From contig NZ_OY781884.1 in the NCBI RefSeq assembly GCF_963677155.1, positions 1,286,001-1,350,000 of the forward strand: 64,000 bases of DNA. The letters run 5' to 3'. Below are positions 1 to 64,000 of the stretch, one piece after another. Position 1 is the first letter of the stretch, and the number at the start of each line of letters is the position of its first letter. The stretch comes from an uncultured Draconibacterium sp. (lineage in GTDB: Bacteria > Bacteroidota > Bacteroidia > Bacteroidales > Prolixibacteraceae). Made by a program: the position numbers and the translations under genes. The notes beneath the pieces were generated by a model. It was given only the letters and a program-made list of their open reading frames with translations, searched no databases and was not told the origin of the DNA.

Positions 1-977
1 CGGATATACCATTTCAGCTGACCGCGATTTTCATCAATTGCTTTGGCCAAATCGTAAGCAGCCTGCTCCGGAGCGTCATCGCGAATAAAAAAGGCTTCGC
101 CGGAACGACCAACAGTTTTGATTCTTCTATCAAGCCCATTCAACAGACACTGTTGCGCATCAACAAGTTCAGCGTCAACATTATTATCAACGATTGTTTG
201 AAGCAATTCGTCGGGCAATTCCAGAAAATGCAAGTCGTATTTCTGGCTGATGCTTGTCCAGAATGAAGATTCGGGATTCATGGCCGGACTGGCAAGAAAG
301 CCCGAGATGATATCAAAATCGCCATCAAGCGCCTCATCAAGCGAAACGCCGTATTTTCCGCCCCATGCCTTAATGTCGTCCGCACTAATTCCATAAAAAT
401 CCAAAACCGATTTCATATTTCCATCGATCCCCATTATGCGCACAGGCATCTGCTGTTTTTTTATTTGATCGAAACTTTTAATTCCTGAGTCCTTTTTTAT
501 AGCAATCAGAAAGTAAAATGGATCCTCTATTTTGGCAACCAGCCGCAGGTTTTTAAACGGTCCTTTCCCCGCCAGCTGTCCGTGATAGGCAGAACTAAGC
601 ATAGCACTTGATGTAACACCAAAATCAACGGGTGCATCAACACGTACATTTACTCCATCTTCCAAATTAACTTCGTCAAGCGGAGGTGGATAATCGTTTT
701 CTGATACCAAACGCGGCCCGTAAGTTCGGTTACAATTGCGGCAAAGAATTACAGAATACCCAAGTGGTTCCATAGCATCTCGTGCAAAATCGCCCAACTC
801 TCCCCAAGGGCAGCCATTCGCACAGGCCGACGCCATTACCGGTCGTTTAACCGCCCAGCCGGTTTCACCAACATCAAGATCTTCCTGCGCCTGAAGAGGG
901 CAAACCGATGTCGCCAATAACAGAAATAAGGCCACCGGCAATAATTTTACCAGTGGCCTTTGTATCAAGACTTTCAT
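1..977 (-). CDS. TAXI-type (TRAP) solute-binding protein, C-terminus cut by window edge
   Basis: Reading the minus strand from the ATG at 977 gives about 325 residues with no stop before the window edge. The N-terminus is a signal peptide ending near LQAQ (residue 31). The body has the look of a TAXI/NMT1-type periplasmic binding protein: a segment around VDFGVTSSAM, then KNLRLVAKI and a second lobe with SFDQIKK. Such proteins feed TRAP transporters with organic or aromatic acids. Two cysteine pairs (ACANGC and LCRNC) are unusual and could form disulfides. The start overlaps the stop of the upstream carboxylesterase by one base (TAATG), so the two are probably co-translated. Inference: it may capture an acid released by the neighbouring esterases. 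The membrane subunits are not visible, so ligand and family are moderately certain. Confidence 0.65.
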   Translation of the reverse strand, partial: MKVLIQRPLVKLLPVALFLLLATSVCPLQAQEDLDVGETGWAVKRPVMASACANGCPWGELGDFARDAMEPLGYSVILCRNCNRTYGPRLVSENDYPPPLDEVNLEDGVNVRVDAPVDFGVTSSAMLSSAYHGQLAGKGPFKNLRLVAKIEDPFYFLIAIKKDSGIKSFDQIKKQQMPVRIMGIDGNMKSVLDFYGISADDIKAWGGKYGVSLDEALDGDFDIISGFLASPAMNPESSFWTSISQKYDLHFLELPDELLQTIVDNNVDAELVDAQQCLLNGLDRRIKTVGRSGEAFFIRDDAPEQAAYDLAKAIDENRGQLKWYI

Positions 978-2542
978 TATTCAAGACTATTTACCCATTC
1001 TTTGCCTTCGGGCGAACGTCGCCACTCAAAGTACTCGTTAAGCACCTCTAACGACGCTGCACTTGGAACCTCGCCCACAAAAGGCGTTGCTCCTTTTAAG
1101 TACATTACATCCGGATTCTCGTTGCTGAAAGCCGGCCATTCAGGAACACCTTCACCATTGGGATTGCCGTGTTTTGCAAAGTTGGTCCAGTAGTCAACCA
1201 TTACTTCCGAAAGCGCCATATCAGACTCATTCTCATGTTTATCTTCGGGCTTCAATCCAAAAACAAAAGCTACATCCTGTCCGTGTGGCGAACCATATCC
1301 GTAACGTGGTGAATCTTCCGGATAATCGGGGTGCTGATCGAAATAATACAAGTAAACATCTGATTGTCCGGTTTCCGATTGCAAACGAGCCCAACTCCAG
1401 GTATGCCAGCCAAAAGCGGCATCGCGTGAGAGGTCGCGTGCAGTTTTAGGAACCGTGTTTTCTCCCGCAGGATAAGCTTCAATCAGTTTGTCGGCAAATT
1501 TTCCGTATCGTGCTCTTACACCCGCATAATATTGTTCGGGATCTTTTTCGCGCGAGAAACTTGCTCCTTCATCCGAATTGTACCCAATTAGCACCGGCAC
1601 ATCGTTGTATTTTCCCTCTTCGTAAAGTTTATACTGATCATCAGGAATTACATAGCCATCAACAACTGGCCATCCGCCGGCCATTCCGAAACCGCTTGGT
1701 ACTTCATCGGCACTCAAAGCACGAAGTTCTGCCAAACTGGAAACACCTGCTTTTTGCATGTATTCCACGCCATCGGCTTCTGCCTTTTCCAGTGTTTTCA
1801 TATTTTCGCCCGGCATAGTTGATGGACGGGTTGGCCCAAACGAACCTCCACTTTGCGAAATAGCAGCGCTAAATAAGCCTTTTGCCAAAGGCGATGCGCA
1901 CAACATACTTACCGAAATACCACCGGCCGATTCGCCGAAGATGGTAACATTAGAAGGATCGCCACCAAAAGCGGCAATGTTATCCTGTATCCATTGTAAA
2001 CTGGCAATCTGATCGAGAATACCGTAGTTTCCCGAAACATGATTTGGGCTTTCAGCACTCAGTTCAGGGTGCGCCAAAAAGCCAAACTGATTTACACGGT
2101 AAGCAACACTTACCAAAATAACTCCTTTTTTTGCCAGTATAGCCCCATCGTAATACGAGGTTGCTCCGCCACTAAAACCGCCGCCGTAAATCCAAACCAA
2201 CACGGGTAATTTTTCTTCGGCCGTCATTGCCGGAGTCCAGATGTTCAGGTACAGACAGTCTTCGCTTTTTCCAGCCGGAGGATTACCCCCCTGCATTGGA
2301 GAAAGACCAAATTCTTTAGTTTCTTTTACTCCCTCCCACTTTTCGGCAGGTTGCGGTGCTTTCCAGCGCAAATCGCCTACCGGAGGCGCGGCAAATGGCA
2401 CTCCTTTAAAAACCCGAAGACCATCCTCAATGGTTCCTTCTACAATTCCCTGTTCAACTTTTACCTGCTCAGGCGGAAGTTGAGAACAAGCATTCATAAT
2501 AACGATGATTGCGATTGCAATTAAATAGAATGTTTTTTTCAT
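977..2542 (-). CDS. Type B carboxylesterase, lipoprotein
   Basis: This 521-residue protein hydrolyses carboxylic esters. The COesterase (cholinesterase-like alpha/beta hydrolase) fold is shown by the oxyanion motif YGGGF (about 119-123), the nucleophile elbow FGESAGG with Ser205, the acid in NSDEG (Glu325) and the His in GSPHG (His420). The early SEDCLYLN motif is typical of the family. The N-terminus is a lipoprotein signal with Cys19 in MNACS, so it is probably membrane-anchored. Its length is normal for the family. The stop overlaps the TAXI protein start by one base. A roughly 140-base gap with a palindromic repeat separates it from the CE1 gene upstream. The substrate is not readable from sequence; in this context an aryl or acetyl ester from hemicellulose is plausible. 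Confidence 0.9.
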   Translation of the reverse strand: MKKTFYLIAIAIIVIMNACSQLPPEQVKVEQGIVEGTIEDGLRVFKGVPFAAPPVGDLRWKAPQPAEKWEGVKETKEFGLSPMQGGNPPAGKSEDCLYLNIWTPAMTAEEKLPVLVWIYGGGFSGGATSYYDGAILAKKGVILVSVAYRVNQFGFLAHPELSAESPNHVSGNYGILDQIASLQWIQDNIAAFGGDPSNVTIFGESAGGISVSMLCASPLAKGLFSAAISQSGGSFGPTRPSTMPGENMKTLEKAEADGVEYMQKAGVSSLAELRALSADEVPSGFGMAGGWPVVDGYVIPDDQYKLYEEGKYNDVPVLIGYNSDEGASFSREKDPEQYYAGVRARYGKFADKLIEAYPAGENTVPKTARDLSRDAAFGWHTWSWARLQSETGQSDVYLYYFDQHPDYPEDSPRYGYGSPHGQDVAFVFGLKPEDKHENESDMALSEVMVDYWTNFAKHGNPNGEGVPEWPAFSNENPDVMYLKGATPFVGEVPSAASLEVLNEYFEWRRSPEGKEWVNSLE

Positions 2543-2587
2543 TATTGATAGCTATTAAATTTCAGTCTTTTAGTTTGTACAATCAGA

Positions 2588-2632
2588 CTTCGACTACGCT
2601 CAGTCTGACAGTCACCCTGAACGAAGTCGAAG
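2588..2632. repeat. Imperfect palindromic intergenic repeat
   Basis: Two 16-base arms (2588-2603, 2617-2632) are inverted copies with two mismatches: CTTCGACTACGCTCAG against CTGAACGAAGTCGAAG. The element sits between two minus-strand genes. It has no T-tract after the stem, so it looks more like a dispersed REP-type element than a simple terminator. A related, more decayed copy is at 10710-10750. Confidence 0.6.
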
Positions 2633-2683
2633 GGTCTTTTATCAATGAATCTAAACTACATTGACACTTATTATCTTTGTTTG

Positions 2684-3874
2684 TTATTTCCAAAGATTTG
2701 GCAGAAACCGGTAATACAGTAAGTGCCGCCAGGTTGACCAGTCGTGGCCTCCACTACCGCCCACATAATATTCGTGTTCGATATTGTGATTGTCAAGTGC
2801 CTCGTGCAAAGCAACAACTCGCCCGCTAAAAAATCCTTTAGCTTCTTCGGTGCCCTGTCCGATAAAAAGATAATCAACTTTGTCGTTTACCTTCGGATCA
2901 TTCAGAAATTGTGAAAGCGTAGTTTCAGTAGTTACATCTCCGGCACTTAAAATTCCAAAATTCGCAAATAAATCGAGCGAACGGAAGCCAATAAACATAC
3001 TGTGGCGCCCCCCCATCGACAAACCGGAAATGGCACGTCCTTTTGGATTTGGAATAGTGCTGTAACTTGCATCAACCAATGGAATAACATGGTTACGCAG
3101 TTCTTTTTCAAAAATATCGAACGTGAGTTCGGCGTGCTGTGGATGATTACGGTGAATCACCTGGTTATTTGGAATCGCAATAATCATCGGTTCCGCTTTT
3201 CCTTCAGCCAGCAGATTATCCAGAATGAGGTTCGCGCGGCCGTCGTAAATCCAGTTTGATGGTAATTCGCCGCTACCGCCCACAAGATAAAGCACCGGAT
3301 ATTCTTTTGAAGGATCGTAACCCGGTGGTGTGTACACATACATTTCGCGCTCTCCATTGGTAACGTCCGAATGATAAATGTGGCGCGTTACATTTCCGTG
3401 AGGCACGTTTTTGGCATCGTAATATGCCGGGCCAGCGCCGTGCACTATCAACTGACTGTAAGGCGGCATAGCCGTAAAAGCAGCAATGGTGTTGCTCGGG
3501 TCGCAAATTTGCATGCCATCAACATTAAAATGGTAGGCATACATATCGGGTTTAAAAGGGCCCACGGTTACCGACCATATTCCATCTTCACCCTTTTCAA
3601 GCGGAAGAGGCTCACGCCCTCTGCCAAGTGCTGTAAGAATCGTTCCATCGGTAATTGTAACCACCTTGGCTTCGGGTGCTTTTAGGCGAAAAGTTACCAT
3701 ATAATCGTCGTGTACTTCGGGCGAATTTAAAGGCGCACTAAAGGGAATTAATCCTTCGGTATCTTTTTGCGGATTATAATCGAGATTAACATTGGCCTGC
3801 TGCGCTTGTAATAAAACCGGAAAAAGTAAAAGGCACACCAAAGTTGATAGATTAAAAGTAATAATGGATTTCAT
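2684..3874 (-). CDS. CE1-type esterase with N-terminal E-set domain (divergent paralogue)
   Basis: A 396-residue exported esterase (signal peptide about 1-25). An immunoglobulin-like E-set/CBM48-like domain covers about 50-130 and the alpha/beta-hydrolase covers about 165-396. The nucleophile is Ser286 in SGLSMGG and the catalytic His is His377 in GGHDW. The position of the usual catalytic Asp reads GTEE (Glu344). Unlike the tandem paralogues to the right, the oxyanion strand reads YLVGGSG instead of YLQHG, losing the usual His. It lies alone, transcribed away from the tannase-family gene, with a 225-base divergent spacer holding a strong palindrome. The family includes feruloyl and acetylxylan esterases; which ester this one cuts cannot be told. 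Confidence 0.85.
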   Translation of the reverse strand: MKSIITFNLSTLVCLLLFPVLLQAQQANVNLDYNPQKDTEGLIPFSAPLNSPEVHDDYMVTFRLKAPEAKVVTITDGTILTALGRGREPLPLEKGEDGIWSVTVGPFKPDMYAYHFNVDGMQICDPSNTIAAFTAMPPYSQLIVHGAGPAYYDAKNVPHGNVTRHIYHSDVTNGEREMYVYTPPGYDPSKEYPVLYLVGGSGELPSNWIYDGRANLILDNLLAEGKAEPMIIAIPNNQVIHRNHPQHAELTFDIFEKELRNHVIPLVDASYSTIPNPKGRAISGLSMGGRHSMFIGFRSLDLFANFGILSAGDVTTETTLSQFLNDPKVNDKVDYLFIGQGTEEAKGFFSGRVVALHEALDNHNIEHEYYVGGSGGHDWSTWRHLLYYRFLPNLWK

Positions 3875-3964
3875 CTTATAGGAATTAGTTTTAATAAGTT
3901 CAACTTTACGAAATTAAAATATAGTTATAATTAAGTTTAATGATTCATGAATAAATATTTCGTA

Positions 3965-4003
3965 TTTTGACTTTTAAACCGTTTAAAGGTTTAAAAGTCA
4001 AAA
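3965..4003. promoter_or_regulatory. Perfect 16-bp inverted repeat in divergent promoter region
   Basis: Arms TTTTGACTTTTAAACC (3965-3980) and its exact reverse complement (3988-4003) flank GTTTAAA. The element lies between the divergent CE1 (start 3874) and tannase-family gene (start 4100). There is no T-tract, so an operator for a dimeric regulator shared by both genes is more likely than a terminator. The core AAACCGTTTAAAGGTTT resembles LacI-type half-sites, but this is only a resemblance. Confidence 0.55.
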
Positions 4004-4099
4004 TCAGACTAATTAACTCATGATTTATTTTAACATAATAGCAAATCTAGTATAATGAGCCAATGAATCAGGCTCAAATTAATATTAAACATAAAAAAA

Positions 4100-5854
4100 A
4101 TGATAAAATTATTTAGCTCTTTTTTACCACTATTGCTTTTAGTATGTACCATTGCATTAGGTCAAACCAAAGCTCCTGTTAACATTAACATTAGCAAATC
4201 CGATTTGGAAAAAGCAGGAACATCAATTCCCATTGAAATGATTGGAGAGCCGGTTGGCTCAGTTAAGCTATATGAACCCCGATGGGTTGAAGAAACAGAT
4301 GATACACCTGCACATGGAGTAATTGAAGGATCAATATTTTCAGTCGATCCCAATGGCTGGCCCATTAATTTCAGAGTTATTTTACCATCAATCTGGTCAC
4401 AACGTGCCATGCAAGCAGGCGGAGGCGGTATGAATGGTACAATCACAGTTCGTGAGGGTCGCAATTCAATGCTCAATAAAGGATTTAGCTTATACGGTAG
4501 TGATTCTGGTCATCAGGCTGGCGCTATGTGGCCGGGAGCTCCGGCTCCTGAACACCTGGCTACCGGCCCCGAAGAAGGCGATGCCTGGGCTTTAAACGAC
4601 GAAGCCATCATGAACATGGGCTACATGCAAATGAAAAAAACTCACGATGCTGCCATGGTTATTATGGAGCGGGTTTATGGTAAACAGCCTGTTTACAATT
4701 ACTACGTTGGTTCATCGCATGGTGGACGCGAAGGTTTAACAGTAGCACAACGCTATCCTAAAGATTATAACGGAATTATTTCGAATGTGCCTATTGTAAG
4801 TTTTTCAACATTAATGTTGGCGCCAGAATTAATGAAGATTCAGGAAAAACCGCTTGAGAATTGGGTAACTCCGGCTAAAGTGAATGCCATACGAGCTGAA
4901 TTTTTCAGACAATGCGATGCGCTTGATGGATTAGCAGACGGAATCATCAACAACTACTATGCAGCCAGAGCTATTTTCAATGTAAAAGATGGCGTTGGGC
5001 CTAAAGATCCATGGGCTGCCCTACGTGCTCCCGGTAATGTTGATCCTGATCCGGAAGACAATTCAGTGAATGCGAAATTGACCGATGGCCAGATAAAAAC
5101 CATGGAATTCGTTTACAGTCCTTATGAATTTGCAACACCTTTAGCAAATGGTGTAAAATCGTTTGGGATGTGGATACCAACCATTTCGCCCGATGGCTTT
5201 GGAATGATTACGGGAAACCGCTACAAAGGACAAGAGGGTGCCGATGAAAATGCAAAAAAACATTTTTCATTGGGAACACTTGGCGTAACCGGTTTTCTGA
5301 TGCAGGATTTAGAAGCCAATACCCTTGACTATGTTGAAGGGGGCAAATGGAACAAACGCAGAAAAGAGCTATCAGCATGGCTTGATTCTACTGATCCTGA
5401 TTTGACAGAGTTTTATAAAAACGGAGGTAAAATTATAATAACAATTGGTGGAATGGATAATATTGCATCGTCTGGTGCACAAATTGATTATTACCAATCG
5501 TTGCTTGACAAATTTGGACGCAAAACCATTGATAAATTTGCCCGCATGTATGTTGCACCTCATGGTGGCCACGGTTTATCGGGCAAAAGTAACAGTGTGA
5601 ATGGGTTGGGTGAACCTGTTGATGTAAAAAACCTTCCAGGCCCCAATGGCGATGATAATATGAAGTTACTGATGGAGTGGGTTGAAGAAAATAAGGCACC
5701 ATCCAAAACTCTTGTTATTGATCCGCAAGGTAAAATTAAAACTGAAAAGGAAGGAGAAGGGTATTTGCTGTGCTCGTATCCGAATTACCAAAAATATGTT
5801 GATGGACCTGTCGATCAGGTTTCATCGTATGAAAGCGAAGCACCAAAGAAATAG
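4100..5854 (+). CDS. Tannase/feruloyl esterase family protein
   Basis: A 584-residue exported protein (signal peptide about 1-21) of the tannase and feruloyl esterase family, which removes gallate or hydroxycinnamate from esters. The nucleophile elbow is GSSHGG with Ser206. A lid-type calcium motif follows (CDALDG...DG near 272-282). The acid lies in GGMDN and the His in APHGGHG near 490. Classical members have Cys next to the catalytic Ser and Cys next to the catalytic His, joined by a disulfide (CS-D-HC). Here both positions are non-Cys (Ser205 and Gly), so the disulfide is absent. It is the only plus-strand gene in the left 55 kb and faces the next CE1 gene across a bidirectional terminator. 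Confidence 0.85.
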   Translation: MIKLFSSFLPLLLLVCTIALGQTKAPVNINISKSDLEKAGTSIPIEMIGEPVGSVKLYEPRWVEETDDTPAHGVIEGSIFSVDPNGWPINFRVILPSIWSQRAMQAGGGGMNGTITVREGRNSMLNKGFSLYGSDSGHQAGAMWPGAPAPEHLATGPEEGDAWALNDEAIMNMGYMQMKKTHDAAMVIMERVYGKQPVYNYYVGSSHGGREGLTVAQRYPKDYNGIISNVPIVSFSTLMLAPELMKIQEKPLENWVTPAKVNAIRAEFFRQCDALDGLADGIINNYYAARAIFNVKDGVGPKDPWAALRAPGNVDPDPEDNSVNAKLTDGQIKTMEFVYSPYEFATPLANGVKSFGMWIPTISPDGFGMITGNRYKGQEGADENAKKHFSLGTLGVTGFLMQDLEANTLDYVEGGKWNKRRKELSAWLDSTDPDLTEFYKNGGKIIITIGGMDNIASSGAQIDYYQSLLDKFGRKTIDKFARMYVAPHGGHGLSGKSNSVNGLGEPVDVKNLPGPNGDDNMKLLMEWVEENKAPSKTLVIDPQGKIKTEKEGEGYLLCSYPNYQKYVDGPVDQVSSYESEAPKK

Positions 5855-5861
5855 TGGCAAT

Positions 5862-5900
5862 AAAAAAAGCTTCAGTTCAAATTGAACTGAAGCTTTTTTT
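5862..5900. terminator. Bidirectional rho-independent terminator
   Basis: Perfect arms of 19 bases (A7 then GCTTCAGTTCAA, mirrored with T7) around one central base. It lies between the convergent stops at 5854 (+) and 5910 (-). The A-tract/T-tract symmetry makes it work on either strand. Confidence 0.9.
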
Positions 5901-5909
5901 ATTTTCAAA

Positions 5910-7058
5910 TTAGTAAAAAACTCTCGTAGCAAAATCATGCAGCGACTTTCGCCAAACCTGCCATTCATGGTCGCCAGGAAAAGAGTTGAACTCCACTTCC
6001 AGGCCATTTTCGCGCATCACTTTTACCGCTTTTTTGGTATGTTCAATACGCATATCCTGCTCGCCGCACGAGATGTAGAATAAATCCAGGCTTTTATTGA
6101 ATTTATCCGACTCGGATAAAAGTCCCGGAATTTCTTTTTCAGCATCAAAACCACTTCCCGAAGTTCTGATTCCACCAAACAGTCCGGTGCTAAACACGCC
6201 AACAGAACCAAAATATTCAGGGCTTTCCAGTCCAACAAAAAACGACTGCCCACCTCCCATCGAGAGTCCGCAAATAGCACGATTATCAGCATCTGGCAGC
6301 GTGCGGTAATTCGCATCAACAAACGGAACAATATTCTTCGTCATTTCTTCTTTGAAAGGAGCCATTCCCTTACTACTGTAGCCGCCAAAAGTCCGGCCTG
6401 GTGCTGTAACGTTTCCATTGGAAATGACCACAATCATTGGTTTGGCTTTTCCTTCGGCAATCAGGTTATCCAGTATAATATCGGTTTTTCCCTGCACAGC
6501 CCAACCAGTTTCATCTTCCCCTCCACCGTGCTGAATATAAACCACCGGATATTTCTCGCGGGAATTTGTATCGTAGCCCGGAGGCGTATAAACAAACAGT
6601 CGCCTCCAGCTTTTGGTGTATTCCGAATAGTAGTATTTCGAACTTAAAGCACCGTGCGGAACATCTTTTATTGTATAAAAATCAATGCCTTTTTCAGGAA
6701 TCTCAATGGCACTGGCCATTCTGCCCATACCGTAAAACGACTCACTTGCAGGGTCGGCAACTTTTACTCCGTCGATAACCAATGAATAATAGTGAAATCC
6801 CGGAACCTGCGGATCGGTTGTAACACTCCAAACTCCCTGGTCATCTTTGGTCATGTCATACAGCTTTCCCAAATCAATCTGAACTTTTTTAGCATCAGGA
6901 GCCTTCACCCTGAAAATCACACTTAAATCAGTTTGAATTTTAGGATATTCAGCACCGGCCACATTACTTGTAGCTGGTACTGATTTTTGATTCTCTTGTC
7001 CCAAACAAAACATACTTGCCTGAGCAATAATCATTAATATTAACAGAAAGTGCTTCAT
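5910..7058 (-). CDS. CE1-type esterase with E-set domain, classical Asp
   Basis: The last gene of the six-gene esterase array, 382 residues, signal peptide about 1-20. E-set domain about 35-115, then the hydrolase. Ser266 lies in CGLSMGG, Asp335 in SCGEQD and His364 in GDHEW, giving a standard Ser-Asp-His triad. The oxyanion motif is YIQHGGGEDETGW. It is one of only two CE1 proteins here that keep Asp at the acid position. It follows the next esterase by 10 bases, so it is in the same operon, and ends at the bidirectional terminator. Likely a feruloyl or acetyl esterase acting in the periplasm or at the surface. Confidence 0.88.
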   Translation of the reverse strand: MKHFLLILMIIAQASMFCLGQENQKSVPATSNVAGAEYPKIQTDLSVIFRVKAPDAKKVQIDLGKLYDMTKDDQGVWSVTTDPQVPGFHYYSLVIDGVKVADPASESFYGMGRMASAIEIPEKGIDFYTIKDVPHGALSSKYYYSEYTKSWRRLFVYTPPGYDTNSREKYPVVYIQHGGGEDETGWAVQGKTDIILDNLIAEGKAKPMIVVISNGNVTAPGRTFGGYSSKGMAPFKEEMTKNIVPFVDANYRTLPDADNRAICGLSMGGGQSFFVGLESPEYFGSVGVFSTGLFGGIRTSGSGFDAEKEIPGLLSESDKFNKSLDLFYISCGEQDMRIEHTKKAVKVMRENGLEVEFNSFPGDHEWQVWRKSLHDFATRVFY

Positions 7059-7068
7059 TTATAACAAT

Positions 7069-8277
<1,209 letters not shown>

Positions 8278-8285
8278 CTATTTAA

Positions 8286-9440
<1,155 letters not shown>

Positions 9441-9453
9441 TTAAAACAACAAA

Positions 9454-9488
9454 TGGAATTCGCATGATTAAATCTCATGCGAATTCCA
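9454..9488 (-). terminator. Intra-array hairpin (terminator or attenuator)
   Basis: A perfect 14-bp stem (arms from GGAATTCGCATGA plus an outer T-A pair) with a 7-base loop, between the esterase ending at 9510 and the one starting at 9428. On the minus strand it is followed by a weak T-rich run (TTTGTTGTTTT), so termination may be partial. Confidence 0.6.
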
Positions 9489-9509
9489 CTCTCTTGCTCA
9501 TTATAAAAC

Positions 9510-10643
<1,134 letters not shown>

Positions 10644-10709
10644 TTATTAATTTACAGTTGATAGCTTACTAATTTTGGCAGAACTAATCACACGCCATTG
10701 ATAAACAGC

Positions 10710-10750
10710 TCGACTCCGTTCTCTGTAATAATCAGGCAGAACGAAGTCGA
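10710..10750. repeat. Decayed copy of the 2588-2632 palindromic repeat
   Basis: Arms 10710-10725 (TCGACTCCGTTCTCTG) and 10737-10750 (CAGAACGAAGTCGA) are inverted to each other with mismatches. They share the CGACT..CGTTC / GAACGAAGTCG core with the element at 2588-2632. It lies in the gap between two tandem esterases. Confidence 0.5.
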
Positions 10751-10793
10751 AAACTGGTTTTAGCTTTTCGTTACTAATCCTACCGGCATGTTT

Positions 10794-12008
<1,215 letters not shown>

Positions 12009-12089
12009 TTAATTCTTCTTTCCTGTGAATTTGAAAAATAAAAATTCATGCTCGTTTCATATCTCTGGAATTGATTGTTTCGAAATCGT

Positions 12090-13283
12090 TTAGTTTTTAA
12101 ATACCAGTTGAGCAAACTGATAAAGGCTGCGACGCCATGAGTGCCATTCGTGTGCGGTTCCGGGCGACACATAAAAATGGGTGTTCATACCGGCCGCTTT
12201 TAATGCTTCGGTGTTAGCTTTCGGATCGCCACCAAAACTCATTCCGCGGTTTTCAAGCTCGCGACTGCCATAACTAACAAACAACAGTTTTACATTCTCT
12301 TTAAAAGCAGGAGTGTTCTCAATATCTTCAGTGCTTATGCTTCCGCCACTAAACATACCAACCTGCGTAAACACTTCGGGATTAGCCAAAGTAATTAAAC
12401 GTGTTTGCATACCTCCCATTGATAATCCGGCCATGGCACGGTGAGCAGGATCAGCTATTACACGGTAATTGGCTTCCACATAAGGAATCAGGTCGTTAAG
12501 CAATACTTTTTTGAAATCGGCAGAGAAATCAAAACCGCCCATCGGTCCACCACGTCTTCTTTGTGTTGAATCGGCTTGTGCACCTCTTTCAGGACGAGGA
12601 CCGCGTGGTCTTTGGAAATTTACGCTACTGTTTTCCATCACAATGATAAACGGAAGCGCTTTTCCTTCGGCAATTAAATTATCCATAATCAGTCCGGCAT
12701 GTCCCTGGCTTCCCCAGCCGGTTTCGTTTTCTCCCATACCGTGTTGCAGGTAAAGTACCGGATATTTTTTCAACTGGTCTTTCTGGTAACCAGGAGGCGT
12801 GTATATGAATGCTCTACGCACTTTATCCGATGATTTTGAATAGTAATGCACCTCGCGCAAATCGCCATGAGGAACATCTTTTAAGGCAAAAATATCCTGA
12901 TCGTTGGAAGGAACTTCAATACCACTTCCCCAACGACCTGCTCCGTAAAAATACAGGCTGTTTGGATCGGGAACCGCGGCTCCGTCAACCCACAATTGGT
13001 AGTAATGAAAACCTACATCCTGTGGTTCCGATTCACCTGTCCACACACCATTTTCGTCTTTTACCAAGTCATATTTCACTGCACCAATATCAAGCTGAAC
13101 TTTTTCAGCCTCAGGCGCAGAAATTTGAGCGCGTACCCGGCCTTCAGAATTTACCATTGGGTATTCTTTCCCCTCTTGATTTACTGAAGAGGGTTTGAAA
13201 TCCTCTACTACTTTTGATTGTGCCGAGCAAATCCCACTGGCCATCAATAGAATAACGATTACGTTTAAAATTGAATATTTCAT
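12090..13283 (-). CDS. CE1-type esterase with Arg/Pro-rich loop insertion
   Basis: First gene of the six-esterase array, 397 residues, signal peptide about 1-21. E-set domain about 45-120, with the [10 protein letters not shown] turn shared with 10794-11957. Ser288 is in AGLSMGG, Glu342 in SYGSRE and His378 in TAHEW. The loop after FIIVMEN (about 220-250) is a strongly basic low-complexity insertion containing RPRGPRPERG and QRRRGG. That is rare in a secreted hydrolase core and suggests a flexible basic arm near the active site. It follows the GH3 gene by 30 bases, so it is probably in the same operon. Confidence 0.88.
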   Translation of the reverse strand: MKYSILNVIVILLMASGICSAQSKVVEDFKPSSVNQEGKEYPMVNSEGRVRAQISAPEAEKVQLDIGAVKYDLVKDENGVWTGESEPQDVGFHYYQLWVDGAAVPDPNSLYFYGAGRWGSGIEVPSNDQDIFALKDVPHGDLREVHYYSKSSDKVRRAFIYTPPGYQKDQLKKYPVLYLQHGMGENETGWGSQGHAGLIMDNLIAEGKALPFIIVMENSSVNFQRPRGPRPERGAQADSTQRRRGGPMGGFDFSADFKKVLLNDLIPYVEANYRVIADPAHRAMAGLSMGGMQTRLITLANPEVFTQVGMFSGGSISTEDIENTPAFKENVKLLFVSYGSRELENRGMSFGGDPKANTEALKAAGMNTHFYVSPGTAHEWHSWRRSLYQFAQLVFKN

Positions 13284-13313
13284 AGTTTGTTATTAAGAAA
13301 TTATGTTTTATTG

Positions 13314-16300
13314 TTATAGTCCACTATTTGTAATTCGGAAATAATCGAAAGCCACATCAAACGGCGAATCCGGTTTTGTTGTGTCGGAATCAAACCAGTA
13401 AGTGCTTTTCATATAACCGGTAATAATTCCGTCGCCTGTCATTAAGCCTGTTTTTATGTCTTTTAATGCCAGATCTGCTGTTCCCAGAATTTCGAAATTT
13501 TCGCCATCCAACGAATAAGAGGCGGTATAAATACTTCCTTTTTTATCGAGTTTGAGTATCAAAGCCTGATCGCCGGTAATTCCAATTTTTAGATTGAAAG
13601 AAGCCAACGATTTTGCAATCCCGTTTTCTTCCATCATTAAATCGATGGTACCGGGTTGTGGCCCCGTTTGGCGTGTGGTTTTTACCACTGCACGGAACAT
13701 CAGTTTTACAAAATTATCATCATCCTGGTAGGCCAGAATCCCTGCATTCTCGGGTTGAGAAGGCATGCGCGATGCTGTCAGTTTTGTTTCCGCTGTCCAA
13801 TCGTTATTGGCACTTTGCAGCAGTATGTTTTTTGCGTTGTTAGTACCTTCCGAAACATCGCCAACTTCGCTGGTAATCGTAAGGTTGCCATCATTTGCAG
13901 AAAGGCTGTGTGTTGCCGCATTTTCCCTGATCCATTGCCACTGGCTTCCAACAGCACCGTTAAACTCGTCGCTTACCGCTTCCACATCAAAATTGAAATA
14001 GTAAGTGTTGGTTTCGAGCGTGATGTCGTCGATGAATTTCACCACAGCAGTTCCTGGAATTTGTTTTGCCTGTTGAATATCAACAGTAATTCCTTGTCCG
14101 GCAGCCGTTGCTTTTAGTTCAGGAACTTTAGTTTTATTTTTCAACAGATAACTATATGCTTTTACCTCTTTAGCAAATCCTTCGATGGGTTTGCCATTTA
14201 CCAAAATTGATTTTGGATTGAGGTCGGGCATAACTTTTACAGGGTAGCTGTTTGATACCGTTACTCCGTTGATGGTTACATAAGCAAATACCGATGCCAC
14301 ACCCACTCCGGTAGCGGTTACTTTACCGTTTTCATCCACGCTTACCACCGCCGGATTGTTGCTTTTGTATTCAATTTCTGCTTTCGAAATATCGTAAAAA
14401 CTATCGTCCGACATGGCTGCGGTTACACTTGTTTGTGCAGTATTTCCTGGACGCAATATCATATTGTCGCTTTCGGCAACAACAGTTGTTAACACCGGTT
14501 TGTATTCGCCACTCATAATCGCCTCCAGCTCGGCTTTTATATCTTTAGATGACGCTCCGATTTCGAAAATATAACGTCCCTGATCGAAGGTAATTTTACC
14601 GGCTTCGGCATCCCAAAACCAAAGGTCGTCGCAATCAATATCAATGGAAACACGTTTTGTCTGCCCCGCAGGAATGGTAACGCGTTTAAATCCTTTCAGA
14701 CGTTTTATCGGGCGCTCAAGCGCTGCCGGACTATCGGGTGTTTTTACATATACCTGCACCACCTCGTCGCCGTCAACCGCACCCGTGTTTTTCACATCAA
14801 CACTAACGATAACTTTATCATGTGGTGTAATCTTATCTTTACTAATGGCAAAATTGCTGTATTCAAAAGTGGTGTACGACAATCCGTAGCCAAATTCGTA
14901 AGAAACCGGTTTATCGAAGTACAAGTATGTTCTTCCGTTCGAGCCATCGCCACGCAAGGTATAGTCATTAAATCCGGGCAGGTCGTTTAAGGATTTGTGC
15001 CAGGTAACATTCAGTTTTCCACCAGGGTTTACATCGCCAAATAAAATGCGAGCCATAGCGGTTCCTTGTGCCTGTCCGTTGTAGCCAGTCCAGATTATGC
15101 CCGGAATATTCGGGTTGTTTTTAAACTGCTCCACTTCCACCATTCCCATGGTTTGCATTACCACAATGGTGTTTGGATTTTCGGCAGCAACAGCTTCAAT
15201 GAGTTTATTCTGATTTCCAGGTAAAGTAATGGAAAAACGGTCAGACTCTTCGCGGCCGGTACTTTGATCGGTACCCACAAAAACCAACACCACATCAGCA
15301 GTAGCAGCCATTTCTAGTGTTGCGGCATCGGTAGCCTGGCCTTCAGCCTCGCGGTAAACCAACACCAGCGTTTGTGCCCCGGTAATTCCCAGTGTATTTA
15401 TTTTTACCGACACATTTTGAGGTCGTGCAAATCCAGGGAATCCACCGCCTTGTTGAACGGCATCGATTTTTTGCGTTGCCAGAATATTTCCCGTTGCCGA
15501 GCTAACACGCACCTCTAGCAAACCACCGTTGCCCGAGGCGGCAACCTTAAAACGAATGGAATCAACATCGGTAATATCCACATTGTCGTAAGCTGTCCAG
15601 TCGCCATCTTTTACGCCGCGAATTGAGGTGCGGCCAAAACGGGCAGCAACAATTAATCCGGGAGCCGAAGCATCGTATTTTGTAGCATCAAATTCGGCTA
15701 CCACTTCGCCATTACGCACGGTGGAGAAACTGTTCATAGTTAAAAAATCCGTATTCCTGTCGGTATTTCCTGTTGATGCAGAAACCACTTCAATGTCGAG
15801 ATTATGCTCTTTTATATAATTCTGAATACCCAAAAGCGGCGAAATACTTAAATGAGGTTCAATTGGGCCAGAGTAATCTCCCAGCTCCACTTTATCGGCC
15901 TGTGGCCCCAGCACTGCAATTTTTTTGATGTGTTTAGTATTAAGCGGCAATGCTTTTTCGGCGGGTTGAACCGTTACTTCGTTCTTTAGCAGAACCGGTG
16001 TTTTTGTAGCCACTTCAATAGCCAAATCGTTGTGAGCCGGATCATTCACAATATCCGGTTTTATACCTGCATACGGAACAATTTCAGCTGGGTCGAACTC
16101 ACCCAAACGCATTCTTATGGTAAAAATATTATTCAGCGCTCTATCAATATCGGCTTGCGTCAACATACCTTTTTCCAAAGCACCCAGAGCATGATTTTGA
16201 TACACTCCGCCACAGTCGGTGTCAACACCGGCTTTTAGTCCCAGTGCCGCTGCTTCTTCATAACTATCAGTAAAATGATGGCCGCGCACAATGTCGTCAA

Positions 16301-17120
16301 TTGCACCGCAGTCACCGGTAACGTAACCGTCCATTCCGTAGGTTTTACGTGCTACAGTATCCACCAAATATTTACTGGCCGACATGGGAACTCCGTTAAC
16401 AGCACCATAAGCGGTCATTATTGAAGGTAAATCGTAATCGCGAATCAGCGTCCGGTAAGGAAGTAGATAAAACTCACGCATGTCGCGGTCGTCCATATCC
16501 GAGCTGCCCGAGTGCCGGTTAAACTCAGTATTGTTGGCAAAATAGTGTTTGCCACAAGGTACCGTTTTCAGGTATGTTGGGTCGTCGCCCATTAAGCCCT
16601 GAATAAAACCTTTCCCGATTTCAGAAACCAAGAACGGATCTTCGCCAAAAGTTTCGGCAGTTCTTCCCCAACGCGGGTCGCGGGCGGGTTCAATTACCGG
16701 CGACCAGTAAGTAAGTGTAAAAATCAGGTCGTGGTTAAAGCCACGCGCCTCGTCGGAAATTACTTTTGTTTCGCGTTTGATTAGCTCCGGGTCCCAGGTT
16801 GAGCCCACAGCTACACTGTTTGGAAACGAAGTGGCAGTCATTCCGCTGTTGTTGTTTCGCCCCATTATTCCGTGCAGGGCCTCGCCCCACACATCGTAAT
16901 GGTTTACGCCAAGCCGCGGAATTGGTGGCATGGTATTTCCCAACTGACTTTGTTTTTCTTCGGGAGTCATCCGCGAAACAAGGTCGATAGCCCGCTCTTT
17001 AAACGAGTAGGCCGTGTTAAGATAAATCGGTTTCTTTGCCATTTGGCTTTGTGGAATAAAAGCCAGCGCAAACAAAGAGAACAGTATTAAAATGAGGGAT
17101 GTTGATCGTTTCAAATTCAT
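13314..17120 (-). CDS. GH3 multi-domain beta-xylosidase-like enzyme
   Basis: A 1268-residue exported enzyme. The order is: signal (about 1-27), GH3 N-terminal barrel with nucleophile Asp270 in VTGDCGA, GH3 C-terminal domain interrupted by a CBM6-like insert (about 490-590, motif GDWTAYDNVD), fibronectin-like domain (about 750-850), a bacterial Ig-like (Big2) domain (about 885-985) and a C-terminal concanavalin-like domain (about 1080-1268) of the kind found in GH43 enzymes. The family releases xylose, arabinose or glucose from non-reducing ends. The motif ARDPRWGR is typical of beta-xylosidase-type GH3. It is a paralogue of 18231-22100, with the propeller-like gene between them. Its length is far above the usual 700-900 because of the appended domains. 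Confidence 0.9.
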   Translation of the reverse strand: MNLKRSTSLILILFSLFALAFIPQSQMAKKPIYLNTAYSFKERAIDLVSRMTPEEKQSQLGNTMPPIPRLGVNHYDVWGEALHGIMGRNNNSGMTATSFPNSVAVGSTWDPELIKRETKVISDEARGFNHDLIFTLTYWSPVIEPARDPRWGRTAETFGEDPFLVSEIGKGFIQGLMGDDPTYLKTVPCGKHYFANNTEFNRHSGSSDMDDRDMREFYLLPYRTLIRDYDLPSIMTAYGAVNGVPMSASKYLVDTVARKTYGMDGYVTGDCGAIDDIVRGHHFTDSYEEAAALGLKAGVDTDCGGVYQNHALGALEKGMLTQADIDRALNNIFTIRMRLGEFDPAEIVPYAGIKPDIVNDPAHNDLAIEVATKTPVLLKNEVTVQPAEKALPLNTKHIKKIAVLGPQADKVELGDYSGPIEPHLSISPLLGIQNYIKEHNLDIEVVSASTGNTDRNTDFLTMNSFSTVRNGEVVAEFDATKYDASAPGLIVAARFGRTSIRGVKDGDWTAYDNVDITDVDSIRFKVAASGNGGLLEVRVSSATGNILATQKIDAVQQGGGFPGFARPQNVSVKINTLGITGAQTLVLVYREAEGQATDAATLEMAATADVVLVFVGTDQSTGREESDRFSITLPGNQNKLIEAVAAENPNTIVVMQTMGMVEVEQFKNNPNIPGIIWTGYNGQAQGTAMARILFGDVNPGGKLNVTWHKSLNDLPGFNDYTLRGDGSNGRTYLYFDKPVSYEFGYGLSYTTFEYSNFAISKDKITPHDKVIVSVDVKNTGAVDGDEVVQVYVKTPDSPAALERPIKRLKGFKRVTIPAGQTKRVSIDIDCDDLWFWDAEAGKITFDQGRYIFEIGASSKDIKAELEAIMSGEYKPVLTTVVAESDNMILRPGNTAQTSVTAAMSDDSFYDISKAEIEYKSNNPAVVSVDENGKVTATGVGVASVFAYVTINGVTVSNSYPVKVMPDLNPKSILVNGKPIEGFAKEVKAYSYLLKNKTKVPELKATAAGQGITVDIQQAKQIPGTAVVKFIDDITLETNTYYFNFDVEAVSDEFNGAVGSQWQWIRENAATHSLSANDGNLTITSEVGDVSEGTNNAKNILLQSANNDWTAETKLTASRMPSQPENAGILAYQDDDNFVKLMFRAVVKTTRQTGPQPGTIDLMMEENGIAKSLASFNLKIGITGDQALILKLDKKGSIYTASYSLDGENFEILGTADLALKDIKTGLMTGDGIITGYMKSTYWFDSDTTKPDSPFDVAFDYFRITNSGL

Positions 17121-17242
17121 AATCTAATATTAGAATATTGTTTATTTAAAAGGAATTTCGATTGATGTATATCTGTAATTACTATTTCGACGGAATTTAA
17201 CCGGCGAATGATTATAGTTTATTGTTTCTCATTCTTCTAAAC

Positions 17243-18214
17243 TCACAGTAAATCGGTATTTATTAGTTGTACATAATCATTCTCACCTACGAGAATTATA
17301 TTTTTTTCATTTCCTGAAATCGCCTGAATTTCAGCCTCGGTAATTTTGTATAGCTGATGACAATGCGAACAGGACGGAATGGTCATTAATCGGCCATGTG
17401 CCAGCAATAAAAGATATTGATCGTGTGTTGTATCGTAAAAAATATCCCGGGGTATTTCATTTAGTTTTGCTTTAAAACCGTCCTCATCGGTGTAAACCAA
17501 TGGGCGTTCAGTCCAAACGCTTCCTTTTGATGAAAAATACAAAACTGGTTCCCCATCAGTATTTTCACCCACCACTGCAATTTGATTTTGGGTAACCAGT
17601 ATTTTACTGAACGTACACGATTGGTAATACCCTTTGTACATTTCATTAAAATCGGTTACGTTCCATTCTGTTCCATTGCTGGTATAAAAAATATCGCCAT
17701 GGTCGGTAAGTCCATAACAATAAGCTTCGTTTGATGACAAGGATAGAATGTTTCCTTTTAGTTCCACGTTGGCAAATTCCAGTTTTTCGTTTAAAGATCC
17801 GATTCGCAATTCTCCTGAATTATAGCCTGCCAAAACTTTGTTTTTGAAAAGAGTCAGGCAATTCACAGTTTTGACTGTTCCCGAATGGATTGGTTTAAAA
17901 ACTTTATCTTCTTTGGCAAAATAAATTTTCCCATCACTGCCTGCGGAGATAAGGAATTCTTCGTTGGCAGCAACAGTGTAAAATGTTACATTTTGATTTG
18001 CCTGAGACTGAACAATCTTGCCATCATCTGAAATCCAGTTGATACCGCCATTTTCTGAAACAGCTGCAAATCCATCGTGAAAGGCTGTTACCGATATGTT
18101 ATCTGCTTTTTTCTTTACATTAAAATCAGAAGGAAAAGAAAACCCAATACCAAAACCGGCAACCACAATCATAAGCAGTTGTAATAGTCTTGATATCGGG
18201 TTTCTTCGCCTCAT
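17243..18214 (-). CDS. Unrecognised exported protein, probable beta-propeller
   Basis: A 323-residue protein I do not recognise at family level. It begins with RRR and a hydrophobic segment (about 10-27; signal peptide or anchor). The rest is a run of short repeats in which a W- or Y-containing strand follows SDDGK, SDGKIYF, NSGELRIG, HGDIFYTSNGTEW and SSKGSVW. Such repeats are characteristic of BNR/YCF48-like beta-propellers. Near the C-terminus is an isolated CSHCH motif (about 273-278) that could bind metal or form a disulfide. It lies between two large paralogous GH3 genes, 16 bases after the upstream one, so it is co-transcribed. Inference: a binding or scaffold protein for the locus. 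Confidence 0.75.
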   Translation of the reverse strand: MRRRNPISRLLQLLMIVVAGFGIGFSFPSDFNVKKKADNISVTAFHDGFAAVSENGGINWISDDGKIVQSQANQNVTFYTVAANEEFLISAGSDGKIYFAKEDKVFKPIHSGTVKTVNCLTLFKNKVLAGYNSGELRIGSLNEKLEFANVELKGNILSLSSNEAYCYGLTDHGDIFYTSNGTEWNVTDFNEMYKGYYQSCTFSKILVTQNQIAVVGENTDGEPVLYFSSKGSVWTERPLVYTDEDGFKAKLNEIPRDIFYDTTHDQYLLLLAHGRLMTIPSCSHCHQLYKITEAEIQAISGNEKNIILVGENDYVQLINTDLL

Positions 18215-18230
18215 AATATGGAAGAAGTGT

Positions 18231-21200
18231 TTATTTTAACCCACTGTTTTCAATTCTGAAATAATCAAATGCCACTTCAAAAGGTAATTTTGGCTGGCTG
18301 TCTTGCTGCATAAATCTTCGGAATCGTGCCATTCGGGCAGGCATTACACCCTCGCAAGCCAGCATTCCGGCCTGAATATTTTTCAGCACAACACTGGCCG
18401 TTCCAACTTCTTCGAATTTCTTTCCGTCGACAGAGCAGTAGGCGGTGTAAGTGTCTCCTTTTTTAACCAGTTTCAATACCAGTGTATTGTTATCTTTTAC
18501 GATGTCTTCCATGCTGATGTTCACGGCAGATTTCTCATCGCCGCCGTATTCAACTGAGAGTTCAACAGCGCCGGGTTGCTCTCCTGCCCCGCGCCCAAAA
18601 CCTCTTCTGCCAAAACTTGCCTTGTACACCAGTTTCACAAAATTGTCGTCGTCCTGATAAGCAAGCAAACCTGCATTTTCAGAAAATCCCGTTGGTTTTC
18701 GCGAGCAAACAATTTTGGTTTCGATGGTCCAGTCGGTGTTGGCACTCTGCAAAATCATGTTTTCGGCATCGTTCCTTTCGCCTGAAATTCCTCCTTTGGC
18801 ACTGGTAATAACCAACGAGCCTGCTTGTTTTGTTAAGCTCAGGTTTTCCTCATTTCCGCGAACAACATTCCATTGCTTACCCCATTCTGCTGCGTTAAAT
18901 TCATCGTTTTTTGAGGCCACACCAAAATTCACGGCATATTCATTTCTATCGAAAGTAATGTAATCGATCAGTGAAATAGTTGCGGTTCCCGGCACACCAT
19001 CGGCTTGTTCAATCTTCACTTCAACATTTGCATCGTTTGCCGAGGCCTCAACCACAGGTGCCTTATCAGAACTGCTTTTCATCAGAAAGCTATATTGCTT
19101 TGTTTCCGGGCTGAATCCTTTCACCGCTTTGTTGTTCACTTTCATTGATGCCACTTTCAGATCGGGCATAACTTTTACGGGGAAACCGTCGGATTTTGTT
19201 TTTCCGTCAACCGTAACATGGGCGAAGATGGTAGCAACGCCGGTTCCTGTTGCCATAACTTTTCCGTTTTTGTCAACATCAGCAACCAAGGGATTATTGG
19301 AGCTGTAAACTACCTGAGCCTTCGAAATGTCGTAGAAACTGTCGTCGGTCATAGCTGCGGTAACACTGGTTTGTGCGCTCTCTCCCTTTCGGAGCACAAC
19401 TGTGCCACAATCGGCAACAACTGTTTTTATTTCCGGAATTGCTTTTCCACTCATTGTGGCACTTACCGTTCCCTTAATTGCTTTTGAAGACGCTCCGATT
19501 TCGAATACATATTTTCCCTGATCATAGGTAATTTTATCCGCTTCCATATCCCAAAACCATAGGTCGGCGCAGTTGATATCGATGTCAACAGTTTTGGTTT
19601 GCCCCACCGGAATGGTACCACGCTGAAATCCTTTCAGTCGTTTGATCGGGCGCTCCAATTCTGCAGGACTATCAGGAGTTGTCATGTAAACCTGAACCAC
19701 TTCGTCGCCATCGTAAATACCGGTATTTTTTACATCAACGCTGATAGTGAATTTATCATTTGGTGTGATCTGACTTTTGCTGATTCTGAAATTGCTGTAT
19801 TCAAACGTGGTATACGACAATCCGTATCCGAATTCGTAAGAAACTTCTTGATCAAAATACCACAATGTGCGGCCATTTTTATTGGCTCCGCCACGAAGGG
19901 TGTAATCGGTAATCGGCGGAAGATCGCTTAGCGATTTGTACCAGGTTGCATTGAGTTTCCCTCCGGGATTGGCATCGCCAAACAAAATGCTGGCAATGGC
20001 ATCGCCCTGCGCCTGCCCGTTGTAGCCTACCCAAATAATTCCGGGAATATTTTGCAGATGTTTAAATTCCTCCACTTCCACACATCCCAGTGTTTGCATT
20101 ACGACAATGGTATACGGATTTACCGCTGCCACCGCTTTAATCAGGTCAACCTGATTACCCGGAAGCAACAGGGTTAAACGATCGGCTTCTTCCGTTGCTG
20201 TTTTTTCATCGGTACCAACAAAAACTACAGCCACATCGGCATTTTTAGCCGTTTCAATGGTTGCTTCATCAATCGGAGCATCGTTGGGTGCCGAGTAACA
20301 GAAATACAAGGTTTGTGCTTCGGTAACACCCAGTTTATTCACCTTTATTTTCATCAGGTTGCCACCACCATACACTCCACCGGCGCGTTTTCCAGAAGCT
20401 ACGGTAGCATTTAAAGTAGCCACCAGGTTTCCGTCGGGCGATCCCACCCGTACTTCAATAATTCCCCCCTCAGTGGGAATATTCGCTACAATTCCCATGC
20501 TGTCGACATCTGCCAAGTCGATGTTTTCGTAGGCTGTCCACGAGCCATCATCTATGGTTCTCACCTGCTCGGTTGAGCCCATTCCAGAGCCCACGGTTAT
20601 TCCTTCTGAAGCTGCAGAGTATTTAGTAGCATCGTGTCTACTTACTGAACCGTTGCTTTTATACAATTCAAAATTAACCACGTACAACAGGTTACTTTTA
20701 CTTGAAGTATTTCCTCCAGAACTGTGCACTACTTCGGTATCATATCCTTTTTCTCCCAGATATTTTTCAATTCCTTTTAGTGGAGAGATCATATTATCAG
20801 CTTCCGGTCGGCCGGAATACGGGCCTAGTTCCACTTCGTCGGCCTGTGGCCCGATCAACGCAATTTTGCGTAACTCTTTTGGAAATAATGGAAGTGCCTG
20901 TCGATTGGTAGTAGCCAACACATTGTTTTTCATCAGCACCGGAGTTTTTGTGGCAATTTCTTTTGCCAGTTGCCGATGTGCCTCCGAGTTTACAGTTGTT
21001 GGCGGGAACAATGCATACGGAACCTGTGACGGCGGATCAAACTCCCCGGTTCTCATCCGTATGGTAAAAATATTTAGTAGTGCCCTGTCGATATCGGCCA
21101 TCGAAATCAATCCCTGATTATACGCATCGATAGTACTGCGCTGGTACACATTTCCACAATCGGAATCAACACCGGCTTTTAAGCCCTCTGCAGTTGCCTC

Positions 21201-22100
21201 TTCCCCGGTTTCAACATAATAGTGTCCGGTATAAATGTCTTCAATAGCAGCACAGTCGCCGGTAATATAACCTTTCATTCCGTAGGTTCTGCGGGCAATC
21301 GTATCCAGATAATACGGGCTGGCCGAAGTTGGCACTCCGTTTACTGCGTTGTACGACGACATAATGGAAGGCAAATTGTCCTCTTCTATCAGTTTTTTGT
21401 AGGGAGCCAGGTAAAACTCGCGCATATCGCGACTATCCATGTTCGAACTGCTTACGTGTCGGTCGAATTCGCTGTTATTGGCCAGGTAATGTTTGGCACT
21501 TGGCACGGTTTTCAGATAATTTGGGTCATCCCCCATCAAACCTCGAACAAAACCCGCTGAAATTTGTGACACCAGAAACGGATCTTCGCCATACGATTCA
21601 CCTGTTCTTCCCCATCGAGGATCGCGGATCGGTTCAACCACCGGCGACCAATAAGTAAGCCCTTTTGTTCCGGTGGCATTAATGGCACGGGCTTCATCCG
21701 AAATGGCTTTTGCCTCGCGCAGAGAAAGTTCGGTATCCCAGGCAGAACCCAGCGCCACGCTATTAGGAAAGGATGTTGGCCCCTGAATTCCAACACTGGC
21801 ATCGGCAAAACCCAACACTCCATGCAGTGCTTCGCTCCAGGTATTATAAGCTTTTACCCCCAAGCGAGGTACGGGGGCCATGTTGTTTCCCAGTAAACTT
21901 TGTTTTTCTTCCAGAGTCAGCCTCGAAACCAAATCGGCGGCACGTTCCTCGAACGAATACGCCGTATTCAGGTATATTGGCATTTTAGAAACCGCTTTTC
22001 TTTCTTCAGCTGGTTTTAAGGCCATAAATAATGCAATGGCTAAAACCCCCGCAAAAACAAACAGGCTTCTTTTTACGAATTTATTGTTCTTCTTTAACAT
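18231..22100 (-). CDS. GH3 multi-domain beta-xylosidase-like enzyme (paralogue)
   Basis: A 1289-residue enzyme with the same domain order as 13314-17120: signal or anchor (about 11-28), GH3 barrel with nucleophile Asp282 in ITGDCAA, GH3 C-domain with a CBM6-like insert (about 505-600, GSWTAYENID), fibronectin-like, Big2 and a concanavalin-like C-terminal domain. Shared stretches such as SVTAAM.DDSFYDISKA and the common ending AFDYFRI.NSGL show a duplication. Its C-terminal domain has an Arg/Gly-rich loop (GRRGFGRGAGEQPG), echoing the basic loops of the esterases. Start choice: a lysine-rich N-region follows Met1. It lies 24 bases after the CE1 gene at 22125-23276 and is likely in the same operon. 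Confidence 0.9.
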   Translation of the reverse strand: MLKKNNKFVKRSLFVFAGVLAIALFMALKPAEERKAVSKMPIYLNTAYSFEERAADLVSRLTLEEKQSLLGNNMAPVPRLGVKAYNTWSEALHGVLGFADASVGIQGPTSFPNSVALGSAWDTELSLREAKAISDEARAINATGTKGLTYWSPVVEPIRDPRWGRTGESYGEDPFLVSQISAGFVRGLMGDDPNYLKTVPSAKHYLANNSEFDRHVSSSNMDSRDMREFYLAPYKKLIEEDNLPSIMSSYNAVNGVPTSASPYYLDTIARRTYGMKGYITGDCAAIEDIYTGHYYVETGEEATAEGLKAGVDSDCGNVYQRSTIDAYNQGLISMADIDRALLNIFTIRMRTGEFDPPSQVPYALFPPTTVNSEAHRQLAKEIATKTPVLMKNNVLATTNRQALPLFPKELRKIALIGPQADEVELGPYSGRPEADNMISPLKGIEKYLGEKGYDTEVVHSSGGNTSSKSNLLYVVNFELYKSNGSVSRHDATKYSAASEGITVGSGMGSTEQVRTIDDGSWTAYENIDLADVDSMGIVANIPTEGGIIEVRVGSPDGNLVATLNATVASGKRAGGVYGGGNLMKIKVNKLGVTEAQTLYFCYSAPNDAPIDEATIETAKNADVAVVFVGTDEKTATEEADRLTLLLPGNQVDLIKAVAAVNPYTIVVMQTLGCVEVEEFKHLQNIPGIIWVGYNGQAQGDAIASILFGDANPGGKLNATWYKSLSDLPPITDYTLRGGANKNGRTLWYFDQEVSYEFGYGLSYTTFEYSNFRISKSQITPNDKFTISVDVKNTGIYDGDEVVQVYMTTPDSPAELERPIKRLKGFQRGTIPVGQTKTVDIDINCADLWFWDMEADKITYDQGKYVFEIGASSKAIKGTVSATMSGKAIPEIKTVVADCGTVVLRKGESAQTSVTAAMTDDSFYDISKAQVVYSSNNPLVADVDKNGKVMATGTGVATIFAHVTVDGKTKSDGFPVKVMPDLKVASMKVNNKAVKGFSPETKQYSFLMKSSSDKAPVVEASANDANVEVKIEQADGVPGTATISLIDYITFDRNEYAVNFGVASKNDEFNAAEWGKQWNVVRGNEENLSLTKQAGSLVITSAKGGISGERNDAENMILQSANTDWTIETKIVCSRKPTGFSENAGLLAYQDDDNFVKLVYKASFGRRGFGRGAGEQPGAVELSVEYGGDEKSAVNISMEDIVKDNNTLVLKLVKKGDTYTAYCSVDGKKFEEVGTASVVLKNIQAGMLACEGVMPARMARFRRFMQQDSQPKLPFEVAFDYFRIENSGLK

Positions 22101-22124
22101 TTTCCAGCGTATTGAGCGGTTCCG

Positions 22125-23291
<1,167 letters not shown>

Positions 23292-23304
23292 TTATTGTTT
23301 TAAG

Positions 23305-25218
<1,914 letters not shown>

Positions 25219-25230
25219 TTATGATGCAGT

Positions 25231-26814
25231 CTATTTATTTTTAGTGCTTGCTGAAATCTGATCACTGATTCTGAGATAATCAAAATCGACGTATCCTCCG
25301 GTATTCTCGGTGGCATAGTTAAACAACCCAAAACGATAGCCCATAAAATGTTCCATTAGGGTATATTCCATTTTTAGCGGGCCTCCAATTGCTGTCCATG
25401 TTTTTCCGTCGAGGCTGTAATAAAACCGCGCAATATCTTTTCTGTCTCTGTAATCGCAGTCGATTTTAAAGTACACTTCATTTTGCTTTAGCGGAATACT
25501 TTCCATTTCAACCGGGGTATCGGTCTCGTTGCTTATCATGTAAATGAATTTCTCGCCACCAGTCATTTTTACACCAACCTGTCCGTACTTTCTTTGTAAG
25601 GCACACAGTCCAGCAAAATCACCGTCCTTCATATTCGAAGCGTCCATTAATGTATTGGCTGAACTTACCGGGCCAAAAGTTCGCTGAGTTAAGGTATTTC
25701 TGGCATACACAAAACTGTCGTCAACACGGCCGGTGGTAAGCCGTAAATACCCTTTGCGGTCGCGTACCGACCAAAGCTCATTCTCCGGGTTGTGGTTCCA
25801 CTGCCAAACCAGAGGCAGATCCGCATCTTTCTTTTTACGTTTGAATTCATCGGAGTTTACAATTCCGGGAATCAAACCTTTGCTTGCCGGTAAATCCAAC
25901 TCTTCAGGAACTTTACCGTCAACACCCAAAACAGGCCATCCATCTTCCCATTTTACCGGTACCAAATACGGAATGCGGCCTACCGAACCATTATCGCGGA
26001 ACAGAAACGAGAACCATTTTCCATCCGGCGTATCAATTATTCCGCCCTGCGCAACACCTTTATCCTGCAAGGCCAGGCGACCTTCCCACGGGCCATTAAT
26101 ATTATCGGCGCGATGAATTACAACCGAACGCATACTTCCGCGCGGCCAGGTAATGTTAAACAGGTAATATTTTCCATTTACTTTAAAAAGTTGCGAACCT
26201 TCTGCAGGCAACATAATATTGTCTCCTGCCGGAGCACTCGCATTTTCAATCAATACTTTTTCTGTTCCTTCTTTAACACCAGAAAAATCAGGTTCCAGTT
26301 CGGCAACCATTAATTTTCCGGCTCCCCAAATCATATAAATTTTCCCATCGTCGTCGAAAAACAAGGTATTATCGTGTAAATTCGGAGAAAATTCGTGTCG
26401 TTTCCATTCGCCTTTTTCAACATCTTTTGTTGAGAAAACATATGTTTTACCGGTTGTGCTGGAAAAGGTTGAAACGTAATACCTATTATTGTGGTAACGG
26501 ATACAACTTGCCCACGAGCCTTTTCCATAAGCACGTTTCTCATTATCCAGATTAAGCGGATCAATGTCTGCCAGCGTATCGTAAGCATAACTCACCATTT
26601 CCCAGTTTACCAGATCCTTCGATTTCATAATCGGTACTCCCGGTGCCATGTGCATGGTGGTGCTGCTCATATAGTAATTATCGCCAACGCGAATCATCGA
26701 AACATCGGGTACATCGGCGTAAATTATAGGGTTTTTAGCTTTTAGAGCTTGTGCCCGACTGTTTGAAATTACAAACAGCATCATAATTACAAGTAAGAAA
26801 GAACGTATTTTCAT
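25231..26814 (-). CDS. GH43 arabinofuranosidase/xylosidase with C-terminal beta-sandwich
   Basis: A 527-residue exported enzyme (signal about 1-21). The five-bladed propeller (about 28-320) opens with NPIIYADVPDVSMI (base Asp37) and has LHDNTLFFDDDG for the second Asp and EGSQLFK for the acid Glu. The MSSTTMHMAPGVPI stretch points to the subfamily-12-like group of xylosidases and arabinofuranosidases, but I do not fix the subfamily. The C-terminal domain (about 340-520) is the concanavalin-like sandwich common in GH43 xylosidases, ending VDFDYLRIS. It is 36 bases upstream of the CE6-GH43 fusion on the same strand. Confidence 0.9.
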   Translation of the reverse strand: MKIRSFLLVIMMLFVISNSRAQALKAKNPIIYADVPDVSMIRVGDNYYMSSTTMHMAPGVPIMKSKDLVNWEMVSYAYDTLADIDPLNLDNEKRAYGKGSWASCIRYHNNRYYVSTFSSTTGKTYVFSTKDVEKGEWKRHEFSPNLHDNTLFFDDDGKIYMIWGAGKLMVAELEPDFSGVKEGTEKVLIENASAPAGDNIMLPAEGSQLFKVNGKYYLFNITWPRGSMRSVVIHRADNINGPWEGRLALQDKGVAQGGIIDTPDGKWFSFLFRDNGSVGRIPYLVPVKWEDGWPVLGVDGKVPEELDLPASKGLIPGIVNSDEFKRKKKDADLPLVWQWNHNPENELWSVRDRKGYLRLTTGRVDDSFVYARNTLTQRTFGPVSSANTLMDASNMKDGDFAGLCALQRKYGQVGVKMTGGEKFIYMISNETDTPVEMESIPLKQNEVYFKIDCDYRDRKDIARFYYSLDGKTWTAIGGPLKMEYTLMEHFMGYRFGLFNYATENTGGYVDFDYLRISDQISASTKNK

Positions 26815-26844
26815 TGTATTAAAATTATTTATTGCAAAAGTTTT

Positions 26845-26885
26845 AAAATGGAATTCATCATAAACAGTATGACCAATTCCATTTC
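26845..26885 (-). terminator. Stem-loop between GH51 and GH43
   Basis: Perfect 10-base arms AAATGGAATT (26846-26855) and AATTCCATTT (26875-26884), with a second short stem (TCAT/ATGA) in the loop, right after the GH51 stop. No good T-tract follows on the minus strand, so it is a processing site, attenuator or weak terminator. Confidence 0.5.
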
Positions 26886-26892
26886 ATAACGT

Positions 26893-28866
26893 TTAATTTG
26901 TTTTTATTCGAATAAGCGAAAATGACATGGCAGGAACTTCATAGTCAAACTTTTTCTGAACCGTAAAGTCCGATGATTCAGGAACTACATTTTCAAGATT
27001 TCCCAGGGTATTCTCAGCTTCCCGGTCTGCTTCCAATAAAGTCAATTTGGCTTCCTGATTAATATTCTTAAACCTTGAGAGATTGATTTTCATCGTTTTG
27101 GCAGTGTCTCCGGCATTCACCATTTTCAGAATAATGTCGCCTGATTTACTGTCGCACACACACGAAGCCGCAAGAGTTGTATCATTCTGCGCAACCTGAA
27201 CCACTTTATCAAAATACAAATCGCCCTGGTTGCTCATAAACATTTTCTGAACGTAGTAATTGGGCGTGAGGCAAATCTTTGTATTGTTGAAAAAGATCAT
27301 ATCGGTGGTCCACTGCGTAAAGTTTTGTTTGGCCAGCAAAGGTGCATACGAAGCCATAGCCACCACATCGCCGTTTCTCTCTAAAGCAGTCATATAAGCC
27401 GCTTCAGCAATAGCATTCCACATCTTATTGCCCCACGACGCATATTCGCCCAGATAGACTTTGGTTGCATTTCGGTTGTAACGATCATAACGCTGCTGAT
27501 TACCAAGAAACCATTCGGGTTGCACGTAATAATGTTCATCTACAACCGGAAGATTCAACTTATTAGCAATCTCCCATCCCAAATCAAAATCTTCGCCGCT
27601 ATGAAAAGGACCAACCGTACCGATAACGATAATTTCGGGGTGTTTCTCTTTTACAGCTTTGTAGATAAGGTTAAAACGCTCCTCAAACTCAGGTGTGATT
27701 TTATCTTCGTTTCCAACGCCCACATATTCGAGGTTAAAAGGCTCGGGATGCCCGGCAGCTGCACGTTTTGCTCCCCACTCTGATGTTACAGGCCCGTTGG
27801 CCCATTCGATCAGATCAAGTACCTCCTGGATGTATTCGTCCATTTCATTTTCAGGAATAGCTTTTTGCCCAGTACCACCAATGCGCCACGTTCCACCTGA
27901 ATTTTGACAACTTACGGCCGCAGGAACTACAGGAACAGGCTTCGCTCCAATGTCTTCGCAAAACTGAAAATACTCGAAATAACCTAATCCGGCCGATTGA
28001 TGATAGCCCCATATATTGCGTTGTTCAATTCGCTGTTCGAGCGGCCCAATAGTATTTTTCCAACGGTACATATTTCCAAGGCCATCACCGTGTACCAGAC
28101 AACCTCCGGGAAAGCGAACAAATTTGGGATGCATATCGGCTAGTACCTGCGCTAAATCAGCTCGCATTCCGTTTGCCCGGTTTTTAAATGTTTTATCCGG
28201 GAAAAGCGAAATCATATCCATAGCCAATGCACCGTTTGAGCGGGCCAAAACAACTAAAAAAGCGCTGTCGCAAGAAGCTTCCGCATTTAAAACGACAGTA
28301 TATTTTTTCCAGTCTCCTGAATTCGTTTTAATGGTTTTGCTGGCAAGTACTTCTCCTTTTGTATCTTCAAGACTTACCAATAATTCCATTGGATTTTCGG
28401 AAAGTTGTTGCACAAACATTGAAAAGTTATATTGTTCGCCAGCATGAACCACAATACCATCGAAGCCTGAGTTCTTAATCCCCACGCCTGAGATGCCCGA
28501 AAATTTAGCTTCGTGACCAACATGTTCAACATCCAACACCATATAGTGCGGATTATTGGGATGAACCGGAGCTTTGGTTTCCACACTTATTCTGCCGTAC
28601 GAGAAACCCGGAGAAATATATTCCCAGAACGAAAAAGGATTCCAACCGCTTTGTTCGGTTGGATTGTATTCGAACGAACGGTTTTGTACCAACTCGGCGT
28701 ATAAACCACCATCGGCAGCGTAATTAATGTCTTCGAAGAACAGGCCAAAAAGATTGGAACTGATTTCTTTGCCTCCTTTGGGAACCTGGGCATTTAAGGT
28801 TACAATAGTAGAAAGGGTTAGTGTAACTGCTAGAATTAATCGATTTAGATGTACCATAGTACTCAT
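26893..28866 (-). CDS. GH51 alpha-L-arabinofuranosidase
   Basis: A 657-residue exported enzyme that releases terminal alpha-arabinofuranosyl groups. Signal peptide about 4-27 (Met1 or Met4 may be the start). The catalytic barrel carries acid/base Glu387 in GVGNEDK and nucleophile Glu444 in VDEHYY. A jelly-roll, CBM4-like insert lies at about 90-225, as in many Bacteroidota GH51. The C-terminal beta domain (about 520-657) ends with the common MSFSLIRI. Spacing to the upstream GH127 gene is 26 bases. Together with GH127 it covers both anomers of arabinofuranose. Confidence 0.93.
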   Translation of the reverse strand: MSTMVHLNRLILAVTLTLSTIVTLNAQVPKGGKEISSNLFGLFFEDINYAADGGLYAELVQNRSFEYNPTEQSGWNPFSFWEYISPGFSYGRISVETKAPVHPNNPHYMVLDVEHVGHEAKFSGISGVGIKNSGFDGIVVHAGEQYNFSMFVQQLSENPMELLVSLEDTKGEVLASKTIKTNSGDWKKYTVVLNAEASCDSAFLVVLARSNGALAMDMISLFPDKTFKNRANGMRADLAQVLADMHPKFVRFPGGCLVHGDGLGNMYRWKNTIGPLEQRIEQRNIWGYHQSAGLGYFEYFQFCEDIGAKPVPVVPAAVSCQNSGGTWRIGGTGQKAIPENEMDEYIQEVLDLIEWANGPVTSEWGAKRAAAGHPEPFNLEYVGVGNEDKITPEFEERFNLIYKAVKEKHPEIIVIGTVGPFHSGEDFDLGWEIANKLNLPVVDEHYYVQPEWFLGNQQRYDRYNRNATKVYLGEYASWGNKMWNAIAEAAYMTALERNGDVVAMASYAPLLAKQNFTQWTTDMIFFNNTKICLTPNYYVQKMFMSNQGDLYFDKVVQVAQNDTTLAASCVCDSKSGDIILKMVNAGDTAKTMKINLSRFKNINQEAKLTLLEADREAENTLGNLENVVPESSDFTVQKKFDYEVPAMSFSLIRIKTN

Positions 28867-28892
28867 TTATTTGTTATTCAAATTCGTTCATC

Positions 28893-31283
28893 TTATTCCT
28901 CGGCACGTAACAACCGAACTACATACACTCCTCCAGCCGTACTTCCGGGAAGTGCTTCAAATTTTATACGTATATTGCTTTTACCCTCAACCATTGAATT
29001 GGGGATTGTGTACATAATATCCTGAAAAGCGGAGATCTCCCAACGTCCTGTATTGTCTTCGGTTACCAGCTTTTCGTCGTCGATATAAATATTGAATTTG
29101 CGACCTCCCCACTCTGCTCCCCAGTAACGCACCAGCAAGCTTAGGTTTGTTTCGGAGTTGGTTGCAAAATCGTAACTAAAATAACCACCACCGACGGCCT
29201 CGCGGTAGAATTCATTTTGGTTATTTCCCGATCTCGATCTTTCCTGTTGCATGTCATGATCGGTTTCAGGTTGTTGTTCGCCGGTAGCCACATAATCAAC
29301 TGTACGCTTTTCAATGGCCAGCATTGCCTGTTCGTTGGCTGCGAGCGAATCCACGTAAGCCTGGTAACCATCGTTGGTTAACGCCAGCCAATACATCATG
29401 TATCTTGAATCGTGAATCTGGTTGAAGGGTTCAAGCGTTAAATCCATCGGATTCACCATCTTCACATTCAATTTAAAATGAAGCGGATCCCCCTCAATCG
29501 GCACCAGTTTGTCGCCCAGATTTTCCATATCGTCTTCCACCAGAATTGGTGCTTTGTCAACCGGTAAATATTCGCCACTTGAATACTGTCCCCAGCGACC
29601 ATCACCGGCAATCAATCCTCTCAAATCTTCGGTTCCGGTTTTTGCACCAAGCAAAATTGGCCCGTGCATAAAAGCTACGTATTCGGGCACATTGGGTAAA
29701 TGCTCGATGGTACTTTGCATAGGCAATTCAATTTCTACTTCATCGCCCTTTTTCCATTTTCGTCCGATAGTAATGTATGATGAAGGCTGAACAGCATATT
29801 CTACCGCTTCGCCATTAACCTTAATTTTCAATGCTCCCTCTTTTACCCACGCCGGATACCTTACTTTTAAATTGAAGGCTGAAGTACCTTTTGTAATGGT
29901 AAGTTTTGTTTGCTCTGCGTACGGAAAAGTTGTTTCCTGTTTTAGCTGAATGCCTTTTTCTTTCCAGTTCAGTTCCGAGGCAACAAACAAATTCAGGTAC
30001 AGGTCGTCATCAGCATGCGTGTAAATAAAACGATTGTACTGCCCGTGGTTTTCCATTCCGGTTCCAACACAGCACCACATGGCCTCGTTTGGCGCCGAAT
30101 ACACCCGGTAATGACGTGGGCGCGCCGGAGTAAAATAAACATAACCGCCGTGCTCGGGATGTTGTGTGGAAAGAATGTGGTTAAATAGGGTTCGTTCGTA
30201 ATAATCAGCATATTTGGCTTCCGGAGAAACACGGAATAAATCTTCGGTAAGTTTTAGCATGTTATACGAATTGCAGGATTCGGGACCGTCGTTAACATGT
30301 ACATAATCAATACATGAACTTTCGCTGGGAAAATGCTCGCGGCGGCTGTTTCCACCAAAAGCCAGCGAACGGTTCCGGGTAATGGTTTCCCACGAAAAAC
30401 GCGCTGCTTCCAGGTATTGCTCGTCGTTGTTAAGTTCCGCAATACGTTCGAAACCGATAAATTTAGGTATTTGAGTATTGGCGTGCTGATTATCAAGGTT
30501 ATCGAAATCTTTGGATAAAGGCTCTAAAAATTTATGATGTGAAAAACGTTTTGCAGCAACCAAGTATTTCTTATCACTGGTAATTTGGAAAGCATCGGCA
30601 TAAACTTCGTTCATGCCGCCGTGTTCCATGCCCAGCATTTTTTCCATCTGCTCGTCCGACAAATCTGCAGTCAAATTAATTCCCCAATCGCAGAATTTCA
30701 GAAACATGTCTTTGGCCAATTCGCTTTGGCCATAAAGCCATGCATCGCGCAAACCTGCATACATTTTATGCAAATTGTAAAACGGTGCCCACGATGCGAA
30801 ATAAATTCCAAAATCGCCTTTTTTGAATGTTGACCAAAGTTTAGCGCTATTCGGGAAACCGCCGGCATAACCAACGCCCCACTCGGGATTGTTTACAGCA
30901 TTAGCTTCCTGACATTCTTTTAGTTCTTTCAGCATATAATCCATTCGGCGCTTGCACTCTTTGTTGCCGGTTGCGGCGTAGTTCATTGCCATAGCCGAAA
31001 GGTAATGCCCACCAACATGGCCGTCCAACCCTTCCCAGTTCGGATAGGTTGGTTTACGGGGTTCCAAACCGGCTTCCTTACGATATGGCGCCAGAAAACG
31101 ATCGACATCGTATTGAAGCAAAACCTCTATATTCAGATCGCGCGCTTTTTTAAACGGGCCATCCAGCAATTGCACGTCACTTAAAGGAAATTCATTTGAG
31201 TACAACTTGTTTTGAGAAAAGGCAGTATTCCCTAATAATATAAAACAGCTAAAGATTACAATATTTACATATAAGGTTTTCAT
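28893..31283 (-). CDS. GH127 beta-L-arabinofuranosidase (DUF1680)
   Basis: A 796-residue exported enzyme (signal about 1-23). The alpha-toroid catalytic domain starts with FPLSDVQLLDGPF, typical of the family. The zinc/catalytic residues of the Bifidobacterium HypBA1 type (Glu, Cys, Cys, Cys) are matched by Glu335 and Cys337 in GPESCNSYNML and by Cys404-Cys405 in MWCCVGTG, so the cysteine nucleophile is present. A C-terminal beta domain (about 690-796) follows. The family hydrolyses beta-L-arabinofuranosides, found in plant glycoproteins and pectin side chains rather than in common arabinoxylan. That makes its place here of interest. Spacing to GH27 upstream is 32 bases. Confidence 0.92.
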   Translation of the reverse strand: MKTLYVNIVIFSCFILLGNTAFSQNKLYSNEFPLSDVQLLDGPFKKARDLNIEVLLQYDVDRFLAPYRKEAGLEPRKPTYPNWEGLDGHVGGHYLSAMAMNYAATGNKECKRRMDYMLKELKECQEANAVNNPEWGVGYAGGFPNSAKLWSTFKKGDFGIYFASWAPFYNLHKMYAGLRDAWLYGQSELAKDMFLKFCDWGINLTADLSDEQMEKMLGMEHGGMNEVYADAFQITSDKKYLVAAKRFSHHKFLEPLSKDFDNLDNQHANTQIPKFIGFERIAELNNDEQYLEAARFSWETITRNRSLAFGGNSRREHFPSESSCIDYVHVNDGPESCNSYNMLKLTEDLFRVSPEAKYADYYERTLFNHILSTQHPEHGGYVYFTPARPRHYRVYSAPNEAMWCCVGTGMENHGQYNRFIYTHADDDLYLNLFVASELNWKEKGIQLKQETTFPYAEQTKLTITKGTSAFNLKVRYPAWVKEGALKIKVNGEAVEYAVQPSSYITIGRKWKKGDEVEIELPMQSTIEHLPNVPEYVAFMHGPILLGAKTGTEDLRGLIAGDGRWGQYSSGEYLPVDKAPILVEDDMENLGDKLVPIEGDPLHFKLNVKMVNPMDLTLEPFNQIHDSRYMMYWLALTNDGYQAYVDSLAANEQAMLAIEKRTVDYVATGEQQPETDHDMQQERSRSGNNQNEFYREAVGGGYFSYDFATNSETNLSLLVRYWGAEWGGRKFNIYIDDEKLVTEDNTGRWEISAFQDIMYTIPNSMVEGKSNIRIKFEALPGSTAGGVYVVRLLRAEE

Positions 31284-31315
31284 CTCATTAAAATTATTCG
31301 TTTCGTACTTCGTTT

Positions 31316-33349
31316 TTACAAGGGAGAAAACGTATAAAGAAGCACCCCATGAACAGGAACTTTTAACGCAAGCGCATCTTTACTGGTATTAACCGTTGCT
31401 ATATCTTTCTGCCGCCACAGATCGCGTACTTTCAGTTTACCTTTCAATCCTAGTTTATCAAATTCCTTGTAGGAAATATCCACGATATCAAGGCCAAAAT
31501 TGCAAAAACCAACAGCATAACTTCCGTCTTCCAACTCTTTCGTATAAATGCGTAAATCGCCAATAGTATGCACACAGGTAGCTTGTTTACCCCGTGGATC
31601 CTGATTAACGGCAATCACTTCGTCGTTTGTAAGCAGGTTTAAGGTGAAATCATCGAGTTTTTCCATGTCGCAACCAATAAGAAGAGGCGCGGCAAACAAA
31701 CTCCACAGGCTCATATGCAAGTATTGTTCGTCGGGTTTAAGTTTGCTGGGATGTGTATTTCCCCACCCAACATAGCCGATTACAAGCATGTCAGGATCAT
31801 TCCAGTTACCGGGTTTTGCCCAGGCTGCCGATTTTTCGTGATCGAGTGCGATTCCACGCACACTTGCCCAGGTATCGGTAATATCGTTTGTGGTACGCCA
31901 ACTATTTCCACCTAAAGAGCCCCCCCATTTCCAAACATCGGACATACCGTACTGACAAATACTATAAACGATATCGCGGGGCTGCTCACGGAGGTAATCT
32001 CCCATGATCTGAAATGGCTTTTTCGCGGTTTCAAGCTCCCCGCCACCGTTGTAAGAAAGAGAAGAAACCTTGTATGGATCGTTATCGGGTAAGCCATCAA
32101 TTACATTTCCATAGCTGCACCAATCGTATTTTAAATAATCGAAGCCCCATTCAGCATAACGCTCGGCATCCTGCGCTTCAAAACCATAACTTCCGGCACA
32201 TCCTCCGCACGACCATGGGCCAGGACTGGAGTAAAGTCCGATTTTTAGCCCCAAACCATGTACATAGTCTGCCAATTCTTTCATGTCCCCAAATCTTTCA
32301 TTCGGGATAATGTATCCATTCTCATCCCTCAAATCACCTCTTAACGAAGTATCTTCAGAATCGCGGTGGTTATTCCAAAAGTCGTCGATATTAATATACG
32401 TCCAGCCATGATTAATTAATCCGCTGTTTACCATAGCATTTGCTGCGCGTTTTACTTTATCTGCAGAAACTTCTTGTGCAAAACAGTTCCAGCTGTTCCA
32501 TCCCATGGGAGGTGTTAATGCTATCTGGTCGCCACATATTATGCGCAGTTGCCGTTGTGCCTTGCCTTTTGCATTCTTAGCACTCAGCATCACGTTGTAA
32601 GTTCCTTTCTCCAATAGTTTGCCTGTAATCACACCACTTTCCTTATCTATTTCCAAACCATCGGGCAAGTTTTTTGCCGAAATAGTCATTGGTCGATCGC
32701 CGGTTACAGCCACGCGAAAGAAGAATGGCGAGCCTGGACGGACTCCAAATACTTTGGCTCCATTAATTCTTGGCTTGGCTGGTGGTGGTGGCGTGAGAAT
32801 ATAGGGTTCGCTTGCTACCGGGTTGTAGGTTTCGAAGCTTGTTACGCCAATTGCTTCAATTCTTGCATTAGCCCAGTTCGCGTGGTCGTAATAATTGCCG
32901 TTGCCTCCATCGGTTACCACCAGCCGAAGTTTCTGTATACCAGAAAGTGGTACTGAACACGATTTTGCTTCATCGTCTAAATGCATTACGCCACTCGACC
33001 ATAATATTTCGCCATCGCCATAAACTATAAATTCAGCTGCCGGACACTGCTTTTTCACTTCTTCATCAATACCAACTTCGGCATGAAATTCACTTGCCTT
33101 TCCGTTAAGCAAGATGGTTAAAAGGCTCTCTGCATGTGTTCCAAAGCCACGATCAAAGGTTTTCCCGGCAATGGTCATCGTATTCCCATCAAGCGATTTA
33201 TTTTTCGAGGGAACTCCATATCCCTGCGTTACTGTACTCAAATCCAGTTCGTCTATCCAAACCGTTTGTGCACACACCGAATTTATCTCCATCAATTTAA
33301 AAACGACAATCAAAAATGCGACAATCGCGAAATTCAATTTATTCTTCAT
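31316..33349 (-). CDS. GH27 alpha-galactosidase with N-terminal NPCBM
   Basis: A 677-residue exported enzyme (signal about 1-28). NPCBM-type galactose-binding domain about 29-170 (TFDRGFGTHA), a putative Ig domain about 190-272 (GVRPG...LPDGL), and the GH27 barrel from TPPMGWNSWNCF (about 279). The nucleophile is Asp409 in YLKYDWC; the acid Asp lies in SWRTTNDITD near 490. The family removes alpha-galactose, and some members remove beta-L-arabinopyranose, both found in complex xylan side chains. A CxxC pair (SCGGC, about 380) flanks the active site as in the family. It is followed by GH127 and preceded by a 157-base gap in which I see no clear signal. Confidence 0.92.
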   Translation of the reverse strand: MKNKLNFAIVAFLIVVFKLMEINSVCAQTVWIDELDLSTVTQGYGVPSKNKSLDGNTMTIAGKTFDRGFGTHAESLLTILLNGKASEFHAEVGIDEEVKKQCPAAEFIVYGDGEILWSSGVMHLDDEAKSCSVPLSGIQKLRLVVTDGGNGNYYDHANWANARIEAIGVTSFETYNPVASEPYILTPPPPAKPRINGAKVFGVRPGSPFFFRVAVTGDRPMTISAKNLPDGLEIDKESGVITGKLLEKGTYNVMLSAKNAKGKAQRQLRIICGDQIALTPPMGWNSWNCFAQEVSADKVKRAANAMVNSGLINHGWTYINIDDFWNNHRDSEDTSLRGDLRDENGYIIPNERFGDMKELADYVHGLGLKIGLYSSPGPWSCGGCAGSYGFEAQDAERYAEWGFDYLKYDWCSYGNVIDGLPDNDPYKVSSLSYNGGGELETAKKPFQIMGDYLREQPRDIVYSICQYGMSDVWKWGGSLGGNSWRTTNDITDTWASVRGIALDHEKSAAWAKPGNWNDPDMLVIGYVGWGNTHPSKLKPDEQYLHMSLWSLFAAPLLIGCDMEKLDDFTLNLLTNDEVIAVNQDPRGKQATCVHTIGDLRIYTKELEDGSYAVGFCNFGLDIVDISYKEFDKLGLKGKLKVRDLWRQKDIATVNTSKDALALKVPVHGVLLYTFSPL

Positions 33350-33506
33350 TTCAATTCTACTAATTTTTTATTGTTTCTATTTTCTTAGTTTCCTTTTGTT
33401 ATTTCAACTTCCACTCTGCACTAATTCGCTAAACGAAGTTCACCGCTGTAGTTTACGTTCATATTACATGAGTGGATTTCCTACGCAGGCTTCTTTCTTG
33501 TTCAAT

Positions 33507-34070
33507 TCAAAGAACTTTATAAACGCCAATCACCACGTAAGGCTCTTCATTGGCCTCAAGCTTTGGAATCTCCAGTGTTCCTATAAAAATGGCATGATTC
33601 AGATAGTCGTACGCACTTCCGACAGGAGCCTCAAGGTCAATTACCGACCTCACATAAAAGCCACTTTCCTCTCCTTTTGCGGGAGTATGCATTAATGCTT
33701 TGTTTTCAACCCGAATAAGGATGCCGTCATCTGTTTTTAACAGGTAACGGGCATTGAACTCAGTATCGCCATCGGGACGAACCAATTGCCAGTCTTCCCC
33801 TCCAGGTAAAACTTCGCCGGTAATTTTCGGTCCGCTAAATGTGCCGCCGGTAATTGGAATTACACGGCGGGTACCGCGTTTACTTTCGCCAACATTTATC
33901 ATCGTACCAATTTTCACATTGGCTTTCCACATCAGCTCGGTTTTAAAATCACGGAAAATGCTTTCATTTTTTTCGGAATTACTATTCTGAGCAAATCCAT
34001 GTATGGGAATAATAAACAGCAACAGAAGCGCTACTGTTCCTACTCTGTTTTTATGAAAGCTAAAGTTCAT
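33507..34070 (-). CDS. DUF3237 family exported protein
   Basis: A 187-residue protein, signal peptide about 1-27. The body matches the DUF3237 beta-barrel family by its pattern FKTELMWKANV, GTRRVIPITGGTF.GP, GEVLPGG.DW and LKTDDGILIRVENK. The function of the family is not established. Some members occur next to enzymes acting on aromatic or phenolic compounds. It lies between GH31 and GH27, with 29 bases to the former, so it is part of the locus. Inference: it could bind or process a phenolic released by the esterases, but nothing in the sequence proves that. Confidence 0.82.
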   Translation of the reverse strand: MNFSFHKNRVGTVALLLLFIIPIHGFAQNSNSEKNESIFRDFKTELMWKANVKIGTMINVGESKRGTRRVIPITGGTFSGPKITGEVLPGGEDWQLVRPDGDTEFNARYLLKTDDGILIRVENKALMHTPAKGEESGFYVRSVIDLEAPVGSAYDYLNHAIFIGTLEIPKLEANEEPYVVIGVYKVL

Positions 34071-34099
34071 TTGGATCTTTTTTCTGTTATAACGCTGTT

Positions 34100-36577
34100 T
34101 TAAAACTCAACAACTATTTCTTCTCCTGAATAAGTTGCAATTTTATCCGGCTGACTCGCAATCTCATTGCCTTTAGCTTTGTTTTTCGATGCAATTACAA
34201 TATTGAAAGTCCGTTCGGCTAACATGCCTGGGAATTCACCGTTGCGTTTACCAATTGTGAGGGTTTTGTCGGTATCGTTCCAATTAAAGCTAATGGTTGA
34301 ATACACTCCTTTTTCGTAATTATAGTTATCGTTTTCATCCTCGTACAGGATGAATTCACCATCAGCGCCTTCGTAAATACGGATTTCTAAATTATCCCAT
34401 TTTTTCTCTGTAGCATACTGCACTTTAGGCCCGATTGGAAGGATGCTCCCTGCTTTAACATACACAGGTGTTGTGTTAATGGTGGTTTCTTTCGAGATAT
34501 TCTGCCCTCCTTCAAACTTCTCGTTGGTCCAGAAATCATACCATGCTGCGCCTTTCGGCAAATATACAGACGACGATTTTACTTCGGTGAAATCAACCAA
34601 GGGATAACCTGCTTTTGTTTTTGTACTTTTTTTGTTCCAACCACTCAATTCATCTCCTTTCAAAATCTTCTCGGGAGTATACTGAGCATTCAGAACAGGA
34701 GCAACCAGCAACGATTGGCCGAACATGTACTCGTTGTTCATGTTCCACACTTTTTTATCGGTCGGAAAATCCATTACCAACGCACGCATAAAGCTGGAAT
34801 TATTGTTGGTAACACTCCACGAAGTAGTATAAATATAAGGAAGCAACGAATAGCGTAGGTTTATTGCATTTGCGATAGCATCATAAACCGGCTCACCCTG
34901 CTTGCCAAAATAATAGATTTCACGTTTCAGATCGGTACCATGCGAACGCATCATTGGAGTAAACACACCATATTGAAGCCAACGCACGTACAGCTCCTGA
35001 AAAAGCGGGTTATTAGATGCTGTCCCATTATTCCACGAGTTATTGTAAGCACCTGCAAAAAATCCGCCTATATCGGAATTAAAGTTTGGGTTTCCGGTGA
35101 GGGTAAAGTTTAAGCCCGCAGGAATTTGGTTACGAAGCGCATCCCACGAAGAGTTTAAGTCGCCCGACCATACATTTGCCCCGTAATGTTGTTGCCCGGT
35201 AAAACCAGAGCGCGTTAAGATAAACACACGCTTATCGGAAGATACTTTTCGCTGGTGCTCGTACACGCCCCTTACCGTTTCCAGAGGAAATGCATTACGT
35301 ACTTTTCGGAATGATCCAAGATAAGTCTTATTGTCAAAATCTTCGGGTTTAAAATCAAGATGATCCGGTTCTGTTGAGTCCATCCACCATCCATCGATTC
35401 CCAGCGAGAAAAGCCCTTCATTTAGGTATTTCCAATAAATATCTCTGGCTTCAGGATTAAAAGGATCGTAAACGCGAACGCCCGAAGGATAGTTCATATC
35501 CGGCGGCCAGCCTTCTTTTCCCGACTGTGGCCAGGTTTGGAAATTCATCAACATCCCCTTTTCATTCAACTCCTTATATTGCGGCGTTTCTGGCCCAAAA
35601 GACGCCCAAATTGAAATAATAAGGTGTGCATTCAGTTTGTGAACATCATCCACAAACTTTTGTGGTTCAGGAAAGCCCGGGTTCAGAAACGACATGCCAT
35701 TCCAATGGTAATTGTCGCCCCAGTATTGCCAATCCTGAATTATACCGTCCAACGGAACACCCAATTCGCGGTACTTTTTAACAACACCCACCGTTTCTTT
35801 CTGCGTTTTGTAACGTTCGCGACTTTGCCAATAGCCATATGTCCACAACGGAAACATTGGCACTTCTCCGGTTAAATTACGTACTTGAGCCACCACACCA
35901 TCGGCATCTTCACCATACATAAAGTAGTAGTCGATGCAGTCGCCAACTTCCGAAGCAAATTCAGTTCCGGCCTCATTATCGGTAAAATCTGTTGGAGAAT
36001 AATTGTCCCAAAATACGCCATAGCCCTTTACCGATTGAAAGAAAGTTGAAAAGTCCCAGGTGTTGTTTTGCACCATGTGCACTTGCTGGTTGCGTTGCGA
36101 CATTTTTCCATTCTGTAGAATTCCCAATCCATAAATCGCCTCATCCGGATCAAGCGAAAACGACTGTTTAACCGAATATGTTTCATTTCCGGCATCGTTA
36201 AACGGAATGAAGGCAACACTTCCAGCCTTTTCTGAAAGAAGTGCATCGCCGCTTGCCGACAAATACGACACAGTGCCTGTTTTTGAATTAACCTTCACCG
36301 TTAGCACATCGCTAACCAACGAAATAATACGATCAGACTCACTTACTTTAAACGACACATTTTCAGCTTTTTTTATAACCGAAAGACTCTTTTTCTCAAC
36401 TGTTTCGCCCGGAAGCGATTTGACTACCCTTACAATTTCAGGTGTAACAAACTGAATTTCGACCACAGTTGAATCAATAGTGGTTTTTATCCCTGAGGCT
36501 GTTTTTTCATATGATTGCTCATTACAACTAAGCGTCAGAATAAAAACTAAAAACAATAGGTAATAGCCAGGTTTCAT
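34100..36577 (-). CDS. GH31 alpha-xylosidase-like lipoprotein
   Basis: An 825-residue enzyme with a lipoprotein signal (Cys18 in LTLSCNE). N-terminal beta domain about 30-230, GH31 barrel about 240-570, then C-terminal beta domains. The nucleophile is Asp400 in GWWMDSTEPD, a form common in alpha-xylosidases; the acid Asp lies in NVWSGD near 470. GH31 enzymes of this type remove alpha-xylosyl caps (xyloglucan, or the xylosyl/galactosyl decorations of complex xylans) or alpha-glucosyl groups. The 150-base gap upstream contains a 10-base palindrome TTCGATCGAA at 36629-36638 and AT-rich sequence, so an internal promoter is possible. Confidence 0.9.
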   Translation of the reverse strand: MKPGYYLLFLVFILTLSCNEQSYEKTASGIKTTIDSTVVEIQFVTPEIVRVVKSLPGETVEKKSLSVIKKAENVSFKVSESDRIISLVSDVLTVKVNSKTGTVSYLSASGDALLSEKAGSVAFIPFNDAGNETYSVKQSFSLDPDEAIYGLGILQNGKMSQRNQQVHMVQNNTWDFSTFFQSVKGYGVFWDNYSPTDFTDNEAGTEFASEVGDCIDYYFMYGEDADGVVAQVRNLTGEVPMFPLWTYGYWQSRERYKTQKETVGVVKKYRELGVPLDGIIQDWQYWGDNYHWNGMSFLNPGFPEPQKFVDDVHKLNAHLIISIWASFGPETPQYKELNEKGMLMNFQTWPQSGKEGWPPDMNYPSGVRVYDPFNPEARDIYWKYLNEGLFSLGIDGWWMDSTEPDHLDFKPEDFDNKTYLGSFRKVRNAFPLETVRGVYEHQRKVSSDKRVFILTRSGFTGQQHYGANVWSGDLNSSWDALRNQIPAGLNFTLTGNPNFNSDIGGFFAGAYNNSWNNGTASNNPLFQELYVRWLQYGVFTPMMRSHGTDLKREIYYFGKQGEPVYDAIANAINLRYSLLPYIYTTSWSVTNNNSSFMRALVMDFPTDKKVWNMNNEYMFGQSLLVAPVLNAQYTPEKILKGDELSGWNKKSTKTKAGYPLVDFTEVKSSSVYLPKGAAWYDFWTNEKFEGGQNISKETTINTTPVYVKAGSILPIGPKVQYATEKKWDNLEIRIYEGADGEFILYEDENDNYNYEKGVYSTISFNWNDTDKTLTIGKRNGEFPGMLAERTFNIVIASKNKAKGNEIASQPDKIATYSGEEIVVEF

Positions 36578-36727
36578 GGTATTTATTTTAAATTTTAATT
36601 TGTATAATATTTATCAACTCAAAAATCATTCGATCGAACGTTTTAAATATCAACAAAATACACATATACGACGATCAATAAAAAGGATCAATAGCTTTTC
36701 TTTATAATAATTGTTCTTTAACATTTT

Positions 36728-38110
36728 CTACTTCAATTGCCACCAATCAAAATTGAATAAGTCTTCATCTTCTCCTGTGAAAACCAGGTAAACATCGTGA
36801 ACACCTTTGGCCTTTTTCACTTTACACGAAAGCATTTTCCAGTTTTGTTCTCCTCCCGTGCTATTAACAGGAAGTGTTCCCAATAATTTTCCGTCTTTTT
36901 CATCAATACGAATTTCGATACTTCCTGATTTAGTGGTAGCAACACTCGCTTTAAACTTTTTAGCTCCTTTACCCAAATCAACACTTCGTATTTTTATAAA
37001 ATCGTTGTTATCGATATTACTCACATAAACCCCAACCGTTTCATCCGATTTTGTTTTAAGTCCTTCTGACCAGGCAATGGTTTCGGCTTCAACACGTTTA
37101 AACGGATTAAGATTTTCAACACTTTTGGTAACGACTTCCGTTGTAGGTACAATTACAGGAATGGTTCCATCAGGATTATATTCAAACTGCTCTAAACAGG
37201 TAGAGCGCCTAAAACCACCTCCACCGGCAAGTGACTGGCTGTGATAGAAAAAATAGGAATTCCCTTTAAAATCGATAATGCCGGAGTGATTGGTAAAAGC
37301 CAGGTGTGGCGCTCTTTCCATGATAAAACCTCTGTATGTCCACGGTCCCTCAGGCGATGATGCGGTAGAATACGCAATGTACTCGGGAATACCGGCAGCA
37401 GCATAAACCATATAGTACATATTGTTGCGTTTGTAAAACCAGGGGCCTTCGGTATAAGAAGGAGCAGGCTTACCATCGCGACCTTCGTGCGTACCAAACG
37501 CTTCGGTAGTCATTTCTGTTGAAACAACCCCATTTTGCCCGATACTCTTATCGTATGAAATCATATCCTCGTTTAACTTCACGTACCACAACTTTGGATT
37601 TCCCCAATACAAATACGCCTGACCATCATCGTCAACGTAAACAGTAGGATCAATATCCTGCCAAATGTGATCCGATTCGATTAAACGTTTTCCCAGCGGA
37701 TCAGTAAAGGGTCCAGTTGGGGAGTCAGCTACCAATACCGAAACGCCTTCTCCGTGAATGGGAACATAAAGGTAAAATTTCCCATTACGTTCCACGCACT
37801 GTGGTGCCCAGGCACCATTTGATTTATTGAGCCACGCAAAACTTTTCAACGAGGCCACTGCTCCATGATCAGTCCAGTTTACCATATCGGTTGACGAGTA
37901 ACAACGCCAGTCGTACATGGTAAAAAAGTTATTTACAGTTGAATCTTCATCGTGACTCGTATATAGATATACCGTACCATCGTACACCATTGGTGCCGGG
38001 TCGGCTGTGTAATAGGTTTGAATGATGGGGTTTTGGCTTCTACCGGAAAAACACATCAATATAAAAACCAGTAATAAAGTATGTAATCTCACAATACCTT
38101 TCATAATCAA
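36728..38110 (-). CDS. GH43 enzyme with C-terminal CBM6
   Basis: A 460-residue exported protein (start Met1 or Met3; signal ends near GRSQ). The GH43 propeller (about 27-320) opens with TADPAPMVYDG, has HIWQDIDPTVYVDDDG for the second Asp and TEGPWFYKRN for the acid Glu. The opening and the YLYTSHDED stretch suggest the subfamily-29-like arabinofuranosidases. The C-terminal CBM6 (about 325-460) ends with the family's FNFDWWQL. It starts 3 bases after the stop of the GH98 gene, so the two are translationally close. Role: removal of arabinose from xylan chains. Confidence 0.9.
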   Translation of the reverse strand: MIMKGIVRLHTLLLVFILMCFSGRSQNPIIQTYYTADPAPMVYDGTVYLYTSHDEDSTVNNFFTMYDWRCYSSTDMVNWTDHGAVASLKSFAWLNKSNGAWAPQCVERNGKFYLYVPIHGEGVSVLVADSPTGPFTDPLGKRLIESDHIWQDIDPTVYVDDDGQAYLYWGNPKLWYVKLNEDMISYDKSIGQNGVVSTEMTTEAFGTHEGRDGKPAPSYTEGPWFYKRNNMYYMVYAAAGIPEYIAYSTASSPEGPWTYRGFIMERAPHLAFTNHSGIIDFKGNSYFFYHSQSLAGGGGFRRSTCLEQFEYNPDGTIPVIVPTTEVVTKSVENLNPFKRVEAETIAWSEGLKTKSDETVGVYVSNIDNNDFIKIRSVDLGKGAKKFKASVATTKSGSIEIRIDEKDGKLLGTLPVNSTGGEQNWKMLSCKVKKAKGVHDVYLVFTGEDEDLFNFDWWQLK

Positions 38111-38113
38111 ATT

Positions 38114-41100
38114 TTATTTTGTTATAAATATTTTGGATGCCGATACAGTTCCATCCGACATTTGTTTCCTTTCAATAAATATCCCCTCTTTATTATCTAT
38201 ATTCAGCACTCGTTGTCCGGTTATGGTGTAGTATTCAACAGAAACAACAGTTGCTGTAGCTTCAGGGACAACGTTTACATCAGTAGGCCAATCAACCTGT
38301 CCGTATACATACACTGTTTTCTCAACAGCATTTGCTGATGTTATTAATATGGATCCAGAATAATCGCCTCCTGATAAACCTGCTTTCAACCGTACATATA
38401 CAGGTATATCTTCAACCGTATTATTGGTTTGAGGAATTAGTACAGAAGAAGAATATCCCTGCACTTCATCTAAACTCACTTCGTAATCATCGGGTGCAAC
38501 AACCTCAATATCTGCTATTAAATTACTACCTGAAACATTAAATGACTGAGCCTCTGACGGCCCCTGCTGGCTTTCATAAACAAAATCGCCTAACGATGCC
38601 AAAACACTAATGGTAGATGCTTCTTCTGACTCCATTCCTTCGAATGTAATATCATCCATGCAGAATCCGGTTGAAGAAGCCCACAATCCCCAAACAACCT
38701 GGGTTGCTCCGGATTGGTACGGGTTAGCAGAATCTGTCCCTTCAACCCCAACATTCCAGGTTGTACCATCGGTAGAATATTCAAGTTTTAATGAAACAGA
38801 AGCGGTTCCTGAAATCGTTGCCCGATACCATATAGGGTTACCAGTACTTACAGTTATTGCAACATCCTTACTAATCATTGGATACATACTTGTTGCTGAA
38901 CTTGTTTTATAAACGCGAAACTGAATACCACTACCATATCGGTAAGGAAGGAAAAGATAACCAAACATCAAGCCCTTCTCATAGCCCGAAGAGGCATCAC
39001 CTAAATTATTAATATCTCCACGCAATAGCATACCATTTTTAAAGTCACCGCTTGTGGTGTAGTATTGTTTCCACGTAACAGAATAATCGGTACTTGTTTC
39101 TGAAAACAAATCAAGATTGAGCACACCTGTGCCATTTTTCCCTGCTACACTGTATGGCTTCAGTACATTACTTGTTAATCCATTAGCGTCAGTATATGAA
39201 AACACACCGGCAGTAGCGCCATTGCCTTCACCAACAGATACATTATCTGCAGGTGGTGTTTGGGCGATTGTTGATGGAGTGTCTTCTGTAAAATTATAAA
39301 TCCTGGATGTTGGGATGTATTTACGTGATACATTTCCTTGCAGACTTACTGACATATCGATTACAGCTGCTGAATGCACCAAAATATCGCCGGTATGAGT
39401 TGCAATACCTAAGCCGGATTTCATACGGACGTAAATATTGGTTGGTGCCAATTCTCCTTGTGTTGGTGTAAGTGTAAGTTGCGAGACGAAGTCAGATTCA
39501 GCACTCAACGAAATCTCAAACTTATCTGGAGCAGTTAGTACTACATCACCCAAGAGTGAATTACCGGAAACAGAAAACACCTGACTGGCGGAAGGACCAT
39601 CACCTTCCTCATAGGTAAAATCTTTAAGTGCAAATTTTGTTAAAGTAATATTACCATTTAAAGCATAAGTAATATTATCCATTTGCCAATCGAAGTTATT
39701 GACATTCAAACCCCAAACCAATTGGGTTGCCCCCTTGGTATAAGTATCATCAGCGAATAAGGTTGTTGAAACCCCTTCCCAGTTAACACTGTCTGCGGAA
39801 CATTCAAATACAAATTGATTTCCGTTTGAAACAGCCCGGTACCAACATGGCTCTCCGGCATTTATTGTAAAACTGCTCGTATAAGTTGGCTTACTGGTAA
39901 TACCGTTAGTTCCTGCCACATATGGTTGCAAAGAAACTGTACCATCATTATTATTCAAAGCAATAAACAAATAACCTTGTTTCATTCCTTCAGCATATGT
40001 ACACGAACCGTTGTCGCCAGTTCCCCTAAGCAATATACCTTTTTTACCTTCTGAAGTACCATAATATTCTTTCCAGGTAATGGTATAATCGGTTGCATCA
40101 GACGGGAACATATCCAGATTAGCCACTCCGGTACCATTAGTCTCGCCAACAGTATACGACTTAAAACAATTGGTTGTTTTGCTATTCGCACTGGTATATG
40201 CAACAACTCCGGCACTTCCGCTTTGAACCGAAATAAGCTCGGCAGCAGGAGTAGATGCAGCAGATGTTGCAACATCGTTTTCGAAGTGGTAAACCCCATT
40301 GTTCGAGTCTTGTGTCGCCACAATATTGTCGATATAAAATTTATCACTTCTACTTGAATTGGACTTGAACTCGATCACATTCTTTCCGGCATTCAAATCA
40401 ATCAGCTGCGTATTAATTCCCCAATCGCTATAAGTTGATGTTTTTGCGAAAACCGGAGTTACCACTTTTTCACCATTCACATACAAGTCTATCGATTGAA
40501 TACTGCTGCCGGTAACGGAATATTTCGTTTTCAGCACATATTTCCCAGAACGCAAAACAGTTACAGAGCTCCGCGCTGCCGCAGCAGAGTTGCTTCCGAA
40601 CTCCAAATATCCCTGACCTGTATAATTTCGAACGCCACCACTGTATCCGTTTGTAATAAGGTTCACGCCGTTTTTGTAATCGAAACATTCCGCTTCGTAT
40701 TGGTGAGGGCCGGTATAAGGAGCTGGTCTTTTAGGTGCCACTAATGCTATTGGCTGAACAGCCCCAATCAAGCGATCAGTTGCCGTACCAGCACAATTAA
40801 TCGTGATATCCACGGCACAATTGTGTTCGATAGTTAAGGTAAACTCCCCGTTTTCCCAGTTTTCGGTAACCAAACTGGCCAAATGTGATTGATCGCCCCG
40901 TTCTTTTAAAGTGTACGTTGGTTTGTTCGTACTCCCAATAATTTTAATTATATCTGTCAGCCGTTTGTTCGGCTCTAACTCGTTATCAAAATTGGCTAAA
41001 TAAAATGTTACGCTATCTGCATATTCCCGAACAATACTTGAACTATACCTCGAATAGGTTAAATCCATAGCCTCACAAGTGTTGTATTTAAACGGAATAT

Positions 41101-42577
41101 GTCCGGATGCTGTTTTATTCTCGCGCGTTCCGTTTACAACCAAGCCCGATTTGTAAGGGTTATAAATTACCCAGGTATTATCGTAACGACCAGCATAAAT
41201 ATCACCAGTATACTCTTCAGGAAAAACACTATTAAACTCGCTTACTTTAGCCGAAACAGAAGGCCAGCGGGTATCATATTCTGATTTTTTAATTTGATAT
41301 TCGAATGAATTTGCCAGATCTCCATCCAGATCAAAAACAGTCGGGATAGTCGGATAACGCCCTGTTTTTTTGAAGAAAGATTTGTTGTCAGCCCAGCTTC
41401 CATCGTTATCCATACGATAAAGCCCCTGATACAAGGTTTCCGGAGAACTATAAATGTCATCCGAACTTCCTGAATTAACATCATGAATAATAACATACTT
41501 CGTTCTGTTTATTACCTCTTCCCGGGTCGGAATCCGAACTGTTCCATCAATAACTTTACGGAAAAGATCCATATACTCATTATCGAATTGCGGAAATTTC
41601 GCCCAGTTTCTGGTCTGGTAACCATTATCAATATTTTTTCTATTCGTTTCATAGAAATCTTCCGTCCAGATTAATTCCGGTCCGTCCATAACTGTTAGCC
41701 CGGTTAACAACATATGCTCCAGGTGCGGAGCAGTTCCTGTACCAGTAGTCCAGGCATTATCGTCAGCATCCGGATCAGGACCAGTCCATCCGGTTCCATC
41801 GTAACGAATACCATATTGGCCGGCATACCCCGAAAGATATGCTCCTAAACTCATTCCCTCCCGGTCTGACAAAAAGCCCGCCTGGGTATGTTTATCAAAC
41901 ACCACATAGTTCTCTGTGTATTTACAACATGCTTCTGCAAACTCAGGGACTCGTTTTAGCATACCTATTGGATTGAGGGACTGTCCCCATCGGTTCCAAC
42001 ACAAACTCACGAAAAGATAACCGCCATATTTGTTACTCATTTGTAGTAAATCGGCAAAATGAGTCATGCGTTTTTCCCAAACCCAATTAACATCATCAAA
42101 TCCCCAAAACTGTTCGGCATAATTAAAACCCAGGAAATGAGGATAGTCACGAAAGAATTCATCGTATAAAGTCAGATCATCGTCGGGTAAGTGAGCAATT
42201 CCTCCACTGGCAATCTGCACACAAGACCACATTTGATTATCGCCACAAACCCGGATCCACGACTTCAACGTTTCATAGCCGTACTCCACAATATTGAATC
42301 GTCCATCGTCCCCCTTCAAAACCGAAAGAGAAAGATTCATCACGACATAGGGACGAATATCTTCCGGTATTAAATCGATAATCTTCTGCGGATCAGGCCA
42401 ATTCCATACGTCAACGTGAATCAACCACATCGGCTGCTCCGGTGAGATCGGTCGGCGCAAAGGCTTCTCCTGACTCTTAGCGTGTAATCCTAAAAACATA
42501 GAGAGGATTGTTAGCAGCAAAAAAAAGCTAATCTTGTGTATTCTACTATATCTTGAAGTATTCTTGCACTGTTGCAT
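38114..42577 (-). CDS. GH98 endo-xylanase-like giant with duplicated accessory domains
   Basis: A 1487-residue exported enzyme. Signal about 1-35; GH98 barrel about 45-390 (MWLIHVDVWNWPDP, GFNYAEQFWGFDD, LSDREGMSLGAYLSGYAG); GH98 C-terminal beta domain to about 620; CBM35-like domain about 650-780 (YEAECFDYKNG). Then follow two tandem units, each a concanavalin-like module (about 790-985 and 1100-1310) and an Ig-like module (about 990-1095 and 1315-1420, both with the F.YE...GPS.AQ.F.VSG pattern). The end (about 1430-1487) looks like a type IX-style sorting tail: YYTITGQRV, GIFIERK, KIFITK. GH98 includes blood-group endo-galactosidases and, in Bacteroides ovatus, an endo-xylanase for complex xylans; the latter fits here. 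Confidence 0.88.
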   Translation of the reverse strand: MQQCKNTSRYSRIHKISFFLLLTILSMFLGLHAKSQEKPLRRPISPEQPMWLIHVDVWNWPDPQKIIDLIPEDIRPYVVMNLSLSVLKGDDGRFNIVEYGYETLKSWIRVCGDNQMWSCVQIASGGIAHLPDDDLTLYDEFFRDYPHFLGFNYAEQFWGFDDVNWVWEKRMTHFADLLQMSNKYGGYLFVSLCWNRWGQSLNPIGMLKRVPEFAEACCKYTENYVVFDKHTQAGFLSDREGMSLGAYLSGYAGQYGIRYDGTGWTGPDPDADDNAWTTGTGTAPHLEHMLLTGLTVMDGPELIWTEDFYETNRKNIDNGYQTRNWAKFPQFDNEYMDLFRKVIDGTVRIPTREEVINRTKYVIIHDVNSGSSDDIYSSPETLYQGLYRMDNDGSWADNKSFFKKTGRYPTIPTVFDLDGDLANSFEYQIKKSEYDTRWPSVSAKVSEFNSVFPEEYTGDIYAGRYDNTWVIYNPYKSGLVVNGTRENKTASGHIPFKYNTCEAMDLTYSRYSSSIVREYADSVTFYLANFDNELEPNKRLTDIIKIIGSTNKPTYTLKERGDQSHLASLVTENWENGEFTLTIEHNCAVDITINCAGTATDRLIGAVQPIALVAPKRPAPYTGPHQYEAECFDYKNGVNLITNGYSGGVRNYTGQGYLEFGSNSAAAARSSVTVLRSGKYVLKTKYSVTGSSIQSIDLYVNGEKVVTPVFAKTSTYSDWGINTQLIDLNAGKNVIEFKSNSSRSDKFYIDNIVATQDSNNGVYHFENDVATSAASTPAAELISVQSGSAGVVAYTSANSKTTNCFKSYTVGETNGTGVANLDMFPSDATDYTITWKEYYGTSEGKKGILLRGTGDNGSCTYAEGMKQGYLFIALNNNDGTVSLQPYVAGTNGITSKPTYTSSFTINAGEPCWYRAVSNGNQFVFECSADSVNWEGVSTTLFADDTYTKGATQLVWGLNVNNFDWQMDNITYALNGNITLTKFALKDFTYEEGDGPSASQVFSVSGNSLLGDVVLTAPDKFEISLSAESDFVSQLTLTPTQGELAPTNIYVRMKSGLGIATHTGDILVHSAAVIDMSVSLQGNVSRKYIPTSRIYNFTEDTPSTIAQTPPADNVSVGEGNGATAGVFSYTDANGLTSNVLKPYSVAGKNGTGVLNLDLFSETSTDYSVTWKQYYTTSGDFKNGMLLRGDINNLGDASSGYEKGLMFGYLFLPYRYGSGIQFRVYKTSSATSMYPMISKDVAITVSTGNPIWYRATISGTASVSLKLEYSTDGTTWNVGVEGTDSANPYQSGATQVVWGLWASSTGFCMDDITFEGMESEEASTISVLASLGDFVYESQQGPSEAQSFNVSGSNLIADIEVVAPDDYEVSLDEVQGYSSSVLIPQTNNTVEDIPVYVRLKAGLSGGDYSGSILITSANAVEKTVYVYGQVDWPTDVNVVPEATATVVSVEYYTITGQRVLNIDNKEGIFIERKQMSDGTVSASKIFITK

Positions 42578-42674
42578 ATTCTTTTAGTCCATTTATTGAA
42601 TTACCCGTTTACTTCTTTTTCAGAAAACTATTATATAAGAACAGATAAACAGGCAATTTACATGGTTCATTTTT

Positions 42675-45305
42675 TTAATTGATTTTTACACTCAAAGTTT
42701 TCAAATCTTTTTTATCTGAACTATTGCCATAAAAGATTTCGTACTCTCCCGGTGTAACAGTCATTTTACGTTGTGCCCAATCATAAAATTCGAAAGAGGA
42801 TGGCGGTAAATCAATCACTGCAGCCTTCGATTTTCCTTTTTCCACGTCCAGACGCTTAAAGCCTTTTAAGTTTTTAATGGGGCCTTCTATATCGTTTACT
42901 TTACGCACATATACCTGTACGATTTCTGTTCCGTCGTAAGCTCCCTTATTGGCAACCGGAATTGTTATTTGAATAGCTTCATCGGCACTGATTTTAGATT
43001 TACTAAGAGTGGCTTCACCAATTTCGAAATTGGTATAACTTAAGCCATGACCAAAAGGAAACAAGGCATCTTCCATGTAGCGGTAAGTGCGTCCTTTCAT
43101 CGAGTAGTCCTCAAAGTCGTTCAGCTGATCAGAACTTTTGTAGAAAGTAACCGGTAATTTTCCAGAAGGGTTGTAATCGCCAAAAAGCACATCGGCAATG
43201 GCCTGCCCACCCGATTCACCGGCATACCAGGCCTGTAAAATGGCATCGCAGGTTTCGGTTTCGGGCGTTAACGCTATTGCTGAACCTGAACAGTTTACAA
43301 AAACTACTTTTTTGCCGGCTTCTTTTAAAGCCTTCAAACAGTTTCGCTGAACTGACGGAAGGTCGATATTTGTGCGGTCGCCACCTTTAAAACCAGGGTA
43401 CGAAACCGGCATTTCTTCGCCCTCCAGATTTCCGGAAAGACCTCCAACAAACACCACAGTTTCAATATCCTTTAGTTTCTTGATGAGCCCCGTATAGTCC
43501 ACATCCACTTCTTTTCCGAAGTTAAATTCAATATTGGCCTGCCAGTTATTTAATTGTGCATAACGAATTTCAATTTTGTATTTTTTGCCGGCCTCCACCT
43601 TATAAGGAATTCGCGAAGCAAGTGTTCTCCAATTGTCGTATTGGCTAATTGTTTCGCCGTTTACCAGCAATTCGTAATGTCCTGTAGCGCCACCTTTAAA
43701 AACAATTTCTTCGCTTGTTTTGGCAACAAATTCTGTTTCGTAGATCGCCGAAAAACCTTCGAGCTTAACACCCGAGGCAAATTCGTGCTGTCCGGCAGTA
43801 GTTTTTTTAATCGGATTTACAATCTGGTCAATTGTTACCACCTCTCCTTGGCGTTCGGGGTTGTTCCAATACCTTGCCTTGATACCCGGTTTTCCTTCAA
43901 AACTACATTGATTAAAATAACTTTCGGTTACTTTATCTTCTACCAAATCACAAGCTTTATCGTACACAATCTTTTTATCGGAAATTTTGGTTTTTATGCC
44001 TTCCAGAATTGAAATCGTGCGAACTGGTGTTCCATTGTAATTTCCCCACAGCATAGGTTCGTCGTTGGCATTGGGGCCAATCACGGCAATTTTTTTTGTC
44101 TTCTTTGATAAAGGCAACACCTTATTTTTATTCTGAAGAAGTGTCATGGTTTGTCGGGCCATGTCGAGTGCCAGTTGGCGATGTTTTTCGTTGTTTAAAA
44201 CCGATGGCGGAATTTGAGCGTATGGAACGATAGCATCGTCGTCGAAATCGCCCAGATCAAAACGCCCGGTTAACAAACGCACCACGCTTCTATCAATATC
44301 TTCTTCTTTAATCAGATCACGTTCAACAGCTTCGGGAAGATTCATAAACGGATAATTTTCCCAAACACATTCCACATCAGTACCGGCCAAAACCGCTTTG
44401 GAGGCCGCATGTACCGCATCGGACGAAACATTATGTGTGGTGAAAAAATCGGTAACAGCTCCGCAATCAGAAACGACCATGTACTCATATCCCCACTCGT
44501 CGCGTAAAATTCGCTGCAAAAGCCGGGTATTTCCGCAACAAGGTTCATCATCGAGGCGCTGATAGGCACACATTACCTGCCGCACATCAGCGTCCTGAAC
44601 CAGCGCTTTAAATGCAGGTAAATACGTTTCGTATAATTCGCGCGGACTAATGTCGTTCAGGTTTAGCTCGTGGCGGCTCCACTCGGGCCCCGAGTGGACG
44701 GCATAGTGTTTTGCACAAGCCAGTAACTTTCTGTATTTGGCATCGGCCGGTCCCTGTAAGCCTTTTACCACTGAAACCCCCATTCTGGAAGTCAGGTAAG
44801 GATCTTCGCCATAAGTTTCCTGTCCACGTCCCCAACGCGGATCGCGAAATATGTTGACGTTTGGAGTCCACACAGAAAGGCTCAGAAAACGTTTGTTTTC
44901 ATTGCCAGCATTCAGCCACTGGTGGTATTTGGCCCGTCCTTCGTCCGAAACGGCATCGTAAATTTCAAGCAGTAATTCGTCGTTAAACGAAGCCGCCATT
45001 CCAATGGGTTCCGGGAAAACGGTTACATTATCGTTGTTGGCATAACCATGCAAAGCTTCGCTCCACCAGTTAAATTTTTTGATTCCGAGTCTAGGAATGG
45101 CATCCGATTGGTCGCACATCAATATTGCTTTTTCTTCGAGCGTTAATCGCGAAACCAAATCTTTAGCACGTTCCTCAGAACTTAATTCAGGGTTTTGATA
45201 AGGGTATTGTTGTGCCCAAGCAGAGAATACACCCAGCGTAACGGCCACAACCAAAATCGTTTTTTTGATACTATTTGTAATCATTTTCTTTTGTAAATCA
45301 GTCAT
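42675..45305 (-). CDS. GH3 enzyme with PA14 insert
   Basis: An 876-residue exported beta-xylosidase or glucosidase-type GH3. If translation begins at the first ATG (45305) it overlaps the upstream GH97 gene by 8 bases (ATGACTGA). The second Met (codon 8, 45284) gives a cleaner signal peptide ending AWAQ. Nucleophile Asp280 is in VVSDCGA. A PA14 domain (about 445-590, starting GIKARYWNNP) is inserted in the C-terminal domain, as in many Bacteroidota xylosidases. The C-terminal fibronectin-like domain ends near residue 870. The architecture differs from the two CBM6-bearing GH3 proteins, so substrates probably differ. Confidence 0.92.
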   Translation of the reverse strand: MTDLQKKMITNSIKKTILVVAVTLGVFSAWAQQYPYQNPELSSEERAKDLVSRLTLEEKAILMCDQSDAIPRLGIKKFNWWSEALHGYANNDNVTVFPEPIGMAASFNDELLLEIYDAVSDEGRAKYHQWLNAGNENKRFLSLSVWTPNVNIFRDPRWGRGQETYGEDPYLTSRMGVSVVKGLQGPADAKYRKLLACAKHYAVHSGPEWSRHELNLNDISPRELYETYLPAFKALVQDADVRQVMCAYQRLDDEPCCGNTRLLQRILRDEWGYEYMVVSDCGAVTDFFTTHNVSSDAVHAASKAVLAGTDVECVWENYPFMNLPEAVERDLIKEEDIDRSVVRLLTGRFDLGDFDDDAIVPYAQIPPSVLNNEKHRQLALDMARQTMTLLQNKNKVLPLSKKTKKIAVIGPNANDEPMLWGNYNGTPVRTISILEGIKTKISDKKIVYDKACDLVEDKVTESYFNQCSFEGKPGIKARYWNNPERQGEVVTIDQIVNPIKKTTAGQHEFASGVKLEGFSAIYETEFVAKTSEEIVFKGGATGHYELLVNGETISQYDNWRTLASRIPYKVEAGKKYKIEIRYAQLNNWQANIEFNFGKEVDVDYTGLIKKLKDIETVVFVGGLSGNLEGEEMPVSYPGFKGGDRTNIDLPSVQRNCLKALKEAGKKVVFVNCSGSAIALTPETETCDAILQAWYAGESGGQAIADVLFGDYNPSGKLPVTFYKSSDQLNDFEDYSMKGRTYRYMEDALFPFGHGLSYTNFEIGEATLSKSKISADEAIQITIPVANKGAYDGTEIVQVYVRKVNDIEGPIKNLKGFKRLDVEKGKSKAAVIDLPPSSFEFYDWAQRKMTVTPGEYEIFYGNSSDKKDLKTLSVKIN

Positions 45306-47223
45306 TAATTAGTTTAAGTACGGCGGCAAATCCACCTCTTCGAAGCATTTCAACATTTACGGAACTGGTATTATCAACAACCATATACTTTGTAGAAAAA
45401 GCTTTATCGTGTTCTCCATCAGCAATTAATGTTAAGCGGTACCGTTTTCCATCTGGCAGAAAACTAAAGTCTAGCGCTTGCTGCCGTTCTCTTCTTCCTG
45501 CTGAATTAATACCGCCAACATACCAGTTACCGGCTTTTTTGCGTGCGATAACCGTAAACTTCCCGGGATAACCGTCAAGCAACTTTGTATCGTCCCAAAC
45601 CACCGGAACTTCTTTTAAGAAGGTACGTGCAGCATCGGGTAAATTTCGAAATCCTTCGGGGCGATCGGCAAAATGCTGAATGCCCGATTCAAACACAACA
45701 CTCAGTGCCAATTCGTGTGCATAAGAAGTAATATGCGGATACTGCGAGTTAGTAAATGTTACCGGGGTATAATCCATCGACCCGACAACATTTCTTGTGT
45801 AAGGCAATACATTATTGTGTTCGGGAGCGGCACTCGTAAATTCAGGGCCGTTGTTGTACCACTCGGCACCACGAACTCCCTCGTATGTCATCAGGTGCGG
45901 ATACGTTCGCTGCCAGCCACGCGGCACCAAACACCCGTGAAAATATACCATGATATTAAACTGCGCTGCATCCTCCAAAATATCGAGGTAGTAGTCGATC
46001 ATATATTGTTTCTCGCTTAAAAAGAAATCAATTTTCACTCCGTAAACACCCAGTTCTTTAAGTTTGGCAAATTCTGCCACACGTTTTTCACGGGTTTTCA
46101 TTCGGTCGACGGGAGTTGCAGTAATCCACTTAAACATTCCCGAGTTATACCACATCAGTGGTTTTACTCCCAACGAATGAATATAATCGAGCGCATCTTC
46201 CAAGTTGCCGCCGTTTCCCATTTGATCCCATTCCCAATCGAGCAAGGTATATGGCCAGCTCATTTCGGCAGCCAGATCGGCAAATTCGCAAACGGTTTTA
46301 AAATCTTTTGTGCCGTGGTTGTGCGACCAGTAATTCCACGATGCCACACCGGGTTTTATCCAATCGGTATTTTCAAGAACTGATGGTTTTGAAACATCGT
46401 CTACCAAGGTCGATTCAACCACATCTGCAAGGCTACCAATTATAATCACGCGCCAGGGCGATTTCCAGGGGAGGGTAATTTGTGGCAATGCTTCGCCTTC
46501 GCCTTCTCCGGGCTGAGGAAGTGTAACTTTATATTGTTCGGCAACACGGTTGTTGCTCAGTTTTGTTGCACAATAGCTTCTATCCACATCAGCTTCATGA
46601 ATGAGGTACCAGCAATCGGTTCCCGAAGTTTCGAAAAGTGCCGGATACGACCAGTTTTGCTGAACAGCAGCACTGTCGCTGTTGGCATAAAGTCGTTCAT
46701 TTGAAAGATCGAATTCTTCCAACCAGCGTTTTGTTTTATTGCGAATTGAGTAGGCTGTTAACTCATCCTGAATAACAAAATCACCTTCTTTTTCAGGAAA
46801 TTCGTAACGAAAAGTAACTCCATCGTTCCATGCCCGAACGACCACATTCAGTTTCGATTCATTTTCATTTTCAAAACAGAAGGAAACTTCGTTGGCAGTA
46901 TTTTTTCGGTGTAAACGTTTTCCGTGTATGGCGGTATAATCTTCGTTGACTAATTTGCCTGGTTCAACCTTTGTTAGAGTCAACTTTGAGAAATCCTGGT
47001 CGTTGCGAATTAATCCCAAATCGATTTCGGGGATAACAGGAGTAAAATTCTCATCAGCCCGGTAATCTACTTTTAAAAACCAAGCTGAAAAAGCACTGCT
47101 TTCCGACTTTGAGAGCTCGACTTTTATTTTCTGATTAGGAGATACAACAATCATTTGTTGTGCAAAAGCAGCAACAGCAGATAATAGTAATAGTCCGGTC
47201 GTTAGAATTTTATTGGTTCGCAT
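45298..47223 (-). CDS. GH97 enzyme, retaining (alpha-galactosidase-like) type
   Basis: A 641-residue exported enzyme (signal about 1-22). N-terminal beta-supersandwich about 25-290, barrel about 290-545, C-terminal beta domain. The family splits into inverting alpha-glucosidases and retaining alpha-galactosidases, the latter with an Asp nucleophile on strand 4. Here GVKIDFF gives Asp399, and TYEGVRG gives Glu448, so the retaining type is indicated. Likely targets are alpha-galactose or beta-L-arabinopyranose on xylan side chains. It opens a new transcript after the strong terminator at 47247-47289 and its stop is coupled to the GH3 start. Confidence 0.9.
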   Translation of the reverse strand: MRTNKILTTGLLLLSAVAAFAQQMIVVSPNQKIKVELSKSESSAFSAWFLKVDYRADENFTPVIPEIDLGLIRNDQDFSKLTLTKVEPGKLVNEDYTAIHGKRLHRKNTANEVSFCFENENESKLNVVVRAWNDGVTFRYEFPEKEGDFVIQDELTAYSIRNKTKRWLEEFDLSNERLYANSDSAAVQQNWSYPALFETSGTDCWYLIHEADVDRSYCATKLSNNRVAEQYKVTLPQPGEGEGEALPQITLPWKSPWRVIIIGSLADVVESTLVDDVSKPSVLENTDWIKPGVASWNYWSHNHGTKDFKTVCEFADLAAEMSWPYTLLDWEWDQMGNGGNLEDALDYIHSLGVKPLMWYNSGMFKWITATPVDRMKTREKRVAEFAKLKELGVYGVKIDFFLSEKQYMIDYYLDILEDAAQFNIMVYFHGCLVPRGWQRTYPHLMTYEGVRGAEWYNNGPEFTSAAPEHNNVLPYTRNVVGSMDYTPVTFTNSQYPHITSYAHELALSVVFESGIQHFADRPEGFRNLPDAARTFLKEVPVVWDDTKLLDGYPGKFTVIARKKAGNWYVGGINSAGRRERQQALDFSFLPDGKRYRLTLIADGEHDKAFSTKYMVVDNTSSVNVEMLRRGGFAAVLKLIND

Positions 47224-47246
47224 TATTGGTTAGATTATAAAAAAAT

Positions 47247-47289
47247 ATTTCTGCGATGAATATAAACAAAGTCAATTCATCGCAGAAAT
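47247..47289 (-). terminator. Strong rho-independent terminator inside the locus
   Basis: Perfect 15-base arms (ATTTCTGCGATGAAT at 47247-47261 and its complement at 47275-47289) with a 13-base loop, followed on the minus strand by T7. It lies between the GH43 stop (47304) and the GH97 start (47223), so CE1-GH43 is cut off from the remaining enzyme genes, or attenuated. Confidence 0.88.
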
Positions 47290-47303
47290 TATATAAAAAC
47301 AGA

Positions 47304-49064
47304 TTATTGAGGTAGCGCGTCGTTGGCCGAAGTTGCATACAAGCCCAGTAAACAACCAGTAAAACCACCAGCTACATCCGTAGAAAGAATATCTCCCGAT
47401 ACAGTTCCTCCAAGGGTTTCAAAATCGGCTCCATCAACAGCATAAGCAAAGTCATACTTATCTCCTTTTGCCGAAACCTGCAAACGCACCGGTTTGCTGA
47501 TATCAATTTTAGTACTGGCAATTACTTTCGAATCCATTTCACGACGGAAACGTTGTTTAAAATTGCGTTGTAATACCAAAACATAATCCTCGCCTTTTTT
47601 GGTAATTCCAAATACATAGTTCGCATTTTCGCTTTGTAATGCCACAATTCCGGCTAAATCTTTTTCTGATTCAGGTTTATAATCCAGAGTAGCAGCATAC
47701 GAGAAAGTGTTGTGCATTTGACGATAAAACAATGTTGAAGTTGGTTTTACCTCTTTCACATTGGCCTCAAAAGGATTGATTTTTACACCATCTTTTGCTT
47801 TTTCGATAAATGCTTCGCGTGGTCCGCGCAGGCCAATCCAACGCTTATCCAGATCTTTTGACGAAAAATCTTCTTCATAAGTGAAGTTTCCATTGGGGAA
47901 AAAGCCGTCTTCGCCTGTTTTATTCTCTACACCTTTTGGCATATCCAATTTGGGTTCCATTGGAACAAGTCCGTTAACAAACACAGGGAATTCTCCTGAC
48001 CAATCAACCGGTAAAATAAAGGTTTCGCGACCTGTATTTACGCGTTGTTCTTCGTTAGGGCGAACTGCAAGGAAAACACCGTACCATTGGCCATTTGGTC
48101 CTTCAACAACATCAGCATGACCTGCCCAATCTACTTTATTCTCTCTTTCTTTTGGGAAGTGACGTTGCGTTAAAATAGGGTTGCTTGGAGCCGGAATAAA
48201 TGGTCCGGTTGGACTGTCGCTTTTGAAGATAACTTCGCTGTGCCAGCCGCCTGTTCCACCTTCGGCGCACATCAGGTAATATTTTCCATCTTTTTTGTAA
48301 AGGTGTGGAGCCTCAATCCATATTGGTTTTTTGGCCAAATCAACACCTCCGTTTACGATAACTTTGTCTGTTCCTTCAATAACCTGGTCTTTTTCAACAT
48401 CGTATTCCCAAACCTTGATTACACGGTGACCGTTGTACAATTCTTTTCCACGTTCAGGAGCATCATTATGAACAATATATGCTTTACCATCGTCATCGAA
48501 GAAAATCGACGGATCGATACCTCCGAAAGCCAACTTTATAGGATCTCCCCATCCTTTTTTAGGATCTTTTGTTTTTACGATAATGTTATTCAAACCACCT
48601 GTAAATGCAGTGGTAATCATGTAAAAAGTATCGTTATATGGGTTGTAAGTAATTCCCGGAGCATAAACACCTGCACTAATACCACAATCGTGTGTATCGA
48701 ATGTTTCGGGATTATCAAGTACGCCTCCAAGGTCGGTCCAGTTTACCAAATCTTTTGAATGAAAAATGGGAACTCCCGGAAACATGGCAAATGACGAACA
48801 AACCAAATAATAATCATCGCCTTTGCGGGTTATTGCCGGATCGGGGTAACAACCTTGTAAAATAGGGTTGTAGAACTCATCATCGGCCAGTGGGTAATTT
48901 TTATAAACATCATCATCGCCTTGATAAACAAAATTGGAAAACACGGGGGCATTTGTGCTTTTAGCTTTTTTTGTGGCCTGAGCACCACTAGCCCCAAAAG
49001 TAAACAACATGGCTAAAACGGTTAGCTGAGAAATTAAACTCGGTATAAAAATTCTTTTCTTCAT
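47304..49064 (-). CDS. GH43 enzyme with C-terminal beta-sandwich
   Basis: A 586-residue exported enzyme (signal about 1-30). The propeller (about 60-380) starts NPILQGCYPDPAI (base Asp in PDPA), has GGIDPSIFFDDDG for the modulator Asp and WIEAPHLYKKDG for the acid Glu. The SSFAMFPGVPIFHSKDLVNW stretch is typical of xylan beta-xylosidase and arabinofuranosidase subfamilies. A concanavalin-like C-terminal domain (about 400-580) follows. It is the second gene after the SusC/SusD unit, 45 bases after the CE1 gene, and ends in a strong terminator. Subfamily not assigned. Confidence 0.9.
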   Translation of the reverse strand: MKKRIFIPSLISQLTVLAMLFTFGASGAQATKKAKSTNAPVFSNFVYQGDDDVYKNYPLADDEFYNPILQGCYPDPAITRKGDDYYLVCSSFAMFPGVPIFHSKDLVNWTDLGGVLDNPETFDTHDCGISAGVYAPGITYNPYNDTFYMITTAFTGGLNNIIVKTKDPKKGWGDPIKLAFGGIDPSIFFDDDGKAYIVHNDAPERGKELYNGHRVIKVWEYDVEKDQVIEGTDKVIVNGGVDLAKKPIWIEAPHLYKKDGKYYLMCAEGGTGGWHSEVIFKSDSPTGPFIPAPSNPILTQRHFPKERENKVDWAGHADVVEGPNGQWYGVFLAVRPNEEQRVNTGRETFILPVDWSGEFPVFVNGLVPMEPKLDMPKGVENKTGEDGFFPNGNFTYEEDFSSKDLDKRWIGLRGPREAFIEKAKDGVKINPFEANVKEVKPTSTLFYRQMHNTFSYAATLDYKPESEKDLAGIVALQSENANYVFGITKKGEDYVLVLQRNFKQRFRREMDSKVIASTKIDISKPVRLQVSAKGDKYDFAYAVDGADFETLGGTVSGDILSTDVAGGFTGCLLGLYATSANDALPQ

Positions 49065-49109
49065 TTTAATCGATATAATTATTTTACTATTTTATTCGGT
49101 TACTTTTTG

Positions 49110-50253
<1,144 letters not shown>

Positions 50254-50284
50254 AAAAAAAGCGCCACCAAACTGGTGACGCTTC
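50254..50284 (-). terminator. Rho-independent terminator after SusD
   Basis: An 11-bp stem (50259-50269 with 50273-50283, one G-T pair), 3-base loop, followed on the minus strand by T7. It closes the SusC-SusD transcript 50 bases after the SusD stop. Confidence 0.9.
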
Positions 50285-50335
50285 TAAACTTAAATCAAAT
50301 AATTTATGTTGCTACGTAGAAAATTAAATCTTCTA

Positions 50336-52159
50336 TTAGTTGTAAGCATCATTTTGATCACACAATCGATTTTTCAATAACTCATCAGTAGGTATTGGCA
50401 TGTCCATTTTCTGAATATCGAAATCAAAAACACGGTAAGTATGCCAGTTATCTTTTTGCTCATCAGCATCCGAACTACCAACACCTTTAGGATAATTGAT
50501 ATTTATGTGATCTTCGATAAACCCGGAACGGATTAAATCCTGGGCGAGACACCACTCTGCATTGAATTCCTTACGACGTTCCTGTCCTAAAGCAAGCAAC
50601 CAAACCGGAGAAGCAAAACCTTTCTCTGATTTTAGCTGCGTATAGTACTCCTTTGCATCAGGGACAGTTACTATCGTTGTATTAAAAGGAAGAGGATAGG
50701 TATCGGGTTTTTCGATATCAGTAGCTTCCCTACTAATAAAGAATTGAGCCATCTCTTGATAATAAGGAAGATAGGTCGCAGTTAAAGTAGCTTCTTTACC
50801 TACTTCCATATTACCCCAGGCACGTTCACGAATTTGACCAATATAGCCCCATGCAGTGTCATCATCAGCTCCGTTCAAATTAAACAAACATTCCGCATAG
50901 TCAAGTAAAACATTCGCATAACGTTTATAATAAATCTGTTGAGGAGCCCATGGTGCCTGATAGTTTGCACGGGTTGTCCGAAAATATTTCAAACTCCAGA
51001 TAGCTGGGGCGGCCTCACCATCTTGTAACCAATGATAATGCACATTCGCAGGATTCGCAGTATAATCAACCTGATTATATGGATTATAACCATAGTTCGT
51101 TTCGGACTTCCAAGCTGGATCGATATCAGTCACTTTCGCAGTTACAGCTGATGCTTCACGACGCTTATCTCCCGGTTCATAAATACTCCACCATTCCCAC
51201 GATAGATACAAGGTTCCCCATCCTCCAACAGGCGGTGGTGCGACAAAATGAACCATCCAGTTATGGGCCTGAGACAGAGTACCAGAATTGTCCCACGCAG
51301 GACCTTCATCCAGAACCTCTTCCCAAATACACTCTTTTGTCCATACAGCTCCCGGATCCCACAAAGTAGTGAACGAAGGATTCAGTTCATATTTTCCACT
51401 TTCAATTACTTGTTTCAGAGCTGCAGCAGCAAGGGTATAATTCTCACTTGCTTTTTCAGGCACGCGAAAAGCCATCCACATATAAGCTTCGCCAAGGTAA
51501 GAAAGGGCAAATCCTTTAGTAATACGTCCGTACTGTCCATCCATCGGATCCCATTCCAATTCATCAACTGCCACTTTTAAATCATCAATAATAAAATTCC
51601 ACATTTCTTCATAAGTTTCAGCACGGGCCTTTTCCGGAGTATTTATGTAGTTTTCACCTGTTGCCAACATCGGTACACGACCAAAAGCTTTTGCTAGCCA
51701 CATGTAGAAAAAAGCGCGAATCCCCCTTGCTTGACCGTCAAGCGAAGTTTTCACAGAAGGTGTAACTGCTTCTGCAGTTTCAAGACCGGCAAGAAAATCG
51801 TTACACCTGGAAATAGCAGCATAAGCCTGTTTCCACCCAGTTAAAAGCTCCGGGCTACCTGCATCCCATGATTGCGAATTCCATTTTTTATCCCATCCTG
51901 TTGCCTGGGTATCCATTGTCGGATGGCCTCCGATAAATAAATTTGGTTTAATTCCCCAATCTCCGTCAATATCTGTCGGTAGCATCATCGTATAACAACC
52001 AATCAGACCTCCTTTGGCATCTTCATCACTTTTAAACATCTGGTCGGCAGCCAAAATAGAATAGTGATCGACTTTCAAGAAGTCTTCGCTACAGGAGCTT
52101 ATTCCTATTAGGATTAACACACTTGCAAGCGTATATAATATTTTTGATATTTTTTTCAT
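50336..52159 (-). CDS. SusD-like surface glycan-binding lipoprotein
   Basis: A 607-residue lipoprotein (Cys23 in ISSCSEDF). The tetratricopeptide-rich SusD fold is indicated by KVDHYS after the signal, LLTGWKQAYAAISRCNDFL (about 105-123), ARGIRAFFYMWLAKAFGRVPM and the C-terminal QERRKEFNAEW (about 545). SusD proteins sit on the SusC barrel at the cell surface and hand over oligosaccharides. Many tryptophans in the middle region could form the sugar-binding platform. It is 30 bases after SusC and ends in a strong terminator. No SusE-like second binding protein follows, which is unusual for a xylan locus. Confidence 0.95.
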   Translation of the reverse strand: MKKISKILYTLASVLILIGISSCSEDFLKVDHYSILAADQMFKSDEDAKGGLIGCYTMMLPTDIDGDWGIKPNLFIGGHPTMDTQATGWDKKWNSQSWDAGSPELLTGWKQAYAAISRCNDFLAGLETAEAVTPSVKTSLDGQARGIRAFFYMWLAKAFGRVPMLATGENYINTPEKARAETYEEMWNFIIDDLKVAVDELEWDPMDGQYGRITKGFALSYLGEAYMWMAFRVPEKASENYTLAAAALKQVIESGKYELNPSFTTLWDPGAVWTKECIWEEVLDEGPAWDNSGTLSQAHNWMVHFVAPPPVGGWGTLYLSWEWWSIYEPGDKRREASAVTAKVTDIDPAWKSETNYGYNPYNQVDYTANPANVHYHWLQDGEAAPAIWSLKYFRTTRANYQAPWAPQQIYYKRYANVLLDYAECLFNLNGADDDTAWGYIGQIRERAWGNMEVGKEATLTATYLPYYQEMAQFFISREATDIEKPDTYPLPFNTTIVTVPDAKEYYTQLKSEKGFASPVWLLALGQERRKEFNAEWCLAQDLIRSGFIEDHININYPKGVGSSDADEQKDNWHTYRVFDFDIQKMDMPIPTDELLKNRLCDQNDAYN

Positions 52160-52189
52160 AACATTAATTTATTATTTATGTAAAACAAA

Positions 52190-55100
52190 TTAAAATTTGA
52201 CATTCAACCCAAGTGAAAATGTCCTTGCGTTAGGATAACGCCCAGTATCCAAGCCGGTATAAAGCACACTTCCTTGTCCTGCTTCCGGATCGCCATATTT
52301 ATTATAGCTGGAGAAAGTAGCCAGATTTTGCATGGCAACATATAAACGTGCACCCTCCATATGCAAGGTATTCAACATTGATTTGCTAAAATTATAGCCC
52401 AATTGAACAGTACTGATCTTGAAGAAATCTCCTTTCTTAACCCAGTGGTCAGAACCACGCATATTGTTATTCAAATCAAGGAATGACAAACGAGGTGTTG
52501 TAGTACTTTGATTTTGCTTTGTCCAGGCACTATTTGCAACATCAACCAAAACGTTAGGAGTAGTCCCATTATCACTCGGGAACATGTTAGATAATGTCAT
52601 TGCAGAATAAGAATATATTTTAACACCAGCAACTCCATAACAATAAACTGATAAATCAAAGTTTTTATACGATGTATTTAAGTTAAAACCATAGTTTAGT
52701 TTTGGAAAGCCGTCTCCTAAAACAGTCATATCCTCCTCGCTAAGATGTCCGTCATCGTTCAGGTCTTTATATTTAAAATCTCCAGGAACGGTTGCGGTAC
52801 CATTATTATATCCGTCGGGGTGCCCAGCTGCTATTGCAGCTTCATTGGCAGCATCTATTTCAGCCTGAGACTGGTAAATACCTTCGACCTCATATCCCCA
52901 GAAAGAACCTACGGCATAACCTTCACGCATAATCGAGTGACCGTTCCAGTGTGTCCCAGATGGAGCACCAATAGCACCTACGTTTGATCCATCGTCTGTA
53001 CTGCCTGTATTCTCTTTGAAAATGTCGGATCCAATCTCTATAATTTCGTTTTTAATGGTTGAACCGGTTATATTTACACCAATAGTCCAATCATCATTAA
53101 TTCGTTTTTTATAATCTGCACTAAATTCAAATCCTCGATTCTGTATCTCTCCATAGTTGGTGTATACTTCGGTGTAACCAGCGGAAGGACGTATTGCCTG
53201 ATCCAACAACAAATCTTTAGATGTACGGGTAAAATAATCTAATGTGAAGTTTAAATCACTGTTCAATACTCCTAAATCAATACCAACGTTACTTTGCTCA
53301 TTGGTCTCCCATTTCAATCTTGGATCAGTTAATGTTGGTGCAAGACCAGTAGCCAATTGCCTACTAGTACTCATCCCCGACTGACCATTCTGTCCGTAAA
53401 AGAAATACTGTATCTTACTAGATGTCAAAGCGGTAACAGACTTATCCGTTGCTCCTCCAGAGTTACCTGTTTGTCCCCAACCTAAACGAAGCTTCAAGTT
53501 GCTAATAGCAGTATTACCTTTCATGAAATTTTCTTCTGAAATACGCCATCCTGCAGCCGCTGAAGGGAAATTCCCCCACCTGTTATCTGCCCCGAAATTA
53601 GAAGACCCATCACGACGAATGGTAGCAGTCAAAATGTACCGATCTTTTAGAACATATTGAACACGACCAAAATATGACAATCCACGAGACTCGAGGTTAT
53701 ATGCCCCTGTACCGATTCTTGCTGCAGGATCCTTTGTCAAGCTAATATCACGGATGTTTTCTCCGGGAAAATCTTTTCCTGAGACGTTACTCCAGTTTCC
53801 AAAACCTTTGCTCACTGAATTACCCCCCATTAAAGTCAAATCGTGAATATCATTCTTCCATTTATAAGTCAAATAAGTTTCAATAGCAATATTATTATAA
53901 TTACTGTTATTAATTCCTAAATTGTATCTGGCATCATAATTGAATAATTTAACTTCTGTACCATCAGGAAAATAGCGTTTTTTGTTTCCCCAGAAATTAT
54001 ACCAATTGTTTGCTCTAAAATCATAAGAAGCTACCGACCGAAGGGTTAGCCCTTCTGCTAATTTGAGATTAATATATGTGCTTAGAAGTGTCCGGTTATT
54101 TTTGGTAACCCCAGTATTTTCCATTTGCTCGGCATAAATATTATTTTCCAGATTTGAATCGTTTGAACCAATGTCACCTTGTTCGGGTGCACCATATGTC
54201 CCATCAGCGTTTACAACATTAGGACTGACAATCTGGTTAGTTTCTGGATCAACATAGTCCATGGTTGGAGCTATGAAGGCCCAGTCTCGAAGAGAAGACA
54301 GGTTACCATTGTTACCGATACCGGCATTACTTCCTTGTGATTCAGAATGAGTAAAACTAAGGTCACCACCAATCTCAAGAAAATCTCCCACCTCAGTGGA
54401 TACACTAATACGACCGGTTAACCGTTTGTAACTTGTATTAATAACAATACCTTCATTATCCAAATAACCTAATGAGAAATGATGCTTCGTTTTTTCAGTT
54501 CCACCGGAACTTGAAAGATTGTACTGCTGCTTAAGAGAAGGACGTGTCATCTCTTTTTGCCAATCAATATTATTTCTTTTACCGTCATATTGTTCCGAGT
54601 AAATAGCATTAGCCAAACTTCCACCATCACTTTCTCGTGCCACACGTATGTTTCTTGCATATTGATCTACGTCTCCAACATCCAGTGTTGATGCCAATGT
54701 TTGCACACCAAAATTTGCAGAAAAAGTAATATTTGAAACGCCCGCCTTACCACGTTTAGTAGCAATCATTATAACACCATTGGCTCCTGCTGAACCATAA
54801 ATAGCAGTCGCAGAGGCATCCTTTAATATTTCTATTGTTTCAATATCATTAGGGTTTAGAAAATTAGCGTTGGTTCCCACCTGAACGCCATCAACAACGT
54901 ACAATGGGTCGGCCTTTCCTTGAATCGTAGCAACCCCACGAATACGAATAGCGGCATTGGCATCTGGCGCACCATCCTGTGAGGTAACCATAACTCCAGC
55001 TGCAGCTCCCTGTAACCCTTGTAAGATATTTGTAGGAGCCTTTCGCATCATTGATTCTGCATTCACTGAAGCAACTGCTCCAGAGATGTCGGTTTTTTTC

Positions 55101-55450
55101 ATGGTACCGTAACCAACAACTACAACCTCATCGAGTCCAACCACATCGGGTTTCATTGTAATGTTAAAAGAGGTTTGCGAACCAATTTCAACTTTCTGAA
55201 CCTCCATACCAACAAAGCTAAACACAAGAACTTTTGATCCCTGAGGAACTTCCAGAGTAAACTTACCATCAAAATCTGTTACTGTACCAATAGTAGTTTC
55301 TTGTACAGTAACCGAAACTCCCGGAATTGGACTACCCGTGTCATCGACTACAGCACCCTGTAATTTGATGTTTTGGCCAAAACCACAGAGTGTTAAGAGC
55401 ATCATAGGAAGCATCAAAAGTGCAACCTGAAATAATTTGCCTTTTTTCAT
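52190..55450 (-). CDS. SusC-like TonB-dependent outer-membrane transporter
   Basis: A 1086-residue receptor that imports oligosaccharides across the outer membrane. Signal about 1-25; carboxypeptidase-regulatory-like domain about 28-105 (LQGAVVDDTGSPIPGV); TonB-box-like region DEVVVVGYG (about 108-116); plug domain about 118-235 with LYVVDGVQV and ILKDASATAIYGS; then a 22-strand barrel ending in a short aromatic strand LGLNVKF. No extra N-terminal signalling domain is present, so control by an ECF/anti-sigma pair is not indicated. It is the first gene of the locus on this strand, preceded by a 935-base spacer. Confidence 0.95.
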   Translation of the reverse strand: MKKGKLFQVALLMLPMMLLTLCGFGQNIKLQGAVVDDTGSPIPGVSVTVQETTIGTVTDFDGKFTLEVPQGSKVLVFSFVGMEVQKVEIGSQTSFNITMKPDVVGLDEVVVVGYGTMKKTDISGAVASVNAESMMRKAPTNILQGLQGAAAGVMVTSQDGAPDANAAIRIRGVATIQGKADPLYVVDGVQVGTNANFLNPNDIETIEILKDASATAIYGSAGANGVIMIATKRGKAGVSNITFSANFGVQTLASTLDVGDVDQYARNIRVARESDGGSLANAIYSEQYDGKRNNIDWQKEMTRPSLKQQYNLSSSGGTEKTKHHFSLGYLDNEGIVINTSYKRLTGRISVSTEVGDFLEIGGDLSFTHSESQGSNAGIGNNGNLSSLRDWAFIAPTMDYVDPETNQIVSPNVVNADGTYGAPEQGDIGSNDSNLENNIYAEQMENTGVTKNNRTLLSTYINLKLAEGLTLRSVASYDFRANNWYNFWGNKKRYFPDGTEVKLFNYDARYNLGINNSNYNNIAIETYLTYKWKNDIHDLTLMGGNSVSKGFGNWSNVSGKDFPGENIRDISLTKDPAARIGTGAYNLESRGLSYFGRVQYVLKDRYILTATIRRDGSSNFGADNRWGNFPSAAAGWRISEENFMKGNTAISNLKLRLGWGQTGNSGGATDKSVTALTSSKIQYFFYGQNGQSGMSTSRQLATGLAPTLTDPRLKWETNEQSNVGIDLGVLNSDLNFTLDYFTRTSKDLLLDQAIRPSAGYTEVYTNYGEIQNRGFEFSADYKKRINDDWTIGVNITGSTIKNEIIEIGSDIFKENTGSTDDGSNVGAIGAPSGTHWNGHSIMREGYAVGSFWGYEVEGIYQSQAEIDAANEAAIAAGHPDGYNNGTATVPGDFKYKDLNDDGHLSEEDMTVLGDGFPKLNYGFNLNTSYKNFDLSVYCYGVAGVKIYSYSAMTLSNMFPSDNGTTPNVLVDVANSAWTKQNQSTTTPRLSFLDLNNNMRGSDHWVKKGDFFKISTVQLGYNFSKSMLNTLHMEGARLYVAMQNLATFSSYNKYGDPEAGQGSVLYTGLDTGRYPNARTFSLGLNVKF

Positions 55451-56385
55451 AAATAAATAGTTTTGATTAATAAATTGGAATTAAATCTAAGACGATAGCG
55501 GTTATTTATACAGGCAGAATACACCCTCTAAATGGCCTCCAACCTCTTAGTTATATTTTCATTCATTCCGAATTTTATCTGATGACAGGAGCCTGTACTT
55601 CACCAATATTCCATCGAGCATTCAACTAAACCTTTTTTAGCAATACCCATAAACTTCAGTGTTCAATTAAACTTCAAGAAGAACAGTAGTAATAAATTCA
55701 TTTTAAAATTACTAAAACCACCATCTTTTTTCTATTCGACTAAACACACATTCTGCACGATGTTTATATAGTGTTATACATGAAGACTTCGATCAGAAAA
55801 ACTCAGATGAACGACAACATATACGAATTTGAACGATGTACTAGTGCCGCTTGTTCTGGATTAAGACATAATCGGAATTTAGAAGCAAAATTTGTATTCT
55901 TAGAAAATACGGCTAATAATGATAGATCTTTACAGTTCATACTTTCGAGTTTGATTTGTTAGTTATAATTGTCAAAAGTACATTATCTATTTTAGAACAA
56001 CTTATAAATTTAGATATTAAAATTTCAAGTTTAGATAAATATCAATCATCGAACAGGTTAAAAATAACATTTCGGCAGATCATTTAAACACTACCCCAAC
56101 CAGATATAAACACCAGCAAAATCCCCATCTCAACAAACAACAAAGCTCTGATTTAATGAACCTTAAAACATCACAACGCAAACAAAATTGCGATCAAACC
56201 AACAAATAAAGATTAAATCTTACGTTCAAAATCGGATCTGTTTATATCTAAATTTTTTCTCTATTCATTCTGTAGTTCCGAAGAGACTTATTGTACTAAC
56301 TACAATTTTTTTTTATAAATTTGTTAAGCCGTACAAATCAATAAATTTGATTAAAGTAATAAACCAATAACCTAAAATCTAAATT
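55451..56385. other. 935-base divergent regulatory spacer between SusC and GH9
   Basis: AT-rich spacer between SusC (minus) and the GH9 operon (plus). I find no credible gene; a 63-codon plus-strand frame at 55771-55962 has no recognisable content. It must hold two promoters. On the minus strand TACTTTTG (55980-55973) matches the Bacteroidota -7 box but would give a leader over 500 bases. No long inverted repeat was seen. Confidence 0.5.
56292..56324 (+). promoter_or_regulatory. Candidate promoter of the GH9 operon
   Basis: TAAATTTG at 56317-56324 fits the Bacteroidota -7 box TAnnTTTG, with TTG at 56292-56294 about 22 bases upstream as a -33 element. It would give a leader of about 55 bases. 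The same ATAAATTTG word recurs at 56341-56349, so the choice is uncertain. Confidence 0.35.
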
Positions 56386-58902
56386 ATGAAGAATCTTTCT
56401 TTCCTCTTTTATTTTCTGATCGTATTCTCCTCTACTACTCTCAACGCACAGGAATTCAAACTTAACTCATCCGGTTATTTTCAAAACCATGGTGTAGATA
56501 TAATGTCTTTTGATGATATTTACCCTGAAGGACATCAGGGCGGTGTTTCGCTGATTATGCACGGGAACCGCATTGCCACCAATGGCGACATCAGACTGGA
56601 ACCCACTCCCGGACAATGGCAGCCAGTGCCTAAACAACGCAACCGCGTTACAAATGAGGATGAAAATACGATTACTGCGTATTTAAGTTTTCCCGACTCA
56701 TCACGCCACATTACAGGCTACAACCCTATGGTTTACCCCGATTTACAAATAAACTACACTGTAAATGTTGAAGGCAAGGGCAGCTCGGTTATCGTCACCG
56801 TTAATCTGGAGCAGCCTGTTCCACAAAATTACTTGGGCAAAGTGGGTTTTAATATGGAACTTTTCCCGGGAGCTTTGTTTGGCAAACCTTGGATTATGGA
56901 CGATAAAACGGGAATTTTCCCGCAACAACCCAACGGACCAACCCTTTACGAACCTTCTAATTACAAATATATTGGCGATTTTAATCCTGATGGAAAAGCA
57001 TCAGCTGAACAACTTGCCGGAGAAGGATACAGTCCAATAATTGCAGACGATATTATTGCCGAGCCTTATGCACAGGGGCACCACTTTGTGGTACGCCCAA
57101 ATGATGCTTACGGGAAATTCAGCATTGAGAGTAAAGGAGCTGCCTTAAAACTATACGATGGACGCATGAATCACAACAATGGTTGGTTTGTGGTGCGAAG
57201 CGAAATTCCCGCAGGAAAAACAAAACAGGCTATAAAATGGATCATTACACCTAACGTTGTTGAAGACTGGCTTTATACCCCGGTAGTTCAAACTTCGCAA
57301 ATTGGCTATCACGGCAAACAACAAAAAACAGCTATTATAGAGCTCGATAAACGCACCGAAAAAACAGAAACGCCTGCGCTATTCAAAATTACCGCTTCAG
57401 GTGAAGAAGAAATACTCAGTAAACCCGGAGAAGAATGGGGCCAGTTTTTGCGCTACAACTACCTGAAATTCGATTTCACGGAAATAAACGAGCCCGGACT
57501 TTACCAGGTGCGTTACGGAGATTCTACTTCTCCGGTTTTTCGGATTGATAACGCTGTTTACGGTCGAGGAGTTTGGCAACCGGTATTAGAATATTTCTTA
57601 CCCGTCCAGATGTGTCACATGCGGGTAAACGAAAAATACCGTGTTTGGCACGACGAATGCCACATGGACGACGCACGGATGGCTCCCGTTAATTTTAATC
57701 ACATCGATGGCTACGCGCAAGGAGCCTCCACTTTAACCGACTATTCGCCCGGCGACATTGTTCCCGGATTAAATATTGGTGGCTGGCACGATGCCGGCGA
57801 CTTCGATTTGCGCGTAGAATCGCAGGCTGGCGAAGCTTATATTCTAGCACTTGCCTACGAAGCATTTAGGGTGGACTATGATGCCACTTCCATCGATCAG
57901 CAAAAAAGAATTACTGAAATCCACCAGCCCGATGGGAAAGCCGACATCTTGCAGCAGATTGAAAATGGTGCGCTTACTGTTATTGGAGGATATCGTGCTC
58001 TGGGCCGTCTTTACCGCGGGATAATTTGTAACAACCTACGGCAATATGTAATACTGGGCGATGCGGCAGCAATGACCGACAACAAACCAGGCAATGAAGA
58101 CGACCGCTGGGTATTTACCGAAGATAATCCTTACCGCGAATTAACCACTGCCGCACAAATGGCCGCCACAGCCCGTGTGCTGAAAGGTTTTAACGATACA
58201 CTCAGCACGCAAGCTCTTGATTGTGCCAAAACCTTATTTGAGGTTACAGAAGCAAGCGGACGTTCCAAAGCGGCAAAAATACATGCAGCAACCGAGCTGT
58301 ACCTTACTACCGGCGATGATATTTACAAAAACTACCTGCTCTCCGAAACCGAATTTATTACACAAGCCATTAGATTTGTTGGTTGGTACATTGGCCGTGC
58401 CGAGAAAAAAATCAATGATCCTGATTTTACCAAAGCAATCAGGGAAGCCATGAGCGGACTAAACGAACATATAAAAAGACAAGGTGCCGAAACTCCTTAC
58501 GGAATTCCTTATCGCCCGCGTGTTTGGGGTGCCGGCTGGGATATTCAGGCTTTTGGTTTCAGGCAATACTTTTTGCATATGTCCTACCCCGATATTTTTA
58601 GCTCAGAATATATTTACAATGCGTTGAATTTTATTTTGGGTTGTCATCCGGGTTCCAATACTTCTTCGTTTGCTTCGGGAATCGGTGCAAGATCGGCAAC
58701 TGTTGGCTATGGCTTAAATCGCGCCGACTGGTCATATATTCCGGGTGGCGTTGTGTCGGGTACGGGACTTATTCGCCCCGATTTCCCAGAACTGCTTGAA
58801 TTTCCCTACATGTGGCAACAGGTTGAATACGTGGTTGGCGGTGGCTCGTCACATTATATGTTTCTGGTTCTTGCTGCTCAACAACTATTGAAAGACGAGT
58901 GA
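56386..58902 (+). CDS. GH9 glycosidase with large extra N-terminal domain
   Basis: An 838-residue exported enzyme (signal about 1-22). The catalytic (alpha/alpha)6 barrel (about 390-838) has GGWHDAGDFD with the base pair Asp469/Asp472 and a C-terminal region WQQVEYVVGGG with the likely acid Glu. An Ig-like CelD_N domain lies at about 298-388 (VVQTSQIGYHG). In front of it is an extra beta-rich region of about 270 residues (about 25-295) that I do not recognise. GH9 enzymes cut beta-1,4-glucans, xyloglucan or glucosaminides. The gene starts a three-gene plus-strand operon and its stop overlaps the next start by four bases (ATGA). Confidence 0.87.
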   Translation: MKNLSFLFYFLIVFSSTTLNAQEFKLNSSGYFQNHGVDIMSFDDIYPEGHQGGVSLIMHGNRIATNGDIRLEPTPGQWQPVPKQRNRVTNEDENTITAYLSFPDSSRHITGYNPMVYPDLQINYTVNVEGKGSSVIVTVNLEQPVPQNYLGKVGFNMELFPGALFGKPWIMDDKTGIFPQQPNGPTLYEPSNYKYIGDFNPDGKASAEQLAGEGYSPIIADDIIAEPYAQGHHFVVRPNDAYGKFSIESKGAALKLYDGRMNHNNGWFVVRSEIPAGKTKQAIKWIITPNVVEDWLYTPVVQTSQIGYHGKQQKTAIIELDKRTEKTETPALFKITASGEEEILSKPGEEWGQFLRYNYLKFDFTEINEPGLYQVRYGDSTSPVFRIDNAVYGRGVWQPVLEYFLPVQMCHMRVNEKYRVWHDECHMDDARMAPVNFNHIDGYAQGASTLTDYSPGDIVPGLNIGGWHDAGDFDLRVESQAGEAYILALAYEAFRVDYDATSIDQQKRITEIHQPDGKADILQQIENGALTVIGGYRALGRLYRGIICNNLRQYVILGDAAAMTDNKPGNEDDRWVFTEDNPYRELTTAAQMAATARVLKGFNDTLSTQALDCAKTLFEVTEASGRSKAAKIHAATELYLTTGDDIYKNYLLSETEFITQAIRFVGWYIGRAEKKINDPDFTKAIREAMSGLNEHIKRQGAETPYGIPYRPRVWGAGWDIQAFGFRQYFLHMSYPDIFSSEYIYNALNFILGCHPGSNTSSFASGIGARSATVGYGLNRADWSYIPGGVVSGTGLIRPDFPELLEFPYMWQQVEYVVGGGSSHYMFLVLAAQQLLKDE

Positions 58903-60251
58903 TGAGTAGTAGATTTACGATTCTACCAGAAAAGCCCGTTATACGATTGACCAAAAAATCAGCTAGTCGTAAACAAGTTGCGACGATTAAGTTTCTCGTA
59001 TTTTTTACAGGCATTTTATACCTACAGATTTTGGTTAGCGGGTGTTCAACACCTTCTTCCGAAATAAAAACAACCCGTTTGGTTTCGGAAACCACCAATA
59101 ATCTGACTGAAAATATTCTGCCGTTCTGGGAAAATTACACCCTCGACCCTAACGGAGGATTTTACGGAATAGTACTTAACGATGGGACTCCGGTTCCGAA
59201 AGCTCCAAAAGGCTGTGTTCTGAATGCTCGAATATTATGGACTTTCTCCAATGCATATATGCACTTTGAAAACGAGGCATACAAGGAGCTGGCCAACCGT
59301 GCACAGGAATATTTCCTTACCCATTTTATTGATAAGGAATTTGGCGGCACCTATTGGGTAGTTCAGGCTGATGGCACTCCACTCGACGACCAAAAACAGT
59401 GCTACGGTATAGCTTTTGCCATTTACGGGCTGGCAGCTCATTATCAGGCCACGGGTAAACACGAAAGCCTGCAACAAGCCATTAGCTTATACCGTAAAAT
59501 GGAAGAGAAGGCTTTTGATCCACTGAACGGCGGCTACATCGAATCATTTACACGCGACTGGAAAACGCCCAAACACTACGGTTATGATGGAACAGGCGTA
59601 GCTGCCAAAACTATGAATACCCACTTACACCTGCTCGAAGCTTATACGCAATTGTACAGAGTCTGGCCTGATTCCGGATTGAAAAATCAGCTCAAAGGAC
59701 TTGTCAATGTATTTCTGGAAAAAATCATCGATAAAAATAGGTGGCACCAAAATCTATTTCTATCCAGAGAATGGGAAAATCTGGAGCATATCGATTCCTA
59801 CGGGCATGACGTGGAATTGTCGTGGTTACTGCTAGAGGCTGCAGAACAGCTTCAAGAGGAAATATTGATAAAACAAACAAAAGATATTGCCTTAAAACTC
59901 GTGGATACACAAATGCAGGAAGGCAGAAATGCCGATGGCTCCTTACTTTACGAACTTAGAGATGGTGAAATTGATGGTAATCTGAGTTGGTGGCCACAGG
60001 CCGAATCGGTAATCGCTTTTTTTAATGCCTGGCAAATCAGCGGAGATGAAAAATATCTGAATGCCGCGATAACAACCTGGCAATGGATAAAAGATAAGCT
60101 AGTTGACACCGAATACGGAGGTTGGTACGGAGGGCTTGGGCCCGATGGAAAACCTCTTATAGGGCAACCAAAAGTAAGTTTATGGAAATGTCCCTATCAC
60201 AACAGCCGAATGGCTTTTGAACTGCTTGCCAGAACCGAAAGACCTAATTAA
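58899..60251 (+). CDS. AGE-superfamily (cellobiose 2-epimerase-like) lipoprotein
   Basis: A 450-residue protein of the N-acylglucosamine/cellobiose 2-epimerase superfamily, which interconverts glucose/mannose-type ends. The (alpha/alpha)6 barrel has RILWTFSNAY, YGIAFAIYGLAAHY, MNTHLHLLEAY, SYGHDVELSWLL and, near the end, WKCPYHNSRM with the family His. The N-terminus has a long basic stretch and a hydrophobic segment ending in a lipobox (LVSGC, Cys49). Known cellobiose 2-epimerases are usually cytoplasmic, so export is unusual. The 30-residue N-region before the hydrophobic part is long; a later non-ATG start is possible. It overlaps GH9 by four bases, so it is translationally coupled. Confidence 0.85.
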   Translation: MMSSRFTILPEKPVIRLTKKSASRKQVATIKFLVFFTGILYLQILVSGCSTPSSEIKTTRLVSETTNNLTENILPFWENYTLDPNGGFYGIVLNDGTPVPKAPKGCVLNARILWTFSNAYMHFENEAYKELANRAQEYFLTHFIDKEFGGTYWVVQADGTPLDDQKQCYGIAFAIYGLAAHYQATGKHESLQQAISLYRKMEEKAFDPLNGGYIESFTRDWKTPKHYGYDGTGVAAKTMNTHLHLLEAYTQLYRVWPDSGLKNQLKGLVNVFLEKIIDKNRWHQNLFLSREWENLEHIDSYGHDVELSWLLLEAAEQLQEEILIKQTKDIALKLVDTQMQEGRNADGSLLYELRDGEIDGNLSWWPQAESVIAFFNAWQISGDEKYLNAAITTWQWIKDKLVDTEYGGWYGGLGPDGKPLIGQPKVSLWKCPYHNSRMAFELLARTERPN

Positions 60252-60279
60252 GATCTTACTCAACCAATAAAAGCCCATT

Positions 60280-62160
60280 ATGAAACGAATTATTATTTTA
60301 CTTGTTCTCACCGTTATTACTCTGTTTTCGCAAGCCGGAAATTACAAAAATTATAAGGTGTCGGTGTACGTAAGAGCATACGAGGTAGAAAAAATGAAAG
60401 ACATGAATTGGCTCGACTCCACCTGGACCATCATTTCGAATCAGGTAAAAATCGACAAAATTTACCTGGAAACGCACCGCGATTTACTGATCGTTCCCGG
60501 TGAAACACTCGAACAAGCCAAAAAATATTTTCTGGATAAAGGCCTGGAAGTTGGTGGCGGAATCACCTACACCATCAACGAGTCGAACAATTTTGAAACC
60601 TTTTGCTATTCCAATACTGAACACCGGGAAATTGTGCAACAGATTGCCGAACACACTGCCCGTCATTTTGATGATTTTATTCTGGACGATTTCTTTTTTA
60701 CCAGCTGTAAATCCGATATCGAAATTGAAGCCAAAGGCGACATGAGCTGGAGAGAGTACCGAACAAAGCTAATGACCGAAGCCGGGAAAAAACTAGTTCT
60801 GGAACCAGCTAAAAAAGTTAATCCCAATGTAAAAGTGATCATCAAATACCCCAATTGGTACGATCATTTTCAGGGGCTGGGATTTGACCTGCAAAACGGG
60901 CCACACCTGTTTGATGGAGTGTGGACAGGCACAGAAACCCGGGATCCGTCGTATGCACAGCATCTGCAAAATTACCTGAGTTACAACATTATTCGCTATT
61001 TCAACAACTTACGCCCTGGCTACAACTTTGGTGGATGGGTTGATTCCGGCGGATCAAACATGGGAATGGATCGCTATGCCGAACAACTCTGGCTGACGAT
61101 GTTTGCCAAAGCGCCCGAAATTATGCTATTTGCTTATAACCAGCTCGTGGGTGTGCAACTGCGCCCCGAAGTTCACCGTAAGCAGTGGCAAGGTATGTGC
61201 ACCAGTTTTGATTACGACGATATGATGAAACCCATTCAGTTGCCCGATGGTAAAATTGTTACACCGTCGACCATAGCACGTGTGGCCGGTGTAGCATTAG
61301 AACAGGTTGATGATGTTGTTGGCAAGTTGGGTAAGCCAATCGGTATTAAATCATACAAGCCTTATCACTCGCTGGGCGACGATTTCCTGCAAAACTACCT
61401 CGGAATGATTGGTCTGCCCATGGATATGTATTCCGAATTCCCAACCGATCAAAAAGTTGTATTGCTTACCGAACAAGCGAAATACGACAGCGATATTGTC
61501 GACAAAATGAAAAAACAGTTGCAGAAAGGTGGCGATGTAGTGATTACCAGCGGCTTGCTAAAAGCCATACAAAACGACATTGCCGACATTGTAGAGTTAC
61601 GTGCAGGAGACAAGGATGCCCTGGTTAACGATTTTGGTTTTTGGGGTAGCACGAACAAAGATATTCTGATTCCTCAAGTGCAGTATCAAACCAACGATGC
61701 CTGGGAAATTGTTAGTGCCGGAAGACCTCTGTCAAATGGCGTTAGCGGTTATCCAATACTGCTTCAGACTCAGTATTCCAAAGGAAACTTGTATGTCATA
61801 ACAATCCCCAACGATTTTGGCAACCTTTACGATCTGCCCGACGGAGTTTTGAATGTATTTCGCCAGGTAATGAGCAAAGATTTGGGAATATACATAGAAG
61901 GCCCGGCCAAAGTTGGCTTGTTTGTATACGACAATAAAACTTTTATCATTGAATCGTTTCTTGATGAACCTGTAACAATTCAATTGGTTAGCACCGAAGA
62001 CATTTCAAATATCACCGACATTCCTGAAGGGGTAAAAATTGAAAAACTGCCCGAAGAAACTCCAAGCTTCTTTAACCAACGCATGAGAGGTACTAAAAAG
62101 ACCTGCAAATTCAGGATTACTTTAATGCCACATTCGTATCGGGTTTTTAAGAAAGATTGA
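60280..62160 (+). CDS. Unrecognised exported protein, candidate novel glycosidase
   Basis: A 626-residue protein with a signal peptide (about 1-19) that I cannot place in a named family. The first 380 residues alternate strands and helices as in a TIM barrel, with acidic clusters at strand ends: ILDDFFF (Asp136/Asp137), KIYLETHRD and GVWTGTETRD (Glu219). A Rossmann-like segment follows (about 391-430, VVLLTEQAKYD...GGDVVITSG), then a C-terminal beta domain (about 545-626). Barrel, then Rossmann-like, then beta domain is the layout of GH42-type galactosidases, so a glycosidase is a reasonable guess. It is 28 bases after the epimerase gene and ends the operon. I see no family-defining motif. 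Confidence 0.8.
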   Translation: MKRIIILLVLTVITLFSQAGNYKNYKVSVYVRAYEVEKMKDMNWLDSTWTIISNQVKIDKIYLETHRDLLIVPGETLEQAKKYFLDKGLEVGGGITYTINESNNFETFCYSNTEHREIVQQIAEHTARHFDDFILDDFFFTSCKSDIEIEAKGDMSWREYRTKLMTEAGKKLVLEPAKKVNPNVKVIIKYPNWYDHFQGLGFDLQNGPHLFDGVWTGTETRDPSYAQHLQNYLSYNIIRYFNNLRPGYNFGGWVDSGGSNMGMDRYAEQLWLTMFAKAPEIMLFAYNQLVGVQLRPEVHRKQWQGMCTSFDYDDMMKPIQLPDGKIVTPSTIARVAGVALEQVDDVVGKLGKPIGIKSYKPYHSLGDDFLQNYLGMIGLPMDMYSEFPTDQKVVLLTEQAKYDSDIVDKMKKQLQKGGDVVITSGLLKAIQNDIADIVELRAGDKDALVNDFGFWGSTNKDILIPQVQYQTNDAWEIVSAGRPLSNGVSGYPILLQTQYSKGNLYVITIPNDFGNLYDLPDGVLNVFRQVMSKDLGIYIEGPAKVGLFVYDNKTFIIESFLDEPVTIQLVSTEDISNITDIPEGVKIEKLPEETPSFFNQRMRGTKKTCKFRITLMPHSYRVFKKD

Positions 62161-62327
62161 AGTTTCGCGTAAAAGTTCATTTTTAGATCAAAAGTCTACA
62201 AAAAATTAATATTGGCAATAATGATGATTAATTAGATGCCAATACTGAAGCAATATTAACTAAACTAATCAAACTATTTAAGTCAAGTATTTTTTCTATG
62301 CTTCTATAACTTCCTGTTTTCTATGTT

Positions 62328-62638
62328 TTAAAACAAGTACAAAAAAGCCAGCAAAAGAAATGCGGTAAGAATGATAACATATTGGAGTATAGCTGTACCT
62401 ACAACTAAATCATCGCCAAACATAGTAGTTTGCACATCATAAATTTTACCCAATACGGATTGAGTAATAGCTCCACCAAGGAAGCCAATTCCTCCCACAA
62501 CGGCTAATCCCCAAGCCCCGCTTATTGGTCCTTTTTCGGCAACTACTCTCAACATATTCGGCAAAAAAATCCTATGCCCAGTGCAAAAACCGTGGCCGAT
62601 GCAAATAACATTAGGGATTTCCCTACCATTTGTACGAT
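62328..62638 (-). pseudogene. MFS transporter remnant (C-terminal part), frameshifted
   Basis: The minus-strand frame from 62328 encodes about 75 residues of a major-facilitator C-terminus: VVAEKGPISGAWGLAVVGG, GGAITQSVLGKIYD and a final hydrophobic helix. Upstream the similarity continues in another frame (GKSLMLFASATVFALGIGFF), joined at a run of seven A/T bases (62563-62569) where one extra base would restore the frame. A stop (62645-62647) lies just upstream in that frame, and the first ten or so helices are missing. It is a decayed sugar- or anion-permease fragment, not a working gene. Confidence 0.75.
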
Positions 62639-62694
62639 TTTCTCCTACCTCGAAGTAGGTTTTCACCTGTAGCATTTTATCTCACTCCAAGGTA

Positions 62695-62713
62695 ATTTTG
62701 TTTGAAACAAAAT
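62695..62713. promoter_or_regulatory. Palindrome overlapping a start codon
   Basis: ATTTTGTTT-G-AAACAAAAT: perfect 9-base arms around one base, running into the ATG (62712) of the stress-protein gene. It could be an operator or a structure over the ribosome-binding region. Confidence 0.4.
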
Positions 62714-63473
62714 GAGCAAAGAAATGAGTGTAAAACCTGGAAATAATCAACCTCCGATAATAATACTTGCTGATTTTTCGGATGGCAGCTGGTACGCCAC
62801 TTCGTTTGCCATGCAATTTCTTTATAATAAGAATTCTCAGATGACAATTTTACAAACCTATCAAAATCCAGGTTGGGGGCACTTAATGATGCGCAAACTT
62901 AGCCTTCATCTAAAAAAAATAACAACGAACGAACTACGAGCTTTAAAACACAGGTTACTAAAGCATTTTAATATTGAAGAAGAAAAAGTCAATACCCTTT
63001 CGATTGAAGGAGAACTCAATACTATCCTGAACTTTAAGCCAATTATTAACGGGCGACACAACCTTGTTTTGTCTACCCATAATTCTTTCGACGATTCGTG
63101 TAAAAGACAAAACGGATGCCTGGAAAAAATAATTGATACTGCAAAAAATCCTCTGTTCATTTTACCCGATACCTTTGAAGGCGAAACATCAAAAAGAATC
63201 CTGTTCGTGACACCTCCTGATAAAAAACCATCAGAACAACTGTGCAAACAGGTTTTTGAAATCTGCACACGAACACAATCAAACCTGGAATTACTGTTTA
63301 TGCAAAAAACACAAAATCAAAATGTGAGCGAGGATCTAAAATCATACTTCCACAAATATTTTGATGGGATAGATACAACAATAAATACTATTCAGCAAAA
63401 ATCAAAATGCAAAGGGATTAAGAATTACCTGAATCATACAACCTGCGATTTAATTGTAATTGAAAACGATTAG
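62712..63473 (+). CDS. Universal stress protein-like, tandem domain
   Basis: A 253-residue cytoplasmic protein made of two divergent UspA-like halves (about 10-145 and 155-253). Each has the strand pattern of the family: IIILADFSDGSWYA with a helix, then strands NLVLSTH and NPLFILPD; and RILFVTPPD, NLELLFMQK and CDLIVIEND. The usual ATP-binding G-2x-G-9x-G(S/T) motif is not clear in either half, so it may not bind ATP. It is followed after 30 bases by another Usp gene on the same strand. It is not part of the polysaccharide locus. Confidence 0.75.
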   Translation: MSKEMSVKPGNNQPPIIILADFSDGSWYATSFAMQFLYNKNSQMTILQTYQNPGWGHLMMRKLSLHLKKITTNELRALKHRLLKHFNIEEEKVNTLSIEGELNTILNFKPIINGRHNLVLSTHNSFDDSCKRQNGCLEKIIDTAKNPLFILPDTFEGETSKRILFVTPPDKKPSEQLCKQVFEICTRTQSNLELLFMQKTQNQNVSEDLKSYFHKYFDGIDTTINTIQQKSKCKGIKNYLNHTTCDLIVIEND

Positions 63474-63503
63474 CCGAAAAATAGTCAACTAAAAACAACA
63501 GCA

Positions 63504-64000
63504 ATGAAACATAAAGATTACAGCATCTTGGCACTTATTTCGCCAAATAAAGAAGGAGAAACGGTTTTAAAAGAAGCATTGTACCTGCAAAATACGCTCC
63601 AGATAAAGCTGGTAATATTAAATGTTATAAAAGAGTCCGGTTTTTTTGAGCGAAACTTTCACCCCGAAGAAACTGAGTTAGCAATAAAAAATGCTAAACA
63701 AGAATTATCAAATTTTGTACGAAAAGTACTTGGTAAGGAAATACCAAAAAATATCATTACCTCAGTGCGAGCAGGTAATCCAGTGGAAGTATTACTGGAA
63801 AAATCGAAAACCGACAGACTGGAGTTTCTTCTGGTTGACAAAAGCGACAGTAATTATCCGGGAGCATTATCAAAAGAGGAAGTCGACAAGTTAATTAGCC
63901 TGTCGAAATGCCCGGTATTAACAGTACACAAAGATTTTGGGGTGCCGGAAATAAAGAATATTGCTATACCGATTGACATTACCCAATCAACAAAGAAAAG
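63504..64000 (+). CDS. Universal stress protein, cut by window edge
   Basis: From the ATG at 63504 the frame stays open to the window end (about 165 residues). The N-terminal half is a Usp domain: YSILALISPNKEG, LVILNVIKESG, VRAGNPVEVLLE, EFLLVDKSD and CPVLTVHKDFG. A second domain begins at IKNIAIPID just before the edge, so this too is a tandem-domain Usp. It is probably co-transcribed with the gene at 62712-63473. Confidence 0.85.
   Translation, partial: MKHKDYSILALISPNKEGETVLKEALYLQNTLQIKLVILNVIKESGFFERNFHPEETELAIKNAKQELSNFVRKVLGKEIPKNIITSVRAGNPVEVLLEKSKTDRLEFLLVDKSDSNYPGALSKEEVDKLISLSKCPVLTVHKDFGVPEIKNIAIPIDITQSTKK

Follow-up and report, generated by a model that had tools for sequence, protein, structure and literature searches.

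An uncultured Draconibacterium encodes a cellobiose 2-epimerase (CE)-type lipoprotein that is very probably exported and shares an operon with two glycosidase-like proteins that also carry export signals, and we consider it an even call that the operon specifies an extracytoplasmic cassette, most likely periplasmic, for processing beta-1,4-linked gluco- and manno-oligosaccharides. The window analyzed is a stretch of 64,000 nucleotides in which three plus-strand genes are tightly packed as the first-pass annotation described, with a 4-base overlap and then a 28-base gap. They code for a GH9-type glycosidase (56386 to 58902; 838 aa, ATG start, SPI-type signal peptide MKNLSFLFYFLIVFSSTTLNAQ), the CE-type lipoprotein of the AGE superfamily (58899 to 60251; 450 aa from a GTG), and a barrel protein (60280 to 62160; 626 aa, ATG start, SPI-type signal peptide MKRIIILLVLTVITLFSQA); an alternative epimerase ATG at 58902 would give a 1-base overlap with the GH9 gene instead of 4. 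Export signals had been proposed for all three products and are present in all three by visual inspection, which a hydrophobicity scan supplemented in the case of the epimerases. The initial picture of a sugar 2-epimerase exported along with two glycosidase-like proteins from the same operon stands, but that of a fixed trio does not: some loci do without the epimerase, and what recurs is an exported CE with the barrel gene, accompanied by a GH9, GH26, or GH30-like hydrolase.

The GH9 call is confirmed by Pfam, which finds both PF00759 and a CelD_N Ig domain, the GH9 domain scoring 48.5 bits against a cut-off of 27.7. The protein runs from its signal peptide through an N-terminal region of ∼290 aa with no assigned domain to the CelD_N Ig domain and the GH9 domain, and the catalytic Asp/Glu residues D469, D472, and E814 do not vary across the 37 homologues aligned (a set that includes duplicate loci from the same genomes). 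The epimerase is an AGE-superfamily member with a lipobox, as annotated at first (PF07221; LVSGC), and its type can be narrowed to CE. Its closest PDB entries are cellobiose 2-epimerases (best E 6e-103), with nine CE chains (E 8e-80 to 6e-103) outranking other AGE members in the PDB sequence search; against the NCBIfam equivalog NF041848 it scores 318.5 bits, below the cut-off of 800, and we therefore call it CE-type rather than that equivalog. R111, Y169, H244, H303, W364, W365, W429, and H434 are identical in all 28 CEs compared, and R111, H244, H303, W429, and H434 are active-site residues; His242 is Asn or Ser in 6 of the 28 and His in the window enzyme. By sequence, then, the window epimerase is of the CE type, predicted to act on the reducing ends of oligosaccharides. 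The CE reaction is reversible, and CEs, which normally stay in the cytoplasm, are used industrially for epilactose and lactulose.

Conservation of the three genes had been proposed as a check, and the trio recurs both in the genus and outside it. Per-gene identity is 82 to 91% in G005, G013, and G020, three further species of the genus that carry it, and 66 to 82% at the second locus of Draconibacterium orientale (G006). Among 37 same-genus genomes there are five trio loci and five GH9-barrel pairs with no epimerase, and the trio is rejected as an invariable unit because of these pairs. This parity, together with a solo epimerase that survives in G033 with only a GH9 tail upstream, would suit a reading in which GH9 and barrel are the real unit and the epimerase merely travels with them or has a different sugar as its substrate. 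We regard that as unlikely, although it is the alternative that fares best, as the epimerase active site is intact, its mature part is under purifying selection (pN/pS 0.13 to 0.24), and it lies beside the barrel gene again in other families. The GH9-barrel gaps hold no epimerase remnants: short chance matches aside, the one part that matches is the barrel-side leader. Of the 79 barrel loci counted in the named collection, in which some contigs are short, 67 have no CE within three ORFs; 79 of 80 loci were counted, the barrel ORF of L144 not being recovered, and these neighbor counts are lower bounds that use one reference protein per family and leave out the other-type GH9 of L111.

Coupling of an exported CE to the barrel gene and to hydrolases extends beyond the genus. 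An exported CE adjoins the barrel gene in Tannerellaceae, Tannerella, Prevotellaceae, and Symbiothrix records, and at two loci (L118 and L139) a GH26 gene with its own signal follows, two genes after the exported CE. L196 joins an exported CE and a hydrolase-like part in one protein of 1,011 aa, in which a signal peptide and a CE (to residue 418) are fused to a GH30-like domain (from ∼415 to 421) whose alignment to homologues starts about where their signal peptides end; a homologue of this GH30-like gene lies directly 3' of the barrel gene in L106, L108, L110, and L150. G213 carries the fusion on one contig and the barrel gene on another. A CE::GH3 ORF in L206 is rejected as a second fusion, since its GH3 part keeps an internal lipoprotein signal and a lost stop or an assembly fault is likelier. 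In a draw of 393 genomes of the order, the barrel gene is present in all four core exported-CE genomes and in 14 overall (hypergeometric 1.0e-6, or 2.9e-5 without the window's own genome), with the E cut-offs set after the lists were viewed and genomes treated as independent. The genomes of two sister lipoprotein CEs, L200 and L210, yield no barrel match, and with these included the association falls to 4 of 6 (1.5e-5); a separately exported CE (L199, G148) also has no barrel match, and the barrel-linked CEs of L140 and L151 are cytoplasmic.

The third protein, first described as unrecognized and barrel-like, does lack a Pfam name and is predicted to form a barrel, but its fold is recognizable as GH164/GH42-like. 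Neither Pfam nor NCBIfam matches it at E 0.001, and a sequence search of the PDB at E 1 likewise finds nothing. An AlphaFold2 model from 65 sequences (pLDDT 91.6) comprises a (beta/alpha)8 barrel, a GH42-like middle domain, and a beta domain; it supersedes a poorer model from 16 sequences (pLDDT 73.6), for which GH42 ranked first and GH164 second. Foldseek with the newer model places GH164 beta-mannosidase chains at ranks 1 to 25 (E 2.2e-20), with a loose superposition (rmsd 7 to 9 Å over all domains, TM ∼0.6, 10% identity), and a GH164 beta-mannosidase/GH42 architecture is predicted with high confidence for the family. Set against the available parts of the description of the GH164 beta-mannosidase Bs164 (PMC7105311) and the GH42 beta-galactosidases, the predicted model matches in fold and domain order, sharing the barrel, the trimerization-type domain, and the beta domain, but sequence similarity is not detected, and when a profile of 65 barrel sequences is run against the PDB, chains of GH164 and GH42 are both absent at E up to 10. 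Strand 4 ends in the candidate acid D137, and strands 6 and 7 carry two more, E219 and D255, respectively; D136-D137 and D255 are invariant and lie at strand ends. By strand order only, D137 and D255 correspond to Glu160 and Glu297, so that the catalytic Glu residues on strands 4 and 7 of GH164/GH42 would be replaced by Asp. We reject membership in GH164 or GH42 on account of the missing sequence match and Asp for Glu, and with the superposition also loose, glycosidase chemistry is only putative. The family is widespread in Bacteroidales, with at least 558 relatives among the 593 pattern matches listed; the barrel cluster contains 94 ORFs, of which 86 are of 560 to 660 aa and uncut at their ends, and 64 under 88% identity form set A2.

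That the CE works in the periplasm and the barrel protein as a glycosidase is inferred, as are the order of steps and the substrate. Imported oligosaccharides would be trimmed by GH9, the lipid-anchored CE would reversibly interconvert glucose and mannose as the reducing-end residue of the resulting short chains, and the barrel protein, glycosidase-like and of an undescribed family, would cleave them; epimerization could allow a narrow glycosidase or transporter to serve both epimers. More tentatively, and with somewhat less than even confidence, we suggest a GH130-independent extracytoplasmic route in which reducing ends are epimerized by a dedicated clade of exported CEs on behalf of glycosidases linked to them physically or genetically; one such glycosidase would be the first of a new GH family, its GH-A-like active site built on Asp. 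Such a clade, coupled to hydrolases up to the point of fusion, would shift sugar epimerization to the periplasm and provide a set of epimerases that are secreted and, in many cases, lipid-anchored, and a function for the barrel family would improve PUL annotation, there being no Pfam or NCBIfam name at present. The pairing of exported CE and hydrolases points to little-studied plant fiber digestion outside the cytoplasm. With such a clade, glycan use by Bacteroidetes would gain a step that the models in the accessible portions of PMC12704710 and PMC6784887 place in the cytoplasm. The barrel family is unmentioned in the accessible portions of the open-licence literature searched, in which we also found no description of an exported CE (PMC5094572, PMC12704710, PMC6643232, PMC7105311, PMC6784887, and PMC4285296 included).

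The nearest known systems are mannan PULs, whose EpiA-type CEs are, in the available text, predicted or modeled as cytoplasmic and paired with GH130 (Segatella copri PUL 7, PMC12704710; a moose-rumen Prevotella PUL, PMC6784887). As far as that text goes, the window locus shares with them the enzyme type, the active site, and the class of glycan-utilization locus, and some relatives lie near GH26, but its CE is exported and accompanied by the GH164-like barrel and GH9, with no CE-linked GH130. The exported CE is the sole CE of the window genome, in which we found no GH130 of the CE-linked type, no GH26 match, and no canonical pair of a cytoplasmic CE and adjoining mannosylglucose phosphorylase; this is thus not the textbook mannan pathway, and the missing GH26 speaks against beta-mannan as the substrate there. 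For the window organism the gene content is evidence against mannan as the target, and an exclusively mannan-directed system is rejected more generally because a GH26 match is missing in 5 of 12 genomes (G000, which is the window genome, G005, G002, G030, and G213). It is improbable, too, that the exported CE makes mannosylglucose outside for import and splitting by a cytoplasmic mannosylglucose phosphorylase (GH130). CE-GH130-GH26 gene runs do occur in the genus (L222, L223, and L224), and the exported CEs of L118 and L139 lie near GH26, but the GH130s of the window genome are only distant (one 27% identical to the CE-linked GH130, a 172-aa fragment at 34%, and a lipoprotein with no match), G005 lacks GH26 and, besides the exported CE, encodes a 395-aa AGE protein that is distant and one GH130 of 28%, and G213 has neither a GH130 nor a GH26 match.

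The GH9 gene is divergent from a SusC-like TonB-dependent transporter gene (52190 to 55450, minus strand), which is followed by its SusD-like lipoprotein partner (50336 to 52159, minus strand). SusC homologues (63 to 69% identity) are divergent to the GH9 gene at 7 of 9 relative loci with a GH9-barrel pair or trio; both G006 loci have SusCs of lower identity (32% and 46%). An optional, periplasmic epimerase next to SusC/D systems could make an epimer for signaling, one that induces through a periplasmic PUL sensor, rather than a catabolic intermediate, and FecR-type cluster genes are present in three trio-type loci (L072, L114, and L118; by Pfam for the L072 member). We give this little credence, as epimerase fusion and adjacency to hydrolases favor catalysis in degradation and no sensor gene is seen fused to the epimerase.

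Export of the window epimerase is strongly supported by its sequence and those of its relatives. The signal peptide (58899 to 59045) has a 31-residue n-region, a hydrophobic stretch, and the lipobox LVSGC, with Cys49 at 59043 to 59045; the lipobox is found in the window enzyme and three orthologues, and two further orthologues have classical signal peptides. Across 53 CEs, the 12-residue hydrophobic peak reaches at least 1.80 in the 18 labeled exported and does not exceed 1.55 in the remaining 35, and the exported CEs form one clade (support 100/98) apart from the sampled cytoplasmic CEs. The partial epimerase L123_15 was left out of the trees, the second tree omitted seven distant AGE rows (lipoprotein L056 among them), and the third used 28 chosen CE rows. 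L114 is counted as frameshifted, its epimerase ORF having no signal and a signal-like stretch lying upstream in another frame; its GH9 is split as well. A cytoplasmic start had been named as the threat to the export claim, which came through the test: that translation begins at an in-frame TTG (59079 to 59081), giving an ordinary cytoplasmic CE, is very improbable and is rejected because the signal is conserved, for although the n-region is unusually long, the TTG directly precedes the mature domain, and the G013 orthologue has a stop inside the n-region, G013 keeps a complete short lipoprotein signal from a Met beyond that stop, the two further orthologues have standard signals, N-terminal codons are constrained (pN/pS 0.21 to 0.50, from few sites), the lipobox Cys is kept in 4 of 4 lipoprotein orthologues, and fused and unfused CE homologues in other families also carry signals.

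Xyloglucan utilization loci contain GH9, GH31, GH2, and GH3. Like them, L104 and L113 combine GH9-barrel genes with GH31, GH2, and SusC/SusD-type genes, and the stretches examined there have no epimerase. Beyond the barrel gene in the window is a 115-aa minus-strand ORF (62328 to 62675) that is an MFS transporter fragment (76 to 77% over 86 aa; MFS_1), and a full-length MFS transporter (403 aa) adjoins the barrel gene in five relative loci.

The window, at positions 1286001 to 1350000 of a 5.27-Mb single-contig genome, carries three genes on its plus strand, coding for a GH9 protein (56386 to 58902; 838 aa), a sugar epimerase (58899 to 60251; 450 aa), and a barrel protein (60280 to 62160; 626 aa). 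The ORF coordinates agree with the tight packing described in the first-pass annotation, with a 4-base overlap between the GH9 and epimerase ORFs (1 base if the epimerase starts at the ATG at 58902) and a 28-base gap before the barrel gene. The export signals that it reported on all three products are likewise seen: the epimerase starts with a long n-region, followed by a hydrophobic stretch and then the lipobox LVSGC, and the GH9 and barrel proteins have SPI-type signals, as read by eye. Pfam places CelD_N at residues 298 to 381 and GH9 at 417 to 770 of the first protein, the GH9 match being weak, yet above threshold (48.5 bits; cut-off, 27.7), and matches no family to the first ∼290 residues. 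D469 and D472 (motif GGWHDAGD) and E814, which we take to be catalytic, are the same in all 37 homologues aligned, some rows being one gene retrieved twice. The epimerase matches PF07221 and nine PDB cellobiose 2-epimerase (CE) sequences (E values 6e-103 to 8e-80), and scores 318.5 bits with NF041848, under its cut-off of 800. Counting along the alignment with 3wkf, the second-best chain, pairs its R66, H259, W385, and H390 with R111, H303, W429, and H434 in the window; these and Y169, H244, W364, and W365 are identical in all 28 aligned CEs and presumably have active-site roles.

The lipobox cysteine is kept in orthologues in G005 (IGC), G020 (CGC), and G013 (TGC); in G013 a stop lies within the n-region and a complete short signal begins after it. 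The epimerases of G033 and of the second G006 locus have classical signals ending ASAQ. Substitution counts give pN/pS ratios of 0.21 to 0.50 in the n-region (few sites, G013 excluded), 0.31 to 0.48 in the hydrophobic part and lipobox (also few sites), and 0.13 to 0.24 in the mature part. A hydrophobicity scan of 53 CEs separates the 18 labelled as exported (peaks of at least 1.80) from the 35 others, L114 included (at most 1.55). No acidic run follows the lipobox cysteine in the genus epimerases (STPSSE and STSSSE), and we infer that the lipidated enzyme faces the periplasm rather than the outside.

The core proposal of the first-pass annotation, that an exported reducing-end epimerase acts together with exported glycosidases, has good support from the sequences, and a gene fusion strengthens it. 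Locus L196 of G213 codes for a single 1011-aa ORF comprising a signal peptide, a CE to residue 418, and a GH30-like hydrolase, with a same-strand GH9 gene after it. The CE part is 46% identical to the window epimerase, and the GH30-like part is 49 to 52% identical to homologues, with an alignment beginning at residues 20 to 29 of five of them, at or near their signal-peptide ends, and at residue 51 of L150, which seems to have an extended ORF start. Pfam recognizes the epimerase part alone; the GH30 label comes from homologues, through a Pfam score of 22.1 bits for L110 (cut-off, 23) and weak PDB matches of L139 to GH30-type xylan enzymes. A GH30-like homologue directly follows the barrel gene in L106, L108, L110, and L150, and in L139 a GH26 gene comes after the epimerase and barrel genes, with the GH30-like homologue one gene further.

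Among 61 genomes searched, 37 of them of the same genus, six (G000, the window genome, and G005, G006, G013, G020, and G033) have a CE of at least 66% identity. The trio recurs, being complete at five loci (G000, G005, G013, G020, and the second G006 locus), but it is not an invariable set: at five others (G002, G010, G024, G030, and the first G006 locus) GH9 and barrel genes are adjacent without an epimerase, and there is no recognizable epimerase remnant in the gaps. The G033 epimerase sits behind an apparent GH9 C-terminal tail (by eye), G029 has fragments of GH9 and barrel genes only, and G017 has a GH9 fragment. Judged from these gene contents, the epimerase is gained or lost inside a GH9-barrel unit. 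Homologues of the window SusC (52190 to 55450, minus strand; 63 to 69% identity) are divergent to GH9 in G002, G005, G010, G013, G020, G024, and G030, with SusD alongside except in G005, whose stretch ends there; the SusCs at the two G006 loci are less similar (32% and 46%).

Beyond the genus, the order GH9-epimerase-barrel is retained in L118, and in L114 with a split GH9, and the trio is present in G265. A scan of named genomes gave ORFs for 79 of the best 80 barrel loci among a larger number, and within three ORFs of the barrel gene these include GH9 in at least 16, CE in at least 12, GH3 in at least 12, GH30-like in at least 6, GH31 in at least 5, GH2 in at least 3, and GH26 in at least 2. 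Two of the 12 CE-bearing loci are the genus itself (L096 and L098), eight have exported-clade CEs (L106, L110, L111, L114, L118, L119, L122, and L139), and two have cytoplasmic CEs from another clade (L140 and L151). In L111 the epimerase comes last, after the barrel gene and, before that, a GH9 of another type that bears a secretion tail. We also drew 393 genomes evenly from the order and applied cut-offs chosen post hoc: CE matches with E < 1e-120 occur in four (G000, G201, G213, and G265), among matches listed down to 1e-108, such that weaker exported CEs could be missed; the barrel proper (E < 1e-200) is in 14, and the distant subfamily alone in three more. All four CE genomes carry the barrel proper (P = 1.0e-6, or 2.9e-5 without the window genome), and counting the sister lipoprotein CEs, which lack a barrel, the association is four of six (P = 1.5e-5). 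The barrel is also absent from G148, which has a separately exported CE. In G201 the epimerase and barrel genes are convergent neighbors, each with a GH9, and in G213 the fusion and the barrel gene are on separate contigs. At the 13 other barrel loci in the draw, a CE is within three ORFs in three (one cytoplasmic, L229, whose contig equals that of L140 in length) and GH9 in four.

A tree built from 53 CEs groups 15 exported enzymes and L114 into one clade (support 100/97), to which the lipoprotein CEs L200 and L210 are sister (100/98 for all 18); the exported CE L199 falls elsewhere, and L056, a distant AGE lipoprotein, is also outside the clade. The epimerase part of the fusion is inside it in a 28-protein tree. 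The L114 epimerase ORF has no signal. Upstream, however, another frame contains a signal-like stretch, and the GH9 of L114 is also split; a frameshift, either real or a sequence error, is thus likely. L056 has a lipobox and is 31 to 34% identical to the window epimerase, and G031 and G011 have similar AGE matches (34 to 35%). MR_MLE enolase-superfamily genes adjoin the exported CE-type epimerases of L199 (9549 to 10838) and L200 (2745 to 4160), and a 3-keto-disaccharide hydrolase gene adjoins that of L210. We note that a cytoplasmic CE in L206 (7323 to 10820) reads through to a GH3-like protein whose own lipoprotein signal is retained inside the ORF; this is probably a lost stop or an assembly fault and not a true fusion.

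The exported CE is a new form of a known enzyme type, and its partner an unannotated, predicted glycosidase-like family. The barrel protein has no Pfam, NCBIfam, or PDB sequence match, and a 65-sequence profile found 18 PDB chains at E values up to 10, with no glycosidase among them. An AlphaFold2 model from the same alignment (pLDDT 91.6, pTM 0.91) puts Bs164, a GH164 beta-mannosidase, on top in Foldseek with 25 chains (E from 2.2e-20, TM about 0.6, rmsd 7 to 9 Å), and GH42 comes next; an earlier, poorer model ranked GH42 first. The predicted architecture is thus GH164/GH42-like. Strands 4 and 7 of Bs164 bear Glu160 and Glu297, respectively (PMC7105311), whereas the barrel, matched by strand order and not superposition, has aspartates: strand 4 (132 to 136) closes with D136, followed by D137, and strand 7 (249 to 255) closes with D255, all invariant in the 65 sequences, as are E219 (end of strand 6) and E64/R67 (strand 2). 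With this architecture and differing acids, we count the modelled barrel as a separate glycosidase-like family, without a name in the libraries searched. A second subfamily of the barrel protein (L082 to L087; 26 to 28% identity) is, in L082, L085, L086, and L087, within three genes of a cluster represented in L082 by a member with DUF1349 and beta-helix matches. In L082, L084, and L085 the subfamily gene has a metallophosphoesterase-type gene beside it (Pfam on L082 only).

Known mannan PULs have an epimerase and GH130 predicted or proposed to be cytoplasmic, according to PMC12704710, PMC6643232, and PMC6784887, and a CE-GH130-GH26 gene run is present in the genus (G006, G010, and G013). In contrast, the exported CE is the sole CE match in the window genome, where a search for GH26 found none and GH5 has two matches. 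Its GH130s are distant: one is 27% identical to the CE-linked GH130, one is a 172-aa fragment (34%), and one, with a lipoprotein-like signal (L221 6389 to 7534, at ∼4.30 Mb), has no BLAST match to it. In G005 the exported CE is accompanied by a distant AGE of 395 aa and one GH130 (28%), with GH26 not found; G213 has neither GH130 nor GH26 matches, and G006, G013, and G020 have both CE kinds. On gene content, the window system is not the known CE-GH130 mannan pathway.

We propose a periplasmic cassette in which GH9 would release short oligosaccharides with beta-1,4 linkages, the lipid-anchored CE would equilibrate glucose and mannose at their reducing ends, and the barrel protein would then cleave them, with GH30-like or GH26 enzymes in that role elsewhere. 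EpiA, the CE of a relative (S. copri), is reported in PMC12704710 to convert mannobiose, cellobiose, and mannosylglucose to an equilibrium mixture. GH9-barrel genes are with GH31 and GH2 in xyloglucan-like loci (L104 and L113), exported CEs have GH26 genes nearby in L118 and L139, and in the window the exported CE lies beside a PUL that we read as complex arabinoxylan type. This large minus-strand PUL (22125 to 55450) codes for GH98, GH97, GH31, GH27-like, GH127, an arabinofuranosidase, four GH43-containing proteins, a Xyl3A-type GH3, esterases, and SusCD. A 115-aa minus-strand ORF (62328 to 62675) is an MFS transporter fragment; five relative loci have the gene intact beside the barrel gene, and in G030 it is followed by GFO/IDH/MocA, ThuA, and SusD genes, a cluster that the window genome seems to have lost.
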